From the NCBI RefSeq assembly GCF_003217235.1, contig NZ_QJTF01000023.1, positions 1 through 60,274 of the forward strand: a stretch of 60,274 nt of DNA, given 5' to 3'. Of this stretch, positions 1 to 60,274 are shown piece after piece. The notes under the pieces are model-generated. The model ran no database searches. It was given only the letters and a program-made list of their open reading frames with translations, and was not told where the DNA came from. Every line of letters begins with the position of its first letter. Within the stretch, counting starts at the first letter, position 1. This stretch comes from Paramesorhizobium leguminum (GTDB lineage Bacteria > Pseudomonadota > Alphaproteobacteria > Rhizobiales > Rhizobiaceae). The position numbers and the translations under genes are program-made.

Positions 1-26
1 ATTCCCGGGGTGGCCATCCCGGGAAT
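1..26. repeat. Perfect 9-bp inverted repeat at window start
   Basis: ATTCCCGGG (1-9) and CCCGGGAAT (18-26) are exact reverse complements around an 8-base loop. No T-tract follows, so it is either the stem of a terminator for a gene outside the window or a small intergenic palindrome. Bases 27-212 show no convincing gene. Confidence 0.5.
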
Positions 27-212
27 CGCATCCAGCCTCAGCGCCAATTAAGCATGAAACAAACAGACAATTCCTGTGCTTGTCACAGGAATCCATGCCT
101 CAACCTATCCATTCACGACAACGGCGCAAAAGGACACCAAGCGTTTCCATCAAAAGAGGAAGCTCTCTAGTGAGCGCTTTTCCTCTCCCTTCACTGCTCG
201 CAGTCACGCCAA

Positions 213-241
213 TAAAAAACCCCGGCGCATGGCCGGGGTTT
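213..241 (-). terminator. Rho-independent terminator of the first csp gene
   Basis: A 10-bp stem (217-226 with 232-241, core CCCCGGC/GCCGGGG) with a 5-base loop is followed on the minus strand by a run of T (complement of A214-219). It sits 24 bases past the stop codon of the cold-shock gene read on the same strand. Confidence 0.85.
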
Positions 242-264
242 ACCGTGAAAGCGGTGGAATTCGT

Positions 265-480
265 TCAGTCGGCGACTGCGATATTGACAGCCTTCGGGCC
301 CTTGCCGCGACGATCCGGCTCGGTGTCGAAGGTAACTTTCTGGTTGTCGGCGAGGCCGGTGAGGCCGGAGGCCTGTACAGCGGAGATGTGGACGAAAATG
401 TCCGGGCCGCCATTATCCGGCTTGATGAAGCCGAAGCCTTTTTCAGTGTTGAAGAATTTGACCAGGCCGGTCTGAGCCAT
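265..480 (-). CDS. Cold-shock protein, CspA family
   Basis: This 71-residue protein has a single S1-like cold-shock domain, an RNA chaperone fold that binds single-stranded nucleic acid. The RNP1-type motif GFGFIKP and the RNP2-type motif DIFVHIS are both visible. I start at ATG 478-480 (MAQTGLVKFF), which has AAAGGA a few bases upstream; an in-frame extension back to 693 reads through unconserved sequence. It is monocistronic, with a terminator right behind it and a long untranslated region in front, as is usual for cold-inducible csp genes. A second csp lies at 23040-23249. The DNRR/GKGPKAV C-terminal part resembles rhizobial CspA paralogues. Confidence 0.93.
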   Translation of the reverse strand: MAQTGLVKFFNTEKGFGFIKPDNGGPDIFVHISAVQASGLTGLADNQKVTFDTEPDRRGKGPKAVNIAVAD

Positions 481-927
481 AGGATCCGTTCCTTTTTCCT
501 TTGGCCGCTCCCCTCTGGGAAAGCGGGTTTGGTAGAACCGCCATGCGCACCACGCCCGGCGGAGGGTATGCAGGCAGTTCTCGAAATCAGGGAAGGAGCC
601 GATCATTGCCAGGAAAATCCCAGCCCGAAACTTATAGCGGTTCCGGCGCGCGCCGTCTTCCAGTCTTCCATTGTTCGCAAAATGCCCGAACATCAGGAGA
701 CTGATCTATGACGCGAATTTTGGCAAGCACATTTTCGTGATTCCGTTAGGTAGAAGGCTCTAATCTTACATTGTCCTGAAATCATCGTAAGCATATGGTG
801 AGAGGATATTCTCCACTAGAGCGCCATCCGTCCAGTTGGACGGATAAAGGATGCTCCAGCACTTCGAAATGCTGCATAATTCCTTGAATCGAATCCGATT
901 CATGGAATTATGCAGTAGAATATAATT
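481..927. other. 447-bp intergenic region: csp leader plus palindromic repeats
   Basis: The first part (about 481-700) is upstream of the minus-strand csp gene and presumably carries its promoter and leader. Open frames there are unconserved and overlap it. About 700-818 shows no recognisable gene. From 819 onward there are three successive palindromes, listed separately. Confidence 0.6.
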
Positions 928-930
928 CTA
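819..930. repeat. Cluster of three nested palindromes (dispersed intergenic repeat)
   Basis: Three hairpins lie head to tail. The first is 819-856, with GAGC/GCTC outside and CCGTCC/GGACGG inside. The second is 872-915, with CTGCATAATTCC at 872-883, its exact complement at 904-915, and an inner TGAATCG/CGATTCA stem. The third is 916-930, TAGAAT/ATTCTA. The second resembles the abundant short palindromes of Brucella/Ochrobactrum intergenic DNA. The stop codon of the neighbouring transglycosylase (928-930) lies inside the third hairpin. Confidence 0.75.
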
Positions 931-1881
931 CTGATTCTTTAACACTATGCAGGCGCCACCAGCGGAACGCAGGCTCGCGCAGATGCGATCCGCTTGCGCG
1001 CGGCTATCGGCGCCAATCCTGACAGCATAGATGCCGCGTTTGCCCATCGGCGAGCGGACACGGCTGACCACCGCGAGGCTCCCCTTGAGAATGGATGTGA
1101 ATTGACGTCTCGTTCGCTCCCATTGGCCGACAGCCGCGGCGCGGCGGAAATTGCCCGCCACCTGAATACCCCAAGGCTTTGGCTTGATCCGCGCCATGGG
1201 AATTGTCGAAGCCTTGATAATCGGCAGCCGGCGGCACGCCTGCTCGAAGGGAAGCGCGGCATCGAGCGGCGTTGCCTCCAGTTGTGAACCGGCCGCGAAA
1301 TCATCCGCCGCCTGGCCGGTAATATCCCGCACATAGCCCTCGGTTTCGAGCGGAAGAAACCCGCCGGATTTCAGCCATGAAGAAACCCGTCCGGCGCCGG
1401 CATTATATGCGGCCGCCGCCAGCCCCCAATTGCCGAAAGCCTTGCGCAGATCCTTCAGAAGCGCTGCCGATGCCGGGATAGCCTGTTCGATATCGAAAGG
1501 ATCGGCGAGACCGCGCTCCCTAGCCGTATAGGGCATGAACTGGGCGATACCTTCGGCGCCAACAGGGCTGACGGCCCGGTGATCGAAGCGACTTTCCTTC
1601 CATATCAACCGGGCAAAGAAATCGCGCGGCAGGCCATGGCCATCAGCATGGGTCGCGATGAGCGCGCATATGCGGTCGACTGTGGGCGCCTGCGGTTTTT
1701 CCGGCTTTTGCAGCGATCCCGTTGCTTCAATCGAAGGCTTGGCTGCGGTGGGGGAAGGGCGAGCGGGCAGAGGATCAGCCCCTGCTCCGGTCAAACCTGC
1801 GACCTGAGTCAATGCAGGGCCAACAATAAGGGCAAGACCAACAATAAGGAAAAGTCTTTTGCGCAAATGCAAAGGTCCCAT
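928..1881 (-). CDS. Lytic transglycosylase with C-terminal SPOR-like domain
   Basis: A 317-residue exported enzyme of the SLT/MltC-like lytic transglycosylase class, which cleaves the MurNAc-GlcNAc bond of peptidoglycan. The catalytic Glu is in IWKESRFDHRAV (residue 96), followed by the family hallmarks GAEGIAQFMP and AAAYNAGAGRV. A hydrophobic N-terminal signal segment (FLIVGLALIVGPAL) precedes a proline/alanine-rich linker. The last 75 residues (from WGIQVAG) look like a SPOR peptidoglycan-binding repeat. The start is taken at the internal Met directly before the basic signal region (MGPLHLRKR); an upstream in-frame Met at 1953 would put extra residues ahead of the signal sequence. It is divergent from the Kazal lipoprotein gene. 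Confidence 0.88.
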   Translation of the reverse strand: MGPLHLRKRLFLIVGLALIVGPALTQVAGLTGAGADPLPARPSPTAAKPSIEATGSLQKPEKPQAPTVDRICALIATHADGHGLPRDFFARLIWKESRFDHRAVSPVGAEGIAQFMPYTARERGLADPFDIEQAIPASAALLKDLRKAFGNWGLAAAAYNAGAGRVSSWLKSGGFLPLETEGYVRDITGQAADDFAAGSQLEATPLDAALPFEQACRRLPIIKASTIPMARIKPKPWGIQVAGNFRRAAAVGQWERTRRQFTSILKGSLAVVSRVRSPMGKRGIYAVRIGADSRAQADRICASLRSAGGACIVLKNQ

Positions 1882-2018
1882 GAAGTGTATCGCTAGTTTT
1901 AGGCAGAATAAGCATGGATGCGGCAAAAAACGAAGCTGGGTTCTTGCTTGCATCGCGGCCTCACTCCTTTACCATGAAGTGGGGCAGAATCGTGGGCATT
2001 GAGGCGAGGAGATTTGTC

Positions 2019-2471
2019 ATGACAATCATCTGTAGGAAAATGACATCCCTGGGCGCGCTCGCGGCGCTTTTGTTGACAGGGTGCGTTGGAGCAGAAGAGC
2101 GCGACCGCACGGATTCGTGGACCGGCGGCCAGACCATGTGCCCGATGATCTATGCGCCCGTCTGCGGCAAGCGCGGCGGGGTGCGGCAGACTTTCGGCAA
2201 TGCCTGCCAGGCCGGTGCCAAAGGGTTCCGCGTCGTGCGCCGTGGCGGATGTGATGAGCGCCCATCTTCCGGCATTCCAAATTGGCCTCCCGTCGCCGGT
2301 ATTGGGCCCGTTTTGCCGTCTCAGCTTCGCAGATCGGCGCGACCGGCATTCTGCACGGATGAATACGCGCCCGTCTGCGCGCGACGCGGCAGGTCAGTCA
2401 AGACGTTTCCAAATGCCTGCTACGCAAAGCGTGACAGCGCCCGCATCGTCGCCAACGGCCCATGCAGGTGA
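2019..2471 (+). CDS. Lipoprotein with two Kazal-type inhibitor domains
   Basis: A 150-residue predicted lipoprotein: signal peptide with lipobox LLTGC (lipid-modified Cys22), then two Kazal-like modules. Module 1 has Cys 41, 49, 63 and 78 with the YAPVCG motif. Module 2 has Cys 112, 120, 134 and 149 with EYAPVCA and FPNACYA. Each has four cysteines rather than the six of animal Kazal domains, which is usual for bacterial versions. Kazal domains block serine proteases, so a role against host or competitor proteases is an inference. The start ATG at 2019 has AGGAG 8 bases upstream; a later Met (residue 8) is a less likely start. Confidence 0.85.
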   Translation: MTIICRKMTSLGALAALLLTGCVGAEERDRTDSWTGGQTMCPMIYAPVCGKRGGVRQTFGNACQAGAKGFRVVRRGGCDERPSSGIPNWPPVAGIGPVLPSQLRRSARPAFCTDEYAPVCARRGRSVKTFPNACYAKRDSARIVANGPCR

Positions 2472-2637
2472 GGCCATTATGCCGCGTTATCAACCGGCGC
2501 AGGCATGGCGACCGGTTTTCCGAAGCGGCCTGCCTCGACGACGAGCCGAGCGAGCTTTCTTGAACTGGTACGGGCGAAGAAGAGTGGCGTGGTGCGTCAT
2601 TGAACCAACCAGGCATCCTTTCTGGTGACTTCAGCAT

Positions 2638-3231
2638 TCAGTCCCCGGCATCGTCCGGTTCGTCAAACGGGCGTATTCGCGTTTCTTCTGCTTCAGCCAA
2701 TGTGAACGGTACATGCTTAATTGCCTCGACAGCAGCGCTCACATCGATTTTCATCCCCTGTCGCGCAAGGGATTGGAGAAATAGTCGCGTTGTCATGAGG
2801 TGAAGCGGAACCTGCGAGGCGCGCATGAGCTTCGGCACCTGTTGGTCCTCGTGGACCACGAGAACCGACCGGATGTCTTTCGGCTCCAGTTCTTCGATGA
2901 AATCGCGCACGGCGCGTTCTCCACCGTCGCGCTGCATCTTTTTCAGCCTCGCCAGATTTTCCTGCGTGGGCTCTCTCGCCTGTAGTGCTTTATAGGCGAT
3001 CCCTTCCACCGTCTCGACACGGCGCACGGCCTCTCCGGACCGTTCTATCCATTCAAGGATTTCTTTGGCGAAGGGCTTGTCCGGGTTCCGGTGGCAAGCT
3101 TCGAGTTCTACCATATCGACGATCACGATTTGCCGGTTGGTCAGCCGTATGGCGTCAAGCAGTCCAGCCGCTGCCAGCCGCAGGAGCGGTCCCGGATCTG
3201 CGATAATAACCGGACCGCGTTGATCCAACAT
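2638..3231 (-). CDS. PIN-like domain protein, unknown role
   Basis: A 197-residue soluble protein. The N-terminus (VIIADPGPLLRLAAAG, Asp12) and the following VDMVELEACHR stretch have the layout of PIN-fold nucleases, in which the first Asp and later acidic residues bind Mg2+. The segment PKDIRSVLVVHEDQQV resembles the PIN strand carrying the last acidic residue. There is no antitoxin gene beside it, so a VapC-type toxin is not supported; it may be a solitary PIN protein. It is convergent with the Kazal gene. The call rests on motif layout only. Confidence 0.6.
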   Translation of the reverse strand: MLDQRGPVIIADPGPLLRLAAAGLLDAIRLTNRQIVIVDMVELEACHRNPDKPFAKEILEWIERSGEAVRRVETVEGIAYKALQAREPTQENLARLKKMQRDGGERAVRDFIEELEPKDIRSVLVVHEDQQVPKLMRASQVPLHLMTTRLFLQSLARQGMKIDVSAAVEAIKHVPFTLAEAEETRIRPFDEPDDAGD

Positions 3232-3357
3232 CGTTTTGGCTCCGTGACCGAAGTATATTGAGGATATTTACGACCTGTATAGCCGCCCTGTTTTTAGCGT
3301 TCGTGAGCGTGCGGGCCTTGGATCAATTCCGGATCGAGAACCGGCAGATGAGCGGTA

Positions 3358-6201
<2,844 letters not shown>

Positions 6202-6287
6202 GGTCTCAATATATGGAGAGAGTCCGAAAAAATGAAAAGGGCGCGGCGATTCAAAACGCCTGCGCCCCTTCATCTTCTATCAGGCCC

Positions 6288-6311
6288 CTCCTGACAAGGT
6301 AGTGTCAGGAG
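6288..6311. terminator. Inverted repeat between uvrB and the SH3-protein gene
   Basis: CTCCTGACA (6288-6296) and TGTCAGGAG (6303-6311) form a perfect 9-bp stem with a 6-base loop, 10 bases past the stop of the minus-strand SH3 gene. No T-run follows, so termination is plausible but not certain. Confidence 0.5.
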
Positions 6312-6320
6312 ACACGACGA

Positions 6321-6860
6321 TCACTGCCCGTGCGGGCCGTCGCCCATGCGGCCCTGCCAGCCACGCCGTTCCCAGCGTCGGCCATCACGCCAGCCGTCAC
6401 GGCGATCCCAACGGTCACGGCGGTCCCAGTCGCGCCGGCGATCCCAGCGGTCGCGATCACGCCAGTGCCGGCGCTCCCAGCGGTCGCGGTCACGATCGTG
6501 GTTGTTCGCAATGGCGGCGCCGATGGCGACGCCGGCGATCAGCGGAATGCCGATGGCGGCGGCGTTGGAGCCGAAATCATTGCCGGAATAGGTGGCCGAA
6601 CCACCCTCGCGGATGGCGAGATAGCGCGAGGATGCCCAGCCGGTCATCCCGCCATAGTTCACCTGGCACCAGCCATAGCCGGACGTGCATCCGCCGACAT
6701 TGACCCGCGAGCCATTGGGGAACATCCCTATCGCCGGATATCCCGCTCCCGGCCCGCTACGCACGTTCAAATCCGTGGTCACCAACGCATTCGCTGCCTG
6801 GGCGGCGCCGCTTGCCAGAACGCCCATCGCCAGCGCGACGCTTCTCAAGATTGATTTCAT
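6321..6860 (-). CDS. Exported SH3-domain protein with Arg/Asp/Trp-rich tail
   Basis: A 179-residue secreted or envelope protein. A signal peptide (SVALAMGVLASGAAQA) is followed by a bacterial SH3b domain (about residues 25-85: TTDLNVRSGPGAGYPAIG ... GWASSRYL), a hydrophobic Ala/Ile/Gly stretch (AAIGIPLIAGVAIGAAIA) that may be a membrane or glycine-zipper segment, and a tail made almost wholly of D-R-W units (WDRR and close variants). SH3b domains commonly bind cell-wall peptides. The start ATG has an ideal AGGAGG in front, and in-frame codons further upstream are not supported. Its function is unknown. Confidence 0.85.
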   Translation of the reverse strand: MKSILRSVALAMGVLASGAAQAANALVTTDLNVRSGPGAGYPAIGMFPNGSRVNVGGCTSGYGWCQVNYGGMTGWASSRYLAIREGGSATYSGNDFGSNAAAIGIPLIAGVAIGAAIANNHDRDRDRWERRHWRDRDRWDRRRDWDRRDRWDRRDGWRDGRRWERRGWQGRMGDGPHGQ

Positions 6861-6960
6861 AATACCCTCCTTTTCATCCCTCGGTCGATAACGGGAGATA
6901 GCAGAGGAATGTTCCGATTGCGGCTTTTTTACTGCGTGGCGCAAGGTATGCCGCGCCAAA

Positions 6961-8460
6961 CTAGAGACCCGTGACGCCGACGCGGTGAAGATATGTATCC
7001 AGCGCTTTTACATCGTTATCGGAGACGATTGCGCCCACATAGCCATCGGGGCGCACCAGCAGCCAATCGCCCGGAGTCAGCGCGTAGGCGTCATTGAAAT
7101 GCCCGTATTCATCGAGGATGTCTCCACGCGCGCCTATCATGTGGATGCGCAGGCCCGGGCGTGGGGGCCCTATGGGACGTTCGGCTTCGTAACCGAGCAG
7201 TGTCCAATATGTCCCCTTGAATAGTTCGAACAAGCGCGCCGGCTGGCCGGCGGCGCCGCGAACTGGCGCATCGGGCGCCCGGTGGCCTGCATGAAGAGCG
7301 CCGCTTCGATCCGGATTTTCCAGCGCGAGCGGTGAGTCCGGATAGCCGAGATCGAGTTGATGCACTTCGCGACCGCGCCGCATCTCGCCGCGTTTGGCCG
7401 CCTCGAGCAATTTCGTGGCGAGACCGAGCATGGCGGCTGCTATCGGGCGGCGTTCCTGCTCGTAGCTATCGAGCAATTCGTCCGGAGCGCCGGCGGCGAC
7501 CGCGGCAAGTTTCCAGCCGAGATTATAGGCATCCTGGACGCTGGTGTTGAGGCCTTGGCCACCAGTGGGTGGATGGGTATGCGCGGCATCGCCGACGAGA
7601 AACACGCGGCCGACCCGATAGCGATCCGCGAGCCTCGCATTCATGTGGAAGGCGGAAGCCCAGGACACCGACTGTACGCGGATGTCGTCGCGTCCAGTGC
7701 GTTGCGCCACGAGATCGGTCAGCCCTTTGGCGGAGAGATCGATCTCGCCTTCCAGCGGAACCGGGCCCTGAATCTGGAACAAATCAGTTCCGGCGAGCGG
7801 GCAGAACGATATCTGCCGCACCATGTCGCCTTCCGCGAAGCGATGCCATGCATCGCGGTCGAGGCCTGTCAGGACGACATCGGCGACGATGGCGCGGACG
7901 CCGAGCGTCTTGCCGGGAAAGCCGACATCGAGCGCCTGGCGCACGAAGCTACGGCCGCCGTCGGCGCCGACGAGCCAGCGAACGCGGATGCTTTCTTCTC
8001 CATCCTTGCCGGCAAGGCGAGCCGTCACGCCGTCCGCGTCCTGCTCGAAGCCGACGAGTTCGCAACCGAATTCAGGCCGGTGCCCCAGTTCGAGAAGGCG
8101 CTCGCGCATGACGGCTTCGGTCAGGAACTGCGGCGCCATCAGGGCAAGGTGATAAGGCTCCGATGGCGTCGGGTTCTTGTATTCTTCCAACTCGGAGTCG
8201 GTGAAGCTTCCGTCGCCATGATATTTCCGCTGCTTCGGATAGAGACCGCCCGCCGCGACGAGGCGGTCGAGGATGCCCAAATCCTCGAACACTTCCTGCG
8301 TGCGCGGCTGGATGCCCTTGCCGCGCGAGCCGTGGAAGGGGCCGTCCATTTTCTCGATCAGCAGGAAGGGAACACCCCGTCGCGCCAGCTCTATCGCCAG
8401 CGTCAGGCCAGCCGCTCCCGCGCCTGATATCAGCACATCTGCTGCAAATCGGTTTGTCAT
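6961..8460 (-). CDS. FAD-dependent aromatic-ring monooxygenase, PheA/TfdB type
   Basis: A 499-residue flavoprotein hydroxylase. The Rossmann dinucleotide motif (ISGAGAAGLTLAIELARRG) is at the N-terminus. The second FAD/NADPH motif is seen as LVGADGGRSFVRQ, and the FAD ribityl-binding motif as VFLVGDAAHTHPPTGGQG. The C-terminal thioredoxin-like part fits phenol-hydroxylase relatives. It probably hydroxylates an aromatic or polycyclic substrate with NAD(P)H; the substrate cannot be told from sequence. The start ATG is preceded by GAGGTG. It is divergent from a MarR gene with a palindromic operator in the 44-bp gap, a common layout in which the regulator responds to the aromatic substrate. Confidence 0.9.
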   Translation of the reverse strand: MTNRFAADVLISGAGAAGLTLAIELARRGVPFLLIEKMDGPFHGSRGKGIQPRTQEVFEDLGILDRLVAAGGLYPKQRKYHGDGSFTDSELEEYKNPTPSEPYHLALMAPQFLTEAVMRERLLELGHRPEFGCELVGFEQDADGVTARLAGKDGEESIRVRWLVGADGGRSFVRQALDVGFPGKTLGVRAIVADVVLTGLDRDAWHRFAEGDMVRQISFCPLAGTDLFQIQGPVPLEGEIDLSAKGLTDLVAQRTGRDDIRVQSVSWASAFHMNARLADRYRVGRVFLVGDAAHTHPPTGGQGLNTSVQDAYNLGWKLAAVAAGAPDELLDSYEQERRPIAAAMLGLATKLLEAAKRGEMRRGREVHQLDLGYPDSPLALENPDRSGALHAGHRAPDAPVRGAAGQPARLFELFKGTYWTLLGYEAERPIGPPRPGLRIHMIGARGDILDEYGHFNDAYALTPGDWLLVRPDGYVGAIVSDNDVKALDTYLHRVGVTGL

Positions 8461-8471
8461 TTTCACCTCAA

Positions 8472-8490
8472 TATGTGTATTGTGCACATA
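8472..8490. promoter_or_regulatory. Candidate MarR operator in divergent promoter
   Basis: TATGTG (8472-8477) and CACATA (8485-8490) are exact complements about a centre at 8481, with 7 of 9 positions symmetric, between the divergent monooxygenase and marR start codons. A related sequence on the opposite strand, TATGTGTGTATTTTGCAC (8524-8541), lies inside the first codons of marR and may be a second site. Confidence 0.6.
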
Positions 8491-8504
8491 ATAGGAGTAC
8501 GGCC

Positions 8505-8993
8505 ATGACGTCAATAAGGAACGTGCAAAATACACACATAAGTGAGCAGTTGCGCCAGCTTCACGGCGCCTTGATCGATATCGTCAGCGTCATGAACCGG
8601 CCCCAGCGCGACGAGGCGATGGTGCGGGCGGCTGGAATTGCGCTCGACCGCGCGCTGTTTCCGCTGCTGGTCGGCATCGAGCGCCTTGGGCCGATCGGCG
8701 TGGTGGAGATGGCGGATCGCGTCGGGCGCGACCATACCACCGTCAGCCGGCAGGTCGCCAAGCTTGAAAGCCTTGGTCTCATCGAGCGCAAGGGCAATGC
8801 CACCGACCGCCGGGTTCGCGAGGCGACCATCACGGCGAAGGGCAAGGCGATGACCGATCTGGTCGATGCCGCACGCGAGAAAATGGCGCGCGCGATCTTC
8901 GCCAGTTGGGATGAACGCGATTTCGAGGAGCTGGTGCGGCTGATGCGTAAGTTCGCGGATGATATGAAGAGGGATGTTTCTGGGGATGATTGA
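8505..8993 (+). CDS. MarR-family transcriptional regulator
   Basis: A 162-residue winged-helix regulator. The recognition region VVEMADRVGRDHTTVSRQVAKLESLGLIERKG and the wing residues DRRVREATIT are typical of MarR proteins, which dimerise through terminal helices and release DNA on binding phenolic ligands. The start ATG has AGGAG 7 bases upstream; an in-frame start at 8454 would overlap the divergent gene. It most likely represses itself and the adjacent flavin monooxygenase through the palindrome between them. Confidence 0.92.
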   Translation: MTSIRNVQNTHISEQLRQLHGALIDIVSVMNRPQRDEAMVRAAGIALDRALFPLLVGIERLGPIGVVEMADRVGRDHTTVSRQVAKLESLGLIERKGNATDRRVREATITAKGKAMTDLVDAAREKMARAIFASWDERDFEELVRLMRKFADDMKRDVSGDD

Positions 8994-9046
8994 TGGCGCA
9001 TTGGGTTTGTTAAGATCCAGTGCGCTGACGGATTTTGCCCAGTTGA

Positions 9047-10207
9047 CTACCGGGGCAACTCCGTCGCGGCGGTCAGGATGCGCACAGGCAAATAGAGCAC
9101 CAGAGAGGCCGCTCCACGAACAACGGAGGAGCCATCGGCAAGGATGGTTTCGCCCGGTGTGGGGCCTTCGCCTTCCAGCGTGCGCTCCGTCAATCCGCCG
9201 CGTTTGACCAGCGTCATCAGGGTTGGCGAGGAGGCGAAGACGTCGTGGCCGCCGCTATCGACGTCCGAAAGATCGAGCACGGCGATGCCGTTTTTCCGCA
9301 GCATCTCGATGTCGGAGCCATCGCCGACGCGAGGGTGGCCGCCGGTGATGCGGCCGGAGACGTTGAGCGCCCTGTCCTCGCGCGAAACCAGAACGGCGAA
9401 GGGACGGGGCAATTTGCCGATATCGCGGACCTGTTCCTGAAATACGTCAACATCGACATCTGGCGCGGCGAGCATGACGCTGGTCAGCCGGTCGATTGGG
9501 GTGCGCTTGCCGGATATGGCTAGCGAGCGCAGGGCTTCCATGACCACCATCGAGCCCATGGAATGGCCGACCAGGATGATGCGCTTGGCCCTGGTCCTGC
9601 TGACGATCTCAAGCAATTCGGCAAGGCCGTCGCGGGCGAAATTGGCGCTGTCGCGGTCATAGACGTAGAGTCCCAGCGAGCCGGCGGAGGGCCAGGCATA
9701 GTGGACGGCGACCGATTTGAAGCCATAATCGTGGACGAACTGGGCCTCGCGGAACGTACTGTCGGCGAAATTGTTGTTGTAGCCGTGCACAAAGATCAGA
9801 ACTTCCTGCTCGTTCGCGGGGCGGTGCTCAAGCGCCGCATCCAGCTTTTCGGCGAAGATTTTGCTGGTGTCGTAGGGCTGGAAGGCGGTGGCGGTGAAAT
9901 ATTTGGCCGGATTAGGCTTGCGGCCCGTCTTCTCGACGATTCCGCTCTTGTGAACAGGCGGAATGCCGACATCGACGCGCGCGAAATTGAGCGTGAGCGA
10001 GCGCTTGGCGTTATAAGGCAGGGACAGATTGTCGGAGCGCTGGCGGCTGGTGGCGACATAAACAGGCACGACGGCAACCGGCTTTTCGCCTGCGCGGACC
10101 ATGCCCGCTTCGGCGGTGGGGCCGTTCCAGAGGATTGCGCGCGGACCGCCGCATCCCGCAAGGAGGAGCGCCGTCAGTAAGAGCGCGGCAAATCGCGTTG
10201 CTGTCAT
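9047..10207 (-). CDS. Alpha/beta-hydrolase lipoprotein (DUF900 family)
   Basis: A 386-residue predicted lipoprotein with lipobox LLAGC (Cys19). The hydrolase core has the oxyanion-type motif FVHGYNNNF and the nucleophile elbow LVGHSMGSM (Ser216), with a likely acidic residue and His further on (SDVDSGGHDVF). DUF900 proteins are serine esterases or lipases of uncertain substrate. The hydrophobic signal starts right after the chosen Met (MTATRFAALLLTALLLAGC); the in-frame region upstream lacks conserved character. It is convergent with marR and divergent from the thioesterase gene. Confidence 0.88.
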   Translation of the reverse strand: MTATRFAALLLTALLLAGCGGPRAILWNGPTAEAGMVRAGEKPVAVVPVYVATSRQRSDNLSLPYNAKRSLTLNFARVDVGIPPVHKSGIVEKTGRKPNPAKYFTATAFQPYDTSKIFAEKLDAALEHRPANEQEVLIFVHGYNNNFADSTFREAQFVHDYGFKSVAVHYAWPSAGSLGLYVYDRDSANFARDGLAELLEIVSRTRAKRIILVGHSMGSMVVMEALRSLAISGKRTPIDRLTSVMLAAPDVDVDVFQEQVRDIGKLPRPFAVLVSREDRALNVSGRITGGHPRVGDGSDIEMLRKNGIAVLDLSDVDSGGHDVFASSPTLMTLVKRGGLTERTLEGEGPTPGETILADGSSVVRGAASLVLYLPVRILTAATELPR

Positions 10208-10416
10208 CAGTCCCACCAACTCCCTCACAGCCCAATTCTGGACGCGATTGCGGTGGAAACAATCAGCAATGACGCGATATCGCAACCCTGCCATGCTGGA
10301 TATCCACTGGCGAATGGCGCGGGAACCTCTTATCAGCGGCGCTGGCCTGCATCATCATGTTTGGCAAAAGGCGCGATTCTATTTTTCCGAAGAGTTTTCC
10401 AGCGAAAGGACCACCA

Positions 10417-10800
10417 ATGAAGGAAGCGAACCCCACGGGGGTGCTCACCCTGCGCACCCAGGCCATGCCCAAGGACGCCAACGCGGCGGGCGATATTTTC
10501 GGCGGCTGGGTGATGTCGCAGATGGATATCGCCGGCGCGATCCGGGCGGCGGAACGGGCGGGAGGCCGCGTGGTGACCGCCGCCGTGAACCAGATGGCCT
10601 TCGCCAAGGCGGTCAAGATCGGCGATACGCTCTGCGTCTATACCGATATCGTCCGCGTCGGGCGCACCTCGATCACGCTTCGGGTCGAAGCCTGGGCGCA
10701 GCGCTATCTGACGCTGAACATGGAACTCGTGACCCACGCCGAGTTCGTCATGGTCGCGCTGGATAAGACGGGGACGCCGACGCCGGTGCCGGAAGAGTGA
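10417..10800 (+). CDS. Acyl-CoA thioesterase, YciA-like hot-dog fold
   Basis: A 127-residue single hot-dog domain protein. The motifs MPKDANAAGDIFGGWVMSQMD, with the catalytic-type Asp/Gly pair, and AVNQMAFAKAVKIGD match the YciA/BFIT-like acyl-CoA hydrolases, which release free fatty acid and CoA and act as hexamers. The start ATG has AAAGGA 6 bases upstream. Its stop codon falls in the left arm of an unusual heptamer inverted repeat that also contains the stop codon of the convergent neighbour. Confidence 0.92.
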   Translation: MKEANPTGVLTLRTQAMPKDANAAGDIFGGWVMSQMDIAGAIRAAERAGGRVVTAAVNQMAFAKAVKIGDTLCVYTDIVRVGRTSITLRVEAWAQRYLTLNMELVTHAEFVMVALDKTGTPTPVPEE

Positions 10801-10872
10801 GCGGTGAGGCAGTGAGCAGTGAGCGGAATGGTATCTTTCACTGCTTACTGCTTACTGCTCACCGCTCACTCA
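10797..10872. repeat. Inverted repeat of tandem heptamers between convergent genes
   Basis: The left arm is built from GTGAGCGGTGAG (10797-10808) plus CAGTGAGCAGTG (10810-10821). The right arm is CACTGCTTACTG (10839-10850) plus CTCACCGCTCAC (10858-10869). The outer 12 bp pair perfectly and the inner 12 bp pair with one G-T. Both arms are tandem copies of a 7-8 base unit (GTGAGCA/GTGAGCGG). Both convergent genes end inside it: TGA at 10798-10800 and the minus-strand TGA at 10870-10872. It probably serves as a bidirectional terminator. Confidence 0.8.
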
Positions 10873-11667
10873 CTTACACGCCCTATACCCGCTGCTCCGC
10901 CGCATAAGATCGAAGTGAAAATGGTCGGCGTGCTCGCGGTTATAGCCGGGACCGAGCACGGTGGTGAAATAGTCGCAGGCGTCGGCGCGGACGCTGTTGA
11001 GCAATCCGCGTTGACGGAAGGAGAACCAGCCCGGCTTCTGCACCTTCACCAACTTGTCGTTGTTGAGTTTGATACGGGTGACGTCGACGGCGTTGCCGCG
11101 TGAATGTTCCGACATCTTCGCGCCGCGCCGATGGTTCATGGTGCGGCAGGAATAGCCGCCGGCATTGTAGATGGTGTCGACGCCAGACAAATAGCGCAAG
11201 CGCGTCGAGGGTACGAGATCGCCCCTGACCCAGCGGGCGAAGGCTTCCGTGACGGCGCAATTGAGCTTGGCGGCGGGCTTGAAGCTGATGGAGCCGCCGG
11301 CGAAGCCCGATACCAGAATGGGGTTATCGATGCGGCACGAGCCGCCATCGTCGATGGGCGGCAGATCGGAAAAGACCACGCCAAGCCGCTTCAGGCGCAG
11401 GCGGCAGGCCGCCTCTCCCGATGATTGTGCATAGATGTTTTCGCCCGCCGCGACCGGGTTTTCGACGCGCGGCTGGAAACCGTAATCCTGGTTGTCCGCG
11501 ATATCAGTCTCGACCGAGGCGGAGAGTGGCATGCCGACATCAGACTCGGGGCGGGGGATTTCGCGCGAGCAGGAGGCGGTGAGAAGCGCCGTGCATGCGG
11601 CTAACAAGGCGACAAGCCGGCGCGGATGCGCGAGGCGTAGGGACAACGCAGTACTCATGTCCGTCAT
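10870..11667 (-). CDS. Extensin-like C-terminal domain lipoprotein
   Basis: A 265-residue predicted lipoprotein: a basic N-terminus, a hydrophobic segment and the lipobox LTASC (Cys33). From about residue 85 it matches the bacterial extensin-like C-terminal family, seen in CRLRLKRLGVVFSDLPP, the central GGYSCRTMNHRRGAKMSEHS and ADHFHFDL. The conserved His/Asp pattern of this family resembles D,D/L,D-carboxypeptidase-type metal sites, so a cell-wall role is likely. The start is uncertain among three close Met codons (11673, 11667, 11658); 11667 has AGGATGG before it. Confidence 0.85.
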   Translation of the reverse strand: MTDMSTALSLRLAHPRRLVALLAACTALLTASCSREIPRPESDVGMPLSASVETDIADNQDYGFQPRVENPVAAGENIYAQSSGEAACRLRLKRLGVVFSDLPPIDDGGSCRIDNPILVSGFAGGSISFKPAAKLNCAVTEAFARWVRGDLVPSTRLRYLSGVDTIYNAGGYSCRTMNHRRGAKMSEHSRGNAVDVTRIKLNNDKLVKVQKPGWFSFRQRGLLNSVRADACDYFTTVLGPGYNREHADHFHFDLMRRSSGYRACK

Positions 11668-11871
11668 TTCCATCCTGCGCCCGGAGAGGGACGCGTGCTC
11701 CATTGATGGTCAGGACGGACGATAATGGGCAAGCGTAAAGGAAGAGTCAGCGGCCCGGTTAGGGGCTGTGGCCGAAAAGCGGCATTGCTGTGAAATCATT
11801 ATGGGCCTCTTGCATTCCGGGCCGTTCACAACGCAATGGCGCGCGTTGCTGTTATTCGACGAGGACGTCTC

Positions 11872-12222
11872 ATGCGGGTGCTGTTATCCCCTTCCATTCT
11901 GCCCATCCTGATGCTGGCTGCCTCGAATGTATTCATGACATTCGCCTGGTATGGGCATCTCAAATTTCCCAAGGCGTCGCTGATCGCGGTCGTTCTCATC
12001 AGCTGGGGCATCGCGCTGGTGGAGTATTGCCTTGCGGTTCCCGCTAACCGGATCGGCCATGGAATCTATTCGACGGCGCAGCTCAAGACGATACAGGAAG
12101 TCATTACGCTCACCATCTTCGTTGCGTTCTCGGTGCTTTATCTCAAGGAGCCGCTGACGTGGCAGCATCTCGCGGGCTTCGCGCTGATCGCCTGCGGCGC
12201 GGCGCTGATCTTCAAGGCGTGA
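11872..12222 (+). CDS. DMT-superfamily small membrane protein (DUF486)
   Basis: A 116-residue protein with four hydrophobic helices (ILPILMLAASNVFMTFAW, ASLIAVVLISWGIALVEYCLA, VITLTIFVAFSVLYL and LAGFALIACGAALIF). The motifs NRIGHG and Q-LKTIQE are characteristic of DUF486, a small four-helix relative of EamA/SMR transporters; the substrate is unknown. The start ATG follows GAGGA. Its 3' end overlaps the convergent EamA gene by 11 bp. Confidence 0.9.
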   Translation: MRVLLSPSILPILMLAASNVFMTFAWYGHLKFPKASLIAVVLISWGIALVEYCLAVPANRIGHGIYSTAQLKTIQEVITLTIFVAFSVLYLKEPLTWQHLAGFALIACGAALIFKA

Positions 12223-13102
12223 TTTTTCTTTTGCCCATCATCGGGACGAGTTCGACGGCGAGCATGGCGGCGAATATCAGGGCGCAGCCGGCCATTCCAA
12301 TGAGAGGCAGGCGGTCGCCCAGCAAAATTGCGCCGAAGAGGGCGGCGAAAAGCGTTTCCGACGAAAGAAAAATCGCCGCCTGCGGCGCGGCGGTGTAGCG
12401 CAGGCCGACCGTTTGCAGCGTAATGGCAACGCAGGATGCGAAAATGCCGGTGTAAAGGATTTGCGGCGCGGCTGCCATTATGGCGGGCCAGTCAATGCCT
12501 TCCAGCGCGACGCCCCAGGACAAGCCCAGCACCGCGCATACCGCGAACTGGACGAGAGACAGCGTGAACGGCCTGCCGGTGCGGCTGGCGTAGCGTGAGA
12601 TGAAGAGCACCTGCAGCGCCCAGAATGTTGCGCCCAGAATGACCATCCAGTCGCCCGGCGCGAGGAAAGAGTCGAACCTTGCGCCGGAAAGCAGCCATAT
12701 ACCGATAAGCGCGGCAAGGGATGAGGGCCAGACGACCGGATGCGGCCAGTTGCGGAATAGGATGACGTCGGCGAACGGCACGAAAAGAACGTAAAGCCCG
12801 GTCAGAAAGCCCGCATTGGTGACCGATGTGGCCATGATGCCGAAGAGTTGGGCGGTGATGCCGCCGAACAGGAAAAGGCCGATGAGCAAAAAGAAAAAAC
12901 GGTCGGAAGAGGTCAGCGGCTTTTGCGCCTGCCGTGTTTCGCGAAGCGCAAGCGGCAGCATCAGCAGCGTTGCCAGGAGAAAACGCAGACCGAGAAAGAC
13001 GAGCGGGGCGATGCTCGCCATCGCCGTCGATTGCGCGACGAAGCCGAAACCCCAGATCGCGCCGGCAATAAGCAGAAGCAGATTGGCGCGGGCAGGTGAC
13101 AT
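12212..13102 (-). CDS. EamA/DMT-family transporter
   Basis: A 296-residue inner-membrane protein with about ten transmembrane helices arranged as two EamA repeats. The first begins LLLLIAGAIWGFGFVAQ, and the second ends IFLSSETLFAALFGAILLGDRLP, the signature of RhaT/YdcZ-type metabolite exporters. The C-terminus is short and basic. The substrate is unknown. It lies 24 bp downstream of the sugar dehydrogenase gene on the same strand, so the two may be cotranscribed. Confidence 0.92.
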   Translation of the reverse strand: MSPARANLLLLIAGAIWGFGFVAQSTAMASIAPLVFLGLRFLLATLLMLPLALRETRQAQKPLTSSDRFFFLLIGLFLFGGITAQLFGIMATSVTNAGFLTGLYVLFVPFADVILFRNWPHPVVWPSSLAALIGIWLLSGARFDSFLAPGDWMVILGATFWALQVLFISRYASRTGRPFTLSLVQFAVCAVLGLSWGVALEGIDWPAIMAAAPQILYTGIFASCVAITLQTVGLRYTAAPQAAIFLSSETLFAALFGAILLGDRLPLIGMAGCALIFAAMLAVELVPMMGKRKITP

Positions 13103-13126
13103 CGTGCGGTTGCCGAGGCGGGTTGC

Positions 13127-14272
13127 TTACGGCCCGGCGCGGGAAAGACGGATGATAGAGGCGTCTTCACTGTCCGGCAGGAGATACACCGAACCGTCAG
13201 GGGCGACGCGGACATCGCGGATGCGGCCGAACTTGCCCTCCAGCATCCGCTCCTCGCCGGTGATCTTGCCTTTGTCGTCCCGTTCGAGGCGCACCAGCAT
13301 CTCATATTTCAGCGCGCCGGCCAGAAGGTCGTTCTTCCATTCGGGGAACATCTTGCCCTCATAGACGGCGAGACCGGACGGCGCAATCGACGGGTCCCAA
13401 TAATAGAGCGGCTGTTCATAGCCATCCGCCGCCGTGCCGACGCCGATCTTGGCGCCGGAATAATGCTTGCCAAAACCAATGACCGGCCAGCCGTAATTCT
13501 TGCCGGCTTCGGGCTGGTTGACCTCATCGCCGCCGCGCGGGCCGTGCTCGGTGACCAGAAGCGAATTGGTGAGCGGGTCCCAGGCCGCGCCTTGCGCGTT
13601 GCGATGCCCTTTCGACCAGATCTGCGGCAGCGCCTTGGCGCCATCGGCGAAGGGATTGTCCTTCGGGATGGAGCCATCGGCATTGATGTGCAACACGGAA
13701 CCGGCGGAATCAGAAAAATCCTGCGCCCGGTCCATGTCGCCGCGCTCGCCGAAGGTGACGAAAAGCGTGCCATTGGGCGCAACCACGATGCGCGAGCCGA
13801 AATGCTGGCCGCGCGAGGTCTTCTTCTTCGTCGAAAACAGGGTTTTCACATCGGTGAGACGGGCTTTTCCGCCATCCCGTTCGAGATGCGCGCGAGCAAT
13901 CGCCGTGCCAGCCCCGCCATCGCCCGGCTCGGAATAGGTGAAATAGATCGCGCCGCTTGTTTTGAAATCCGGCGCGAGCGCGACGTCGAGCAGACCGCCC
14001 TGCCCGTTGTCCCAGACCTTCGGCACGCCGGATACCGGCTCCGAAAGCTTGCCATCACGGACGATGCGCATAGTTCCGGCCTTTTCGGTCACCAGCAGCG
14101 CGCCATCGGGGAGAAAAGCGAGGCTCCAGGGTGAGGCGAGGCCGGTCGCCACCGGCTCAGCCTTGATGCGGACCTTTTGGGTCGCGAATTCCTCCGCTCC
14201 GGCTGGGGCGACAAGGCCGATGACGGCGACGGCGCAGAGCGCGGAAAGGATAATCGTGGTTCGGTTCGTCAT
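13127..14272 (-). CDS. PQQ-dependent soluble aldose sugar dehydrogenase (Asd/YliI-like)
   Basis: A 381-residue periplasmic beta-propeller enzyme. The signal peptide ends at VAPAGAEE. The family marks are ASPWSLAFLPDG, VTEKAGTMRIV, the Ca2+/PQQ region GHRNAQGAAW and HGPRGGDEVNQPEAGKNYGWP, and a final GRIRDVRVAPDGSVYLL. Relatives oxidise aldoses to lactones using pyrroloquinoline quinone; no PQQ synthesis genes are present in the window, so cofactor supply is unknown. The length fits the family (about 370). Confidence 0.92.
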   Translation of the reverse strand: MTNRTTIILSALCAVAVIGLVAPAGAEEFATQKVRIKAEPVATGLASPWSLAFLPDGALLVTEKAGTMRIVRDGKLSEPVSGVPKVWDNGQGGLLDVALAPDFKTSGAIYFTYSEPGDGGAGTAIARAHLERDGGKARLTDVKTLFSTKKKTSRGQHFGSRIVVAPNGTLFVTFGERGDMDRAQDFSDSAGSVLHINADGSIPKDNPFADGAKALPQIWSKGHRNAQGAAWDPLTNSLLVTEHGPRGGDEVNQPEAGKNYGWPVIGFGKHYSGAKIGVGTAADGYEQPLYYWDPSIAPSGLAVYEGKMFPEWKNDLLAGALKYEMLVRLERDDKGKITGEERMLEGKFGRIRDVRVAPDGSVYLLPDSEDASIIRLSRAGP

Positions 14273-14400
14273 ATTCTCGAATGTAGCGGCTAATTGGCCC
14301 GCATCAAGTCCCCGCTTTTGTAAAAGACAATCATGCCGTGTGATTTTTTCTTCGTGAAATCGTCGTGATCGGTGCTATATTATATGCACGAATGATTTGG

Positions 14401-14439
14401 ACGGTTCCGAGGTTTTGCTTCGGGGGCCGTTTTCTTTTT
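14401..14439 (+). terminator. Terminator-like hairpin in the greA leader
   Basis: ACGGTTCCGAG (14401-14411) pairs with GCTTCGGGGGCCGT (14417-14430), with a few G-T pairs and one bulge, and is followed by TTTTCTTTTT. It lies between a TATATT box (14376-14381) and the greA start at 14490. A promoter there would give a short terminated leader RNA before greA. Confidence 0.6.
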
Positions 14440-14489
14440 GTGTCCCGATGCCGTTTTAGCGGGCATAGGCAGAGGAAAGGAAGTTGAGC

Positions 14490-14963
14490 ATGGAAAAGTT
14501 TCCGATGACTCCGGGCGGTTTCGAAAAGCTCAAGGAAGAGCTTCGCTGGCGTCAGCAGGCGGAACGGCCGCGCATCATCGAAGCGATCGCCGAGGCGCGC
14601 GCGCATGGCGATCTCTCCGAAAACGCGGAATATCATGCCGCGAAGGAAGCGCAGAGCCACAATGAGGGCCGCATCAGCGAGCTTGAGGATTATATCGGTC
14701 GCGCGGAGGTGATCGACATCTCCAAGCTCTCGGGCGACAAGATCAAGTTTGGCGCCACGGTGACCATGATCGATGAGGATACGGAAGAGGAAAAGGTCTA
14801 CCAGATCGTCGGCGACCAGGAAGCTGATGTGAAGCAGGGCCGCATCTCCATTTCCTCACCCATCGCGCGGGCGCTGATCGGCAAGAGCGAGGGCGACACG
14901 ATCGAGGTCAACGCTCCCGGCGGCTCGCGCTCTTACGAGATCATCGGCTTGAGGTATTCGTAG
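14490..14963 (+). CDS. greA: Transcription elongation factor GreA
   Basis: A 157-residue factor that enters the secondary channel of RNA polymerase and stimulates cleavage of backtracked RNA. The coiled-coil tip carries the acidic pair in [14 protein letters not shown], and the C-terminal FKBP-like domain has [11 protein letters not shown]. The start is the ATG 7 bases after AGGAAAGGAAG; a TTG two codons upstream is rejected. The leader contains a terminator-like hairpin. A 161-bp palindromic repeat follows, then the wadC-type gene. Confidence 0.97.
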
Positions 14964-15012
14964 GCGAGAGGGCGAGTGGCTATTCCGGGATTGTTTTAAT
15001 GGAAGCGCCAGA

Positions 15013-15173
15013 TACCCCCCTCTGGCCTGCCGGCCATCTCCCCCTCAAGGGGGGAGATTGGCTGACATGGCTCACGGTTGCCGTTCCACAGCGTATGCGA
15101 TTGGTACCGAACGCATATGAAGGAGCAATCTCCCCCCTTGAGGGGGAGATGCCCGGCAGGGCAGAGGGGGGTA
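15013..15173. repeat. Long palindromic repeat, copy 1 (CCCCTCTGGCCTGCCGG type)
   Basis: Two 48-base arms (15013-15060 and 15126-15173) are nearly perfect reverse complements, each with CCCCTCTGGCCTGCCGG at the outer side and a CTCCCCC-rich inner stem, around a 65-bp unique centre. Copy 2 is at 43473-43646. Elements of this sequence are scattered through Brucella, Ochrobactrum and Mesorhizobium intergenic DNA. Confidence 0.88.
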
Positions 15174-15203
15174 CTGTTCCGCGACATTCCAGGAAGCTTC
15201 CCC

Positions 15204-16274
15204 GTGCCTGAGCCGATAGGCGACATCGAGATCGTCGCGCCCAATTTCAAGCGTCAGCTTTCGGGCGTGACCTCGACCATCGTACAGCTTATTCCGTTGC
15301 AGCGTCGGCTGGGCCTCAGGATAGCCACGCTGGGCCCCGGCCTGCCGGCTGGGCTGCCGAAGATCAGCTGGCTTTCGCTCCTCCGTTTGTGGGGAAGACC
15401 GAAGCGGCGCGATGTTCGCCTTTGGCATGCGCGACGCAACAACGAGATGATTGCCGGTGTTCTCATGCGCGACGCGCTGCGCATACCGCTTCGCCTCGTC
15501 TTCACCTCCGCCGCGCAGCGCAACCACAAGCCGTTCACCAAATGGCTGATCCGCCACATGGATGCGGTGATCGCGACCAGCGCGCGTTCCGGCAGCTATC
15601 TGGAAATGCCGCACACGGTCATTATGCATGGCGTCGATATCGGGCGGTTTCATCCGGCTGAGACGGCGGAGGATGAATTTGCGGCGACCGGGCTGCCGGG
15701 GCGCTATGCCATCGGCTGTTTCGGGCGGGTGCGTCACCAGAAGGGCACGGATCTCTTCGTCGACGCGATGATTGCGCTTCTGCCTGATTATCCGGACTGG
15801 ACGGCGATCATCGCCGGTCGCACCACTGCCGAGCACAAGGCGTTCGAGGATGAGCTCAAGGTGCGCATAGCGGCAGCCGGGCTGCAGGACCGTATCCTGT
15901 TTTTGGGCGAAGTGCCTGACATCAAAATCTGGTACCGGCGGCTTTCGCTTTATGTCGCGCCGTCACGCAACGAAGGCTTCGGCCTGACACCGCTGGAGGC
16001 GATGGCTTCGCGCACCGCGGTGATTGCGAGCGATGCCGGGGCTTATGCCGAGATGATCGAGCCGGGTACAGGCACAGTCGTGCCGGCCGGCGACGGCGCG
16101 GCGCTGCGCGAGGCGATCCGCCCCTATCTCGCCGATCCCATGCTTGCCGCAACGCACGGGGACAATGCCCTTGTCCATGTGCGGAAGAATTTTCCGCTGG
16201 AGAAAGAGGCGGGGGCGATTGGGGCGGTTTATGAGCGGGTGTTCAGGAAGAGCAGTAGGGCAGTAGGGCAGTAG
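15204..16274 (+). CDS. wadC: LPS-core mannosyltransferase, WadC/LpcC type
   Basis: A 356-residue GT-B glycosyltransferase of family GT4. The nucleotide-sugar region shows GCFGRVRHQKGTDLFVDA and the C-terminal ExxxxxxxE motif is EGFGLTPLEAMASRTAVIASD. LpcC in Rhizobium and WadC in Brucella add mannose to the Kdo-linked LPS core; in Brucella this branch shields against innate recognition. The location after greA and before lrp-trxB fits the Brucella wadC locus as I recall it. The start is GTG 15204 with AGGAAG 7 bases upstream; longer versions start inside the palindromic repeat. The stop codon lies within a heptamer repeat. Confidence 0.88.
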   Translation: MPEPIGDIEIVAPNFKRQLSGVTSTIVQLIPLQRRLGLRIATLGPGLPAGLPKISWLSLLRLWGRPKRRDVRLWHARRNNEMIAGVLMRDALRIPLRLVFTSAAQRNHKPFTKWLIRHMDAVIATSARSGSYLEMPHTVIMHGVDIGRFHPAETAEDEFAATGLPGRYAIGCFGRVRHQKGTDLFVDAMIALLPDYPDWTAIIAGRTTAEHKAFEDELKVRIAAAGLQDRILFLGEVPDIKIWYRRLSLYVAPSRNEGFGLTPLEAMASRTAVIASDAGAYAEMIEPGTGTVVPAGDGAALREAIRPYLADPMLAATHGDNALVHVRKNFPLEKEAGAIGAVYERVFRKSSRAVGQ

Positions 16275-16326
16275 GGCAGTATGTTGCGAACATATTGCCT
16301 TACTGCCTTATTCCTCTACTGCCCTA
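16251..16326. repeat. Second heptamer inverted repeat between convergent genes
   Basis: The left arm is three tandem copies of GCAGTAGG-type units (16252-16279), then TATGTT (16280-16285), loop GCG, AACATA (16289-16294), and a right arm of the complementary units ending GCCCTA. It holds the stop codons of both neighbours: TAG at 16272-16274 for wadC and minus-strand TAG at 16324-16326 for lrp. The architecture matches 10797-10872 but the unit is different. Confidence 0.8.
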
Positions 16327-16794
16327 AATCAGCATCAGTGCCTCGTCCTTGACCGGGCGAATTGTCAGTGCTGTGCGTACGGAATCGACGTTGGGCGTCG
16401 CCGTCAGTTCCTCGATGACGAAAGTCTGGAAGGTGTTGATATCAGGGGCGACGCAATGGAGCAGGAAATCCGACTCGCCTGAAACCATCCAGGCGCGGCG
16501 CACGAGCGGCCAATGCTTGGTCTTTTCCGCGAATGCCTTCAAGTCCGCGTCCGCCTGCCGATGCAGCCCGACCGAGCAGAAGGCGACGAGATCCTGTCCC
16601 AGCGCCGAGCCGTTCAAAATGGCGCGATAGCCTCTGATAACGCCGCTTTCCTCCAGCTTGCGGACCCGGCGCAGGCAGGGCGGAGCGGATATGCCGACGC
16701 GGTCGGCCAACTCGACATTGGTGATGCGCCCATCATTTTGTAATTCCCGCAGAATTTTCCAATCGATGTCGTCGAGATCGGCCTTGATCGGCAT
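16324..16794 (-). CDS. Lrp/AsnC-family transcriptional regulator
   Basis: A 156-residue feast/famine regulator. The N-terminal helix-turn-helix (DDIDWKILRELQNDGRITNVELADRVGIS...CLRRVRKLEESG) is followed by the RAM ligand-binding domain (residues about 70-145, with GESDFLLHCVAPD). Such proteins sense amino acids, often Leu, Lys or branched-chain amino acids. Targets are unknown; it is divergent from trxB and could act on that promoter region. The C-terminus ends in the shared heptamer repeat. Confidence 0.93.
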   Translation of the reverse strand: MPIKADLDDIDWKILRELQNDGRITNVELADRVGISAPPCLRRVRKLEESGVIRGYRAILNGSALGQDLVAFCSVGLHRQADADLKAFAEKTKHWPLVRRAWMVSGESDFLLHCVAPDINTFQTFVIEELTATPNVDSVRTALTIRPVKDEALMLI

Positions 16795-16899
16795 GGCTAG
16801 CTCCGGGGGAGGGTTTCAACTGCGCAATGATCTTGCGTTTATGGGTAATAATAATATCCGATTCCCGGTCAGCTGCAACCGGATGTTGCCCTTTTCCTC

Positions 16900-18071
<1,172 letters not shown>

Positions 18072-18090
18072 CCAGGAATTTTGTTTTTGT

Positions 18091-18212
18091 GCATAGTCCT
18101 GTCTAAAGACGGGATTATGCTTTAGTTTTCACGCATGATCTTGGTTCAGGATCGTGCTTAGAGGTTGGCGCACGATCTTATCCAAAAAGTCTGCAACTTT
18201 TCGGGATCATGC
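18091..18212. repeat. Three tandem palindromes between trxB and the LysR gene
   Basis: The hairpins are 18091-18120 (GCATAGTCC.../...GGGATTATGC), 18133-18157 (GCATGATC.../GATCGTGC) and 18170-18212, a copy of the dispersed 43-bp element (ATCTTATCC ... GGGATCATGC). The ATG at 18209 that could serve as LysR start is the last part of this repeat. Confidence 0.75.
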
Positions 18213-18226
18213 TAAGGGACGGAAAA

Positions 18227-19132
18227 TTGGTTGCACCGCTGGACTGGGACAAGCTGCGCATATTTCATGCCGCTGCGGAGGCTGGATCGTTCACCCATGC
18301 CGCGCAGACATTGCATCTCTCGCAATCGGCCATCTCGCGGCAGGTGAGCGCGCTTGAGCAGGATGTGGGTGTGCCGCTGTTTCAGCGCCATGCGCGCGGG
18401 CTGATCCTGACCGAGCAAGGCGAGATGCTCTACCGCACGGCGCATGATGTGCTGATGAAGCTGGAGAATGTTCGCTCGAAGCTTGCCGAAAGCAGGGAGA
18501 AGCCTTCTGGACGGCTGCGGGTGACCACGACGGTGGGCCTTGGTTCCGGCTGGCTGGTCGAACGGGTGCAGGAGTTCATAGAACTTTATCCGGATGTCCG
18601 CCTGCAGCTCATCCTCGATAATGAGGAGCTGGACCTCACCATGCGACATGCGGATTGCGCCATCCGCCTGCGTCAGCCGCAGCAGCCGGACTTGATCCAG
18701 CGGCGGCTGTTTACCGTGCACATGCATGTCTATGCCGCAGCCGCCTATATCGCCAGGCATGGCAAACTGACTTCAGTCGACGAGATCGATGAGCATCGCA
18801 TCGTCACCTTCGGCGAGCCGGCGCCGAGCTATCTGACCGGACTCAACTGGCTGGAAGTGGCAGGCCGCGATGATGGCAATCCGCGCATTCCCACGCTTCA
18901 GGTCAACAATCTGCTCTCCATCAAGCGCGCTGCGCAACGCAGCGTCGGCATCGCCGTGTTGCCGGACTATATGGTCGACAAGGAATCCGGCCTTGTTCGG
19001 CTTCTTCCCGATATGGAGGAGATACCATCCTTCGATACGTTCTTCTGCTATCCGGAAGCGCTGAAGAATTCGGCGAAGCTCCATGCCTTCCGCGACTTTC
19101 TGTTTTCCAAGGCGCGGACCTGGGCTTATTGA
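18227..19132 (+). CDS. vtlR: LysR-family regulator, VtlR/LsrB type
   Basis: A 301-residue LysR regulator. The winged helix is LRIFHAAAEAGSFTHAA...LSQSAISRQVSALEQDVGVPLF and the effector-binding domain spans about residues 90-295. The very high similarity of the helix region to rhizobial LsrB, the trxB neighbour and an AbcR-like sRNA directly downstream identify it as VtlR/LsrB. In Brucella this regulator activates abcR2 and small protein genes and is needed for virulence; in Sinorhizobium it controls LPS and redox genes. I place the start at TTG 18227 (AAGGGA 7 bases upstream) rather than ATG 18209, which sits inside a repeat without a binding site. Confidence 0.88.
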   Translation: MVAPLDWDKLRIFHAAAEAGSFTHAAQTLHLSQSAISRQVSALEQDVGVPLFQRHARGLILTEQGEMLYRTAHDVLMKLENVRSKLAESREKPSGRLRVTTTVGLGSGWLVERVQEFIELYPDVRLQLILDNEELDLTMRHADCAIRLRQPQQPDLIQRRLFTVHMHVYAAAAYIARHGKLTSVDEIDEHRIVTFGEPAPSYLTGLNWLEVAGRDDGNPRIPTLQVNNLLSIKRAAQRSVGIAVLPDYMVDKESGLVRLLPDMEEIPSFDTFFCYPEALKNSAKLHAFRDFLFSKARTWAY

Positions 19133-19305
19133 TTGCGGCTCAGTTGCTCACAAATCGAGCAGTCTGGCTTATTCATCATCAGCGCTTTGCCCAATTTAAC
19201 GGTGTAATGCATGGCGGCAAGGCAATAAAATACGAACGGCAGACGAGGATTTTTATCTGCTGCAGAGCGAGTGTTCCTGTTTGTTTTGTCTAATAGGTTG
19301 AAATA

Positions 19306-19326
19306 AAAGAGGAATTTTGCCTCTTT
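19306..19326 (+). terminator. Candidate vtlR terminator
   Basis: AAAGAGG (19306-19312) and CCTCTTT (19320-19326) form a perfect 7-bp stem with loop AATTTTG. It is 174 bases past the vtlR stop and has no long T-run, so it is a weak call. The rest of 19133-19369 shows no open frame of note. Confidence 0.4.
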
Positions 19327-19369
19327 AGGCTATGCGCCTCACGCATGGCTGCATTGCGATTTCGCAGGG

Positions 19370-19398
19370 TTGCATTAAAAGGGTGGGGGGCGCATATG
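19370..19398 (+). promoter_or_regulatory. Promoter of the AbcR-type sRNA
   Basis: TTGCAT (19370-19375) and CATATG (19393-19398) are spaced by 17 bp, just upstream of the predicted sRNA start near 19405. A small inverted repeat TGCGA-TT-TCGCA (about 19354-19365) immediately upstream has the size of a LysR T-N11-A type site and is a candidate VtlR contact. Confidence 0.5.
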
Positions 19399-19404
19399 CA
19401 GGAC

Positions 19405-19523
19405 ATCTTAAGTGATGCGTCTCCTCCTCCCATTTGCGCATCCTTGAGTGTTCCCCTCTGGAGGTTTTGCTGGAAACGGCACCTTCACAACTGTAAAGCC
19501 GGACTTTTGTCCGGCTTTTTTTT
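19405..19523 (+). ncRNA. abcR2: AbcR-family trans-acting small RNA
   Basis: About 119 nt. Stem-loop 1 pairs AAG-GATGCG (19410-19419) with CGCATC-CTT (19437-19445) and exposes CTCCTCCTCCC, an anti-Shine-Dalgarno sequence, in its loop. A single-stranded region carries a second C-rich motif (TTCCCCTCTGG). A strong terminator (GCCGGAC/GTCCGGC, 19498-19515) ends in eight T. This is the architecture of AbcR RNAs, Hfq-dependent repressors of ABC-transporter and other mRNAs in Agrobacterium, Sinorhizobium and Brucella. It lies beside the LysR gene known to control abcR2. The exact 5' end is estimated from the promoter. Confidence 0.82.
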
Positions 19524-19553
19524 GTCTTTTTGCAAAGCCCGCCATCGCGAACC

Positions 19554-19577
19554 AAAAAAAGGGGCCTTACGGCCCCT
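19554..19577 (-). terminator. Terminator of the aspartate aminotransferase gene
   Basis: GGGGCC (19561-19566), loop TTAC and GGCCCC (19571-19576) form a stem followed on the minus strand by seven T (complement of A19554-19560), 22 bases beyond the stop codon. Confidence 0.88.
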
Positions 19578-19598
19578 CTGTCTCAAGTTGTCCTTGTT

Positions 19599-20804
<1,206 letters not shown>

Positions 20805-20841
20805 TCATTCTCCTGGATGGCGGTAAGTTTTTGGTTTGGCC

Positions 20842-20884
20842 GCATGATCTTATCCGAAAAGTCTACAACTTTTCGGGATCATGC
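20842..20884. repeat. 43-bp dispersed palindrome (RIME-like), best copy
   Basis: GCATGATC (20842-20849) pairs with GATCATGC (20877-20884), and CCGAAAAGT (20854-20862) pairs with ACTTTTCGG (20868-20876), around a short loop. Close or divergent copies lie at 16910-16952, 18170-18212 and, as a remnant, 23607-23635. The remainder of 20802-21100 contains no other feature I recognise. Confidence 0.85.
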
Positions 20885-21100
20885 TTTAGCCGCATGATTT
20901 CGCGGGATTTTCTATGTCGCAATATGGGGCGAATCGCAAGAAAAGCTTTGGTTTTCGGTTTCACAACCCGGCGATTTGAGATCAGGTGTTGCCGCGAAGG
21001 GCGGAACCATCAGCAATCATTGACGAACAGTTCAGCCAAACTGATTGGACGGTAAAAGGTTGGCGTGCCAATTCTGGCGGGAAACTGGAGAACCGACCGA

Positions 21101-21715
21101 ATGCCTGTCCTTTATTCACAACTCGATTCAGGAAATTGCTACAAGCCGCGGCTTTTGATGGCGAAGCTTGGAATGTCTTTTCGCCATGTGAGCGTATCCT
21201 CACTCGACGGCTCGACGCGTACGCCGGATTATCTTGCCAAAAACCCGAACGGCAAGGTGCCGCTGCTTGAGCTCGACGATGGGCGATTCCTAGCCGAATC
21301 CAACGCCATTCTGCTGCATCTGGCCGAAGGCACGCAGTTTTTGCCTGATGATGCCTATGCAAGGGCGCTCGCTTATCAATGGCTGTTTTTCGAGCAGTAT
21401 AGCCATGAGCCCTATATCGCTGTGCGGCGTTCGCTGATGATTTATCCCGAGCGCGCAAAGCTGGCGACGCCGGAAAGGCTAAGCTCCACGCTTGAAGGGG
21501 GCGACAAGGCGCTGGGCGTCATGGAAGCGCAATTGCAGAAGACGCCATTCCTGGCGGGCGAGGCGCTCAGCGTCGCTGATATCGCGCTTTATGCCTATAC
21601 GCACGATGCGGATCGCGGCGGCTTCGACCTCAAGCGTTATCCCGCCGTGTCAGCGTGGCTCGATCGCGTCGCTGCCGATCCGGGGCACGTGCCGATTGAG
21701 TGGCTGCCGCAGTGA
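21101..21715 (+). CDS. Glutathione S-transferase family protein
   Basis: A 204-residue two-domain GST. The N-terminal thioredoxin-like half shows KNPNGKVPLLELDDGRFLAESNAI, including the cis-Pro and Glu-Ser gamma-glutamyl-binding pair. The C-terminal helical half carries GEALSVADIALYAYTHDADRGG, the usual N-capping box. The first residues (LYSQLDSGNCYKPRLL) hold a candidate Ser/Cys catalytic position. The substrate is unknown. ATG 21101 is preceded by TGGAG; an upstream in-frame start at 21065 has no support. Confidence 0.92.
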   Translation: MPVLYSQLDSGNCYKPRLLMAKLGMSFRHVSVSSLDGSTRTPDYLAKNPNGKVPLLELDDGRFLAESNAILLHLAEGTQFLPDDAYARALAYQWLFFEQYSHEPYIAVRRSLMIYPERAKLATPERLSSTLEGGDKALGVMEAQLQKTPFLAGEALSVADIALYAYTHDADRGGFDLKRYPAVSAWLDRVAADPGHVPIEWLPQ

Positions 21716-21727
21716 CGTTCAAGGCTG

Positions 21728-22780
21728 TCAAGCCGCCAAAATAGGTGATTCGGCTCGAACATTCCCAGCTCCAAATAGGAGCTGTTGTTCGGGCCGGTCG
21801 GCGTCCGTTTTCCCGGACATAAGCCCCTTTATTACGCTTTCGGAAAGGGATTCAAGTTGCCCATTAAGGGTAATTTGCCCACTTAGAGAAAAATACTTCA
21901 ATAAAATCAATATAGATATAAGCTTTTCTTCTCTCTTATTGTAGAACATGGATGTGTACATTTGTGCGCTCTTAATTATTTCCTCCGCCTCTGCCGGGTT
22001 ATCGTTGTAATAACTTATCTTCTCTTCCAAATCTGAGATGTCATCATTCAAAAGAACAAAATGGAAGCCAGGTACTAACAAGCCTTCCATAAACCAGGTT
22101 TCATATACGCATTTCGGCATCATGCAGAGTGAATTGCTTGACATTATCCATTTCAAATTTGTAGCTACATCATTTCCTTCCACGGAAACTATGTATTTAT
22201 ATCCAAGCTGTTGCTCCATAGACAGCCAAGGCTTCATAAGCTCCGGAAGCTCCCCATTTACCAATCCGATGTCGCAGAGGGGGCTGTCGTGATATAATTT
22301 AGCAAGGTTCACTCGTTTTATATTGTTGCTGCGTCCTCTCCAGACGGCCATATTCTTCTTTGCGCGAAAGCTAAGCGTATCTTTCGCTTCCTTGAAATGT
22401 CTCACCTTATTCAAATTCATAATGACGGAATTTGGATTATTTCCATCTATCGGTCTGCTTTTGACAATTGATGGCTCGTCAGGAATTGTTATTACATCGC
22501 CAAAGACATAGGAAATCCTGATGTCTGGCTGAAAGTACCGAGCATATTGCTTTAAATCGTAATAATATAGGCTTTTATTCTTGTCGATATTATTGATGGT
22601 TGCACTATTCAAGCTGAATTCATTATTCAATTTGTTATAGTAATTCACCCTGTAAAGCAGTGATTCAATTTCATTGCTGCTGTAGTCGTCTAATGTCCTG
22701 GAAAGTTTTTCATAAAATATTGATTGAGGTATATTGTCAGTAATGAAATTTTTTATATAGTATAGCGCGCGAACCGACAT
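21728..22780 (-). CDS. Glycosyltransferase-like protein, GT90 (LpsA/CAP10) type
   Basis: A 350-residue protein that resembles the lipopolysaccharide-modifying GT90 family. MAVWRGRSNN, KYIVSVEGNDVATNLKWIMSSNS and the following CMMPKCVYETWFMEGLLVPGFH are the family's acceptor/donor-site region. GT90 enzymes in bacteria transfer sugars such as xylose to LPS or capsule. Codons are A/T-rich, unlike the GC-rich neighbours, which points to acquisition by transfer. It stands alone between GST and csp with no polysaccharide operon. The start Met (MSVRALYYIK) is plausible; an overlapping short frame further upstream hints that the 5' end may be damaged or longer. Confidence 0.78.
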   Translation of the reverse strand: MSVRALYYIKNFITDNIPQSIFYEKLSRTLDDYSSNEIESLLYRVNYYNKLNNEFSLNSATINNIDKNKSLYYYDLKQYARYFQPDIRISYVFGDVITIPDEPSIVKSRPIDGNNPNSVIMNLNKVRHFKEAKDTLSFRAKKNMAVWRGRSNNIKRVNLAKLYHDSPLCDIGLVNGELPELMKPWLSMEQQLGYKYIVSVEGNDVATNLKWIMSSNSLCMMPKCVYETWFMEGLLVPGFHFVLLNDDISDLEEKISYYNDNPAEAEEIIKSAQMYTSMFYNKREEKLISILILLKYFSLSGQITLNGQLESLSESVIKGLMSGKTDADRPEQQLLFGAGNVRAESPILAA

Positions 22781-22975
22781 TTTTATTCATCCCCCACCCC
22801 TCTAGCCCTTCATCACAAGGCGCGAGGGAATTTTTTGTGTTTTCCCTCCAAGCGTGTGCGATTTCGGTATAACTGTCAAGGCTAAAATGCGGCAAATGCG
22901 GCGGTATTGTGACCTTATCGAGGGGGTATTCCGCTGCTTCATCGGGTGATGCCGCCATTCCGTACGTCAGTTCAA

Positions 22976-23003
22976 AAACAAAAAAGGCGGGGTTGCCCCC
23001 GCC
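22976..23003 (-). terminator. Terminator of the second csp gene
   Basis: GGCGGGG (22986-22992), loop TTGC and CCCCGCC (22997-23003) form a 7-bp GC stem, followed on the minus strand by a T-rich tract (complement of AAAAACAAAAAA). Confidence 0.9.
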
Positions 23004-23039
23004 TCTTCATTCTGATTCTAGCGCTTGAATAGCGAAAGA

Positions 23040-23249
23040 TTAGGCAACCGTCAGGTTGTCAGCGGAGGACTTGCCGGAACGGCGGTCCTGCACGATTTCG
23101 TAGTTGATCTTCTGGCCTTCGTTGAGGCCGCGCAGACCGGCGCGCTCGACGGCGGAGATGTGGACGAAAACGTCCGCGCCGCCCTGATCAGGCTGAATGA
23201 AGCCGAAGCCCTTGGTGCCGTTGAACCACTTCACTGTTCCCGTAGCCAT
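23040..23249 (-). CDS. cspA: Cold-shock protein CspA
   Basis: A 69-residue single cold-shock domain. RNP1 is KGFGFIQP and RNP2 is VFVHISAVE, with [10 protein letters not shown] at the start. It is the canonical rhizobial CspA, closer to E. coli CspA than the other copy at 265-480. The ATG is preceded by AAGGAG. A roughly 400-bp upstream region without genes fits a cold-responsive leader. Monocistronic, with a strong terminator. Confidence 0.96.
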
Positions 23250-23658
23250 GGGAAACTCCTTGTAACGTCGTAAAAAGAAGGCCCGTACAGATAGGCATAC
23301 GTGCCCGTTGGATCGAGATTATAGAGAGGAGATCGTGAGGAAGCGCGAACGTGTCGCACGGGTCGCAAAGTCACTCGACCGAAATATCGATAGGCCAACT
23401 TTATGATAGAATGGCCTTCATTACAAGCCATTGCCTGAAATGAATGCCGGGCCTCGCTTTCCGGACGGAGCATTATAAGGCACAAAAGGCGCAATATATG
23501 GCCGAGCCGCAAAAACTTATCGTGTTGCGGCCTATATCTTTCCGTGACCACCTCTTCCCATACATTCTGGAGAGAGAGAGATCGATTTTGATTCGCTGGT
23601 TTTGCAGCATGATCTCATACGAGAAGCGATCATGCTCTAAGAAAGGGCTTGGCAAGCA
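23250..23658. other. 409-bp intergenic region: csp leader and repeat remnant
   Basis: The part next to cspA should hold its promoter and long 5' leader. Around 23607-23635 a remnant of the dispersed palindrome is visible (GCATGATC/GATCATGC). The plus-strand promoter for the ABC exporter must also lie here. Short frames on either strand show no family resemblance. Confidence 0.6.
23607..23635. repeat. Shortened copy of the dispersed palindrome
   Basis: GCATGATC (23607-23614) and GATCATGC (23628-23635) match the ends of the 43-bp element at 20842, but the central stem is reduced to a few bases (TACGAGAAGC), giving a 29-bp derivative. Confidence 0.65.
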
Positions 23659-25467
23659 TTGAAGACCCCACGCAGAGCTTCGGGATCCAAAGAAAAAGCG
23701 CCCGGGCGCCTGTCGCGCCTTGCGCGGGGCGCGAATCTGGAAGGCACGGATATCCTGTCGCAGGGGTCGATGATGATGGGCGCCTTCTGGGCGTCGCCCG
23801 TGCGCAATACGCTCATCGCGTTCGGCAGCCTGATTTTCATTCTGATCGCGGCCATTGCCTATGGCCAGCTCGCTCTCAACCGCTGGAACGTGCCGTTCTA
23901 CGATGCGCTTTCGCGGCGGGATGTAAACGCCTTCCTGCATCAGCTCCTGATTTTCGTTGGCATTACCGGGACGCTTCTGGTGCTCAACGTGACGCAGACT
24001 TGGCTCAACCAGATGTTCAAGCTCAAGCTGCGCGAGGGGCTGGCGCGCGACGTGATCGGGCAATGGATGATGCCCGGCCGCGCTTTCCGTCTGTCCGGCG
24101 CGGGAGAAATCGGCGTCAACCCGGATCAACGTTTGCATGAGGATGCCAGGCATCTGGCGGAGACGACGGCGGATCTGGGCATCGGACTTTTGCAGGCAAC
24201 CATCGTGCTTGCCAGCTTCATCGGCGTTCTGTGGGCGCTTTCGAGCGGCTTTGTCTTTCATGTCGCCGGCTACAATTTCACCATCCCCGGTTATATGGTC
24301 TGGGCGGCGATCATTTACGCGGCTTCCGCCTCCTGGCTTACATGGATCGTCGGGCGCAAGCTGGTGACGATCAATGCGGATCGCTACGCGCGGGAGGCGG
24401 ATCTCCGTTTCTCGCTGATGCGGGTGAACGAGCATATTGATGCCATCGCGCTTGCGCGCGGCGAGGCGGATGAAAAGCGGCGGCTCGATCTCGATCTGGA
24501 TGCGGTTCTTATCTCCATCCGGCGCATCGCGTATGCATTGACCAATCTGACATGGGTAATCGCCGGCTATGGGTGGTTCACCATCGTGGCGCCGATTCTC
24601 GTCGCCGCGCCGGTCTATTTCTCCGGCGGGCTTACCTTTGGCGGGCTGATGATGGCGGTGGGCGCGTTTACGCAGGTGCACACCTCGCTGCGCTGGTTCG
24701 TCGATAATTTCGGCGCCATCGCGGATTGGCGCGCGACGTTGTTGCGCGTCGCCTCGTTTCGCCAGGCGGTGGTCAGGATGGACGAGATGGGCGCACTCGG
24801 CCGGCGCATCGTCACCGAGGAGAACGAGGACAATCGGCTGACCATCGACGATCTGGAGATTGCTTCGACCGAAGGCGGGATGAAGCTGCGCGAGGCGCAT
24901 GTCGAGGTGAAGCCTGGCGAGAAAGTTCTGATCATCGGCTCGCCCGGCACCGACAAGACGCTGCTTTTCCGCGCGCTGGCCGGGCTTTGGCCCTGGGGCG
25001 CGGGCAGGATCGGCCTGCCGAAGGGCGAAGAGGTCGTCTATATGCCGAGAATACCCTATTTCCCGCCGACTTCATTGCGCGAGGCGCTCGCCTATCCGCT
25101 GGATGCCAGCCGGTTTTCTGAGGACGAACTGAAGGCCGCCCTCAAGCGCGGCGGCCTCGACCGGCTCGCATCGAGCCTTGGCCGCGTGGCGCGGTGGGAC
25201 CGGGTGCTGAGCGAGGACGAGCAGCAATGCCTCGCCTTTGCGCGCCTCAGCCTGATCAATCCCCGCTGGGTGGTGGTGGACGAGGCGCTCGACGGGATGG
25301 AGGAGGACGCGCTCGACCGTGTGCTCGATATCCTGCGCAACTATCTGCAGGAGGCCGCCATCATCAACATCGGCCGCCGCCTCCCGCACGACCATGTGTT
25401 TTCGCGGGTGCTGTATCTGGACAAGGATGAGGCGGGGGAGAAGTTGGAATTGCCGGGGGAGGGGTAG
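23659..25467 (+). CDS. ABC transporter permease/ATPase, SbmA/YddA-like, with degenerate ATPase motifs
   Basis: A 602-residue ABC_membrane_2 (SbmA/BacA) type permease with six helices in residues 50-335, carrying EIGVNPDQRLHEDARH and LRWFVDNFGAIADWRA, fused to a nucleotide-binding domain. The ATPase motifs are abnormal. Walker A reads GSPGTDKT (427-434) with Asp in place of the last Gly, the Q-loop Gln is Arg464 (MPRIPYFP), the signature is LSEDEQQC (517-524) instead of LSxGEQQR, and the D-loop is DGME. Walker B (VVVDEAL, D541/E542) is kept. Transport by ATP hydrolysis is therefore doubtful. The start TTG is provisional; no ATG precedes the first helix with a good ribosome site. Confidence 0.85.
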   Translation: MKTPRRASGSKEKAPGRLSRLARGANLEGTDILSQGSMMMGAFWASPVRNTLIAFGSLIFILIAAIAYGQLALNRWNVPFYDALSRRDVNAFLHQLLIFVGITGTLLVLNVTQTWLNQMFKLKLREGLARDVIGQWMMPGRAFRLSGAGEIGVNPDQRLHEDARHLAETTADLGIGLLQATIVLASFIGVLWALSSGFVFHVAGYNFTIPGYMVWAAIIYAASASWLTWIVGRKLVTINADRYAREADLRFSLMRVNEHIDAIALARGEADEKRRLDLDLDAVLISIRRIAYALTNLTWVIAGYGWFTIVAPILVAAPVYFSGGLTFGGLMMAVGAFTQVHTSLRWFVDNFGAIADWRATLLRVASFRQAVVRMDEMGALGRRIVTEENEDNRLTIDDLEIASTEGGMKLREAHVEVKPGEKVLIIGSPGTDKTLLFRALAGLWPWGAGRIGLPKGEEVVYMPRIPYFPPTSLREALAYPLDASRFSEDELKAALKRGGLDRLASSLGRVARWDRVLSEDEQQCLAFARLSLINPRWVVVDEALDGMEEDALDRVLDILRNYLQEAAIINIGRRLPHDHVFSRVLYLDKDEAGEKLELPGEG

Positions 25468-25550
25468 GGAGCAGGATGGAGAGTTGGGTGCTATACTTGT
25501 GTTCAGGTTTTCCGGCGCTGTCGTATGATCAAACCCGCCGCTGAATGAGT

Positions 25551-25730
25551 TTATCGCGTCTTTGCGTCGAGCGCACGCAGTTGGCGTGCAATCTCATATT
25601 GCTCTTCGCGGATGCGCGCCAATTTCTCGTCGACCTTCCGGCTCTCGCGTAATTGATACACCGCCAGCACCGCACAGATCGCAACGACAATTAACATATA
25701 ACCGATCATATAGGCGAAAGGATCGCTCAT
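25551..25730 (-). CDS. Small single-pass membrane protein, unknown
   Basis: A 59-residue protein: one transmembrane helix (YMIGYMLIVVAICAVLAVY, about residues 8-26) followed by a charged coiled-coil-like tail (ESRKVDEKLARIREEQYEIARQLRAL). I do not recognise a family. The start ATG (GAGGT upstream) overlaps the stop of the preceding small membrane gene in an ATGA arrangement, so the two are translationally coupled. Confidence 0.65.
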   Translation of the reverse strand: MSDPFAYMIGYMLIVVAICAVLAVYQLRESRKVDEKLARIREEQYEIARQLRALDAKTR

Positions 25731-26011
25731 TTGAGACCTCTCAACAGCCGTCTTGCCACCAAATGTAAGCCGATCCATAGGATTATGCAAATGGCGGAAA
25801 TTACTTTTTGCTCCTGAATCCAGCTTAGCCCGGTCGTCAGAAGTGGCGTGACGAACCCTATGGTAACAACGATCACGCCGATCTGGCTGACCATTGTGGC
25901 CGTCAGCTTGATACGTTCATTCTCAGCCGTAGCGGCACGTTTCTTCTCGGCCTCACGTTCCTCAAAGCGCCGCTGCAGTTCCTCTCTGTCATGCTCCGGC
26001 GCCAGTACCAT
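25727..26011 (-). CDS. Small two-helix membrane protein, unknown
   Basis: A 94-residue protein with an N-terminal charged helix (HDREELQRRFEEREAEKKRAATAENERIK) and two hydrophobic helices (MVSQIGVIVVTIGFVTPLLTTGL and ISAICIILWIGLHLVA). No family is recognised. It overlaps the downstream small gene by ATGA and lies 30 bases downstream of carB on the same strand, so read-through from carB is possible. The pair looks like a two-component membrane assembly with matching coiled coils; this is inference. Confidence 0.6.
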   Translation of the reverse strand: MVLAPEHDREELQRRFEEREAEKKRAATAENERIKLTATMVSQIGVIVVTIGFVTPLLTTGLSWIQEQKVISAICIILWIGLHLVARRLLRGLK

Positions 26012-26041
26012 TGTGTTTGCCCCCTCCCAAGTCTGCCTCCC

Positions 26042-29524
<3,483 letters not shown>

Positions 29525-29547
29525 GGTCTTATCCCGTCGTTCGGCGC

Positions 29548-29592
29548 GCTGCCATGAAAGCCCGCAGGGACATGTCCCGGCGGGTTGGCAGC
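29548..29592 (-). promoter_or_regulatory. Long stem-loop in the carB leader
   Basis: GCTGCCA (29548-29554) pairs with TGGCAGC (29586-29592), GCCCGC with GCGGGT, and the tip is the 12-bp palindrome GGGACATGTCCC (29567-29578). It starts 24 bases upstream of the carB ATG and would fold in the mRNA leader. No T-run follows, so translation control or a protein-binding site is more likely than termination. Confidence 0.5.
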
Positions 29593-29762
29593 AGATTTCT
29601 ATGAGGCTAAGGGGGCCTTATAGGCAAAGGTGCGCTGCGACGTAACCCCCAAAAACACGATTTTTCATGGTTTTATGTGGGTTTCCGCGGGCCTGACAGC
29701 CCATGCAGGGCACGTGGCGCTACAATTCTCTTGTAATGACATGTTTGTGAGTATGAACCACT

Positions 29763-29793
29763 ATTGGTTGACCTTCATGTAGTAAAGACCAAT
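29763..29793. promoter_or_regulatory. Candidate operator upstream of the MFS gene
   Basis: ATTGGT (29763-29768) and ACCAAT (29788-29793) are exact complements 19 bp apart, about 30 bp before the MFS start. The 25-bp centre-to-centre spacing would suit a dimeric regulator, but no regulator gene is adjacent. Confidence 0.35.
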
Positions 29794-29823
29794 TGTACTG
29801 ACAAACCGTAGGTATAGTTTCTC

Positions 29824-31062
29824 ATGGACAAGCGCTTTATTTGGCTGGCATTGGGATCTTTCGCCATAGGCACCGAGGGCTACGTCATATCGAGCCTTCT
29901 GCCTGACATTTCGGCCGATGTCGGGATAACGGTAGCCCATGCTGGGTTTCTCATCACCGCATTCGCACTGACCTATGCCATCAGCGCGCCGATATCGACC
30001 TCATTGGTGGCATCGGCGGATCGCCGGCACGTCATTACCGCGACGCTGGCTCTATTCGTTCTCGGCAATCTTGTCGCCGCGGCGAGTTCGTCCTTGGCCA
30101 TGCTGGTCAGCGCCCGAACCCTCATGGCGCTGGCGGCGGGTCCGTTCATGGCCATGGCGCAGGCGACCGCCGTGGCGCTTGCCGGACCGAAGCGAAGGGC
30201 GAGCGCGATTGCCATCATCGCCGGCGGGACGACGGTGGCGGTGACGCTTGGCGCCCCCCTTGGCGCGCTGATCGGAAATGTGGTGGGGTGGCGGGGAACT
30301 TTCCTTACCGTCGCGGTCTTCGGGGGTATTGCCGCCCTTATCCTGTGGAGAGAACTGCCGCGCGGTCTCACGGGAGCGCGCCAGCCGCTTTCCGAAAGGC
30401 TGGCTGCGGCGGTCCAGCCCGGCATTTTCCCGGCGCTGGCGACGACTTTTCTCTTCACGGTCGGGTCCTTCGCCGTCTTCACCTATATCGCGCCGCTGGC
30501 AATGCAGGGGGCGGGACTGGACGCAACGGCGCTCCCGATCATGCTGCTTCTCTTCGGCATCGGCGCGGCGATCGGAAACTTAAGCGGCGGCTACTTTGCC
30601 GACCGTTTCGGCGTGACCCGGACTGCGCTCGTCGTCCTCGCGCTCGATGCCATCATCCTTGCGACATTCTCCGTCATCCCGCTCTTCGTGCCGCGTCCTC
30701 TCGCCGGTGTGATCCTCATCGCGGCCATGGTGCCGTGGGGCCTCATCGGCTGGGCGTTTCCACCGGCGCAGGCAAGCCACATCGTCAGCGTTGCGCCAAA
30801 ACTTGCCCCGATCACACTGTCGCTCAATAATTCGGTGATGTTTCTGGGCGTTGCATTCGGCTCGCTCATGGGCAGCATGGTGCTTCAATATGGCTGGCTC
30901 GCCGAGCTTGGCTTCGTTGCGGCCATGTTTGCGCTTCTGGCGATCGTTTCGCTTCTGGTCTTCCAGCAGCCCGCGGCGCTGCGGGCCGCCAAACTGGCAA
31001 AGTCGAGTGGAAGGGGTAGCAAGACGCCGCGTCAGCAGATGACCGGAGTGATTGGGCAATAG
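29824..31062 (+). CDS. MFS transporter, DHA1 drug/arabinose-efflux type
   Basis: A 412-residue inner-membrane protein with 12 predicted helices. The early motif GTEGYVISSLLPDISADVG and the loop 2-3 motif SLVASADRRHVI replace the usual GxxxDRxGRR, and motif C is GGTTVAVTLGAPLGALIG. This pattern fits the AraJ/NepI-like DHA1 efflux group. The substrate is unknown. A DoxX gene follows after 9 bp and is likely cotranscribed. Confidence 0.9.
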   Translation: MDKRFIWLALGSFAIGTEGYVISSLLPDISADVGITVAHAGFLITAFALTYAISAPISTSLVASADRRHVITATLALFVLGNLVAAASSSLAMLVSARTLMALAAGPFMAMAQATAVALAGPKRRASAIAIIAGGTTVAVTLGAPLGALIGNVVGWRGTFLTVAVFGGIAALILWRELPRGLTGARQPLSERLAAAVQPGIFPALATTFLFTVGSFAVFTYIAPLAMQGAGLDATALPIMLLLFGIGAAIGNLSGGYFADRFGVTRTALVVLALDAIILATFSVIPLFVPRPLAGVILIAAMVPWGLIGWAFPPAQASHIVSVAPKLAPITLSLNNSVMFLGVAFGSLMGSMVLQYGWLAELGFVAAMFALLAIVSLLVFQQPAALRAAKLAKSSGRGSKTPRQQMTGVIGQ

Positions 31063-31071
31063 AGTGGTTCG

Positions 31072-31548
31072 ATGGCTTTACCGGATATATTGACCGACAT
31101 ACTCTTTAGGGGGCTCTGCGGAGCCGACATCGCGCTTACGCTTAATCGAGTCGCCATTGGCGTATTCTTCGCACTCTGCGGCTATCACAAGCTATTCAAT
31201 GCACAGCGCCACATTTCGTTTACCGAGGAACTGAAGCGGTGCGGCATTCCCTGCGTAGGCTTTAATCAATGGTGGGTGCCGCTCGTCGAGTTCACGGCCG
31301 GCATCGCCGTCGCGATTGGATTTCTCACTCCGCTCGCCGCGCTAGGCCTGCTTGTGATCATTATCGTTGCCGTCGCGGTGACAGGCAGGCAGCGGGTCAG
31401 AATCTACAAGCCCATCGATGAAGCAGACCGGCTCGATGACTGGCTTTATCTGCCTGAAACTCTATACGCCATCATGCTGATCGTCATCATCGCGAGCGGC
31501 GCCGGGCCATATAGTCTCGATGCCGTGGTTCTGAATTTAATTCGCTAG
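31072..31548 (+). CDS. DoxX-family membrane protein
   Basis: A 158-residue protein with four hydrophobic helices. The first carries LNRVAIGVFFALCGYHKLFN and the second FNQWWVPLVEFTAGIAVAIGFLTPLAALGL, the core pattern of DoxX proteins (proton-coupled or quinone-associated membrane proteins linked to oxidative stress). It is 9 bp behind the MFS gene. The exact role is unknown. Confidence 0.85.
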   Translation: MALPDILTDILFRGLCGADIALTLNRVAIGVFFALCGYHKLFNAQRHISFTEELKRCGIPCVGFNQWWVPLVEFTAGIAVAIGFLTPLAALGLLVIIIVAVAVTGRQRVRIYKPIDEADRLDDWLYLPETLYAIMLIVIIASGAGPYSLDAVVLNLIR

Positions 31549-31748
31549 AAGGCTGAACGGCTCTGGATACAGTTCGGCGATACGGGCGTCGACAAAACCG
31601 GCGGCGCTGCGTTGGCAGCAGCGGCGCGTGCCGGCTGGTGCAGCCTGCCGTGGATTTTCCTCTGTCATAACATGCGAATAAGGTTGTGAACGCTCTTCTT
31701 TCGCGGCATTAATCCCTGCCAAGAGCGAAATGAGAGAGGGCGGCATCC

Positions 31749-32684
31749 ATGCGTTGGCAGGGTGGCAGGCAGAGCGACAATGTGGAGGATCTCCGCGACG
31801 AGAATGGCGGGGCGCAGGGCGGTTTTCGCCAGGGCGGCTTCGGCGGTGGCGGTGGGCTTATCGGGCCAGCCTTTCAACTTGTGCGCGGCGGCGGCATTTC
31901 CGGCATTATCATTCTGGTCGTGGCTTTCTTCGGAATGCAGGCCATCGGGCTCGATCCCATCCAGTTTCTCTTGACCGGCAATCTGGCGCCGACCCAGCAG
32001 GCCCAAGCGCCGGGGCAAAAACTGGGCGCATCGTCAGGCCCGCGCAATGACGAGATGACGCAGTTCGTGCGCACCGTGCTGGCGGAAACCGAGGATGTGT
32101 GGAGCGGCATCTTCAAGGCCAAGGGCGCGACCTATGCGCCGCCGACCACGGTGCTGTTCAGCAATCAGGTACGCTCGGCCTGCGGCTTCGCCAGCGCCGC
32201 CTCCGGGCCGTTCTACTGCCCCGGCGACCGCAAGGTCTATATCGATCTGAGCTTCTATAATGAGCTTGCCAACCGCTTCGGCGCTTCGGGCGATTTTGCG
32301 GAGGCCTACGTGCTGGCGCATGAAGTGGGCCATCACGTGCAGAATCTGCTCGGCATCCTGCCGCGCTTCAACCAGATGCGGCAATCGATGAGCCAGGACG
32401 ACGCCAACAAGATGTCGGTGCGCGTCGAGTTGCAGGCGGACTGCTTCGCCGGCATCTGGGGCTATTACACCAACCAGGAAGGCATCGTCGAACAGGGCGA
32501 CCTTGAAGAAGCGATCAACGCCGCTCACCAGATCGGCGACGATACGATACAGAAGCGCACCCAGGGCTATGTGGTGCCGGAGACGTTCAACCACGGCACG
32601 TCGGCGCAGCGGGCGGAGTGGTTCAGCCGGGGGTATAATAGCGGCAAGCTGGAGGCTTGCGATACGTTCAAAGGGGATATTTAA
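31749..32684 (+). CDS. Neutral zinc metallopeptidase, YpfJ/KPN_02809 family
   Basis: A 311-residue membrane-anchored putative protease. A glycine-rich cytosolic N-terminus is followed by one transmembrane helix (GIIILVVAFFGMQAIGL) and an extracytoplasmic catalytic domain. The zinc motif is HEVGHHVQ (191-198, Glu192 catalytic) with the third ligand in VELQADCFAGIW. FYCPGDRKVYIDLSF is the family strand before the active helix. The length and all hallmarks fit family averages. Physiological substrates are unknown. Confidence 0.93.
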   Translation: MRWQGGRQSDNVEDLRDENGGAQGGFRQGGFGGGGGLIGPAFQLVRGGGISGIIILVVAFFGMQAIGLDPIQFLLTGNLAPTQQAQAPGQKLGASSGPRNDEMTQFVRTVLAETEDVWSGIFKAKGATYAPPTTVLFSNQVRSACGFASAASGPFYCPGDRKVYIDLSFYNELANRFGASGDFAEAYVLAHEVGHHVQNLLGILPRFNQMRQSMSQDDANKMSVRVELQADCFAGIWGYYTNQEGIVEQGDLEEAINAAHQIGDDTIQKRTQGYVVPETFNHGTSAQRAEWFSRGYNSGKLEACDTFKGDI

Positions 32685-32709
32685 CGATACGGATTTCCGT
32701 TAAACTCCT

Positions 32710-33129
32710 CTAAACCCGGCTCAGAATCTTGTCTCGGGCAGCGCTTGCCAAAAAAGCCGAGCGGGTCAGTCCCGAAGCGTCGGCTGCCTCATCGATTGCC
32801 TCCAGCAGGCCCGCATCTATTGAAAGGTTGGCACGAACCTGACGCCCTTTTTCGCGAACGAGGGGGATGACAACCATTATCGACCCGTTCGCAATCTGCT
32901 CTGCCGTCTCCGGGTCCTTTCGCAATTCATCAGCAGCGCGAGGCCCCGGTACATCAGGCACATCTTCGCTGTCGTAATGTTCAATCCATTCGGCGAGAGC
33001 CGAGACGGCATTGCGGATCGCCTCATCAAGCGTTTTGCCCATCGCCGCGCATCCGGGGGCGTCTGGGAACACGACGCCATATGCGCCAGCCTTTCCGTCA
33101 ATCAGGGCAATATACCTGGTCGTCGTCAT
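32710..33129 (-). CDS. hicB: HicB-family antitoxin
   Basis: A 139-residue antitoxin. The N-terminal HicB fold (YIALIDGKAGAYGVVFPDAPGCAAMGKTLDEAIRNA) resembles an inactive RNase H domain. The C-terminus (VRANLSIDAGLLEAIDEAADASGLTRSAFLASAARDKI) is a ribbon-helix-helix DNA-binding segment, so it should both bind the toxin and autoregulate. It lies 3 bp behind the toxin gene. Confidence 0.93.
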   Translation of the reverse strand: MTTTRYIALIDGKAGAYGVVFPDAPGCAAMGKTLDEAIRNAVSALAEWIEHYDSEDVPDVPGPRAADELRKDPETAEQIANGSIMVVIPLVREKGRQVRANLSIDAGLLEAIDEAADASGLTRSAFLASAARDKILSRV

Positions 33130-33132
33130 GGT

Positions 33133-33336
33133 TCATTCTCCTTGAGTCTTACCCCAACCCGCGGCCTTGGCAATCGACTGCGCCACACCTTGCGTTACGG
33201 TTCTGTGGCGGGGAACCTGGATCATTCGGTGCCCGTGCTTCGTGAAGTTTTCGTGCTCCTTGCCACCCTTGCTGGTCCAGCCTTCCGCGAGGAGACGGGC
33301 GACGATCCTGCGGCGATCGTCTTCATATTTTGGCAT
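33133..33336 (-). CDS. hicA: HicA-family mRNA interferase toxin
   Basis: A 67-residue dsRBD-like toxin that cleaves mRNA when free of HicB. The core GWTSKGGKEHENFTKHGHRM, with the active-site His, and VPRHRTVTQGVAQSIAKAAGW match HicA, although the N-terminus (MPKYEDDRRRIV) is slightly longer than usual. It is first in the operon with hicB, the standard order. The module lies between metalloprotease and carA genes, outside any visible mobile element. Confidence 0.9.
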   Translation of the reverse strand: MPKYEDDRRRIVARLLAEGWTSKGGKEHENFTKHGHRMIQVPRHRTVTQGVAQSIAKAAGWGKTQGE

Positions 33337-33433
33337 CCATCGTGCCCCCCGATTAATGCGTTATGCGCATAATATTGCGCAATTCGTTTGCGGTGGCCAC
33401 AGTTTTTTGGAAGATGAAGATACCGGGAAAGTA

Positions 33434-33461
33434 AAAAGCCGGCGAGTGACGCCGGCTTTTA
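33434..33461. terminator. Bidirectional terminator after carA
   Basis: AAAAGCCGGC (33434-33443) and GCCGGCTTTT (33451-33460) form a perfect 10-bp stem with a 7-base loop and T-runs on both strands, 22 bases beyond the carA stop codon. Confidence 0.9.
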
Positions 33462-33482
33462 ATTACAAACTGTTCGGGCTGC

Positions 33483-34700
33483 TTACGCCGCCTTTGCCCT
33501 TTCCGCCAACGGCGCCTCGCCCTTCTTCTCACGGATCAGATTGAAGAACCGCGTGAAAAGGTAGTGCGAATCCTGTGGGCCGGGGGAGGCTTCGGGGTGG
33601 TGCTGCACCGAGAAGACCGGCTTGCCGACGAGGCGCAGGCCGCAATTGGAGCCGTCGAAGAGGGAGATGTGGGTTTCGTCGACGCCCTCGGGCAGCGAGT
33701 CTGAATCGACGGCGAAACCGTGGTTCATCGAGACGATTTCCACCTTGCCCGTCGTGTGATCCTTGACCGGATGGTTGGCGCCGTGGTGGCCCTGGTGCAT
33801 CTTCTGCGTCTTGCCGCCTAGCGCCAGCGCCAGCATCTGGTGGCCGAGGCAGATGCCGAAGAGCGGAATGCCCGTCTCCACGAGCTTCTTGATGGCGGGA
33901 ACCGCATATTCGCCCGTCGCCGCCGGATCGCCGGGGCCGTTGGAGAGGAAGATGCCGTCCGGATTATGCGCCAGCACGTCTTCAGCCGTGGCGGTGGCGG
34001 GGAGGACCGTTACCCTCGCGCCAAGGCCGGTCATCAGCCGCAGGATGTTGCGCTTCACGCCGTAATCGATGGCGACGATGTGGTAACGCGGCGCTTCCTC
34101 GCTGGCATAGCCTTCGTTCCATACCCATGGCGTCTCGTTCCAGACGGAGGTCTGCCCGGAGGTGACTTCTTTCGCGAGGTCGAGATTGACCAGGCCGTGC
34201 CATGCGGCGGCGCGTTTTTTGAGTTCAGGCACGTCGAATTCGCCGGAGGGGTTATGCGCGATGATGGCGTTGGGGGTGCCTTTTTCGCGGATGAGCGCGG
34301 TGAGGGCACGGGTGTCGATGCCTGAGAGCGCGATGATGCCGCGGCTTTTCAGCCACTCATCGAGGCCGGCGGCGGCGCGATAATTGGAGGGTTCGGTGAT
34401 ATCAGCCTTGAAGATTGCGCCGACAGCGCCGGCCCGGTTCGCCGGGGTCAGATCCTCGATATCCTCGCCATTGGTTCCGATATTGCCGATATGCGGGAAG
34501 GTGAAGGTGACGATCTGTCCGGCATAGGAAGGATCGGTCAGGATTTCCTGATAACCCGTCAGCGCGGTGTTGAAGCAGACTTCCGCCTCGACCGCGCCGG
34601 TCGCGCCGACGCCCATGCCCTCGATGACCGTACCATCAGCGAGAACGAGAAGGGCGGTCGGCTTCGTCGCCGTCCAGGCTGCGGTTTTGGTGGCGGTCAT
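33483..34700 (-). CDS. carA: Carbamoyl-phosphate synthase small subunit
   Basis: A 405-residue glutaminase subunit supplying ammonia to CarB. The N-terminal CPSase domain (ALLVLADGTVIEGMGVGATG, TGYQEILTDPSYAGQIVTFT) is followed by a class I amidotransferase domain with nucleophile Cys284 in FGICLGHQMLAL and the His/Glu pair in VQHHPEASPGPQDS. ATG 34700 has AAGGAGT upstream; an in-frame Met 11 codons earlier is less likely. It is not linked to carB, which is 4 kb downstream on the same strand. Confidence 0.97.
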   Translation of the reverse strand: MTATKTAAWTATKPTALLVLADGTVIEGMGVGATGAVEAEVCFNTALTGYQEILTDPSYAGQIVTFTFPHIGNIGTNGEDIEDLTPANRAGAVGAIFKADITEPSNYRAAAGLDEWLKSRGIIALSGIDTRALTALIREKGTPNAIIAHNPSGEFDVPELKKRAAAWHGLVNLDLAKEVTSGQTSVWNETPWVWNEGYASEEAPRYHIVAIDYGVKRNILRLMTGLGARVTVLPATATAEDVLAHNPDGIFLSNGPGDPAATGEYAVPAIKKLVETGIPLFGICLGHQMLALALGGKTQKMHQGHHGANHPVKDHTTGKVEIVSMNHGFAVDSDSLPEGVDETHISLFDGSNCGLRLVGKPVFSVQHHPEASPGPQDSHYLFTRFFNLIREKKGEAPLAERAKAA

Positions 34701-34890
34701 CGGACACTCCTTGAAGAGGTTAAGACGCGGCAAAACACGGCAGGCCGATCAAGCCCGCCGCCCGTGTCCCAAGACAATTGTTCAGCTAGAATTTGTCCAA
34801 TAAAGAAAGCGGAGGCCTTGGTCAACGCTTCCCGAAACCGATTTCAAGCTTATTATAGGCTTCAAATCAGATTCATCAGGAGAAAACCCC

Positions 34891-35343
34891 ATGCTACGCG
34901 ACGAGATCGCCCAGGCCCTCACCATGGCACAAAAAGCGCAGGACAAGCCCCGCGTCTCGACGCTGCGCCTCATCATGGCGGCGGTGAAGGACCGCGACAT
35001 CGCCAATCGCGGCGCGGGCAAGGAGGCGGTTGCGGATGACGAACTGCTTTCAATTCTCGCCAAGATGATCAAGCAGCGCGAGGAATCGGCCAAGCTTTAC
35101 GACGAAGGCAACCGCCCGGAACTGGCGGGGCAAGAGCGGGCGGAGATCGAGATCATTCGCGGGTTCCTGCCGAAGCAGCTCGACGAAGCCGAAATGCGCA
35201 AGGCTGTTGCAGCGGTTATCGCGGAAGCCGGCGCGAGCGGCGTGAAGGACATGGGCAAGGTTATGGGCTTGCTGAAGGAGCGTTTCGCCGGGCAGATGGA
35301 TTTCAGCAAGGCGAACGGGATTGTGAAGGAATTGCTTCAGTAA
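34891..35343 (+). CDS. GatB/YqeY domain protein
   Basis: A 150-residue all-helical protein of the YqeY family, related to the tail domain of the GatB amidotransferase subunit. Typical motifs are RVSTLRLIMAAVKDRDIANRG, IKQREESAKLYDEGNRPELA and GFLPKQLDEAEM, and GVKDMGKVMGLLKERFAGQMD at the end. Its function is unproven, perhaps tRNA-related. It is divergent from carA and shares a 190-bp promoter region. Confidence 0.94.
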   Translation: MLRDEIAQALTMAQKAQDKPRVSTLRLIMAAVKDRDIANRGAGKEAVADDELLSILAKMIKQREESAKLYDEGNRPELAGQERAEIEIIRGFLPKQLDEAEMRKAVAAVIAEAGASGVKDMGKVMGLLKERFAGQMDFSKANGIVKELLQ

Positions 35344-35396
35344 AGCGGCTGATTGATAGCAGCGCCCATCGATGGCGAGAGAGCAATAATTGGGAA

Positions 35397-35903
35397 ATGA
35401 TAAGACAAGCGGATATTAAGGATGCCTCCAGCCTGGCCGCAATTGGGCTGGAGGTGTGGCTTCACACTTATCTTCACAATGGAGTGAATGCGTTTTTTGC
35501 CGATTATGCCTTGAGCCATTTTACGGCGGCCCGGTTCGGGCAACTCCTGTCGCGCCAGAATGAACATATTCTGGTTGCACAAGATACGGTCGGGATCGTT
35601 GGATTTGTCCATATATCCTCGGGAGCAAAGTCTCCCGTTGAGAATTGCTCCGATCTGGAGATTGTAACTCTCTATGTTCAGTCCCGGCACCAGCATAATG
35701 GCGTGGGACAACGATTGCTCGAAGCGGCATTGCGGCACTGTGCGTCAAGCGGGAGGCCGAACGTATGGCTTACCGTCAACGCCGAGAACGAACGGGCAAT
35801 CGGCTTTTACTTGAAGAATGGCTTTGAACGCGTAGGAGAGACCCAGTTTCAGATTGGCGATCAGGCCTATCCCAATCATGTCCTCCGGTTTCGGTTTCGA
35901 TAA
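35397..35903 (+). CDS. GNAT-family N-acetyltransferase
   Basis: A 168-residue single GNAT domain. The acetyl-CoA motif A is seen as IVTLYVQSRHQHNGVGQRLLEAALRHC (the Q/RxxGxG/A equivalent is QHNGVG), and motif B as NERAIGFYLKNGFERVGE. The substrate is unknown. Its codons are slightly less GC-rich than those of neighbours. The start ATG follows GGGAA. Confidence 0.88.
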   Translation: MIRQADIKDASSLAAIGLEVWLHTYLHNGVNAFFADYALSHFTAARFGQLLSRQNEHILVAQDTVGIVGFVHISSGAKSPVENCSDLEIVTLYVQSRHQHNGVGQRLLEAALRHCASSGRPNVWLTVNAENERAIGFYLKNGFERVGETQFQIGDQAYPNHVLRFRFR

Positions 35904-35919
35904 GAATTGGGCTGCTAGG

Positions 35920-37590
35920 CTACTTCCTGGCCATCCTCAATCGGCTATCGCGCAGCAGGCCCTGTTCCTCCAGAACCGGGTAGGCCATGGAGGTGAGGAG
36001 GGAGTTGATCTGCTTCAAATCGCGGATGGTGTCGAGGTGGATGGTGCTCGTCTCGATGCTGCGCTCCGATCCTTCCCGCAGGCGCGAGAAATGGCGCTGG
36101 CTGGTGTCTTTTTCCATGTCGCGCAGCCGGTCCTTTTCCTGCACGAGCTGGCGGGCGGTGTGTTCGTCGCGCGAGATGAGCACGTTGAAGGCGAGGCGCG
36201 CATTGGCGAGCACGAAGGCATGGAACTGTGACAGTTCGCGCCAGCCTTCCTCGGTGAATTCCACCTTGCGGTTCATCTTCTTGCGCACCTGAGCGAGCAT
36301 GTTGCGCACGATGATATCGCCGACCTGTTCCAGCTTGACGCAGGCGCCGAGCAGTTCCTGCGTGCGCAGGGCCTCGTAGTCGCTCAAATTACTTGTGGCG
36401 AGGCGGGAGAGATAGAGCTTTATCGCCGCGTGGCGACGGTCGACGCGGTCATCGAGGGCTGCGAGTTCCTTGATGCGGGCCTGATCGGGCTTTTCGTAGA
36501 GATCCATGATCCGCTGCAGCATGAGTTCCACGGTCTCACAGACGCGCACCACCTCGCGCGTCGCGTTGGCGAGCGCCAGGGATGGCGTATCGAGAACGCT
36601 CGGATCGAGCGCGCTGACCTCCTGCGCGGCCAGGGGCTGTTGCTCGCCCTGCGGCGTGTTGAGGCTGACCAGCGCCTCGGTGGCGCGCAGCACCAGCCCT
36701 GAAAGCGGGATGCCGGCGAGGAGGATAAGGACATTGAATAGGATATGCGCGTTGACGATCTGGTCGACCGAGGTGCTGCCAAGCAGGCTTAGCGGGGGCT
36801 GGAAAGTGAGAAACAACAATAGGGCGACCAGCGAGCCCGCGCCGCGCATCAAGAGATTGCCGAGCGGTACGACACGGGTCTTGGGCGGGGCGTTGCGGGT
36901 GAGGATGGGCGCGATGATGGAGGAGCCGAGATTAACCCCCAGTACCATGACGAGGCCCAGTTCGGGCTGGATGAACCCGCGCGAGGCGAAGCTGGTCAGA
37001 AGAATGACGGCGGCGATGCTGGAATGGAACAGCCATGTGACGAGCGCCGCCAGCAGATAGGCGGTGATCGGGTCGCTCGAGAGATAGCTGACGATAACCG
37101 GCAGGAGCTGGCTGTGACGGAGCGGCTCGGTCGCCTGCCCAATCATTTCGAGCGAGAGGATGAGGAGACCGATACCCACCAGAATGCGGCCGTTCTGGCG
37201 CCAGTCGCGGCGTTCCGTCGTCATGAATATGATTGTGCCGGCGAGAATGCAGATCGGCACGAGCAGGGTGAGATCGTAATTGAGGATCTTGACGACCAGC
37301 GCCGAGCCGACTTCGGCGCCGCGCACGGCCATCAGCCCGGTGACGCCGCCGACGAAGCCCGAGCCGACGAAGGAGCCGACAAGCAGCGTGACGGCGGTGG
37401 AGCTTTGCAAGGCAATTGCCAAGGCTGCGCCGAAGCTCACCGCGAGCACCGGCCGCTTCACCACGCTGCGCAGACGCTGGCGCAGTTCGCTGCCATAGGT
37501 CCGCTCCACGCCCGTGCGTACCATGCGCGTCGCCCACAGGAGCAGGGCTACGGCTCCGGCCAGATGCAGCAAGACGACAGAGCCATTCAA
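35920..37590 (-). CDS. Na+/Pi cotransporter with PhoU-like domain
   Basis: A 556-residue inner-membrane protein. The first half has two inverted NptA repeats with the motif ALQSSTAVTLLVGSFVGSG and the related LFHSSIAAVILLTSFAS. The second half, from about residue 345, is a PhoU-like helical bundle (DDRVDRRHAAIKLYLSRL...). Such proteins move phosphate with sodium and are thought to be partly regulated by the PhoU part. The QSS of repeat 2 is altered to HSS. Confidence 0.93.
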   Translation of the reverse strand: MNGSVVLLHLAGAVALLLWATRMVRTGVERTYGSELRQRLRSVVKRPVLAVSFGAALAIALQSSTAVTLLVGSFVGSGFVGGVTGLMAVRGAEVGSALVVKILNYDLTLLVPICILAGTIIFMTTERRDWRQNGRILVGIGLLILSLEMIGQATEPLRHSQLLPVIVSYLSSDPITAYLLAALVTWLFHSSIAAVILLTSFASRGFIQPELGLVMVLGVNLGSSIIAPILTRNAPPKTRVVPLGNLLMRGAGSLVALLLFLTFQPPLSLLGSTSVDQIVNAHILFNVLILLAGIPLSGLVLRATEALVSLNTPQGEQQPLAAQEVSALDPSVLDTPSLALANATREVVRVCETVELMLQRIMDLYEKPDQARIKELAALDDRVDRRHAAIKLYLSRLATSNLSDYEALRTQELLGACVKLEQVGDIIVRNMLAQVRKKMNRKVEFTEEGWRELSQFHAFVLANARLAFNVLISRDEHTARQLVQEKDRLRDMEKDTSQRHFSRLREGSERSIETSTIHLDTIRDLKQINSLLTSMAYPVLEEQGLLRDSRLRMARK

Positions 37591-37867
37591 GAGATCACGT
37601 CCTTCCGGTCAAGAATTGTCATTAAAAAGATCAAGCAAGCGTAGCGCAAAAGTGGATAATATATTCCATCAATTCAGGGTTTTGCTTAAAAACATATTCC
37701 TGCATTCAAATTTCGGAAATCTCCTGCTTCCTCAATGACAAATTTATGACGGCAGGCATATATGGCAATGGGTGGGGATAAGCCGAACTCTGTGTTTGGC
37801 CATTATTCCCGTCCGGCCTATGATATAAGATGGCCTTGAGGCCACAGGTTCCCCCAGAGTACATGAA

Positions 37868-39844
37868 ATGCGTTTTCCGCCTTCCTTTCTCGACGAGATA
37901 CGCGACCGCGTTCCGATCTCGAATTTGATCGGAACGCGGGTTTCGTTCGACCGCAAGAAGACCAACGCCGCCAAGGGCGATTTCTGGGCGTGCTGTCCGT
38001 TCCATGGCGAGAAGACGCCGAGCTTTCACTGCGAGGATCGCAAGGGCCGATACCATTGCTTCGGCTGCGGCGTGACGGGCGATCATTTCAAGTTCCTGAC
38101 AGATCTGGAGGGGCTGAATTTTCCCGAAGCGGTGCAGCGTGTCGCCGATATGGCCGGGGTGCCGATGCCGGCGCGCGACGCGGAGGCGGAAAAGCGCGAG
38201 GCGCAGCGGGCCACGCTGCATGACGTGATGGACATGGCGGCGGGGTTCTTCGAGCAGCAATTGCAGGCGGCAGCCGGTGCCAAGGCCCGCGCGTATTTGC
38301 GTGAGCGGGGCCTGTCGGCGGCGACGCAGCAGGCCTTTCGCCTGGGCTATGCGCCGGAAAGCCGCAATGCGCTGAAGGAGCATCTGGCGCTCAAGGGCGT
38401 GACGCGGGAGCAGATGGAGGCTTGCGGGCTCGTGGTGCATGGCGAGGGCATTGCCGTTTCCTATGACCGCTTTCGCGACCGCGTCATGTTTCCAATCGAG
38501 GATTTGCGCGGGCGCGTCATTGCGTTTGGCGGGCGGGCGCTGTCGCCGGATGTGCCTGCCAAATATCTGAATTCCCCCGAGACCGAACTCTTTCACAAGG
38601 GGCAGATGCTTTATAATGCGCTGCGCGCCCGCAAGGCCTGCCAGCCGCAGGGCGGCGATCCGGCCAAGGCGGTGATCGCGGTTGAAGGCTATATGGATGT
38701 CATCGCATTGGCGCAGGCGGGCATTGGGCAAGTGGTGGCGCCGATGGGCACGGCGTTGACCGAGGATCAGCTCGACCTTCTTTGGCGGATAAGCCCGGAG
38801 CCGGTGCTTTGTTTCGACGGCGACCAGGCGGGGGTGCGGGCGGCGCATCGCGCGGTCGATCTGGGGTTGCCGGCGCTCAAACCCGGCAGGTCGCTGCGCT
38901 TCGCGCTGTTGCCTGAAGGCAAGGACCCGGACGATCTGGTCAAGGCGGATGGGCCGCAGGCGTTCCATGCGGTGCTCAGGGATGCGCGTCCGCTCGCCGA
39001 CATGCTGTGGACGCGCGAGACATCCGGCGGCGTGTTCGATACGCCGGAGCGGCGCGCGGAGCTGGAAGCGCGGATGCGTGAGATCACGTCACGCATCGGT
39101 GACGAAAATGTGCGGCGGCATTATGCGCAGGAAATGCGCGACCGCGCGCAACAGTTCTTCGGCCAGGCGCGGCAACGCAATCAGATGGGCAACCAGCGCG
39201 GCAATAACCGCAATGGTTATGGGCAAGGGGCCGTTGGACAAGGCGGATATGGCCAGCGGGGCAGGGGGGCGCCGGGGCGGCTTGGTGTTTCCGATAGTCT
39301 GGCTCGCTCGTCGTTGGTGAAAAGCGCCTCGTCCACTTCGATGCCTCCGTTGCGCGAAACGGCGATCCTGCTGATGCTGCTCAACCATCCCCGGCTGATC
39401 GACGAGGATTTCGAGGCGATGGCGGCCCTTGATCTGCAACACCCTTTATTGCGGCGGTTGCATCTGGCGATGCTGGACGCGATGGCGGAAGCGAATTTGC
39501 AGGATGGAACGGAAATGCGCGAGGCGTTGCGCATCGCGGGCCATGGCGAGACGATCGAGACGCTGGAATTGATCGTGCGGCGCGCCCGCGTCTGGACGGC
39601 GACGGATAGGGCGGCGGAAGAGGATGCGCGGGAAGCGCTCAAACAGGCCGTTCACTTGCATCAACGGGCAAGAGTTCTACATAAGGAGCTGAGAGCGGTG
39701 GAAGCCGCGCTCATGGACGATGAAACGGGCGAAGTTTTCGGGCGTCTCCTCGATATCCAGAACGAAATCCGCAAGGCGGAGGCAACCGAAGCGCTGATCG
39801 AGGGTTTCGGAATTCCGTCGGGGCGGCCAGCCGGCGGCTTCTGA
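37868..39844 (+). CDS. dnaG: DNA primase
   Basis: A 658-residue primase that makes RNA primers for replication. The CHC2 zinc site is Cys43, His46, Cys64 and Cys67 (CPFHGEKTPSF, YHCFGCG). The TOPRIM catalytic core shows VIAVEGYMDVIAL and CFDGDQAG, with the Asp of KDPDDLV following. Between core and helicase-binding C-terminal domain lies a 35-residue Gly/Asn/Gln/Arg-rich linker (NQMGNQRGNNRNGYGQG...). dnaG-rpoD adjacency is the classical macromolecular-synthesis pair. Confidence 0.97.
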   Translation: MRFPPSFLDEIRDRVPISNLIGTRVSFDRKKTNAAKGDFWACCPFHGEKTPSFHCEDRKGRYHCFGCGVTGDHFKFLTDLEGLNFPEAVQRVADMAGVPMPARDAEAEKREAQRATLHDVMDMAAGFFEQQLQAAAGAKARAYLRERGLSAATQQAFRLGYAPESRNALKEHLALKGVTREQMEACGLVVHGEGIAVSYDRFRDRVMFPIEDLRGRVIAFGGRALSPDVPAKYLNSPETELFHKGQMLYNALRARKACQPQGGDPAKAVIAVEGYMDVIALAQAGIGQVVAPMGTALTEDQLDLLWRISPEPVLCFDGDQAGVRAAHRAVDLGLPALKPGRSLRFALLPEGKDPDDLVKADGPQAFHAVLRDARPLADMLWTRETSGGVFDTPERRAELEARMREITSRIGDENVRRHYAQEMRDRAQQFFGQARQRNQMGNQRGNNRNGYGQGAVGQGGYGQRGRGAPGRLGVSDSLARSSLVKSASSTSMPPLRETAILLMLLNHPRLIDEDFEAMAALDLQHPLLRRLHLAMLDAMAEANLQDGTEMREALRIAGHGETIETLELIVRRARVWTATDRAAEEDAREALKQAVHLHQRARVLHKELRAVEAALMDDETGEVFGRLLDIQNEIRKAEATEALIEGFGIPSGRPAGGF

Positions 39845-40178
39845 TTCGATTCGGCTTTCTGCTCGATAAAATGATTCGCTTTTTTTAGGCGAATCAGATG
39901 ACTCGCTCTTGACGAGCGGCCAAAATGACGGAATCAGGACGCTTTAATCATTGGGTAAAAACAAAAAGCTGGCAAGGCTTAAGCCGCCTTTCCGCGAAAT
40001 TGCCCAAAAAAGGGTGGCTCGCCGCCCAAATAGATAAAAACCTGCGCGGCCGGAAACAGGGTTAATCGGCTATTAACAGGAAGCAGCTACTCGCTGATCA
40101 CACGGGTGATGTGCGAAGCCGTCCGCACGCTCTACTTTTTCAAGACAAAGCGATCCAAGATCGCCTGGAGAAAAGCAT
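39845..40178 (+). other. 334-bp dnaG-rpoD intergenic region
   Basis: It contains TGATTCGC (39872-39879) and GCGAATCA (39889-39896) around a T-rich loop, and CGCTC/GAGCG at 39904-39918. Both are weak hairpins that could end dnaG transcripts. An AT-rich stretch before rpoD (about 39950-40080) presumably holds its promoter. No gene is seen. Confidence 0.5.
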
Positions 40179-42197
40179 ATGGCAACGAAGGTGAAGGAAA
40201 ACGAAGAGGCTGAAGTCGAGCGCGAAGGCGCAACCGATGGGCCGCTTCTCGACCTTTCTGACGACGCTGTCAAGAAGATGATCAAGGTCGCCAAGAAGCG
40301 CGGCTATGTCACGATGGATGAGCTCAACGCCGTTCTTCCCTCCGAGGAAGTGACCTCCGAGCAGATCGAAGACACGATGGCGATGCTCTCCGACATGGGC
40401 ATCAATGTCGTGGAGGATGACGAGCGCGACGCCGACGCCGAAGAGAGCGACGACGACGAGCCGGAGGGCGGCGAACTGGTCGAGGCGACCGGCACTGCCG
40501 TTGCACCGACGACGACCAAGAAAGAGCCGACAGACCGTACCGATGATCCCGTGCGCATGTATCTGCGCGAGATGGGCTCGGTGGAGCTTCTGTCGCGCGA
40601 GGGCGAAATCGCCATCGCCAAGCGCATCGAGGCAGGTCGCGAGACGATGATCGCGGGCCTGTGCGAGAGCCCGCTCACCTTCCAGGCCATTATCATCTGG
40701 CGCGAAGACCTGAACGAGTCGAAAATACTGCTTCGCGAGATCATCGATTTGGAGACCACCTATGCCGGGCCGGAAGCCAAGCAGGCGCCGGTTGTCGAGC
40801 GGGTCGAGGAGGAAAAGCCGCGTACCGACGAAAAGCCGCGCCGGGGCGGCCGCGATGATGATGACATCACCAATGTCGGCGGCGAAATGCCGATCGAGGA
40901 AGAGGACGACGAAGACGACGAGGCTAATCTGTCGCTTGCAGCGATGGAGGCGGAGCTGCGTCCGCAGGTCATGGAAACGCTCGACCTCATCGCCGATACC
41001 TACAAGAAGCTGCGCAAGCTGCAGGATCAGCAGGTTGAGGGCCGTCTCGCTGCATCGGGCGAGCTTTCGACAAGCCAGGAGCGCCGCTACAAGGAGCTGA
41101 AGGACCAGCTCATCACAGCGGTAAAATCGCTTTCGCTCAACCAGAACCGCATCGAGGCGCTGGTCGCGCAGCTCTACGACATCAACAAGCGCCTGGTGCA
41201 GAACGAGGGCAAGCTGTTGCGTCTCGCCGAATCCTATGGCGTGCGCCGCGAAGAGTTCCTGCGAGAGTATCAGGGCAGTGAGCTTGATCCGAACTGGGTT
41301 GAAAGAATCGCAGTGCTGACAACGCGCGGCTGGAAGGAATTCGCCAAGAACGAGGTGAAGGGGATCCACAATCTGCGCGCCGAGATCCAGAACCTGGCGC
41401 AGGAGACGGCGATTTCCATCGGCGAGTTCCGCCGCATCGTCAATCAGGTGCAGAAGGGCGAGCGCGAGGCGGCCATCGCCAAGAAGGAGATGGTGGAGGC
41501 AAATCTGCGTCTCGTCATCTCCATCGCCAAGAAATACACCAATCGCGGGCTGCAGTTCCTCGATCTCATCCAGGAAGGCAATATCGGCCTGATGAAGGCG
41601 GTGGACAAGTTCGAATACCGTCGCGGCTACAAGTTCTCGACCTATGCGACCTGGTGGATCAGGCAGGCGATCACCCGTTCGATCGCCGATCAGGCCCGCA
41701 CGATCCGCATTCCGGTGCATATGATCGAGACGATCAACAAGATCGTGCGCACCTCGCGCCAGATGCTGCACGAGATTGGCCGCGAGCCGACGCCGGAGGA
41801 ACTGGCGGAAAAGCTCGCCATGCCGCTGGAGAAGGTGCGTAAGGTTCTGAAGATCGCCAAGGAGCCGATCAGCCTTGAAACGCCTGTCGGTGACGAGGAA
41901 GACTCGCACCTCGGCGATTTCATCGAGGACAAGAACGCGCTTCTGCCGATCGATGCCGCCATCCAGGCGAACTTGCGCGATACGACGACGCGGGTGCTCG
42001 CCTCGCTGACGCCGCGCGAGGAGCGTGTGCTACGTATGCGCTTCGGCATCGGCATGAACACCGATCACACGCTGGAGGAAGTCGGCCAGCAGTTCTCGGT
42101 CACGCGCGAGCGTATCCGCCAGATCGAGGCGAAGGCGCTGCGCAAGCTCAAGCATCCGAGCCGCTCGCGCAAGCTGCGCTCGTTCCTGGATAGCTAA
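40179..42197 (+). CDS. rpoD: RNA polymerase primary sigma factor (sigma 70)
   Basis: A 672-residue housekeeping sigma. Region 1.1 is at the N-terminus, followed by an acidic linker with [13 protein letters not shown]. Region 1.2 begins [22 protein letters not shown]. Region 2.3-2.4 is [22 protein letters not shown], region 3 has [24 protein letters not shown], and region 4.2 is [33 protein letters not shown]. The long acidic non-conserved region between 1.2 and 2.1 is typical of Alphaproteobacteria. Confidence 0.98.
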
Positions 42198-42206
42198 GAG
42201 GCAAGC

Positions 42207-42500
42207 ATGTCCTTTCTCAAGCGGCTTTTCGGTGGTGGCGGCGCGGCTGGTGAGGCGGCGGCGCAAGCCGTCACGGCCAAGGAAATCGAGCACAACGGTT
42301 TCACCATCCGCGCCACGCCCTATAATGAGGGCGGGCAGTATCAGGTGTGCGGCGTCATATCGAAACAGGTGGACGGCGCGGTGAAGGAACACAGGTTCAT
42401 CCGCGCCGACAAGTTCGCCAGCCTCGACGATGCGGTCGACATCAGCCTTGCCAAGGGACGGCAGATCATCAACGAACAGGGCGAAAGCCTTTTCGGGTGA
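42207..42500 (+). CDS. HlyU-family protein
   Basis: A 97-residue protein matching the Vibrio-HlyU family (not the SmtB type): an N-terminal helix (MSFLKRLFGGGG) and the conserved EIEHNGFTIRATPYNEGGQYQVCGVISK, then HRFIRADKFASLDDAVDISLAKGRQIINEQG. The name comes from a proposed transcriptional activator, but the true function is unproven. It lies 9 bp behind rpoD and may be read with it. Confidence 0.88.
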   Translation: MSFLKRLFGGGGAAGEAAAQAVTAKEIEHNGFTIRATPYNEGGQYQVCGVISKQVDGAVKEHRFIRADKFASLDDAVDISLAKGRQIINEQGESLFG

Positions 42501-42549
42501 TTTGATGGCCGCCGCGTGACCGGTGCACACGGCGGTTCCAAACTTGCGC

Positions 42550-42810
42550 TCAGGGCCGTTCGCAGACGAAGGCCACGATTCTGCGCACCATGGGCAGGAT
42601 CATGAGCAGAACTGGAAAGGCTATGAGCCAGGATATGCCCCAGGCGGACATCCAGTTCGGCGCCAGATCGGGATGACCGAGACCTAAGCTTTTCGCGGTG
42701 GAAATCAGCGAGACCACGAAGGTCATCATGATTGAAAGAATGAAGGGCATCACAACGGATGCGTAACGCGCGGGAAGCTTCCAGCGGCGCGAATTGACGG
42801 AATATTGCAT
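42550..42810 (-). CDS. DUF2798-type small membrane protein
   Basis: An 86-residue protein with two transmembrane helices (YASVVMPFILSIMMTFVVSLIS and WGISWLIAFPVLLMILPMVRRIV) and a short interhelical loop, the layout of DUF2798 proteins; the role is unknown. The start is chosen at the Met of MQYSVNSRR; an in-frame Met 22 codons earlier adds a non-conserved extension. It is convergent with the HlyU-family gene. Confidence 0.82.
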   Translation of the reverse strand: MQYSVNSRRWKLPARYASVVMPFILSIMMTFVVSLISTAKSLGLGHPDLAPNWMSAWGISWLIAFPVLLMILPMVRRIVAFVCERP

Positions 42811-42993
42811 TTGCAAACCCTGAAATATGCGGGAACGCTTGAGGCGAAAGCAACCGCTTTCATGCGTCGTCTTCATGTGACGTCATGGGCCACCGCCAAC
42901 CGTTCCCGGCCGTTGATGCGTTGCTTGACGTTAGACGCTTACGATCATTGAGATGATGGCGAGCGTGTAGCGCAACGGTATTGGGTTTTCAAT

Positions 42994-43440
42994 ATGAACG
43001 ACAAACCATTCTGGCAGGTAAAAACACTCGAACAGCTGACGAAGGCCGAGTGGGAGAGCCTTTGCGACGGCTGCGGCCAATGCTGTCTGCACAAGCTGCA
43101 AGACGAGGATACGGACGAGATCTACTGGACAAGCGTCGCCTGCACATTGCTCGACGCGGAAACATGCCAGTGCTCCGATTATCCGGGACGCAAGAAAAAG
43201 GTGCCGGACTGCGTTTTCCTGACACCGGAAATCATCCGCGAGGCCGACTGGCTGCCAAAGACCTGCGCCTATCGGCTGGTGAACGAAGGAAGCGGCCTTT
43301 ATTGGTGGCATCCGCTCATATCGGGCAATCCGGAGACGGTGCACGAGGCGGGCATTTCCGTGCGCGGCAAGGTCACCGCGTTCGACCATGACATGGAAAG
43401 CGACGACGATTACCTGGAGCATATGACGGGGGTGAATTAG
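42994..43440 (+). CDS. YcgN/UPF0260-family cysteine-cluster protein
   Basis: A 148-residue protein with the cysteine-rich signature [13 protein letters not shown], further Cys at [17 protein letters not shown] and VPDC, and [11 protein letters not shown]. The arrangement resembles the YkgJ/YcgN family, which may bind zinc or an iron-sulfur cluster. The function is unknown. The downstream region holds a long palindromic repeat. Confidence 0.92.
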
Positions 43441-43472
43441 AGGCGGTTTAGGGTTCCTGTTTTGACGGAATC

Positions 43473-43646
43473 GCGAGGCACCCCCCTCTGGCCTGCCGGC
43501 CATCTCCCCCACAAGGAGGGAGATTGGCTGACGCGATCCTCCGCTTTCATTCTGCAACATCAGCGATTGGTTCCCGCCCGTTGATGAAGGCGTAATCTCC
43601 CTCCTTGTGGGGGAGATGCCCGGCAGGGCAGAGGGGGGTGCCTCGC
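43473..43646. repeat. Long palindromic repeat, copy 2 (CCCCTCTGGCCTGCCGG type)
   Basis: GCGAGGC (43473-43479) opens and GCCTCGC (43640-43646) closes the element. Between them is the same CCCCTCTGGCCTGCCGG outer stem and CTCCCCC inner stem as copy 1 at 15013-15173, around a different unique centre of about 70 bp. The two copies share their arms and not their centres. Confidence 0.88.
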
Positions 43647-43780
43647 ACAAGCGCTATAATGGCCGCATGAACGCAAAATGAACGGGCAGTTCGCTGTTTA
43701 TTCAGCTTCGGCGGGATAATTTCCGTTCAGTGCCGGCAAGCCAAAGTGCCGGCCGAACTGAAGTCTGAAAGGAATTTCCC

Positions 43781-44128
43781 ATGTCTCGTATTTCCTTGAA
43801 AAGCCTCGCCGTGACCGCTGGCCTCGGCCTTGCCGTTGCGTTTTCGGCTGGAGCAGCGGCCAATGCCGCGCCTGCCGTGCCGGCTGCGCCCGCAGTGGCC
43901 ACCAGCGGAGCGAAGTTTATCCAGGTCGATCATCGCTGGGGCCATCATGGCTATCGCCCGGCTCGCGCCTGCAGCGCCGACCATGCCGCCCTGAAGGCGG
44001 AACGCATGGGCTTTCGCCGCGTCAGCGTCAATGTGCGCCGCGATACCATCCGCGTGAGCGGCTGGCGCAAGGGCTTCCGCTCCAGCGTGCTCTTCGCCCG
44101 CGCTCCAGGATGCCCGGTCATCCGCTGA
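43781..44128 (+). CDS. Small secreted protein, unknown function
   Basis: A 115-residue exported protein: a signal peptide (GLGLAVAFSAGAAANA, cleavage near ANA-AP), an Ala/Pro/Val-rich spacer, then a folded region (CSADHAALKAERMGFRRVSVNVRRDTIRVSGWRKG) with two cysteines that could form a disulphide. I do not recognise the family; the alternating pattern suggests a beta-rich module that binds nucleic acid or cell wall. AAGGAA precedes the ATG. A terminator follows. Confidence 0.78.
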   Translation: MSRISLKSLAVTAGLGLAVAFSAGAAANAAPAVPAAPAVATSGAKFIQVDHRWGHHGYRPARACSADHAALKAERMGFRRVSVNVRRDTIRVSGWRKGFRSSVLFARAPGCPVIR

Positions 44129-44158
44129 TTTTTAGTCGAGATGGAACATCGGCTAATG

Positions 44159-44185
44159 AAAAGGGCGCCTCGCGGCGCCCTTTTT
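44159..44185. terminator. Bidirectional terminator
   Basis: GGGCGCC (44163-44169), loop TCGC and GGCGCCC (44174-44180) form a perfect 7-bp stem flanked by AAAA on the left and TTTTT on the right. It lies between convergent genes, the secreted protein (plus) and the BP26 homologue (minus). Confidence 0.9.
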
Positions 44186-44207
44186 GATTCGAGGCAATAC
44201 GGATGTA

Positions 44208-44957
44208 TTACTTCAGCTCGAAGGTGACGTTCACGTTCACATTATAGCTGTTCTCGCCCGACGCGACCGGCACGGCATCGGACTGCGGCGCGGCCATCTT
44301 CATTTCGGCGCGGGCGAAAGGCATCGGGCGCGGGCGGAAGGACTGCTCGTTGATCTCGATCACGCGACCGAGGCCGACACCGGCGGCATCCGTCAGCGTC
44401 TTGGCCTTGGCGATGGCGTCGGCCATGGCGCGCTTGCGCGCTTCGTTGATGACGGCGGCGGGATTGTCGTTGGTGAAGCTCAGATTGCCGCCCTGGTTGA
44501 CGCCCAGCGAGACCGACTGGTCGAGGATCGCGCCGACCTTGTCGAGATCGCGCACGCGCACGGTGAGCGAATTGGTGACGGAGTAGCCGTTGATCTTCGG
44601 CTCCTTCAGGCCATTCTTGTCATCAGGATAGACATAGCGCGGCTGGATGTTGATGCCTGCGGTCTGGAGATCGCGATCCTCGATGCCGGCTTCCTTCATG
44701 GCCGCGAGCACCTTGGCCATGGCCTCGTTGTTGGCGGTCATGGCCTCGCGGGCAGTATCGGCCTCGCGCAGCACATTGAGCGTGAGGATGGCCATGTCGG
44801 GCGCAGCCTGCGCCTCGCCTTCGCCGGTCACGGTGATCTTCGGCACGATCTTGCCCATATCGGCCTCCTGAGCATTTGCCGGAAGGGATGCGGCCGCAAA
44901 AAGCGCCGCGGCGAAAAGCGTCGTACCCAAAAATCCTGATGTTGCCTTGTTGATCAT
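44208..44957 (-). CDS. Periplasmic immunogenic protein BP26/Omp28 homologue (SIMPL domain)
   Basis: A 249-residue exported protein with a signal peptide ending at ANAQE and a SIMPL (DUF541) domain. Segments such as SPDMAIL-like [62 protein letters not shown] and [10 protein letters not shown] match the Brucella BP26 diagnostic antigen, which forms barrel- or channel-like oligomers in the periplasm. It is clearly an orthologue but differs at many sites, which argues for a non-classical Brucellaceae host. The start is the Met of MINKATSGF, with GGAGAG upstream. Confidence 0.93.
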
Positions 44958-45142
44958 GAAAAAGCTCTCCGAATCGAAAAAATGTCCCAACGGCTCAACA
45001 TCATAGGCGAATATGTGCGCAATAGGGCAGGGGAGGTGTTCAGGACGCTTGTTTCAGGACAAGGTTTAGGCTAGAGCGTTTTGAAGCCGGATGGAACAGC
45101 GCGAACTAATCAGAGCGCTACCGATCCCGGCAAATGAGGGTG

Positions 45143-45219
45143 GGGCCTGTAGCTCAATTGGTTAGAGCCGGCGGCTCATAACCGCTTGGTTGGGGGTTCG
45201 AGTCCCTCCGGGCCCACCA
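45143..45219 (+). tRNA. tRNA with CAU anticodon, likely tRNA-Ile2 (lysidine type)
   Basis: 77 nt. The acceptor stem is GGGCCTG / CGGGCCC, the discriminator is A and CCA is encoded. The anticodon loop is CTCATAA, with anticodon CAT. The TPsiC loop is TTCGAGT. The variable-loop region after the anticodon stem (GCTTGGTTG) follows the E. coli ileX/ileY pattern rather than that of elongator tRNA-Met, so it probably carries isoleucine after TilS modification; a Met annotation is the alternative. Confidence 0.9.
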
Positions 45220-45796
45220 AATTATTCTTCGAATAAATTCGGCGATTCGGTCGATGAATGCGATCTGTAAGATAAAAAAGTCCAAGCAAAGTATTGGCTA
45301 ATAAATTTCCAAGGGCGAAGCCGTAAATTCCCCAAAAAACCACGAATGAAGTGCCCGCCCAATGGGGGAAGTATTTGATGATAACATAGGTTTCCAGCCC
45401 GTAATAAACGAACCCCATCAGATAAAGAGTAAGCGATAAAAATGCCAAATAGCCAAACAGGAACGAGAGGAAACGACGACGTGATAGCTTTTCCGGTTCG
45501 GTTCTATATGGATCTCGCAACGTAACCGGTGATGAACCTGGCATGATTTCATTCATTTCTTCGCCGCCGAACGTAGCAACCGCGGCCAATGCCGCAACGA
45601 AAAAACCAGTAAGAATGCTCAGTAGATCGCTTGATCGACCCAGAATGTCCATCTTCGCGGCCGCGTCTCGGAAATCAGAAGACAGCGTAGGAAGAAGAAA
45701 AAAACAAGCAAATACAATCGGAAAAACCAGATCAAATTTGGTTTTCTCGGGATGGCGTATCAAGAGATATTTGAGAGGTACAAAGAGCCTCCACAT
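45176..45796 (-). CDS. Four-helix membrane protein of the tRNA-linked islet
   Basis: A 206-residue protein with four predicted transmembrane helices (about 22-38 FDLVFPIVFACFFLLP, 55-75 LLSILTGFFVAALAAVATF, 108-132 FLSFLFGYLAFLSLTLYLMGF and 147-175) and a basic loop (PEKLSRRRF). No family is recognised. Its last residues (GPEGLEPPTKRL) and stop come from the antisense of the tRNA gene, so either the gene lost its own stop on insertion or the annotated end is longer than the active protein. The start ATG at 45796 overlaps the upstream gene's TGA by one base. AT-rich codons. Confidence 0.72.
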   Translation of the reverse strand: MWRLFVPLKYLLIRHPEKTKFDLVFPIVFACFFLLPTLSSDFRDAAAKMDILGRSSDLLSILTGFFVAALAAVATFGGEEMNEIMPGSSPVTLRDPYRTEPEKLSRRRFLSFLFGYLAFLSLTLYLMGFVYYGLETYVIIKYFPHWAGTSFVVFWGIYGFALGNLLANTLLGLFYLTDRIHRPNRRIYSKNNLVGPEGLEPPTKRL

Positions 45797-46746
45797 CAAC
45801 TCACCAGCAGCTTTCTCATTTCCTCGATTATTTCGTCGCTTATTTTTTCACTAATGTCAGCAAGGGGCGTCGTAAATTTGACCTCTGCCGTCCGAATGAA
45901 GAATGCCTCACCTGCGTCCATTTTTGTAGTGTCGATTTTTGCACTCTGTGGTTTTGTGCTCGAAGGATCTTTCCATCGAACCCGCATGCTACTGTAACCT
46001 TGACCGTTTGCCCATGCTTTCACTTTTTCCACGACGGTGAGGGCTTCTCCGTCAGGCAATTTTCCGGAGATTGAAAGGTTCAAATTTCGTCTGGCAGTTT
46101 TGATAAATATGGCTTCATCGAACCCGAAATCCTGCTCGACATAATCAATCAGTTCGATGTGAAGAAGTCTCCCCTCTTGCAAGGAATCCTTCAACTGTTG
46201 GGAAGCGTGACCGTGTAACTCAACCATTGGCCGGGTCTTAATATTTTTCTTGTCATCTCGCTTAAATGAGAACTCATGATCGTCACAAATGGCCTTAAAC
46301 TGTGAACGAAAGAAGTTTTGTACCAGTGTACGTCCGAAACCGGTCACATCCTCCATCACCATCCGATAGAGATGACTACCAGGCTTCGTTGGCGCGGTAT
46401 GCAGCAGAACATGGACTGATAGTCCTCCTACCTCATCTTCCTTCTTCTCAAAGATTCGAACCCCACCGGTCTTAATGTTGGTAACGCCAGCATCGGCTTT
46501 TTCGCGGTCTCCGAGGCAAAGCAGCAGGCTAGCTGCGGTCGAGCCATCACCCAGCTTAATGTCTTTCATCTCCATAAGACGGATGATGCGGCGTCCTGCA
46601 TCGATTTCTTCAACCGCTATACTATTACCACATCGCTTCTTTAATTCAGGTAGAAGATCGTTCAAATCGATTGGGGGTGCATCACTAGGATATGGAGCCA
46701 TGGAAAAATCGAAGTAGAGGACAAAGCGTTGGTTGCGTTGCAGCAT
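45796..46746 (-). CDS. Unknown 316-residue protein of the tRNA-linked islet
   Basis: A soluble protein of unknown family. It begins FVLYFDFSMAPYPSDAPPIDLNDLLPELKK and contains HVLLHTAPTKPGSHLYRMVMEDVTGFGRTLVQNFFRSQFKAI in the middle and KVKAWANGQGYSSMRVRWKDPS toward the end. The C-terminus is helical. No Walker, nuclease or DNA-binding motif is evident. It overlaps the membrane gene by TGATG, so the two form an operon. The AT-rich composition and the tRNA neighbour suggest horizontal acquisition. Defence or conflict function is an inference only. Confidence 0.7.
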   Translation of the reverse strand: MLQRNQRFVLYFDFSMAPYPSDAPPIDLNDLLPELKKRCGNSIAVEEIDAGRRIIRLMEMKDIKLGDGSTAASLLLCLGDREKADAGVTNIKTGGVRIFEKKEDEVGGLSVHVLLHTAPTKPGSHLYRMVMEDVTGFGRTLVQNFFRSQFKAICDDHEFSFKRDDKKNIKTRPMVELHGHASQQLKDSLQEGRLLHIELIDYVEQDFGFDEAIFIKTARRNLNLSISGKLPDGEALTVVEKVKAWANGQGYSSMRVRWKDPSSTKPQSAKIDTTKMDAGEAFFIRTAEVKFTTPLADISEKISDEIIEEMRKLLVS

Positions 46747-46849
46747 TTACTAAACCCTAGAATCAGCCTTCACAAAGGTCATACACGCTCAATATATCAA
46801 TATAAGAGTCAAGTTTTATCGCCATCAAAAGCTGCATTGCTGCGCCACC

Positions 46850-48247
46850 TTAACCTATTTTTCCACTCCCCCATCTCCCCCTCCTAACCCACCTTCCCAA
46901 CAACAACACCGCCACCACCGCCAGCCCCAGAAACAGCCCCGTCCAAATCCCCGCGCCGCCATACCCCGCCCGAAACGCCAGCCAGGCGCCCAGCGGCATC
47001 CCTACGCCCCAATAACCAATCGCCGCGTAGATCATCGGCATCGTCGTATCATGCAGGCCGCGGAGGTTGCCGCTGCCGACTGCTTGCGCGCCGTCGGCGA
47101 TCTGGAAGAGGGCGGCGAAGGCGAGGAAGGTTACGGCGAGGCGGACCACCTCTTCGTTGCGGGGGTCGTGGATATCGATGAAGCCGGAGATGAGGAGGCG
47201 GGGGGCGAGCAGCATTACCAGCGCCGTCAGCGTCATGAAGCCGACGCCCAGCATGTAGGCGGTCCAGCCGGTGCGGCGGATGCCTTCCGGGTCGTTTGCG
47301 CCGAAGAAGCGGCCGACGCGGACGGTTGCGGCCTGGCCGAAGCCGAGCGGCACCATGAAGGCGATTGCGCTGATCTGGATGGCGATGGCGTGGGCAGCCA
47401 GAGACGATGCGCCTATGAGGCCCATCAGCAGGGCCGCGCCGTTGAAGAGCGCCACTTCGAAGACGACGATGGCCGCAATCGGCAGCCCCAGCCGCACGAT
47501 CTGGGAGAGACGCTGCCAGTCGGCGCGCCAGAACCTTCCGAAGAGCCGGTAGCGGCGGAACTGCTTTTCCCTCAACACGACGATGGCGAGGCCTGTAAAC
47601 ATCAGCACGTTGGAGAGCGTCGTGGCGAGACCCGAGCCGACGACGCCCAGCGCCGGGAAGCCGAGCTTGCCGAACATCAGGCACCAGTCGGCAAGCGCAT
47701 TGAAGGCGACGGCGAAGACGACCACGATGGTGGCCCAGCCCGGCCGCTCGAAGGCGGTGACGAAGGAGCGCAGCACGATATAGCCATAGAAGGGCAGGAT
47801 GCTCCATTGCAGCGCGTGCATGTAGCGCCCCGCTTCACGGGCGAGTTCGGGCCTCTGTCCCATCAGCAGCAAAATCTCCTCGGTGTGCCAGAGGATGAGC
47901 CAGAGCGGCAGAGAGATGATGAGCGCCAGCCAAAGGCCCTGGCGGACCGTGCGCCTCACCTCGCGCACGGAATGGCGGTTGGTGCCCAGCTCCTTGGCGA
48001 GCATGGGGGAGGTGGCGAGCACCAGCCCCATGCCGAAGAACATCGGCGTGAAATAAAGGTTGGAGCCCAGCGCGCCGGCGGCGAGCGTATCGGGGCTGAG
48101 CCAGCCCATCATCATCACGTCGGTGGCGGTCATCGCCGTCTGCGCGAGGTTGGTGAGGATGATCGGCCATGCCAGCGCCAGCATGGCGCGCGCCTCTTCC
48201 CAATAGGAATCGACCTTGAGCAAGCGCGTTTCGGTAAGGGTGGCCAT
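46850..48247 (-). CDS. MATE-family multidrug efflux transporter (NorM-like)
   Basis: A 465-residue inner-membrane antiporter with 12 helices in two MATE halves. The family motifs are LAWPIILTNLAQTAMTATDVMMMGWL at the start, ALGSNLYFTPMFFGMGLVLATSPM, the mid-domain AHAIAIQISAIAFMVPLGFGQAATVRVG and RNEEVVRLAVTFLAFAALFQIADGAQAVGSGNLRGL. It exports cationic or neutral toxicants with Na+ or H+. It is adjacent to the islet but has GC-rich codons and belongs to the chromosomal core. Confidence 0.94.
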   Translation of the reverse strand: MATLTETRLLKVDSYWEEARAMLALAWPIILTNLAQTAMTATDVMMMGWLSPDTLAAGALGSNLYFTPMFFGMGLVLATSPMLAKELGTNRHSVREVRRTVRQGLWLALIISLPLWLILWHTEEILLLMGQRPELAREAGRYMHALQWSILPFYGYIVLRSFVTAFERPGWATIVVVFAVAFNALADWCLMFGKLGFPALGVVGSGLATTLSNVLMFTGLAIVVLREKQFRRYRLFGRFWRADWQRLSQIVRLGLPIAAIVVFEVALFNGAALLMGLIGASSLAAHAIAIQISAIAFMVPLGFGQAATVRVGRFFGANDPEGIRRTGWTAYMLGVGFMTLTALVMLLAPRLLISGFIDIHDPRNEEVVRLAVTFLAFAALFQIADGAQAVGSGNLRGLHDTTMPMIYAAIGYWGVGMPLGAWLAFRAGYGGAGIWTGLFLGLAVVAVLLLGRWVRRGRWGSGKIG

Positions 48248-48333
48248 TTGAATTCAACCGCAAAAAGCCCGTTGAAGAACGGGAGCAAATCAATGGATGG
48301 ATGGGGCGATGGTTCCCCATAGGGGAGGGCAGG

Positions 48334-48933
48334 TCAGAGGATAATGACGCCCTTTTCGCGCATCCGGCGGGTCATCTCGATCATAGATCCGTCGAGATCG
48401 ATGCCGCGGCTTGCCTTCAATAGCACCGTCACATCAAAGCCCAGCTTGACCGCGTCGAGCGCCGAATAGGCGACGCAGAAATCGGTCGCGAGCCCGGCCA
48501 TGGTGAGATGGCCGATGCCGCGCTCGCGCAAATAGCCGCCAAGGCCGGTGGGTGTGGCATGGTCGTTTTCGAAAAACGCCGAATAGCTGTCGATGCTTTT
48601 GCGAAAGCCCTTGCGCACCACCAGCTCCGCCTTCGTCCATTCCAGGCCGGGGTGGAAATCCGCGCCCTTGCTGCCCTGGATGCAATGGTCCGGCCAGAGC
48701 TTCTGGTCGCCATAGGGCATGCCGACGATCTCGAACGGCTCCCTGCCTTCGTGGCTGGAGGCGAAGCTCGAATGGCCGGCGGGGTGCCAGTCCTGCGTCA
48801 GGATGACATGATCGAACTGTTCGATGAGGTGGTTGATATCGGGCACGATCTCATCGCCGCCGCTAACCGCCAGCGCGCCGCCGGGGCAGAAATCATTCTG
48901 CACATCGATGACAACAAGCGCTTCCTCCGCCAT
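48334..48933 (-). CDS. pncA: Nicotinamidase/pyrazinamidase
   Basis: A 199-residue cysteine hydrolase converting nicotinamide to nicotinate for NAD salvage. The catalytic triad is Asp10 (VIDVQNDFCPGG), Lys108 (VVRKGF) and Cys153 (GLATDFCVAYSA). The metal site is Asp48, His50 and His83 (TQDWHPAGHSSF, WPDHCIQG). Pyrazinamide activation would follow. It lies upstream of the MATE gene on the same strand after an 86-bp gap. Confidence 0.96.
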   Translation of the reverse strand: MAEEALVVIDVQNDFCPGGALAVSGGDEIVPDINHLIEQFDHVILTQDWHPAGHSSFASSHEGREPFEIVGMPYGDQKLWPDHCIQGSKGADFHPGLEWTKAELVVRKGFRKSIDSYSAFFENDHATPTGLGGYLRERGIGHLTMAGLATDFCVAYSALDAVKLGFDVTVLLKASRGIDLDGSMIEMTRRMREKGVIIL

Positions 48934-49085
48934 GTGAACCTCCCTCGCGACGCATTTCCTCTTTATGGAAAAGACGTGCGTCAGAAACGCGGTTTCGTCA
49001 ACTGACAGAAATGGTTCTTGTCATCGCCCGGCAAAGGCGGCTACGAAAAGCGCCAATATAAATGCCCATACGGGAGGAAAAAAAC

Positions 49086-49775
49086 ATGCAACGCTCCGAA
49101 ATCAACGAAATCATCCGCGAAAGCGACGCCTTCATCCGTTCCTTCGGCTATGTCATGCCGCCTTTCGCCTATTGGTCGGCGGAGGAGATGAAGACGCGCA
49201 CGTCTGATGATGCGGCGGCGATCCGCGATGCGCGGCTCGGTTGGGACATCACCGATTACGGTCAGGGCAAATTCGCCGATCTCGGGCTCTTCCTGTTCAC
49301 GACGCGCAACGGCAATGCCGAAGACCTGAAAAAGGGCACGGGCATGCTCTATGCGGAAAAGATCATGATCTCGCGCAAGGACCAGCTTTCGCCGATGCAT
49401 CGCCATATCGTCAAGGCGGAGGACATCATCAATCGCGGCGGCGCGACGCTGACGCTGGAACTCTTCAACTCACTCCCCGATGGCAGCATCGATGAGGAGA
49501 CGGATGTCACGGTCGCCTGCGACGGGCGGCTCGTCACGCTCAAGGCAGGCGGGCTCCTGAAGCTCACGCCGGGCGAAAGCGTCACATTATTGCCGGGAAA
49601 TTGGCATGCCTTCTGGGGCGAGGGCGGCGATGTGCTCATCGGCGAGGTCTCGACGGTCAATGACGATCTGACCGACAACATCTTCCGCGAAAAGATCGGG
49701 CGTTTCTCGACCGTTGAGGAAGATGTGCCGCCGCTGCACCTTCTGGTGTCCGATTACGACAAATGGCTTGCCTGA
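49086..49775 (+). CDS. D-lyxose ketol-isomerase family protein
   Basis: A 229-residue cupin of the YdaE/LyxI family, which isomerises D-lyxose to D-xylulose using a metal. Family motifs include AYWSAEEM, WDITDYGQGKFADLGLFLFTTRNG, the metal-site strand SPMHRHIVKAEDIINRGG, and LLPGNWHAFWGEGGDVLIGEVSTVNDDLTDN. The ATG has GGAGGAA in front. An aldo/keto reductase gene follows after 15 bp, suggesting a sugar pathway; the pair's true substrate is unknown. Confidence 0.9.
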   Translation: MQRSEINEIIRESDAFIRSFGYVMPPFAYWSAEEMKTRTSDDAAAIRDARLGWDITDYGQGKFADLGLFLFTTRNGNAEDLKKGTGMLYAEKIMISRKDQLSPMHRHIVKAEDIINRGGATLTLELFNSLPDGSIDEETDVTVACDGRLVTLKAGGLLKLTPGESVTLLPGNWHAFWGEGGDVLIGEVSTVNDDLTDNIFREKIGRFSTVEEDVPPLHLLVSDYDKWLA

Positions 49776-49790
49776 TCCGGGAGGACAAAG

Positions 49791-50834
49791 ATGGGCTGGA
49801 AACCGCGCGCCAATCGATACGAGACGATGAAATATAACCGCTGCGGGCGCAGCGGTTTGCAACTCCCGGCGATTTCTCTGGGGCTGTGGCACAATTTCGG
49901 GGATGATACGCCGGACGCGCTGAAGCATGCGCTCTGCCGCACGGCTTTCGACCTCGGCATCAATCATTTCGACCTTGCCAACAATTACGGCCCGCCTCCC
50001 GGCTCTGCGGAAATCGCCTTCGGGCGCATCCTGCGCGAGAATTTCCGCGGGCTTCGCGACGAGCTGATCATTTCGTCCAAGGCGGGCTATCGCATGTGGC
50101 CCGGGCCGCATGGCGAGTGGGGCAGCCGCAAATATCTGATCGCGAGCTGCGACCAGAGCCTGAAGCGGCTTGGGCTGGATTATGTCGATATCTTCTATTC
50201 GCACCGCTTCGATCCCGAAACGCCGCTGGAGGAAACCATGCAGGCGCTCGATCATATCGTGCGCTCGGGCCGGGCGCTCTATGTCGGCATTTCCTCCTAT
50301 AATTCGAAGCGTACGCGGGAAGCCGCCGCGATCTTGAAAGAGCTTGGGACGCCCTGCGTCATCCATCAGCCGAGTTATTCAATGATTAATCGCTGGGTGG
50401 AAGATGACGGTCTCATCGATACTCTGGAAGATCTTGGCATGGGCTCGATCGTGTTCTCGCCACTGGCGCAGGGCATGCTGACGACGAAATATCTCCACGG
50501 TATTCCCGAAAAAAGCCGGGCGGCGCAGGATAAGTCGCTGCGTCCAGACTTCATCAACGAGGCGACGATTGCGCGCATTCGCGGGCTGAACGAGATCGCC
50601 GAAAGGCGCGGGCAGTCGCTGGCGCAGATGGCGCTCGCCTGGGTGCTGCGCGGCGGCCGCGTCACCTCAGCCCTCATCGGCGCAAGCCGTCCCGAACAGA
50701 TCGCCGATTGCGTCAAGGCGCTGGACAATGGGGAGTTCACCGAGGAGGAACTGCGCGAGATCGACAATTTGGCCGTGGATGCCAATGTCAATATATGGGC
50801 GGCCTCGGCGGAACGGGCAGGGCCGGCGCGTTAA
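49791..50834 (+). CDS. Aldo/keto reductase, YghZ/GPR type
   Basis: A 347-residue NADPH-dependent TIM-barrel reductase. The catalytic tetrad appears as FDLANNYGPPPG (Asp/Tyr), SSKAGYRM (Lys) and FYSHRFDPETPLEE (His). GSIVFSPLAQGMLTTKYL and GASRPEQIADCVKALDN form the cofactor site. YghZ-like enzymes reduce L-glyceraldehyde 3-phosphate and methylglyoxal. It is cotranscribed with the lyxose-isomerase-like gene. A hairpin follows. Confidence 0.93.
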   Translation: MGWKPRANRYETMKYNRCGRSGLQLPAISLGLWHNFGDDTPDALKHALCRTAFDLGINHFDLANNYGPPPGSAEIAFGRILRENFRGLRDELIISSKAGYRMWPGPHGEWGSRKYLIASCDQSLKRLGLDYVDIFYSHRFDPETPLEETMQALDHIVRSGRALYVGISSYNSKRTREAAAILKELGTPCVIHQPSYSMINRWVEDDGLIDTLEDLGMGSIVFSPLAQGMLTTKYLHGIPEKSRAAQDKSLRPDFINEATIARIRGLNEIAERRGQSLAQMALAWVLRGGRVTSALIGASRPEQIADCVKALDNGEFTEEELREIDNLAVDANVNIWAASAERAGPAR

Positions 50835-50847
50835 TATTGGTTGGCTT

Positions 50848-50878
50848 AAGCCCGCTGCTTGATGAGGGCGGCGGGCTT
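50848..50878 (+). terminator. Candidate terminator after the aldo/keto reductase gene
   Basis: AAGCCCGC (50848-50855) and GCGGGCTT (50871-50878) are perfect complements with a 15-base loop, 13 bases past the stop. The following GGAATTGA contains no T-run, so it may stall or be Rho-assisted. Confidence 0.5.
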
Positions 50879-50882
50879 GGAA

Positions 50883-50911
50883 TTGACAATCTTTGCCAAA
50901 CTATGCCATTT
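50883..50911 (+). promoter_or_regulatory. Promoter region of parDE
   Basis: TTGACA (50883-50888) is a perfect -35 hexamer 44 bp ahead of the antitoxin start. Two TGCCA repeats spaced 10 bp apart (50894-50898, 50904-50908) overlap the likely -10 and may be antitoxin half-sites. Confidence 0.45.
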
Positions 50912-50931
50912 TACGGGAAATGGAGGCTGAT

Positions 50932-51186
50932 ATGGCAACAATGAACATTTCCCTGCCGGACCCGATGAAAGACTGGGTCGAGGCGCAAGCCGAAACGGGC
51001 CGCTACGCCAATGCAAGCGACTATGTGCGCGATTTGATCCGGCAGGACCAGGTGCGCAATGAAAAGATCGCGGCGATGCAGCGCCAGATGGATAAGTCCT
51101 TACAGAGCGGCATCAGCACTCTGACCAAGGATGAAATTTTCGCAATGGCGGTGAAACGTGCCGAAGCGCGTCGTGGTAATGACTAA
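50932..51186 (+). CDS. parD: ParD-type ribbon-helix-helix antitoxin
   Basis: An 84-residue antitoxin. The N-terminal RHH motif (MNISLPDPMKDWVEAQAETGRYANASDYVRDLIRQDQ) binds operator DNA; the C-terminal helix is the toxin-binding tail. The start ATG has TGGAGG 5 bases upstream; an in-frame start at 50893 would begin inside the promoter. The stop overlaps the toxin ATG by one base (TAATG). Confidence 0.94.
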   Translation: MATMNISLPDPMKDWVEAQAETGRYANASDYVRDLIRQDQVRNEKIAAMQRQMDKSLQSGISTLTKDEIFAMAVKRAEARRGND

Positions 51187-51482
51187 TGGGCTTTCGTCTC
51201 TCTCGTGAGGCAGTAGAGGACATTTCCCATATTATCGAGCAGGGGATGATTTTATTCGGCCAGGTACAGGCCGAGAGATATTATGATGAGCTGTTTGCGA
51301 TTTTCGACCTGCTTGCCGCCAATCCTCACATGGCGCGCGCTCGGTTCGAGCTATCGCCGCCACTGCGGGTTCATCCGCATAAAGCTCATCTGATATTTTA
51401 TCGGATCGAAAATGACGACCATATCTTGATTCTCGGTGTGCGACACGAACACGAGGATTGGCAACGCGAGTATCGCCATTAA
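51186..51482 (+). CDS. parE: ParE-type toxin (RelE superfamily)
   Basis: A 98-residue toxin. FRLSREAVEDISHIIEQGMILFGQVQAERYYDELF and the terminal strands HLIFYRIENDDHILILGVRHEHEDW are the ParE fold. ParE relatives inhibit DNA gyrase. It overlaps parD by TAATG, so translation is coupled. Second of three TA modules in the window. Confidence 0.94.
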   Translation: MGFRLSREAVEDISHIIEQGMILFGQVQAERYYDELFAIFDLLAANPHMARARFELSPPLRVHPHKAHLIFYRIENDDHILILGVRHEHEDWQREYRH

Positions 51483-51494
51483 AAGGCTGGGCCC

Positions 51495-51824
51495 TCAATC
51501 CACCTTCGTAACCGCCTTCTTCTCATTTGCGATCAGCCAGAGATTGCGCACATAGATCAACAGCCCCATGCCCTGGCCGGCGATGAAGACTGGGTCCTTG
51601 CGCTGGATGGCGTAGATCAGCAGCAGCGCGCCGCCGAATAGCGAGAAGAACCAGAAGGCGACGGGCACGACGCTGCGCTTGGCTCTTTCGGACGCGATCC
51701 ACTGCAAGACGAAGCGCATGCTGAAACAGGCCTGCGCGATGAAGCCGAGAATGACCCAGGCGTCCAATTGCTTGACGAAAACGTCGTGGAACCAAACCGC
51801 CAGATTGGCGAACATGTCAGCCAT
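51495..51824 (-). CDS. Lipid-A-biosynthesis N-terminal (LAB_N) membrane protein
   Basis: A 109-residue protein with three helices (AWVILGFIAQACFSMRFVLQWIASE, VVPVAFWFFSLFGGALLLIYAI and GQGMGLLIYVRNLWLIAN), matching the LAB_N domain that sometimes precedes LpxB or ArnT-like proteins. It overlaps the GT2 gene upstream by 8 bp, so it is its operon partner and likely part of lipid A or membrane-lipid sugar modification. Confidence 0.92.
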   Translation of the reverse strand: MADMFANLAVWFHDVFVKQLDAWVILGFIAQACFSMRFVLQWIASERAKRSVVPVAFWFFSLFGGALLLIYAIQRKDPVFIAGQGMGLLIYVRNLWLIANEKKAVTKVD

Positions 51825-52548
51825 GGGTAATCTCCGTCACACCCGGCACAATTTTGCGGCGGCGGCGCAGCCACCAGACGCCATAAAGATCGAGAATGCC
51901 GCGCGCGCCGCGGTCGAGGATGCCGTAATTGGATTTGCCGTGGCGGCGCTCGCGGTCGGTCACATCGACATGGACGACGCCGAACCCCTCGCGGATGACC
52001 AGCGCGGGGAGATAGCGGTGCCAGCCGTCGAAGAACGGCAATTGCCGGAAGAGTTCTGTATGCACCGCCTTCAGGCCGCAACCGGAATCGCGCGTGTCGT
52101 CCTTTAGCAGCGCGCCGCGCAGCTTGTTGGCGAGGCGGGAGGAAATTTGCTTGAGCTTGGTGTCGGTGCGTTTCAGCCGCTGGCCGGCCGCGATGCCAAT
52201 GGAGGGGCCGGCGGCGAGAAGCGCATCGGCGAGTTTGGGCAGATAAGCGGGATTGTTCTGGCCGTCGCCATCCATCGTCGCGACGATCTTGCCCTTCGCG
52301 GCGAAGACGCCGGAGCGCACGGCTGCGCTTTGCCCGGCGGAGCGGTCATGGCGGATATGGCGCAAGGGCAGGCCGGTCTCGATCCGCTTCGCCAGAACCT
52401 CGCCCGTCGCATCGGTCGAGCCATCGTCGACAACGATGACCTCGTAGGCGCGGCCTTTCATGGCGGCGTCCACCTCGTCGAGCAGGAAGGCGAGATTGTC
52501 GGCTTCGTTCCGGCAGGGAATGACCACCGAGATCATCGTATCTGTCAA
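51817..52548 (-). CDS. GT2 glycosyltransferase, dolichol-phosphate-mannose-synthase/ArnC-like
   Basis: A 243-residue family 2 glycosyltransferase. ISVVIPCRNEADNLAFLLDEVD, the DDGSTDATGEVL metal-site motif, ATMDGDGQNNPAYLPKL and DTRDSGCGLKAVHTELFRQLPFFDGWHRYLPALV are visible. There are no membrane helices at the C-terminus, as in short Dpm1-like forms. It would transfer a sugar to polyprenyl phosphate. Together with the LAB_N gene it resembles lipid A aminosugar modules, but the ArnT-type transferase that usually follows is absent here. Confidence 0.93.
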   Translation of the reverse strand: MTDTMISVVIPCRNEADNLAFLLDEVDAAMKGRAYEVIVVDDGSTDATGEVLAKRIETGLPLRHIRHDRSAGQSAAVRSGVFAAKGKIVATMDGDGQNNPAYLPKLADALLAAGPSIGIAAGQRLKRTDTKLKQISSRLANKLRGALLKDDTRDSGCGLKAVHTELFRQLPFFDGWHRYLPALVIREGFGVVHVDVTDRERRHGKSNYGILDRGARGILDLYGVWWLRRRRKIVPGVTEITHG

Positions 52549-52639
52549 TTATCAGTCCTCGAAGCAGATTGCGCGGCTGAATAGCACCGAAAATGGAATA
52601 TTGCCACGAAGAACTTGGGGGAGGCTTGGTTCTTTTTAT

Positions 52640-53584
52640 TTAGCGCAATGCCGATTGTTCGACGACCTTGTCCAGCCACGCGATAAAATCCCGCGTGATA
52701 GCCTCGCGGTTGATCTCGTTCAGGCTCTCGTGCCGGGTTTCGGGGTAGATGCGTTCGGTCACGTCGCCAAAGCCCATGGCCTTCATGCGCCGCGCAAGTG
52801 CGGTGACCGCGCTGCCATTGTCCGTTGCCGGGTCGGTTTCCCCGCCGACCAGATGAAACGGTAGATTGCGCGGGACATGGGCGAAGTTTCTGTCGGCTGC
52901 CCCCCGGAAGACGAGGTCAAATATATCGATCCACATGCCGACAGAGGCGTCCCAGCCGCAATTGGGATCGGCGATATAGGCGTCCACTTCCGCCTCGTCG
53001 CGGGAGAGCCAGTCGAACTCCGTGCGGCGGTTGGGGATTTGGCGCGCCCATGCGCGGAAGGTGAGCTTCGGGAGGGCGCGGCTCGGCACGTCGGAACCCA
53101 TCAGCATCCGCTCCGCTCGCAGGATGAGTTGCGCGAGCCTTCCAGCGGCGCCGGCGGAAAAATTGGCGTTCCAGATCGCCGCTGCATCGATCGCCTGGGG
53201 ATGCTCCAGAACATAGGCGAGCGTGATCAGGCCGCCCATGGAATGGCCGAAGATCATTACAGGCAGGCCGGGATGCGCCGCATGGATATGAGCATTGACG
53301 GCGGCGACATCCGCAAGAACCTTTTCCGTCCCGTCTCGATGTGAGAACGTGCCTTGCGGCGCATCCGCAGCCCTGGTTTCCCCGTGGCCCCGGTGGTCAT
53401 GCGCGTAGACATGAAAACCGGCCCCGGCGAGGTTTTCCGCAAAGCGGGCGTAGCGGGCGGAATGTTCGGCAAGGCCGTGATTGATATGAATGACGCCGCG
53501 CGGTGCGCCATGGGCCTCTGCCTGCCGCAGACAAAGCGCGGCGCCCGAAGGCGAGAGCAGAGTTTCCGCTTCTTCGAAAGGCAC
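52640..53584 (-). CDS. Alpha/beta hydrolase, lysophospholipase/monoacylglycerol-lipase type
   Basis: A 314-residue serine hydrolase. GVIHINHGLAEHSARY, the HDHRGHGETR oxyanion region, the nucleophile elbow IFGHSMGGLITL, and ETRHESLNEINREAI with the catalytic His are typical of PldB/MGL enzymes. I start at GTG 53584 (AGGGAGA 6 bases upstream); the in-frame Met at 53632 has no ribosome site. It is divergent from ettA across a 487-bp gap. Confidence 0.9.
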   Translation of the reverse strand: MPFEEAETLLSPSGAALCLRQAEAHGAPRGVIHINHGLAEHSARYARFAENLAGAGFHVYAHDHRGHGETRAADAPQGTFSHRDGTEKVLADVAAVNAHIHAAHPGLPVMIFGHSMGGLITLAYVLEHPQAIDAAAIWNANFSAGAAGRLAQLILRAERMLMGSDVPSRALPKLTFRAWARQIPNRRTEFDWLSRDEAEVDAYIADPNCGWDASVGMWIDIFDLVFRGAADRNFAHVPRNLPFHLVGGETDPATDNGSAVTALARRMKAMGFGDVTERIYPETRHESLNEINREAITRDFIAWLDKVVEQSALR

Positions 53585-54071
53585 ACTAATCTCCCTAATG
53601 AACGCTACAAGCTTGATGGTGTGGCGATCCAATAGTCAATTGGTGTTCTGTCATGACTTCGCCATATGCAGGTATCGCTTGAATTGCCTGCTTTTTAATC
53701 GCTGCAAATTATTTTTGCAAAGCCGCTTGCTAATTTCAAAAAGCTGCGCAAAAGTGCTTTTCAGAAGACGATATTCAGGGGCTGGCGGGCTTATCGGGGT
53801 GTTTTCTTCATTGGCGACATAATCGGCTTTAACGGGAAGTGACTGCGCGGGTTTCGGCCTACGCCTTGGGAAAACTGTCATCAACATTTTACATGCCGCC
53901 CATGGAAGAGAGGTGCTTCCGCAAGCGGAACCAGAGGGGAAACCGGGTGACGGAAATATCCGCACCCGGTTTCGCACTTTTCCGGGCGGCGGAATTCTGC
54001 CTGATTGCCCCAATCCGCCATTTCGCCTACATAGCGCGTAACTTATCCCATGATTGGAGATCCCGCGCGAC
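53585..54071. other. 487-bp gap with two hairpins upstream of ettA
   Basis: About 53640-53880 is moderately AT-rich and holds a weak minus-strand frame without a ribosome site. TTCCGC-AA-GCGGAA (53917-53930) is a small hairpin. A long stem follows at 53939-53973. The region may hold the ettA promoter, a leader, or a small RNA. Confidence 0.5.
53939..53980 (+). promoter_or_regulatory. Long stem-loop in the ettA upstream region
   Basis: GAAACCGGGTG (53939-53949) and CACCCGGTTTC (53963-53973) pair perfectly. Inside, CGGA pairs with TCCG around AATA, for a 15-bp stem with one bulge, followed by GCACTTTT. It lies about 90 bp ahead of the ettA ATG. It may act as terminator, attenuator or the end of a small RNA. 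Confidence 0.55.
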
Positions 54072-55721
54072 ATGGCACGCCAATTCATCTATCACATGGC
54101 CGACCTCAACAAGGCCTACGGCAACAAGAAGATCCTCGAAAACCTGCATTTGTCGTTTTATCCCGATGCCAAGATCGGCATTCTGGGGCCCAACGGGGCC
54201 GGCAAGTCCACGGTGCTGCGCATCATGGCCGGGATCGATAAGGACTATACCGGTGAAGCCTGGCTCGCCGAGGGCGCGACTTGCGGATATCTGCCGCAGG
54301 AGCCGGAGCTGGATCCCTCCAAGGATGTCATGGGCAATGTCATGGAGGGCGTCGCCAAGAAGACGGCGATCGTCGACCGTTACAACGAACTGATGATGAA
54401 TTATTCCGACGAGACTGCGGAAGAGGGCGCGAAGCTTCAGGACATCATAGACAGCCAGAACTTGTGGGATCTTGAAAGCCAGGTCGAGATGGCGATGGAA
54501 GCGCTGCGCTGCCCGCCGGCGGATGCAGACGTGAGCACGCTTTCGGGCGGCGAGAAGCGCCGCGTGGCGTTGTGCAAGTTGCTCCTGTCGAAGCCGGACC
54601 TGCTGCTCCTCGATGAGCCGACCAACCATCTCGACGCCGAGACGACGGGGTGGCTGGAAAACCATCTGCGCAACTATCCGGGCGCCGTGATGATCATCAC
54701 TCACGATCGCTATTTCCTCGACAATGTGACGGGCTGGATTCTCGAACTCGACCGTGGCCGTGGCATTCCCTATGAGGGCAATTACTCTGCCTACCTCGAA
54801 GCCAAGGCCAAGCGCATGAAGCAGGAGGGGCGCGAGGAAGATTCCCGTCAGAAGGCGCTGGAGCGCGAACGCGAATGGATGGCGAAGAGCCCTAAGGCGC
54901 GCCAGGCAAAATCCAAGGCGCGCATCAAGGCCTATGATGAACTGGTCGAGGCGGCTGATAACCGTCGTCCGGGCGAGGCGCAGATCATCATTCCGGTCGG
55001 CGAACGGCTCGGCCAAGTGGTGATCGAGGCTGACGGACTGACCAAGGCCTTCGGCGAGCGGATGCTGATCGAAGGGCTTGACTTCAAGCTACCGCCCGGC
55101 GGCATCGTCGGCGTCATCGGGCCGAACGGCGCGGGCAAGTCGACGCTGTTCAAGATGATCACCGGGCAGGAAAAGCCGGATGCGGGCTCGATCCGCGTAG
55201 GCGAGACCGTGGATCTGGGCTATGTCGACCAGAGCCGCGATCATCTCGATGCCAACAAGACGGTGTGGGAGGAGATTTCCGGCGGCAACGACATCATCAA
55301 GCTCGGCAAGCACGAGATGAACAGCCGCGCCTATTGCGGTGCCTTCAACTTCAAGGGCGGCGACCAGCAGCAGAAGGTCGGCAATCTCTCCGGCGGCCAG
55401 CGCAATCGTGTGCATCTGGCCAAGATGCTGAAAAGCGGCGGCAATGTCATCCTGCTCGACGAGCCGACCAACGATCTCGACACGGAGACGCTGGCGGCGC
55501 TGGAAGACGCGCTGGAGAACTTCGCCGGCTGCGCCGTCATCATCAGCCACGATCGCATGTTCCTCGACCGTCTGGCGACGCATATCCTCGCCTTCGAAGG
55601 CGATAGCCATGTCGAGTGGTTCGAGGGCAATTTCCAGGAATACGAGGCCGACAAGATCCGCCGGCTTGGGCCCGAGAGCGTCAACCCGAAGCGGGTGTCG
55701 TACAAGCGTCTGACGCGCTGA
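54072..55721 (+). CDS. ettA: ABC-F translational throttle protein EttA
   Basis: A 549-residue ABC-F ATPase with two nucleotide-binding domains: Walker [14 protein letters not shown] and [13 protein letters not shown], signatures [12 protein letters not shown] and [12 protein letters not shown], and Walker [13 protein letters not shown] and [12 protein letters not shown]. The arm and P-site-interaction motif between them ([20 protein letters not shown]) match EttA, which senses energy state on the ribosome E-site. The start is ATG 54072 (MARQFIYHM), with GGAG somewhat far upstream. Confidence 0.97.
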
Positions 55722-55742
55722 TCATCCTGATCGTTGTTATTT

Positions 55743-55785
55743 AAGCTTCTTTGCTATAATAAATATGTAGCAAAGGAGCTTTTTT
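55743..55785. promoter_or_regulatory. Hairpin combining ettA terminator, relBE operator and sequestered ribosome site
   Basis: AAGCTTCTTTGCTA (55743-55756) and TAGCAAAGGAGCTT (55768-55781) are complementary at 13 of 14 positions plus one T-G. The loop holds the TATAAT box (55755-55760). Six T (55780-55785) follow. The AAAGGAG ribosome site of the antitoxin (start 55787) lies in the right arm. As DNA it is an operator-like palindrome over the -10; as RNA from ettA it is a terminator. Confidence 0.7.
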
Positions 55786-55786
55786 C

Positions 55787-56029
55787 ATGCTTGCGCTACG
55801 GCTGCCTCCGAATATCGAAAAGCGTCTCGAAAAGCTTGCCCGAAATGAGGGCAAGACAAAGAACGAATTTGCTCTTGAAGTACTCATGAATCACATGGAA
55901 GACTTGGAAGATCTCGCTATTGCAGAACAGCGCATCGCGGAAGGTGGTCCAACAATCTCCCTCGACGAGGTAATGAAGAAATATGCCGAGATCGACAAGG
56001 ATGTGACGGGTGTGGACGATCAGGATTGA
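55787..56029 (+). CDS. RelB/RHH-type antitoxin
   Basis: An 80-residue antitoxin: a ribbon-helix-helix N-terminus (LALRLPPNIEKRLEKLARNEGKTKNEFALEVL), then an acidic helical tail (MEDLEDLAIAEQRIAEGGPTISLDEVMKKYAEID). It lies directly behind the composite hairpin and overlaps the toxin gene by 20 bp. It should repress its own promoter. Confidence 0.92.
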   Translation: MLALRLPPNIEKRLEKLARNEGKTKNEFALEVLMNHMEDLEDLAIAEQRIAEGGPTISLDEVMKKYAEIDKDVTGVDDQD

Positions 56030-56273
56030 TGCCAAGGCAGAAAAGGAACTTGGCCGGCTTTCGGGAATAGATCGGCAGCGTATTCTAAGATATCTTCATC
56101 AACGTATCGCTTCTTCCGAAAATCCGCGTTCCATCGGCGAAGCCCTGACAGGCCCGCTTTCTGGATTATGGAAATATCGGGTTGGAGATTACCGAGTGAT
56201 CGCCAGGATAGACGATCGCGCAATCACAATTTATGTAGTGCGTATCGGCAACCGCTGCGAGGTGTATCGATGA
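56010..56273 (+). CDS. RelE/ParE-type toxin
   Basis: An 87-residue toxin from GTG 56010, in the reading frame overlapping the antitoxin end. [33 protein letters not shown] and [40 protein letters not shown] are a RelE fold; RelE toxins cleave mRNA on ribosomes. Its stop overlaps the ATG of the next gene (ATGA), so the TA pair and the methyltransferase gene are translationally linked. Confidence 0.9.
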
Positions 56274-57064
56274 CCGCTCCCGTTACCAATCCAAAATCCT
56301 CAGACTGGTCCGCCGCCCAATATGTGAAATTCGAGAATGAGCGCAATCGTCCGGTGCGCGATCTCATCGCGCAGGTGCCTCTCAACGCGCCCAAAAAGAT
56401 TGTCGATATCGGTTGCGGGCCGGGCAATTCGACCGAACTTCTGGCGGCGCGCTGGCCGGATGCGGATATCTCGGGCTTCGATAGTTCGCCCGATATGATC
56501 GAAAAGGCGAGGGCGCGGCTGCCCAAGCTTCACTTCAAGGTTGGCGATGTGGCGGATTGGACGCCGAATGGCGATGTCGATCTGTTGTTTTCCAACGCCG
56601 TTTTCCAGTGGGTGCCAGACCATGTCACGCAGCTGGCGCGGCTTTTCGACGCGTTGAAGCCCGGCGCGGTGCTGGCGGTGCAGATGCCCGACAATCTTGC
56701 CGAGCCGACGCATCGGCTGATGAGCGAGGTAGCGGGGGATGCGCGGTGGGCCGAACGGATTGGGGCAAAGGCACGCGCGCCCCTGCCGCCCGTTTCCGCT
56801 TATTATGACGCGCTGTCGCCAAAGTCCGCGCGCGTCGATATCTGGCACACGATCTATTATCACCCGCTGGCGGGCGCGGAGGCGATCGTCGAATGGGTGA
56901 AGGGGACGGGTCTCAGGCCTTTCCTCGATCCGCTGAATGCGGACGAGCAGGCACAATATCTCACGGTTTATACCGCGCGCATAGCCGAGCATTATCCGCT
57001 TGCCCGCGACGGGAAGGTGCTCCTGCGGTACCCGCGTTTTTTCCTCATGGCACAGAAGGCCTGA
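56270..57064 (+). CDS. tam: Trans-aconitate 2-methyltransferase
   Basis: A 264-residue SAM-dependent methyltransferase that methylates trans-aconitate, a by-product of the TCA cycle. Motif I is [20 protein letters not shown], followed by [20 protein letters not shown], then [16 protein letters not shown] and [14 protein letters not shown], all typical for Tam. The ATG overlaps the toxin stop (ATGA), an unusual partner for a housekeeping enzyme. Confidence 0.94.
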
Positions 57065-57068
57065 CTTC

Positions 57069-57692
57069 ATGACAGACCTTTTATCGCCTCTCGAGAACAA
57101 GACGATGCCTGAAATCGTGCCCGGTCGCAGGATTTCCGGCAGCGTTGCTGGTCTCTTCGATGCGCGGCACGGTCATTTCGGTACACAGGCGACAGATAAG
57201 CTGGAACTGTCCTTCGAGGGTATTCTTGGAGATTACCATGCGGGGCTGACGCGCAAATCCGGAGGGCGCGAACCATGGTATCCGCGCGGCACGCAGATGC
57301 GCAACGAGCGCCAGATTTCACTGGTGGCACCGGATGAGCTCGACGCCATTGCCGGCGGTCTTGATATTGTCGAGGTCAAGCCGGAATGGATCGGCGCGAA
57401 TATGGTGGTCGAAGGTATCCCGTTCTTCTCGATGCTGCCGCCGCGCACGCTGTTGTTTTTCGAAGGCGGTGTGACGCTGAAGGTGGACGGCCAGGCGTCG
57501 CCCTGCAAATTTTCGGGAAAGGCGGTGGCCGGACATGCCGGAGCCACCGACGTGGCGGCCATGTCGCTGGAGTTCGTCCGGGTTGCGAAACGCCTGCGCG
57601 GACTGGTGGCCTGGGTGGAAAAGCCCGGCACGATAATGTCTGGCGAGAAGGTCGAGGCGCGGATACCGGAGCAATGGTATTACCCCGGCTAA
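57069..57692 (+). CDS. MOSC-domain protein
   Basis: A 207-residue protein with a molybdenum-cofactor-sulfurase C-terminal (MOSC) domain: LSFEGILGDYHAGLTRKSGGREPW, QISLVAPDELDAIAGGL, EWIGANMVVEGIPFF, and the conserved Cys of DGQASPCKFSGKAVAG. Single-domain MOSC proteins act in sulfur or molybdenum-cofactor handling or hydroxylated purine reduction; the substrate is unknown. It starts 4 bp behind tam, so the operon continues. Confidence 0.9.
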   Translation: MTDLLSPLENKTMPEIVPGRRISGSVAGLFDARHGHFGTQATDKLELSFEGILGDYHAGLTRKSGGREPWYPRGTQMRNERQISLVAPDELDAIAGGLDIVEVKPEWIGANMVVEGIPFFSMLPPRTLLFFEGGVTLKVDGQASPCKFSGKAVAGHAGATDVAAMSLEFVRVAKRLRGLVAWVEKPGTIMSGEKVEARIPEQWYYPG

Positions 57693-57701
57693 TCGCTGGC
57701 T

Positions 57702-58019
57702 TTATATGCCTTCCTCCTCATCCGCGCTCAACAGCCTCGTCCCACGCCATTCCGTCAGTTTGGCGTTGATTGCGTCGAGCACGAAGAAGCGGGCGGAATC
57801 CTTGTCGTAGCCTTCGTCGCGCAGCGCGTCGTAATCGGTGTAGGCGTGGCGGATATGGGCGATCGTCGCCAGCCATACGGCGATGGAGGGCGGTAGCGTC
57901 TTCATGTGCGGGGCCTGAGCAGCTGCACGGATCGGCTCGGAATCGGAATAGGGAACCACCGGTAGGAGTGCCGTCAAGGCCTTGCCGATGGCGCGCTGCC
58001 GTGCCGTACCCGTGCTCAT
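57702..58019 (-). CDS. DUF2293 protein
   Basis: A 105-residue helical protein with HIRHAYTDYDALRDEGYDKDSARFFVLDAINAKLTEWRG, the DUF2293 signature of Rhizobiales, usually about 100 residues; the role is unknown. Convergent with the MOSC gene 9 bp away. Confidence 0.88.
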   Translation of the reverse strand: MSTGTARQRAIGKALTALLPVVPYSDSEPIRAAAQAPHMKTLPPSIAVWLATIAHIRHAYTDYDALRDEGYDKDSARFFVLDAINAKLTEWRGTRLLSADEEEGI

Positions 58020-58155
58020 TTCATTCTGTCCTTTCAGTGCAGCTTAGAGTGCCGCAGCCATCTTATTTGGAAAGCTAGCCAATTTTTTGCTGTGCTGAGC
58101 TCCTGTTCCGGGATCATGTTCGAGATAGTTTATGCTTGCGCGGTGATCAATTTTC

Positions 58156-58175
58156 ACATAAACATATCTTTATGT
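58156..58175. promoter_or_regulatory. Palindromic operator of the ArsR-methyltransferase/metF operon
   Basis: ACATAAA (58156-58162) and TTTATGT (58169-58175) are exact complements around CATATC, a 20-bp near-perfect palindrome 33 bp before the start codon. It is very close to the ACATAAAGATATCTTTATGT-type motif I recall for SahR-like regulators of the methionine/SAM cycle; that match is from memory. Confidence 0.65.
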
Positions 58176-58207
58176 CTTTCGCGTAAGTCGCGCATCGGAA
58201 CCGAGCC

Positions 58208-59221
58208 ATGAGCAATACCAGTCTTCATCTCGACCAGATAGTTGATACGCTGAAAGCAGCGGCGGAATCCAGCCGCCTGCGCATTCTGGCGCTGTTGTCG
58301 CGCGGCGATCTGACGGTTTCAGACCTCACCTCCATCCTCGGCCAATCGCAGCCGCGGGTTTCGCGCCATTTGAAGCTGCTGTACGAAGCAGGGCTGATCA
58401 ACCGCTATCAGGAAGGCGCCTGGGCTTATTTCCGGCTTTCCGACGAGGCGGTGCGTGGGGCAATCGCGCGGGCGCTAATCGCCCGGCTGGATAGCGCCGA
58501 TCCGCTTCTGGAGCGCGATCTGGAGCGGCTTTCGGCCGTCAAATCGCAGCGCCTGGAAAAGGCGACGGCCTATTTCAGCGCCAATGCCCATAGCTGGGAC
58601 CGCATCCGCCTGCTGCATGTCTCCGAGAGTGCGGTGGAGGCGGCGCTGAAGCGGATCGTCGGCAAGACGCCGTTTCAGGCGATGCTCGATGTCGGCACCG
58701 GCACCGGGCGGCTGCTTGAGCTTTTCTCACCGCTTTATGTCCGCGGCGTCGGCATCGACATCAACCGCGACATGCTGACGGTGGCGCGCGCCAATCTAGA
58801 CCGCGCGGGCATTACCAACGCTCAAGTTCGGCAGGGCGATATCTATGCGTTGCCGGTGGAACGAGAGAGCTTCGATCTCGTCACCATTCATCAGGTGCTC
58901 CATTTCCTTGACGATCCCCATGCGGCGATCCGGGAGGCGGCGAGGGCGGTGCGGCCTGGCGGGCGACTGTTGATCGTTGATTTCGCGCCGCATACGCTGG
59001 AGTTCCTGCGCGAGGAGCATGCTCACTTACGCCTTGGTTTCAGCGATGAACAGATGCGCGGCTGGCTGGCCGAGGCCGGGCTTGCCGTCGAGGACATCCA
59101 GGAACTGGAATCGAAGGGCGGTGAAGCGGGGCTGACCGTAAAGCTCTGGCTTGCCCGCGATCCGCGCCTGATTATTGCCGACCCTGTCTCTTCCTCCCAA
59201 AACACGACGGAGAGTGTTTGA
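58208..59221 (+). CDS. ArsR-type regulator fused to a SAM-dependent methyltransferase
   Basis: A 337-residue fusion. Residues 1-95 are an ArsR winged helix (AAAESSRLRILALLSRGDLTVSDLTSILGQSQPRVSRHLKLL) without the Cys-rich metal site of ArsR/SmtB. Residues about 150-310 are a class I methyltransferase with MLDVGTGTGRLLELF and DLVTIHQVLHFLDDPHAAIREAARAVRPGG. Proteins of this make-up can sense S-adenosylhomocysteine through the methyltransferase pocket and regulate methionine-cycle genes (SahR-type). The stop overlaps the metF start (TGATG). Confidence 0.88.
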   Translation: MSNTSLHLDQIVDTLKAAAESSRLRILALLSRGDLTVSDLTSILGQSQPRVSRHLKLLYEAGLINRYQEGAWAYFRLSDEAVRGAIARALIARLDSADPLLERDLERLSAVKSQRLEKATAYFSANAHSWDRIRLLHVSESAVEAALKRIVGKTPFQAMLDVGTGTGRLLELFSPLYVRGVGIDINRDMLTVARANLDRAGITNAQVRQGDIYALPVERESFDLVTIHQVLHFLDDPHAAIREAARAVRPGGRLLIVDFAPHTLEFLREEHAHLRLGFSDEQMRGWLAEAGLAVEDIQELESKGGEAGLTVKLWLARDPRLIIADPVSSSQNTTESV

Positions 59222-60156
59222 TGAGTGTTTTCGGTCTTTCCCGCCGTCCCGATATCGGACAGACGACGCGGGTTTCGTTCGAGTTCTTTCCGCCGAAGAC
59301 GGAGGAGATGGAAACGCGTCTCTGGGAAACGGTGACGCGGCTGGCGCCGCTCAAGCCGGAATTCGTGTCGGTGACCTATGGCGCAGGCGGCTCGACGCGC
59401 GAGCGCACAGCGCGCACGGTGGCGCGCATCCTCAAGGAAACCGACGTGACGCCGGCGGCGCATCTGACCTGCGTCGATGCGACGAAAGAAGAGGTGGACG
59501 CCGTGGTGCGCGAGTTTGCGAGCCTCGGCATCAAGCGTTTCGTGGCGTTGCGCGGCGATCCGGCGGCGGGCATCGGCGCGCAATACCGGCCAACTCCGGG
59601 CGGTTATCACAACGGCGCCGAACTGGTGGCCGGGCTGAGAGCCTTTGCCGATTTCGATATTTCCGTTTCCGCATACCCTGAGAAGCATCCCGAAAGCCCG
59701 GATTTCGCCACCGATATCGACATGCTGAAGCGCAAGGTCGACAATGGCGCGACGCGGGCTATCACCCAGTTCTTCTTCGATAATGATCTCTACGAGCGCT
59801 ATGTCGAGCGTGTGCGCCGAGCGGGCATCTATATCCCGATCCTGCCGGGCATCCTTCCCATACATAATTTCAAGCAGGTGACGAATTTCTGCGCACGGTC
59901 CGGGACGCACGTTCCGGCCTGGCTGACGGAGCGCTTCGACGGGCTGGAGAATGACCCGCAGACGCATATGCTGGTCGCCGCCGCCGTCGCCGCCGAACAG
60001 GTGCTGGACCTCGTCGAGCGCGGCGTGCAGGATTTCCACTTTTATACGATGAACCGCGCCGATCTCGCCTTCGCCATTTGCCACATGATCGGCATTCGCC
60101 CGCAAAAGCAGGGAACGGATGCGGTGGGCGCCAGCCTGGCGGGCGCTGCGGCATGA
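59221..60156 (+). CDS. metF: Methylenetetrahydrofolate reductase
   Basis: A 311-residue FAD TIM barrel converting 5,10-methylene-THF to 5-methyl-THF for methionine synthesis. The motifs are RVSFEFFPPKTEEME, VTYGAGGSTRERT, HLTCVDATKEEV, ALRGDPAAG, SAYPEKHPESPD, ITQFFFDNDLYERY, PGILPIHNFKQV and FHFYTMNRAD. The ATG at 59221 overlaps the regulator stop. The downstream methionine-synthase region seems interrupted by an IS element. Confidence 0.96.
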   Translation: MSVFGLSRRPDIGQTTRVSFEFFPPKTEEMETRLWETVTRLAPLKPEFVSVTYGAGGSTRERTARTVARILKETDVTPAAHLTCVDATKEEVDAVVREFASLGIKRFVALRGDPAAGIGAQYRPTPGGYHNGAELVAGLRAFADFDISVSAYPEKHPESPDFATDIDMLKRKVDNGATRAITQFFFDNDLYERYVERVRRAGIYIPILPGILPIHNFKQVTNFCARSGTHVPAWLTERFDGLENDPQTHMLVAAAVAAEQVLDLVERGVQDFHFYTMNRADLAFAICHMIGIRPQKQGTDAVGASLAGAAA

Positions 60157-60179
60157 GTATGAAAAAGCCCGGACGCTAT

Positions 60180-60274
60180 TGAACTGACCCCGTAAAGTTG
60201 GACAGTTTAAAGGCTGGGACGATTTAAGGGCTGGGTCCTGTATTGTACAGGGCTCAGCCCTTTGAGTTTCATTT
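60180..60274. mobile_element. Left end of an IS3-family (IS150-like) element
   Basis: Starting at 60180 with TGAACTGACCCCGTAAAG, the terminal pattern of IS150-group elements, followed by GGACAGTTTAAAGGCTGGG and a GGGCTGGGTCCTGTA/TACAGGGCTCAGCCC hairpin before the window ends. No transposase codons are included. It lies 24 bp past the metF stop, and the half-stem AAAAAGCCCGGACGC just before it is left unpaired. Confidence 0.75.

What the first reader, a model, noticed from the sequence alone, without database searches (positions are those of the whole stretch)
45143..46849. AT-rich two-gene islet of unknown function at a CAU tRNA
Two overlapping minus-strand genes (a 316-residue protein with no recognisable fold, then a four-helix membrane protein) sit between a tRNA and a MATE pump. 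They have much lower GC than their neighbours, are translationally coupled by TGATG, and the last residues of the membrane protein are encoded by antisense tRNA sequence. A soluble partner with a membrane protein in a tRNA-linked islet is a layout shared by many anti-phage and interbacterial systems. That function is inference; the sequence shows only the pair, its composition and its location.
Basis: partly seen in the sequence, partly recalled or inferred. Interest (0 to 1): 0.8.

Follow-up and report, generated by a model that had tools for sequence, protein, structure and literature searches.

The report
Two-gene RexAB-type phage defence islet
A small foreign two-gene cassette beside a tRNA gene most likely protects the bacterium from viruses: one protein senses infection and the other damages the cell's own membrane to stop the virus, as a related pair has been reported to do in Pseudomonas putida.

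Summary
Two intact, AT-rich genes overlapping by TGATG lie between a CAU tRNA and a MATE gene; the membrane protein's last 13 residues are read from antisense tRNA. Both proteins match PADLOC's unpublished candidate defence system PDC-M53 (E 5.6e-32 and 1.1e-34). Of 88 loci with the membrane gene, 87 have the soluble gene within 35 bases upstream; the exception starts at a contig edge. Relatives occur in phages, prophages, a plasmid and chromosomal islets. One IMG/VR copy, L182, fits the published RexABpp pair (PP_5643/PP_5644) of P. putida prophage P1 in residues, mass and gene order. In that paper both genes are needed for phage defence and the membrane protein is the growth-suppressing effector (PMC12894663). 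So the window pair is most likely a RexAB-type defence module. Five of five congeners keep the site without the pair; one carries another PADLOC candidate pair there (PDC-M30-like). Homology to lambda RexA/RexB themselves, and defence by this copy, are not shown. Verdict: new member of a known kind; the PDC-M53/RexABpp link is the useful result.

The parts
45796..46746 (-). Gene A, 316-aa soluble protein, PDC-M53A / RexApp family; proposed DNA-binding infection sensor
   Evidence: PDLC04696 E 5.6e-32; model pLDDT 87.9; 27% identity to L182 A over 285 aa, E 8.5e-13 in a two-sequence comparison
45176..45796 (-). Gene B, 206-aa membrane protein modelled with four long helices, PDC-M53B / RexBpp family; proposed membrane-damaging effector
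   Evidence: PDLC04699 E 1.1e-34; model pLDDT 91.5; 37% identity to L182 B over 126 aa, E 4e-17 in a two-sequence comparison
45794..45798 (-). TGATG overlap of A's stop and B's start, suggesting translational coupling
45143..45219 (+). tRNA gene, anticodon CAU; left border of the islet; its antisense strand encodes B's last 13 residues
45220..46849 (.). AT-rich islet, GC 0.456, absent from this interval in 5 congeners
46799..46828 (-). sigma-70-like site ahead of A (TTGATG, 18, TATATT; 9 of 12); weak, 0.4 expected by chance in the 401 bases scanned
46850..48247 (-).

Best explanation
The pair is a two-component anti-phage module of the PDC-M53 family, to which the tested RexABpp system of P. 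putida prophage P1 belongs. Inferred working: A is made with B from one coupled message and acts as a cytosolic DNA-binding sensor. During infection A is triggered, probably by phage DNA or DNA-protein intermediates, and activates B. B is a four-helix protein in the inner membrane that assembles into leaky oligomers; the leak stops growth and aborts the infection. Shown here: the pair, its family, strict coupling of the two genes, mobility, models, and homology to the pair identified as RexABpp. Shown in print for RexABpp: both genes needed for defence, RexApp binds DNA, RexBpp suppresses growth and damages membranes when RexApp is overproduced. Inferred: that the window's copy does the same, and its trigger.
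For: PADLOC PDC-M53A and PDC-M53B hits. Coupling: 87 of 88 B loci have A within 35 bases upstream; the exception starts at a contig edge. In 9 loci found through A alone, two of them the same locus, B is adjacent in all 9. Among 90 frames flanking viral copies, the families hit most often are repressors, CI-like proteins, Q-like antiterminators and integrases, each by at most 10 of 90. L182 fits RexABpp: 6 of 7 published PP_5644 residues, the seventh off by one; mass of the His-tagged A 37.47 kDa with the GTG start, against 37.5 published; a repressor-like gene upstream and, by my reading, HicB and HicA downstream, as published for P1. L182's proteins hit PDC-M53A (2.4e-141) and PDC-M53B (2.8e-72). 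A plasmid copy lies directly beside a type ISP restriction enzyme. The same tRNA site in congener G751 holds another PADLOC candidate pair. Function of RexABpp: PMC12894663.
Against: Identity to the tested pair is only 27% (A) and 37% (B). Lambda RexA/RexB profiles give no significant match; two of the A alignments scored no better than column-shuffled decoys. Known homologues Sbash gp30/gp31 fail the same test, so it has little power. RexA (8TWQ) is not among the 50 listed of 926 PDB fold matches of A; I did not check that the fold library holds it. No CI repressor or prophage was seen next to the window copy. No phage test exists for this copy. In P. putida, two-hybrid tests did not show RexApp-RexBpp contact, and reintroducing rexApp alone did not restore defence. 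L182 was identified by inference: the mass fits only with the GTG start (33.76 kDa from the first ATG), HicBA is by eye (no PADLOC hit), and its IMG taxon number is recalled as P. putida KT2440.
Confidence: 0.72

Rival explanations
1. A prophage-derived pair whose main role is tuning the lysis-lysogeny choice, with phage exclusion a side effect, and idle outside a prophage.
For: Repressors and antiterminators are the families hit most often beside viral copies. Lambda RexA biases the bistable switch (PMC11077077, passages incl. abstract).
Against: Several copies show no phage genes that I recognised in the 16-19 kb read around them: beside gyrB (L047), beside what reads as a topoisomerase gene (L045), between what read as chemotaxis and ribonucleotide reductase genes (L205; 9 kb read); one is on a plasmid by a restriction enzyme. 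In P. putida, repressor promoter activity was not influenced by rexABpp.
Confidence: 0.12
2. A Butters-type arrangement: A is the active antiviral protein and B only holds it in check at the membrane.
For: Described for a Rex-like system in mycobacteriophage Butters (discussion of PMC12894663). The layout alone cannot tell it apart.
Against: In RexABpp, the nearest tested relative found, both genes are needed and B is the effector.
Confidence: 0.1
3. A distant Kiwa system (KwaA membrane tetramer with KwaB DNA binder).
For: Same sizes and part types: about 315-aa soluble plus about 195-aa membrane protein.
Against: No Pfam hit of any kind, KwaB included. Profile comparisons empty. Kiwa chains are in the PDB sequence set but not recognised by title among the 50 listed fold matches of A or B. 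Gene order is reversed.
Confidence: 0.03
4. A decaying prophage remnant with no present function; B's tail, made of tRNA antisense, marks a damaged gene.
For: No integrase relative or attachment repeat found in the window. B's end is tRNA-derived.
Against: Both frames are open with few amino-acid changes against saturated synonymous change. B's tail is not conserved: 31 of 55 homologues (85% non-redundant) stop within 8 residues of a loosely defined last motif.
Confidence: 0.08

Closest known systems
PDC-M53 (PADLOC-DB 2.0.0 candidate defence system)
   Same: Both proteins hit its profiles over most of their length, and the genes are adjacent in the family's usual order.
   Different: The window copy stands alone beside a tRNA. 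The name PDC-M53 occurs in no paper of the library searched.
RexABpp, PP_5643/PP_5644 of P. putida prophage P1 (PMC12894663)
   Same: Homologous proteins (27% over 285 aa and 37% over 126 aa to L182), same order, soluble protein plus four-helix membrane protein.
   Different: RexABpp lies in a prophage operon behind a CI-like repressor. The window copy lies between a tRNA and a MATE gene, with overlapping genes and a tRNA-derived B tail.
Lambda RexA/RexB
   Same: Two-component layout and the proposed sensor/effector roles.
   Different: RexB is 144 aa against 206; no significant sequence or profile match. PADLOC keeps RexA/RexB as separate families.
Kiwa (KwaA/KwaB)
   Same: Sizes and part types.
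   Different: No homology detected; membrane gene first.

Membership tests
PDC-M53 (PADLOC) | M53A profile match | tested here: met
   PDLC04696 E 5.6e-32, residues 3-314 of 316
PDC-M53 (PADLOC) | M53B profile match | tested here: met
   PDLC04699 E 1.1e-34, residues 4-184 of 207
PDC-M53 (PADLOC) | A and B adjacent, same strand | tested here: met
   general in the family: 87 of 88 loci
RexAB-type, RexABpp lineage | both proteins homologous to PP_5643/PP_5644 | tested here: met
   given that L182 is prophage P1 (identified by inference)
RexAB-type | soluble protein plus four-helix membrane protein | tested here: met
   models; crude hydropathy gives three segments in the window's B
RexAB-type | sequence or fold likeness of A to lambda RexA | tested here: inconclusive
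   no significant match (50 of 926 listed); positive control Sbash gp30 fails too
RexAB-type | sequence likeness of B to lambda RexB | tested here: inconclusive
   control Sbash gp31 fails too
RexAB-type | next to a CI-like repressor in a prophage | tested here: not met
   no such gene read among the neighbours; repressor families are among the commonest neighbours of viral copies. Read as typical rather than defining, since stand-alone copies exist
RexAB-type | A binds DNA; B arrests growth; both needed for defence | not testable with these tools
   published for RexABpp (PMC12894663)
Kiwa | KwaB domain and KwaA homology | tested here: not met
tRNA-integrated element | integrase gene | tested here: not met
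   tblastn of three prophage integrases against the window: none; other integrase types not tested
tRNA-integrated element | direct repeat of the tRNA 3' end | tested here: not met
   25-base 3' end, up to 3 mismatches: one copy only in the window
tRNA-integrated element | site kept without the insert in relatives | tested here: met
   5 of 5 congeners keep tRNA and MATE without the pair, but with other cargo or DUF475

The most novel reading that the evidence does not exclude
PDC-M53 and RexABpp are one large, strictly coupled immune family that has left prophages repeatedly to live as stand-alone host islets and on plasmids. The tRNA-CAU/MATE interval of this genus is a small swap site where such cargo (PDC-M53, a PDC-M30-like pair, an HSDR_N protein) replaces each other, with a tRNA antisense strand recruited as the effector's C-terminal tail.
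Probability: 0.6. Interest if true: 0.58.

Novelty: new member of a known kind. Interest (0 to 1): 0.5.

Why it matters
An unpublished candidate family (PDC-M53) gains a tested function through its link to RexABpp, which turns many unannotated prophage gene pairs into likely RexAB-type systems. The RexABpp paper counts only five RexAB-like systems described so far. Stand-alone islets such as this one would let the sensor/effector mechanism of RexAB, still unsettled for lambda rex, be studied away from lysogeny control.

Tried and rejected
Kiwa was the first guess from sizes; profile tests gave nothing. Lambda RexA/RexB profiles, deepened with IMG/VR relatives and Sbash gp30/gp31, gave nothing significant. 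For two A alignments the scores (15.0, 16.3) lie within 60 column-shuffled decoys each (maxima 23.6, 19.6); the A3 score of 18.8 had no decoys of its own. A3 and the larger A set both align the last 60 or so columns to the same RexA stretch, a weak lead only. The published HHpred link of PP_5643 to RexA could not be reproduced here. A RexA family search of 249 genomes found nothing, nor did its controls, so it shows nothing. PDB fold searches of A and B gave no match at E <= 1e-3. BFVD gave four uncharacterised phage proteins for A at E <= 1.8e-8. Profile searches of PDB sequences gave only weak, seemingly unrelated hits: best E 0.001 for A, 0.01 for B. First tests of PP_5644 residues on the 88 loci reached at most 3 of 7, and a motif-spacing test showed nothing. 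An IMG/VR scan with A alone found no relative. Two Salmonella plasmid hits of A were not examined further.

Full report
What is there. Between a CAU tRNA (45143-45219, +) and a MATE gene (46850-48247, -) lie two minus-strand genes: A, 45796-46746, 316 aa; B, 45176-45796, 206 aa. A's stop and B's ATG overlap as TGATG, and 44 bases of B, including its stop, lie inside the tRNA, so the last 13 residues come from antisense tRNA. The islet 45220-46849 has GC 0.456 against 0.596 for the whole window, and third-position GC of 0.45-0.48 against 0.82-0.87 in its two neighbouring genes. Against four relatives, synonymous change is saturated (pS 0.80-0.90) and amino-acid-changing differences are few (pN 0.18-0.30), so both proteins look constrained.

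What family it is. Pfam gives nothing and NCBIfam only a sub-threshold hit for A. PADLOC identifies the proteins as PDC-M53A and PDC-M53B, a candidate defence system; PHROGs gives phage families of unknown function. The name PDC-M53 appears in no paper of the library searched. A paper on Bacillus cereus calls the PDC systems unpublished candidates (passages, PMC11811056).

Coupling. A profile of B found 165 relatives in IMG/VR, of which the best 80 were kept. With eight other loci this makes 88 B loci (55 of 87 A proteins remain when made non-redundant at 85%). In 87 the A gene lies within 35 bases upstream on the same strand; the exception, L134, starts at the contig edge. Four of the 87 A frames are shorter than 280 aa; I did not work out why. 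In a second set of 30 IMG/VR loci, some on the same contigs, all 30 carry A; over all 118 loci, A of at least 150 aa was found in 116, the others being L109 and L134. In 9 loci found through A alone, two of them the same locus, B is adjacent in all 9; two further plasmid hits of A were not examined.

Habitat. I picked 90 frames flanking viral copies mechanically; the families hit most often are repressors, CI-like proteins, Q-like antiterminators and integrases, each by at most 10 of the 90. Named examples: Salmonella phage F1055 and a prophage of E. coli E7476, between the antitermination and holin genes, the only one of 5,426 E. coli genomes with at least 80% of that query. Others lie on a Sulfitobacter plasmid beside a type ISP restriction enzyme, beside gyrB, and, by my reading of translations, beside a topoisomerase gene and between chemotaxis and ribonucleotide reductase genes. 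Occurrence is sparse: 3 of 397 genomes of the order, 2 of 398 of the phylum and 3 of 61 relatives, the window's own genome counted each time.

The site. Five of five congeners keep the gene left of the tRNA, the tRNA and the MATE gene but lack the pair, and the 18-kb stretches around the site show no DNA like the islet. G751 has instead another PADLOC candidate pair: the first protein hits PDC-M30A (3.6e-15), the second PDC-M41B (8.6e-54) and PDC-M30B (2.2e-52) and is DUF5131. G749 has an HSDR_N protein, with no PADLOC hit at 0.01, and G752 a fragment that resembles its end; G750 has a family 25 glycosyltransferase; G749, G750, G752 and G753 share a DUF475 gene, identified by Pfam in G749 and by eye in the others. 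The interval therefore exchanges cargo. Whether a tRNA-specific integrase did this is not shown: neither an attachment repeat nor a relative of three integrases was found in the window.

Structure. A is modelled with mean pLDDT 87.9 and B with 91.5, B with four long helices; crude hydropathy counts three segments in the window's B and three or more in 55 homologues. Neither model has a PDB match at E <= 1e-3.

Link to a tested system. Rosendahl and colleagues (PMC12894663; abstract and sections 7, 8 and 12 read, passages of others) report that PP_5643/PP_5644 of P. putida prophage P1 form a RexAB-type defence pair. Both genes are needed; RexApp binds DNA non-specifically; RexBpp has four predicted membrane helices and suppresses growth with membrane damage when RexApp is overproduced. 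Their two-hybrid test did not show contact between the two proteins, reintroducing rexApp did not restore defence, and most arrested cells kept their integrity. The paper holds neither 'PADLOC' nor 'PDC'. Seven PP_5644 residues can be read from its mutant list. The IMG/VR locus L182 matches six, and its threonine lies at 102 rather than 103; of the 30 loci scored, no other exceeds five, and none of the first 88 exceeds three. With the GTG start, L182's A has a mass of 37.47 kDa with a His6 tag, against the published 37.5; from the first ATG it would be 33.76. L182 has a repressor-like gene upstream and frames that I read as HicB and HicA downstream, the order described for P1. Its IMG taxon number, 637000222, is P. 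putida KT2440 by my recollection. L182's proteins hit PDC-M53A at 2.4e-141 and PDC-M53B at 2.8e-72, and the window's proteins align with them at E 8.5e-13 and 4e-17 in a two-sequence comparison. So PDC-M53 and RexABpp are very probably one family, and the window pair belongs to it.

What stays open. Kinship with lambda RexA is claimed in print for PP_5643 by HHpred and DALI, and none was found there for PP_5644. I could not reproduce it: two A alignments score within shuffled decoys, 0 of 46 A members hit PADLOC's RexA profile even at E up to 10, and the known homologues Sbash gp30/gp31 fail the same profile test, so that test is weak. No experiment bears on the window's own copy, and the trigger is unknown. 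In one search, 22 papers hold at least three of the terms PADLOC, RexAB, candidate and PDC; none of the 15 listed contains RexAB, and 7 were not listed. Within those searches I found no statement of the PDC-M53/RexABpp link in print; no preprints are held.

Noticed in passing
L040:5219-7362 (congener G751, same tRNA-MATE interval): A different PADLOC candidate pair occupies the same site: PDC-M30A plus a DUF5131 protein that hits PDC-M41B and PDC-M30B almost equally.
   Followed up: partly
L041:11119-12165 and L043:11017-11256: A 348-aa HSDR_N-domain protein beside the same tRNA in one congener, and what looks like a remnant of its 3' end in another.
   Followed up: partly
window 21728-22780 (-): The most AT-rich of the 1-kb windows tabulated (GC 0.408 at 22001-23000) overlaps a family 90 glycosyltransferase, perhaps also acquired.
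   Followed up: partly
L058:8063-9646: The pair sits between the antitermination and holin genes of an E. coli prophage. 921 of 5,426 E. coli genomes match the query; one covers at least 80% of it, and the other 29 listed rows cover only its first 81-92 bases, which suggests a site shared with other cargo.
   Followed up: no
L043:11029-11331: Another reading frame runs into the tRNA antisense at the same site in a congener and ends there, so tRNA-derived tails can arise here repeatedly.
   Followed up: no
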